Of a stretch of DNA of 7,591 bases, positions 1 through 7,591 are shown in pieces. The notes beneath the pieces were generated by a model that searched no databases, had not been told where the DNA came from, and saw only the letters and a list, made by a program, of their open reading frames with translations. The position numbers and the translations under genes are program-made. Source of the DNA: Candidatus Eiseniibacteriota bacterium. GTDB taxonomy: Bacteria > Arandabacterota > Arandabacteria > JAGLYR01. Where the stretch lies: positions 1 to 7,591 of the forward strand of contig JAGLYR010000045.1 in assembly GCA_023132135.1 (NCBI GenBank), read 5' to 3'. Positions within the stretch are counted from its first letter, which is position 1, and every line of letters begins with the position of its first letter.

Positions 1-1725
1 GGGGTCATGGTCTACATGAGCTACGCCCGGCCCGATACCATCGGAGGCGTGGGGATCGAGATCGGCGACCTGGTCTCTGTTCGCGGGACTATCGAGGAGT
101 ACCCTTCGGGAGGCGTCCCGTCGGTAACCGAGATTGCCGGTCCGCCGGACGCGTACGCGCCCGTGGTCAACATCATCCAGCAGGATTTCGGTGTGCCGGA
201 CCCGGTGCGGATGAACGTCCACGATTTCGGGACGGTGGCGGAGGACTCGGCCAACTGCGAGAGGTGGGAGGGCGTCTACTGCCGTGTGGACACGGTAGTC
301 TGCACGCACTGGTATGAGCCCCTCGAGTACGCCGAGTGGGCCGTGGTGGAGCTCGAGGACTTCACGGGCTACAAGACCACGGACACTCTCCGGGTGGACG
401 ACAAGCTGGTGGATCCTTCGCTGGCCAAGCCCGATGTGGGCGATACGCTGAAGACCATCAGCGGTATCTTCTCCTACGAGTACGGGAACTACAAGCTCTG
501 GCCCCCCAGCAACGACCACGTGGAGTACCTCAGCACGCCGCCGGCGCCCAACTTGTTGGTGGCTTATTCGAGGAACGGCACGCAGGTCATCGTGATATTC
601 GACAAGGATGTCGACGAGACATCCTCCGAGAACACCGACAACTACAGCTTCGAGGAAGTTGACGTCACGAGCGCCATGCGCTGGGGCACCGATCCGAGAA
701 AGGTCACCTTAACTCACACGACCCCGCCATCCGCGGGGATCGCCGAACAGGTTACCGTCTGCAACGTGGAGAACATGTTCGGTCGGGCCATGCCACAGTG
801 CCAGGCTCTGGCCTTCCGGATAGGTGTCGTGCCTGTCTCGTTCGTCCAGACTCCCGTGGCCGGGAGCGACACGTCCCAGGTGAACGAGGAGATGGTGACC
901 GTCGGCGGAATCTGCACCGGGGGTTCCCTGACGTTCGGCGGATTCTACCTGGGCACTCCGGGCGGAGGCCCGTACAGCGGCGTCTATGTGTTCGACAGCG
1001 AACATACCGCGGAAGTCGGAGACAGTGTCATTGTCGCTGCCTTGATCAACGAGCACTACGGCCTGACAGAGCTCTACCTCCCCGAGTACGTGAACTCCAA
1101 CCTCTTGACCACCACACCGCCGCTGGAGAGCGACGTGATTGATACCTGGGTGCTCACTTCCCCGAGCCCCGGTGATACGGCCGAAGTCTGGGAGGGCTGC
1201 CTCGTCAAGCTCGTGGATGTGGAGGTCGCCAGTTACCCAAGCGAGTACGGGGAATGGGACGTCCATGTGGGCGCCGACACGGCTCATATCGACAACGGCG
1301 ACTACACCTACAGTGCCAGCAAGGGCGACACCATAGACGTGGAGGGCCCGCTTGACTACGCCTTCGACGTCTGGACAATCCGGCCGAGGGATGATGACGA
1401 TATTGTGGTCAAGGCCTTCGGAGCGGTCAGCGACGAGACTATCCCGCTTCGCGTGGTGGAGCTGCGGAACTACCCGAACCCGTTCAACCCGAAGACCGTG
1501 GTCGAGTTCGGGATCACCCGCACAACACCGGTGAAGCTGACGGTGTACGATGTCAACGGCCGCGTGGTCCGCACTCTTGTCGAAGAAGAGATGGATATGG
1601 GGACCTACCAGGTCCTCTGGAACGGGAAAGACTCCAACGGTCACGCCGTGGCCGCAGGCGTGTACTACTGCCGCCTGGAGGCCGGTGACCGGCTGGAGAT
1701 GAAGAAGCTTGTTCTGGTCAAGTAA
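1..1725 (+). CDS. Secreted multi-domain OB-fold protein with C-terminal T9SS/FlgD-like sorting domain (5' partial)
   Basis: The frame is open to the left edge and base 7 falls inside a domain, so the ATG there is internal and the true start is upstream. Residues are counted from that ATG (572 to the TAA stop). Residues 1-45 look like the second half of an OB-fold-like segment (GDLVSVRGTI at 20-29). About 88-175 is a second such segment. Residues 178-273 resemble an Ig-like SbsA/Big_5-type domain (VIVIFDKDVDE near 194-204). About 285-470 repeats the OB pattern (GDSVIVAAL 338-346, GLTEL 352-356, IRPRDDDDI 458-466). Residues 486-572 are a FlgD-Ig/type IX-type sorting domain (YPNPFNP 489-495, VYDVNGR 513-519, GVYYCRL 551-557). 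No catalytic motif is visible, so a binding or accessory role outside the cell is inferred. An N-terminal enzyme domain could lie beyond the window. The sorting domain is secure; the OB assignment rests on pattern similarity to the other two plus-strand proteins. Confidence 0.88.
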   Translation, partial: GVMVYMSYARPDTIGGVGIEIGDLVSVRGTIEEYPSGGVPSVTEIAGPPDAYAPVVNIIQQDFGVPDPVRMNVHDFGTVAEDSANCERWEGVYCRVDTVVCTHWYEPLEYAEWAVVELEDFTGYKTTDTLRVDDKLVDPSLAKPDVGDTLKTISGIFSYEYGNYKLWPPSNDHVEYLSTPPAPNLLVAYSRNGTQVIVIFDKDVDETSSENTDNYSFEEVDVTSAMRWGTDPRKVTLTHTTPPSAGIAEQVTVCNVENMFGRAMPQCQALAFRIGVVPVSFVQTPVAGSDTSQVNEEMVTVGGICTGGSLTFGGFYLGTPGGGPYSGVYVFDSEHTAEVGDSVIVAALINEHYGLTELYLPEYVNSNLLTTTPPLESDVIDTWVLTSPSPGDTAEVWEGCLVKLVDVEVASYPSEYGEWDVHVGADTAHIDNGDYTYSASKGDTIDVEGPLDYAFDVWTIRPRDDDDIVVKAFGAVSDETIPLRVVELRNYPNPFNPKTVVEFGITRTTPVKLTVYDVNGRVVRTLVEEEMDMGTYQVLWNGKDSNGHAVAAGVYYCRLEAGDRLEMKKLVLVK

Positions 1726-1737
1726 CACGGACACATT

Positions 1738-1769
1738 CCGCCCGGGCTTCCCGTAGGGAGCCCGGGCGG
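1738..1769 (+). terminator. GC-rich stem-loop after the first CDS, possible terminator
   Basis: The 5' arm 1738-1752 pairs with the 3' arm 1756-1769 around a 3-nt loop (GTA), with a single bulged T: a very stable 14-bp stem starting 12 nt after the TAA. It is not followed by a T-run (the next bases are G/A/C-rich), so it is not a textbook intrinsic terminator. It may protect the 3' end, attenuate, or terminate by another route. No convincing promoter is seen between it and the next gene, so partial readthrough is plausible. Confidence 0.5.
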
Positions 1770-1787
1770 GAGGCCCAAACCGGGTAA

Positions 1788-1889
1788 CCTTACACAAGGA
1801 GGTGGTTCTATCGCGCGGATGAGACCACTATGGTGCCGTCGCAACTGCGACGGAAAGTTCACAGGTTGTCAACCCTGAGGAGGTTTTGA
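1788..1889 (+). promoter_or_regulatory. Structured 5' leader of the small OB-fold gene with orphan Shine-Dalgarno and tiny ORFs
   Basis: An unusually strong ribosome-binding sequence, AAGGAGGTGG (1796-1805), lies 86 nt before the gene's ATG and does not serve it. The preceding CCTT (1788-1791) can pair with AAGG (1796-1799). Two 19-codon frames follow: ATG 1819 to TGA 1876-1878 (MRPLWCRRNCDGKFTGCQP), and ATG 1830 to TGA 1887-1889, which ends 2 nt before the gene's ATG. A perfect 7-bp hairpin (CCGTCGC 1836-1842, GCGACGG 1847-1853, loop AACT) sits inside both. The shape suggests a translated or folded leader, but it matches no riboswitch consensus I know. Either tiny frame could be chance: the SD is 16 nt from the first ATG, longer than usual. 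Confidence 0.3.
1877..1883 (+). promoter_or_regulatory. Ribosome-binding site deciding the start of the small OB-fold gene
   Basis: GAGGAGG ends 8 nt before the ATG at 1892, which is ideal spacing. An in-frame TTG at 1886 is only 2 nt away and is rejected as the start. Both upstream 19-codon frames overlap this site, which would couple their translation to initiation here. Confidence 0.75.
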
Positions 1890-1891
1890 AA

Positions 1892-2608
1892 ATGAAGAAA
1901 GCTCTTATGTTGGTCCTGGCAAGCATGCTCGTGGCTCCGGCTGCCTATGCCGTTGACATCGCTGTTGTCAAGACCGTCGACGATAATTGCTATCCCGTGT
2001 ACTTCGGCATGTATGTGACCGTCCAGGGTCTCGCGATGTCCGGCGACGAGCTGGGCAGTGCCGGCCCCGCCTACATCGAGGACCCCACCGGTGGAGTGGC
2101 CTACTACGAATACCCGGTCGGCATTCAGACTGGTGACTTCGTGGAAATCAGCGCGTGGATCGATTTCTACGCGGGCCTGATCGAGCTGGCCGACGATCCC
2201 GTGACGGGTGAGCCTCCGGTCGTGACCATTCTCTCGAGCGGCAACCCGGTAGTGCCCCATGTCATCACCATCCCCGACCTGGGTGAGTTCTGGGAAGGCT
2301 CGCTGGGCAAGTTCGAGTGCGTCTTCTTCCCCGAAGCCGACGGCATCGTCGTCTTCACCGGTAGCCACGACTTTGAGGATGCGTTCGGCAACGTCGGCAC
2401 GCTGTACACCGACAGCTCCACGGACGTCCGTGGCTCCATCATTCCGCAAGGCTGGCTCAACATTACCGGCTGCCTCGGTCAGTACGACAACGAGTCGCCC
2501 TACTGCGAGTTCTACCAGGTGATTCCTCGCAGCATGGCCGACTTCGAGTACTCGCCCTCCGCTACCGACGATGTGTCCTGGAGCGGTGTGAAGGCGCTGT
2601 ACCGGTAG
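1892..2608 (+). CDS. Small secreted OB-fold-like protein
   Basis: A 238-residue protein of unknown specific function. Residues 1-20 form a clean Sec signal peptide (KK at 2-3, hydrophobic core, AYA before Val21). The mature part aligns by eye with residues 27-236 of the PLD protein at 5109-7544. Shared landmarks are GDFVEI (81-86), IDFYAGLIEL (90-99), VTILSSGNPVVP (111-122), EGSLGKF (135-141) and GCLGQYDNESPY followed by IPRSMADF (193-218). This looks like the tandem OB-fold region often attached to secreted nucleases and phosphatases, here standing alone. There is no catalytic motif, so a nucleic-acid or ligand-binding accessory is inferred. It lacks the 80-90-residue sorting domain of the flanking exported proteins and instead ends in a low-complexity linker plus SWSGVKALYR (229-238), which may be a separate C-terminal signal. 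Start chosen by RBS and signal peptide. It follows the first CDS on the same strand, 166 nt downstream. Confidence 0.88.
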   Translation: MKKALMLVLASMLVAPAAYAVDIAVVKTVDDNCYPVYFGMYVTVQGLAMSGDELGSAGPAYIEDPTGGVAYYEYPVGIQTGDFVEISAWIDFYAGLIELADDPVTGEPPVVTILSSGNPVVPHVITIPDLGEFWEGSLGKFECVFFPEADGIVVFTGSHDFEDAFGNVGTLYTDSSTDVRGSIIPQGWLNITGCLGQYDNESPYCEFYQVIPRSMADFEYSPSATDDVSWSGVKALYR

Positions 2609-2635
2609 GGATCAGGAAAAGCCATACTCTCCCAA

Positions 2636-2666
2636 GCGGGCCCAAGACCTTTGGTCTTGGGCCCGC
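2636..2666. terminator. Perfect 14-bp hairpin between convergent genes, likely bidirectional terminator
   Basis: Arms 2636-2649 and 2653-2666 are perfectly complementary with a TTT loop, beginning 27 nt after the TAG of the plus-strand gene. The symmetric stem could stop transcription from both directions in this convergent region. There is no immediate T-run on either side. A T-rich, pyrimidine-rich stretch occurs further right (2697-2723). Confidence 0.65.
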
Positions 2667-2669
2667 CGA

Positions 2670-2694
2670 GCAATGGAGCACTCTGCTCCATTGC
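2670..2694. terminator. Second perfect hairpin, 11-bp stem
   Basis: Arms GCAATGGAGCA (2670-2680) and TGCTCCATTGC (2684-2694) surround a CTC loop, 3 nt after the first hairpin. It is followed on the plus strand by a T/C-rich tract. Together the two hairpins form a tandem structure fitting a strong terminator for the plus-strand gene, though a repeat-derived origin is equally possible. Confidence 0.5.
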
Positions 2695-2695
2695 G

Positions 2696-2723
2696 GTCTA
2701 TTCTCTATTGTCTATTTTCTACT
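2696..2723. repeat. Short 7-bp tandem repeat in the convergent intergenic region
   Basis: GTCTATT (2696-2702), CTCTATT (2703-2709) and GTCTATT (2710-2716) are consecutive, followed by a degenerate TTCTACT (2717-2723). The tract is pyrimidine-rich and much less G+C-rich than its surroundings. It has no coding role. It may be replication slippage or the tail of a dispersed repeat that includes the adjacent hairpin. Confidence 0.6.
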
Positions 2724-2753
2724 CTCCTGTCCTTGCACGTAGCACGGAGTACT

Positions 2754-4289
2754 CTACCGCATCTCCTCCATCCTCCCATCCACCACGGATTCAATCACGG
2801 CCGCTTCGCGTACCGCATCTGTGATCGCCTGGGTCACCGTCACGCCCAGGGATTCCACGTTCCTGGGTTCGAATCCGAAGTAGCGATCCCAGTGCGCCGC
2901 GGTGTAATCGAGCGACGCGACAACATACATCCGGTCTCCGCGGACAGGCACCCCTCCCACTTCCACCCGCTCGACGACGGCCTCGCCCGACGGGGCGCGG
3001 CGCCAGCAATACCGGATTCCCGAGACCTGGAGAATTCCACCGCCGCCGACCGCTGCCCGGGCATTCTCCCGGACCAAAGCCAGAAGATCCTTCCCCGTGC
3101 ACTCAAACCGCACGAGCACGTTGTCGAAGGGGAGTATTTCCTGGATATCCAGAACCTTGATCCATCCCTGCCGCAAGGATTTCCGGATCCCGCCGCTGTT
3201 GAGCACAGCAACATCCGCGCCGGCAACCTCTCGCATTCGATCGGCAATCCAGCTGCCGAGGTTGCTCTCCCCTTCCGAGGACCGGAACCAATCGGTCTTG
3301 AGCTCCGCGATGACCTCCCCGTAGAGCTCGTCGATCTGCTGGTCAAACTGCTTTGCCAGAATCGCCACTCTCGGATCGGGCTCCGCCTCGCTCCGCCACA
3401 TGGGAATCAGCTGCCCGCGGTAGGAGGCCACGCTGTCTCCCGCGACCAGAACGTCCAACCGGCCCAGATAGCGGTTGTTTGCCCCCGCCTGGCAGATGAC
3501 GATCCGGTGTCTCCTGACCGGCTCCTCGATCCGCGTATGGCTATGCCCCCCAACAATCACATCCACCCGCCCCTCCAGAGCCTCAGCCATCACCTCGTCC
3601 GCATCGACCCCCACGTGTGTCAGGAGGATGATCAGATCCGTCCTGGCATCGACCTCGTCCAGGATTCTCTCGATGGCCGCCAGTTCCGGCTCAATCCTCA
3701 ACCCGTCCACCGATCCGGCCCGCAGGTAACCCGGGAGGCTCTCCATGAGGAGCCCGATCACACCAACCCGCACATCTCCCAGCGTGAAGACCTCGTAACC
3801 CTTCCCTGTGAAAAACCGGCCCGATTCGTCAAAGACATTAGCGAGCAGTATCGGCATTTCCGCCATCGCGATCAGCTGGCTGGTGACCTTTCGCTTATGG
3901 TCGAAATCGTGGTTGCCCAGGCAGACTGCGTCGTAGCCCAGGAGGTTCATGAAGGCCACCATCCCCCCACCTTGGACCCCATCGTACTCCAGATCGCAGA
4001 TTGGATTGCCCGTCATGAAGTCTCCCGCGTCCAGAAGAAGACTCCGCTCCACCTCCCGCCTCTCCCGGTCCACGTAAAAGTTCGCCGCGGCGAATCCGCC
4101 GATGGGAGGATTCCCGTCAATCCAGCCGGCGGGAGTCGCCAGGTACTTCCCGTGCATGTCGTTGGTGTGAAGAATCGTGACCCACTGCCCCGCCTGCCCG
4201 CCGGGTTCCTTCCCGCACGAAAAGCCCGCAAGGGCAAGGCCTGCGAGAAGCACGGGGAACAGTAGAAAGAGTTGTTTGCTTCTCCCCAC
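2754..4289 (-). CDS. Exported 5'-nucleotidase family metallophosphoesterase (UshA/YhcR/NadN-like)
   Basis: A 511-residue protein, the usual family length, likely hydrolysing phosphate from nucleotides (5'-AMP, NMN or similar) outside the cytoplasm. Residues 1-24 are a signal sequence. Cys25 follows GFS, a poor lipobox, so it is either an atypical lipoprotein or is cut after ALA (19-21). The metallophosphatase half has all metal-site motifs: HTNDMHG (41-47), DAGD (87-90), GNHDFDH (125-131), LLTHVG (222-227), GGHSH (247-251). The C-terminal 5_nucleotid_C half has NSGGIR (364-369), EILPFDN (384-390) and LQVSG (420-424). The late segment that usually reads GGDG[YF] reads AAHWDRYFGF (464-473) here, and Ile419 sits where Phe is common, so substrate preference may differ. 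It starts at GTG one base after the stop of the upstream kinase-like gene. Its ribosome-binding site (AAGAAGG) lies in the last codons of that gene, implying translational coupling. The family is secure; the exact substrate is not. Confidence 0.93.
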   Translation of the reverse strand: MGRSKQLFLLFPVLLAGLALAGFSCGKEPGGQAGQWVTILHTNDMHGKYLATPAGWIDGNPPIGGFAAANFYVDRERREVERSLLLDAGDFMTGNPICDLEYDGVQGGGMVAFMNLLGYDAVCLGNHDFDHKRKVTSQLIAMAEMPILLANVFDESGRFFTGKGYEVFTLGDVRVGVIGLLMESLPGYLRAGSVDGLRIEPELAAIERILDEVDARTDLIILLTHVGVDADEVMAEALEGRVDVIVGGHSHTRIEEPVRRHRIVICQAGANNRYLGRLDVLVAGDSVASYRGQLIPMWRSEAEPDPRVAILAKQFDQQIDELYGEVIAELKTDWFRSSEGESNLGSWIADRMREVAGADVAVLNSGGIRKSLRQGWIKVLDIQEILPFDNVLVRFECTGKDLLALVRENARAAVGGGGILQVSGIRYCWRRAPSGEAVVERVEVGGVPVRGDRMYVVASLDYTAAHWDRYFGFEPRNVESLGVTVTQAITDAVREAAVIESVVDGRMEEMR

Positions 4290-4290
4290 G

Positions 4291-4875
4291 CTATACCTTC
4301 TTCCCGCTATTGAAGAGGCGAAGCTGGGGGGGCTCCAGAGGCAGTTCTAGATCCTCCAGTATCCGCCGCAGCCAGTTCGAGCGGTCCTCGGCCGCGAGAC
4401 GCAGGCAGGGAACCCCGAACGCGGCGACCAGCTCATCGATCATCTGGTCGATTTCCGTCTGAAACGTTTGACTGAGATCCCGCGTCCCATCAAAGCTGGG
4501 AGCTTCGGAAATGGGAACCTTGATCAAGCGGGTGTAGGTTTCAAGCCAGCGGGCAACTACCGGCTCGAGAGAATCAACCCTGCCTACCTGGTGAACAAGG
4601 TAGGCATAGTTGTCCAGAACCGATCGGTCACAGATGACGGCGTTGTACTTGTCCGCAGCCGCTATTTCCCGGGAAATCTGGGTGTGCAGAATCCACGCCT
4701 GCGCGTCGAAGGTGGTGTCCTGATTGATGGGAAGGGGACACTCGCGGGCGACCTCCTTGACGAAGTCGACGGCAAAATCGAGGCGTTTCAGCCTTGCGGC
4801 AAGATCATAGCAGAGGGTGGTTTTTCCTACTCCATGGGTCCCGATGAACGCAACCTTGAGTCTTCGCTCCTGCAC
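4291..4875 (-). CDS. P-loop ATPase/kinase of the AAA_28 (NadR-like) type
   Basis: A 194-residue cytoplasmic protein with no signal peptide. Walker A is GTHGVGKT (12-19) just after the first beta strand. The Walker B/DRS-like strand is AVICDRSVLDNY (79-90), reminiscent of nucleoside and deoxynucleoside kinases. FDGTRDL (128-134) matches the DG-R segment seen in AAA_28 and NadR kinase domains and could be part of the lid. It probably transfers ATP gamma-phosphate to a small nucleoside-like substrate. Nicotinamide riboside is one candidate by family, but there is no adenylyltransferase domain and no helix-turn-helix, so this is not full NadR. The start is GTG at 4875, with AGGGGG (4885-4880) only 4 nt upstream, a rather tight spacing. 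The next gene starts one base after its TAG, so both are made together. Fold assignment is strong; substrate is inference. Confidence 0.85.
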   Translation of the reverse strand: MQERRLKVAFIGTHGVGKTTLCYDLAARLKRLDFAVDFVKEVARECPLPINQDTTFDAQAWILHTQISREIAAADKYNAVICDRSVLDNYAYLVHQVGRVDSLEPVVARWLETYTRLIKVPISEAPSFDGTRDLSQTFQTEIDQMIDELVAAFGVPCLRLAAEDRSNWLRRILEDLELPLEPPQLRLFNSGKKV

Positions 4876-4909
4876 TTCGCCCCCTGTGCGCGTTCCAGTC
4901 CGCCGCCGA

Positions 4910-4922
4910 TGCTACTGTAGCA
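4910..4922. promoter_or_regulatory. Small palindrome upstream of the kinase-nucleotidase pair
   Basis: TGCTAC-T-GTAGCA is a perfect 6+1+6 inverted repeat. It lies 35 nt before the minus-strand GTG and overlaps the weak -10 proposed for that strand, a position where a repressor could act. It is short enough to occur by chance. Confidence 0.25.
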
Positions 4923-4942
4923 GCAATTTTCCCGGCACACAA
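4914..4942 (-). promoter_or_regulatory. Weak candidate promoter for the kinase-nucleotidase operon
   Basis: On the minus strand, TTGTGT (4942-4937) and TACAGT (4919-4914) are separated by exactly 17 bp, with 3/6 and 4/6 matches to the sigma-70-type consensus. The -10 is about 38 nt before the GTG start. Spacing is right but sequence matches are modest. Confidence 0.3.
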
Positions 4943-5044
4943 GATCGAAAGACAGACCTGCACGGAGATCCTGCCCCCAGTGCTCTTCGCGACTTCGCGC
5001 CGGTTTGGCGAGGCCGAACCGACCTTTCATTCCAGGGCCGGATG

Positions 5045-5053
5045 TGGTATAAT
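5045..5053 (+). promoter_or_regulatory. Extended -10 promoter for the PLD gene
   Basis: TGGTATAAT contains a perfect TATAAT (5048-5053) preceded by TG one base upstream, the classic extended -10, in an otherwise G+C-rich region. At 17 bp upstream the -35 position reads TTTCAT (5025-5030), a poor match, as is common with extended -10 promoters. Transcription would begin near 5060 and leave a leader of about 50 nt. Confidence 0.65.
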
Positions 5054-5091
5054 ATAGAGAACAAGATAGTGCGCTGATACGCCACTTACCT

Positions 5092-5099
5092 GGAAGGAG
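5092..5099 (+). promoter_or_regulatory. Ribosome-binding site of the PLD gene
   Basis: GGAAGGAG ends 9 nt before the ATG at 5109 and fixes the start together with the signal peptide that begins there. Confidence 0.75.
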
Positions 5100-5108
5100 A
5101 CTCCCGCC

Positions 5109-7544
5109 ATGCGACCAGTCGTTTGCCTAGTTATGGCCCTTTCTCTTGCGCTTCCCCTTGTGGCTCTCGATGCCGCGGCCCTGCCCATCATCGAGATCCA
5201 CCGGAACAATTCCTCCGGGGAACCCCTCGACCTTGGGACCGTCGTCACCATCAGCGGGATTGTAACCTCCCCCGACGGCATTTACAGCACCTACCACAGC
5301 GAGGTATACATCCAGGACGAAACAGCAGGCGTGAACATGTGGGTGAGCGGCGCCTTCGGCGTGTACAACCTTGCGTTGGGAGACAGCGTGACGCTCACCG
5401 CGCCCATCGACTTCTACAACGGACTGACGGAGCTGGGAACATCCACCTCGCAGGTGACCCTGACCAACCACTCCAGCGGGAACATGGTTCCCGATCCCCT
5501 GGAGATTACGTGCCAGGATCTGAACTTCACGTTCCAGCCCGACTACACCGAACCCAACGAGGGACGTCTGATCCAGGTCAATAACCTGACGATCGTCTCC
5601 GGAAGCTGGCCGGTGACGCCGCAGCCCAGCAACACGATCCTGAATGTCACGGACGGCACCGCTACCTCCCTGTTGTTTATCGACAAGGACTCCGATGTCA
5701 ATGGCTCGCCGGCGCCCATCGGTCCCTTCGACTGCATTGGTATCCTGAAGCAGTACGACAACACCCCCCCCTACACATCCGGGTACGAGATCTCGCCCCG
5801 CTACGTGACGGACATCATCCACCATTCCCCGGGGCCGCTCTTCACCGTCCCCCCGTACGTTTCGGACGTGACGTCGACAACGGCCACGATCGAATGGGAA
5901 ACGAACATTGACAGTGATTCGTGGGTGGACTACGGAGAGACCATCGCCTACGGCTCCGGAACGGGTCAGATCGGGGAAACCGTGCCCCATCACGTCGTGG
6001 ATCTCTCGGGCCTCACGCCCAACACCGTGTACCATTTCCGGGCCCAGTCCACCAACGGCGGCGCGACATCCCAGAGCAACGATTACCTGCTGGTCACGGC
6101 TTCCGACACCCCGGGCGAGATCCACGTGTTCTTCAACGGATCCGTAGACAATACCTATGCGCTCTCGGGCAACAATGCACAGGGGAACGTCGATCTCCTG
6201 GACGAGCTTCTGGCGAGGATCCACGGGGCGCAGTATTCCATCGATTGCTGCCTTTACAGCTTCAGCCTGTACGAGCTGGCCGACAGTCTGATCGCCGCTC
6301 ACAACCGGGGCGTTGAGGTACGTCTCATCAAGGACGCCGACCTGAGCAACACCCAGGCCAACCGCCTCGGCGCCGCGGGCATTCCCTGGATCAACAGCGA
6401 TTACGGCGGAAATCACTCGGCGGCGGACGGCTACGGCATCTGTCACAACAAGTTCTTCGTGTTCGATCAAAGGGACCTCACCAGCAAGGCTGACGATTGG
6501 CTCTGGACCGGCTCGTGGAATGTCTCCATCGCGGGAGAAGACGACATCAATAACGTGGTGATGGTCCGCGATTTCGGTCTCGCGGAGGCCTACACCCGCG
6601 AGTTCGACGAGATGTGGGGCTCTTCGACCATGACACCCAACTGGTCGGAGGCCAAGATGGGATCCAGGAAATCCGACAACACGCCCCACACCTTCCGGAT
6701 CAACGATATCCTGTTCGAGCAGTACATGAGCCCGTCGGACGGGACGGCATCGAAGATCATCGAGAAGATCGAGGCTGCAGATCACAGCATCTACTTCTGC
6801 ATCCTGTCCTTCACGCAGTACCAGATTTCCAACGCCATGAAGGACCAGCGGGACGCAGTGCCGGACCTGGAGGTCCGGGGCGTGTTCTACGAGGGCATCG
6901 CCTCGTATGAAGACGGCGGCAGCCAGTGGTACCCCATGAGCGGCGACCCGGTGGCGTGGAACTACTGGGATCCACCGGCCGATGTGTGGCTGGATACGGC
7001 GCTGCCCAGCTCCAAGCTTCTCCACCACAAATACGTGGTCGTGGATGCCAACTCCTGGAGCGACCCGGTCGTCTCCACCGGATCCCACAACTGGAGTTAC
7101 TCGGCGAGCTCCCGTAATGACGAGAACACCGTCATGATTCACGACCGGATGATCTCCAACCTGTTCCTCCAGGAATTCGCAGACCGGTACCACGAGAGTG
7201 GAGGCACCGGGTCTCTGGGTGAACTCGCCGCTGTGTCGGACGGGAGCGACCTTGTTCCGGTCGCCGGGCTGGCTCTCCACCAGAACGTGCCGAACCCGTT
7301 CAACCCCTCGACGACCATCTCCTTCGAGAACCGGGTCAGAGAGCGGATTTCCCTGAAGGTCTACGACACGACCGGTCGCCTCGTCCGGACATTGATCGCG
7401 GGCAACGCGACGGCTCCCGGCGCTCACGTGGTCGGCTGGGACGGGAAGAACGACCACGGCGAGCCCGTGGCCAGCGGTGTGTACCTCTGCCGGTTGGAGG
7501 GTGAGAAGAGGAATCTGACGAAAAAGATGCTGTTGTTAAAGTAG
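5109..7544 (+). CDS. Secreted phospholipase D-family protein: OB-fold, FN3, two HKD domains, sorting domain
   Basis: An 811-residue exported protein. Residues 1-24 are a Sec signal peptide (cut near AAA/LP). About 27-236 is the OB-fold-like region (VVTISGIV 45-52, GDSVTL 91-96, GLTELG 105-110, GILKQYDN 211-218, ISPRYVTDI 228-236). About 247-331 is an FN3-like domain (TTATIEWETN 257-266, GLTPNTVYHFRAQ 301-313). About 338-505 is the first PLD half with H446-x-K448-x4-D453 and TGSWN (467-471). About 533-695 is the second half with H639-x-K641-x4-D646 and TGSHN (657-661). Residues 720-811 are a FlgD-Ig/type IX-type sorting domain (NVPNPFNPSTT 726-736, VYDTTGR 751-757, GVYLCRL 790-796). Both HKD sites are complete, so a phosphodiesterase using a phosphohistidine intermediate is expected. 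Nuclease is favoured because of the OB region, but phospholipase activity cannot be excluded. It is a single gene divergent from the kinase-nucleotidase pair, with its own promoter. Confidence 0.93.
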   Translation: MRPVVCLVMALSLALPLVALDAAALPIIEIHRNNSSGEPLDLGTVVTISGIVTSPDGIYSTYHSEVYIQDETAGVNMWVSGAFGVYNLALGDSVTLTAPIDFYNGLTELGTSTSQVTLTNHSSGNMVPDPLEITCQDLNFTFQPDYTEPNEGRLIQVNNLTIVSGSWPVTPQPSNTILNVTDGTATSLLFIDKDSDVNGSPAPIGPFDCIGILKQYDNTPPYTSGYEISPRYVTDIIHHSPGPLFTVPPYVSDVTSTTATIEWETNIDSDSWVDYGETIAYGSGTGQIGETVPHHVVDLSGLTPNTVYHFRAQSTNGGATSQSNDYLLVTASDTPGEIHVFFNGSVDNTYALSGNNAQGNVDLLDELLARIHGAQYSIDCCLYSFSLYELADSLIAAHNRGVEVRLIKDADLSNTQANRLGAAGIPWINSDYGGNHSAADGYGICHNKFFVFDQRDLTSKADDWLWTGSWNVSIAGEDDINNVVMVRDFGLAEAYTREFDEMWGSSTMTPNWSEAKMGSRKSDNTPHTFRINDILFEQYMSPSDGTASKIIEKIEAADHSIYFCILSFTQYQISNAMKDQRDAVPDLEVRGVFYEGIASYEDGGSQWYPMSGDPVAWNYWDPPADVWLDTALPSSKLLHHKYVVVDANSWSDPVVSTGSHNWSYSASSRNDENTVMIHDRMISNLFLQEFADRYHESGGTGSLGELAAVSDGSDLVPVAGLALHQNVPNPFNPSTTISFENRVRERISLKVYDTTGRLVRTLIAGNATAPGAHVVGWDGKNDHGEPVASGVYLCRLEGEKRNLTKKMLLLK

Positions 7545-7552
7545 GCGCGCAT

Positions 7553-7565
7553 TACGCATTGCGTA
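7553..7565. repeat. Short inverted repeat after the PLD gene
   Basis: TACGCA-T-TGCGTA is a perfect 6+1+6 palindrome starting 9 nt after the TAG. It is too short, with no T-run, to be called a terminator. The rest of the last 47 bp shows nothing recognisable. Confidence 0.3.
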
Positions 7566-7591
7566 GGAGGGCAAGACACAGAGACTGGGGC

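Follow-up and report, generated by a model that had tools for sequence, protein, structure and literature searches.

The window, that is, the whole stretch of 7,591 nucleotides that was analysed, carries at 5109-7544 of the forward strand an open reading frame which starts with ATG behind a strong Shine-Dalgarno sequence (GGAAGGAG) and encodes 811 amino acids without internal stops. From the reading frame and Pfam, its product is a PLD-fold enzyme that is predicted to be secreted; a promoter and terminator scan gave no signal exceeding that of shuffles. The protein begins with a predicted signal peptide (about residues 1-25; 5109-5183, this and the following features being on the forward strand), recognised from the sequence and modelled by AF2 as a helix at residues 2-18. 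Behind it lies a tandem OB-fold region (residues 26-240; 5184-5828), seen in Pfam, AF2 models, profile and fold matches, in which DUF5689 (PF18942) is matched at residues 39-220 (E 1e-9) with 39.0 bits, above the gathering cut-off of 28.6. The next segment is an FN3-like domain (residues 243-332; 5835-6104; AF2 model and Pfam fn3 at 251-321, E 1e-6), and then comes a two-repeat PLD catalytic core (residues 336-700; 6114-7208; Pfam, profiles and fold alignment), where PLDc_2 is found in two stretches (E 2.6e-32). The C-terminus is a T9SS type A / FlgD_ig sorting domain (residues 720-811; 7266-7541; Pfam, TIGR04183 and model), with FlgD_ig at residues 743-798 (E 5e-10), TIGR04183 (T9SS type A sorting domain) at 27.8 bits against a cut-off of 23, and Por_Secre_tail at residues 728-807 (E 1e-5), whose 26.1 bits are slightly below the 27-bit cut-off.

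In the family alignment, HKD motif 1 (HNKFFVFD) lies at residues 446-453 (6444-6467) with TGSWN at 467-471 (6507-6521), and HKD motif 2 (HHKYVVVD) at residues 639-646 (7023-7046) with TGSHN at 657-661 (7077-7091). It turned out that both motifs are intact exactly at the residues named by the first-pass annotation (H446/K448/D453 and H639/K641/D646), each with the TGS-N that it had described, and two HxKx4D motifs in a duplicated PLD fold place the protein in the PLD superfamily. The domain order it had proposed, namely OB region, FN3, two-site PLD and sorting domain, is confirmed by Pfam and TIGR04183, far beyond chance. The AF2 model of the full chain has a mean pLDDT of 87.5 and a pTM of 0.63, with inter-domain geometry uncertain.

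Besides the PLD gene, the window encodes a secreted stand-alone OB (DUF5689) protein (1886-2608, forward strand; Pfam), which shares 32% identity with the OB region (E 1e-17) and is its paralogue, a secreted UshA-like 5'-nucleotidase (2754-4289, reverse strand; Pfam and NCBIfam), a possible functional partner, and a P-loop kinase-like (AAA_28) protein (4291-4875, reverse strand; ORF and Pfam). The kinase-like and 5'-nucleotidase genes form an apparent two-gene operon, divergent from the PLD gene. The OB protein, 5'-nucleotidase and kinase fit nucleic-acid scavenging, which has been described for sediment DNA degraders (PMC8289736), but this neighbourhood is only suggestive, because the nucleotidase and the kinase are missing at every homologous locus examined (tblastn of both against 19 homologous loci found none). 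A conserved system of nuclease plus 5'-nucleotidase was rejected on the same absence from the 19 loci. An anti-phage defence role was also rejected, as PADLOC gave only weak DrmC matches and defence genes were absent nearby. At the contig edge, the ORF at 1-1725 encodes a T9SS sorting domain. Its residues 309-405 resemble the ExeM/NucH N-terminus weakly (E 4e-10, under the cut-off of the model), and no catalytic domain was recognised in it.

The first-pass annotation had called the protein secreted, and this is what its sequence predicts: signal peptide and type A sorting domain are combined in one chain, and T9SS genes are present in the genome, as for T9SS cargo. The C-terminal domain, by which the protein was proposed to be held at the surface, serves in T9SS as an export signal that can be removed, and the cargo may end up anchored or released. 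The host genome (3.4 Mb, 96% complete), which belongs to a small class (eight genomes in the set used), contains matches to SprA_N (E 3e-20) and PorV (E 3e-22) and a full-length PorU (E 4e-166) that adjoins PorV on contig C141. Since SprA, PorV and full-length PorU are encoded, the sorting domain has machinery to use it. The 811-aa query has matches at about 125 further places in the genome, nearly all via the C-terminal sorting domain, which is very many for a genome of this size and points to a T9SS-rich secretome.

For the N-terminal region, AF2 of residues 26-240 alone gave two OB-like barrels (pLDDT 96.0, pTM 0.91), with OB1 strands at about residues 45-122 and OB2 strands at about 154-238. 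Foldseek against the PDB placed HIN-200 tandem-OB DNA sensors first (E 3e-6) and RPA, RADX and SSB lower. VIA-align, which covered mainly the first barrel, matched the AspRS anticodon-binding, HIN-200, RPA and SSB OB domains with Z 10-11.4 over about 88 residues; designed protein-binding OB scaffolds (OBodies) score equally, so the fold is no proof of nucleic-acid binding. By OB profile against the PDB, RPA2 was best (E 4e-4), followed by two EEP-domain proteins with a weak 0.017, and Pfam tRNA_anti-codon OB was matched by 19 of 30 family members. An absence of any OB fold in residues 27-236 would have spoken against the original proposal, and AF2, Foldseek and VIA-align all gave the opposite picture, with two predicted OB-like barrels whose PDB matches are OB domains. 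In ExeM, removal of the comparable OB region abolishes all activity and removal of the lamin-tail domain (LTD) does not (PMC6085458), and Riemerella cannot do without a DUF5689 protein in natural transformation and DNA uptake (PMC8459023).

The module is shared with 48 other OB proteins, which mostly carry LTD (15) and structural domains, while nuclease-type domains are few (three metallo-beta-lactamase and one EEP; there is also one M43 protease). The idea of the OB region as a nuclease-only module was rejected, as LTD and structural domains dominate this set. The proteins of L016 (535-2403), L022 (3-1814) and L178 (472-4089) fuse a ComEC/Rec2-type metallo-beta-lactamase to the same tandem OB module, those of L016 and L022 also with a T9SS sorting domain, and from sequence all three are candidate exported MBL-fold nucleases. 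In L018 (1210-3237) and L019 (355-2394), matches to CehA/McbA-type PHP metallohydrolases, under the curated cut-off, precede this OB module. Relatives from the class of the host carry the module beside ComEC/Rec2-type metallo-beta-lactamase and CehA-type PHP domains.

To place the PLD core, a sequence profile of seven PLD cores was run against PDB sequences. The matches were, in order, Zucchini/MitoPLD (1.6e-17), Nuc (1.9e-14), NucT (5e-9), PLD3 (4e-7) and S. plymuthica PLD (1.5e-5), followed by a virion nicking-joining enzyme and FAM83B, and lipid synthases were absent from these matches at E<=0.01. In NCBIfam, NucT gave E 8e-11 versus 0.04 for cardiolipin synthase, both far under cut-off, and the lipid PLD / cardiolipin synthase model NF009107 reached only 12.6 bits (E 0.042) against a cut-off of 787. 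VIA-align of the AF2 model gave PLD3/PLD4 as the best match (Z 34.6, rmsd 2.5 over 323 residues), then S. plymuthica PLD (33.0), F13 (31.4) and phosphatidylserine synthase (28.8), with PLD2 (Z 27.9) and Streptomyces PLD (Z 25.2) lower; the gap between PLD3 and S. plymuthica PLD is only 1.6 Z, so the substrate is not settled by fold alone. G-S is present in both PLD repeats, and GS-GS at the same place is a nuclease pattern (PMC8004604). It had been set beforehand that matches to phospholipases or synthases only would count against a nuclease, and this did not come true with either the profile or VIA-align: the nearest relatives by sequence profile and predicted fold are nucleases, and the core can be regarded as nuclease-like on these grounds. 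The mature protein is acidic (pI 4.5), with a net charge of -19 in the OB region and -28 in the PLD core (family medians -11.5 and -21). Charge was rejected as support for nucleic-acid binding, the result being opposite.

The protein is not one-off, and several little-studied bacterial phyla have it. The PLD-core family was found in Calditrichota, Ignavibacteria and two other phyla, and phyla other than that of the host contain full-length relatives that are 40-42% identical. Its profile matches 30 of 82 genomes of a phylum taken to be Calditrichota at E<=1e-30 (25 of these below 1e-100), all five genomes of the G058 phylum and the sole genome examined of the G008 phylum, while two Ignavibacteria records have family members; the contig scan yielded three loci only. 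Among the 36 aligned members, 34 span both sites, and 32 of these have two canonical HKD motifs, with H446, F449, S469 and the EFxEMWG block at the end of repeat 1 among the invariant or near-invariant columns. L067 has D replaced by E in the HKD of site 1, and L011 (2692-4380; Ignavibacteria) has lost both HKD motifs as well as the OB region and is likely, from its sequence, a pseudoenzyme. The order OB-FN3-PLD-sorting is kept in most members, and the N-terminal modules differ: most have OB, L014 has LTD and OB, L015 has LTD alone, and L011 has neither. In the same class as the host, L091 (3632-4171; G001:C32) is a 5'-truncated remnant with 59% identity over residues 632-810, which retains only HKD2 and the sorting domain, its upstream region no longer coding for the remainder. 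A search of the open-access literature did not turn up a publication that describes this PLD architecture.

The host genome also encodes a second two-HKD PLD, at L195 (1162-2478; G000:C70), which matches S. plymuthica PLD with E 4.5e-95 and mammalian PLD3 with 5e-46. PLD3 orthology of the 5109-7544 protein was rejected, as its profile E of 4e-7 compares with 5e-46 for the C70 protein in the same genome. Since the C70 protein is the true S. plymuthica PLD/PLD3 relative, the 5109-7544 protein represents a separate branch and not a PLD3 orthologue.

Taken together, profiles and predicted structures suggest that the product of 5109-7544 is probably a T9SS-exported extracellular PLD-fold nuclease. 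The signal peptide would take it across the inner membrane and T9SS across the outer membrane, where PorU would cut off the C-terminal domain. By the chemistry of the PLD superfamily (PMC10783504), the two HKD sites of the single chain would form one metal-independent active site, in which one His would attack the phosphodiester to give a phosphohistidine and the other His would act as general acid, with Lys and Asn residues holding the phosphate. The OB pair may, as in ExeM, keep nucleic acid (DNA or RNA) close to the active site, and FN3 could perhaps be a spacer. The products might then pass to a secreted 5'-nucleotidase, perhaps the adjoining one, for phosphate and nucleoside scavenging. 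A bolder version seems doubtful to us, in which these proteins found a family, so far without description, of PLD nucleases that are exported by T9SS, metal-independent and processive and use a HIN-200-like OB pair to thread single strands into a PLD3-like site, and Calditrichota and related phyla live on extracellular DNA in this way. A widespread exported family that couples a metal-independent PLD engine to the OB/LTD modules of ExeM would mean that accessory modules are swapped between unrelated nuclease engines, and it would point to a way, open to experiment, in which uncultured phyla recycle DNA.

The protein might instead be a secreted phospholipase D or another lipid or head-group phosphodiesterase, which hydrolyses or transphosphatidylates lipids and has OB and FN3 as generic surface spacers, though we regard this as unlikely. 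Two HKDs per chain is the usual lipid-PLD layout, to which PLD3/4 are exceptions (PMC10783504), and an acidic surface and the presence of the OB module on surface proteins with no recognised nuclease domain are in line with it, but in the profile search Zucchini, Nuc and NucT score better by many powers of ten, and the cardiolipin synthase model, at E 0.04 against 8e-11 for NucT, lies on the same side. S. plymuthica PLD is indeed the second-best fold family (Z 33.0); however, whether this enzyme cuts nucleic acids is left open by PMC8004604, the GS-GS motif pattern argues for a nuclease, and Streptomyces PLD and phosphatidylserine synthase are clearly lower in fold score.

A surface nuclease for DNA uptake, whose OB pair binds incoming DNA and which trims it for the transformation pore and not for food, is quite improbable. 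The essential Riemerella protein of natural transformation contains DUF5689, but it has no annotated PLD domain (PMC8459023). ComEC is encoded in the host genome (E 4e-62), but 10 of the 14 control genomes have it too, and its presence is therefore not telling. Relatives in the same class fuse the OB module to ComEC-type metallo-beta-lactamase domains, whereas competence genes were not recognised beside the gene in the window or beside L009, L010, L011 and L013. It is very unlikely that the protein cleaves phosphodiesters in some other extracellular polymer, serves as an interbacterial effector or mainly binds and hardly catalyses: the fold matches show that polyphosphate kinase has PLD folds too, and the L011 member has neither of the HKD motifs and no OB region, but both motifs are kept in nearly all members that span both sites, and Pfam and NCBIfam revealed neither an immunity-like gene alongside nor a toxin-delivery domain.

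Compared with known systems, the predicted exported nuclease shares features with several enzymes. With Nuc, NucT and Zucchini (MitoPLD), its closest PLD relatives by sequence profile, it shares the GSxN motifs in a GS-GS pattern and, as predicted from sequence, nuclease chemistry; a chain of those enzymes carries a single HKD and the active site is built by a homodimer, while here two repeats are fused and accessory domains are added. The 5'-3' exonucleases PLD3/PLD4 have the closest overall fold, with both sites in one chain, but the sequence similarity is low and site 2 of PLD3 is HKE. Serratia plymuthica PLD (7e0m) is likewise a bacterial two-HKD PLD, but it has no OB, FN3 or sorting domain, is annotated as a phospholipase, and has its closer relative here in the C70 protein. 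The N-terminal region is above the Pfam gathering cut-off for DUF5689 proteins, among which the Riemerella transformation protein differs in combining DUF5689 with DUF5017. ExeM and other well-studied extracellular nucleases of bacteria depend on metal. As is predicted for the 5109-7544 protein, ExeM/NucH/Xds (Shewanella, Vibrio) are exported, with an N-terminal LTD and/or tandem OB before a phosphodiesterase domain and a C-terminal surface or sorting element; in the present family the OB pair is modelled and LTD is found in L014 and L015. Their catalysis is of the metal-dependent EEP type, whereas here Pfam gives PLD (HKD) and no EEP domain, and the ExeM/NucH model NF033681 stays below cut-off (E 0.076); their export relies on rhombosortase or a membrane anchor, and here it would rely on T9SS. 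The best reading of these likenesses, by analogy, is an assembly resembling that of ExeM with a PLD engine instead.
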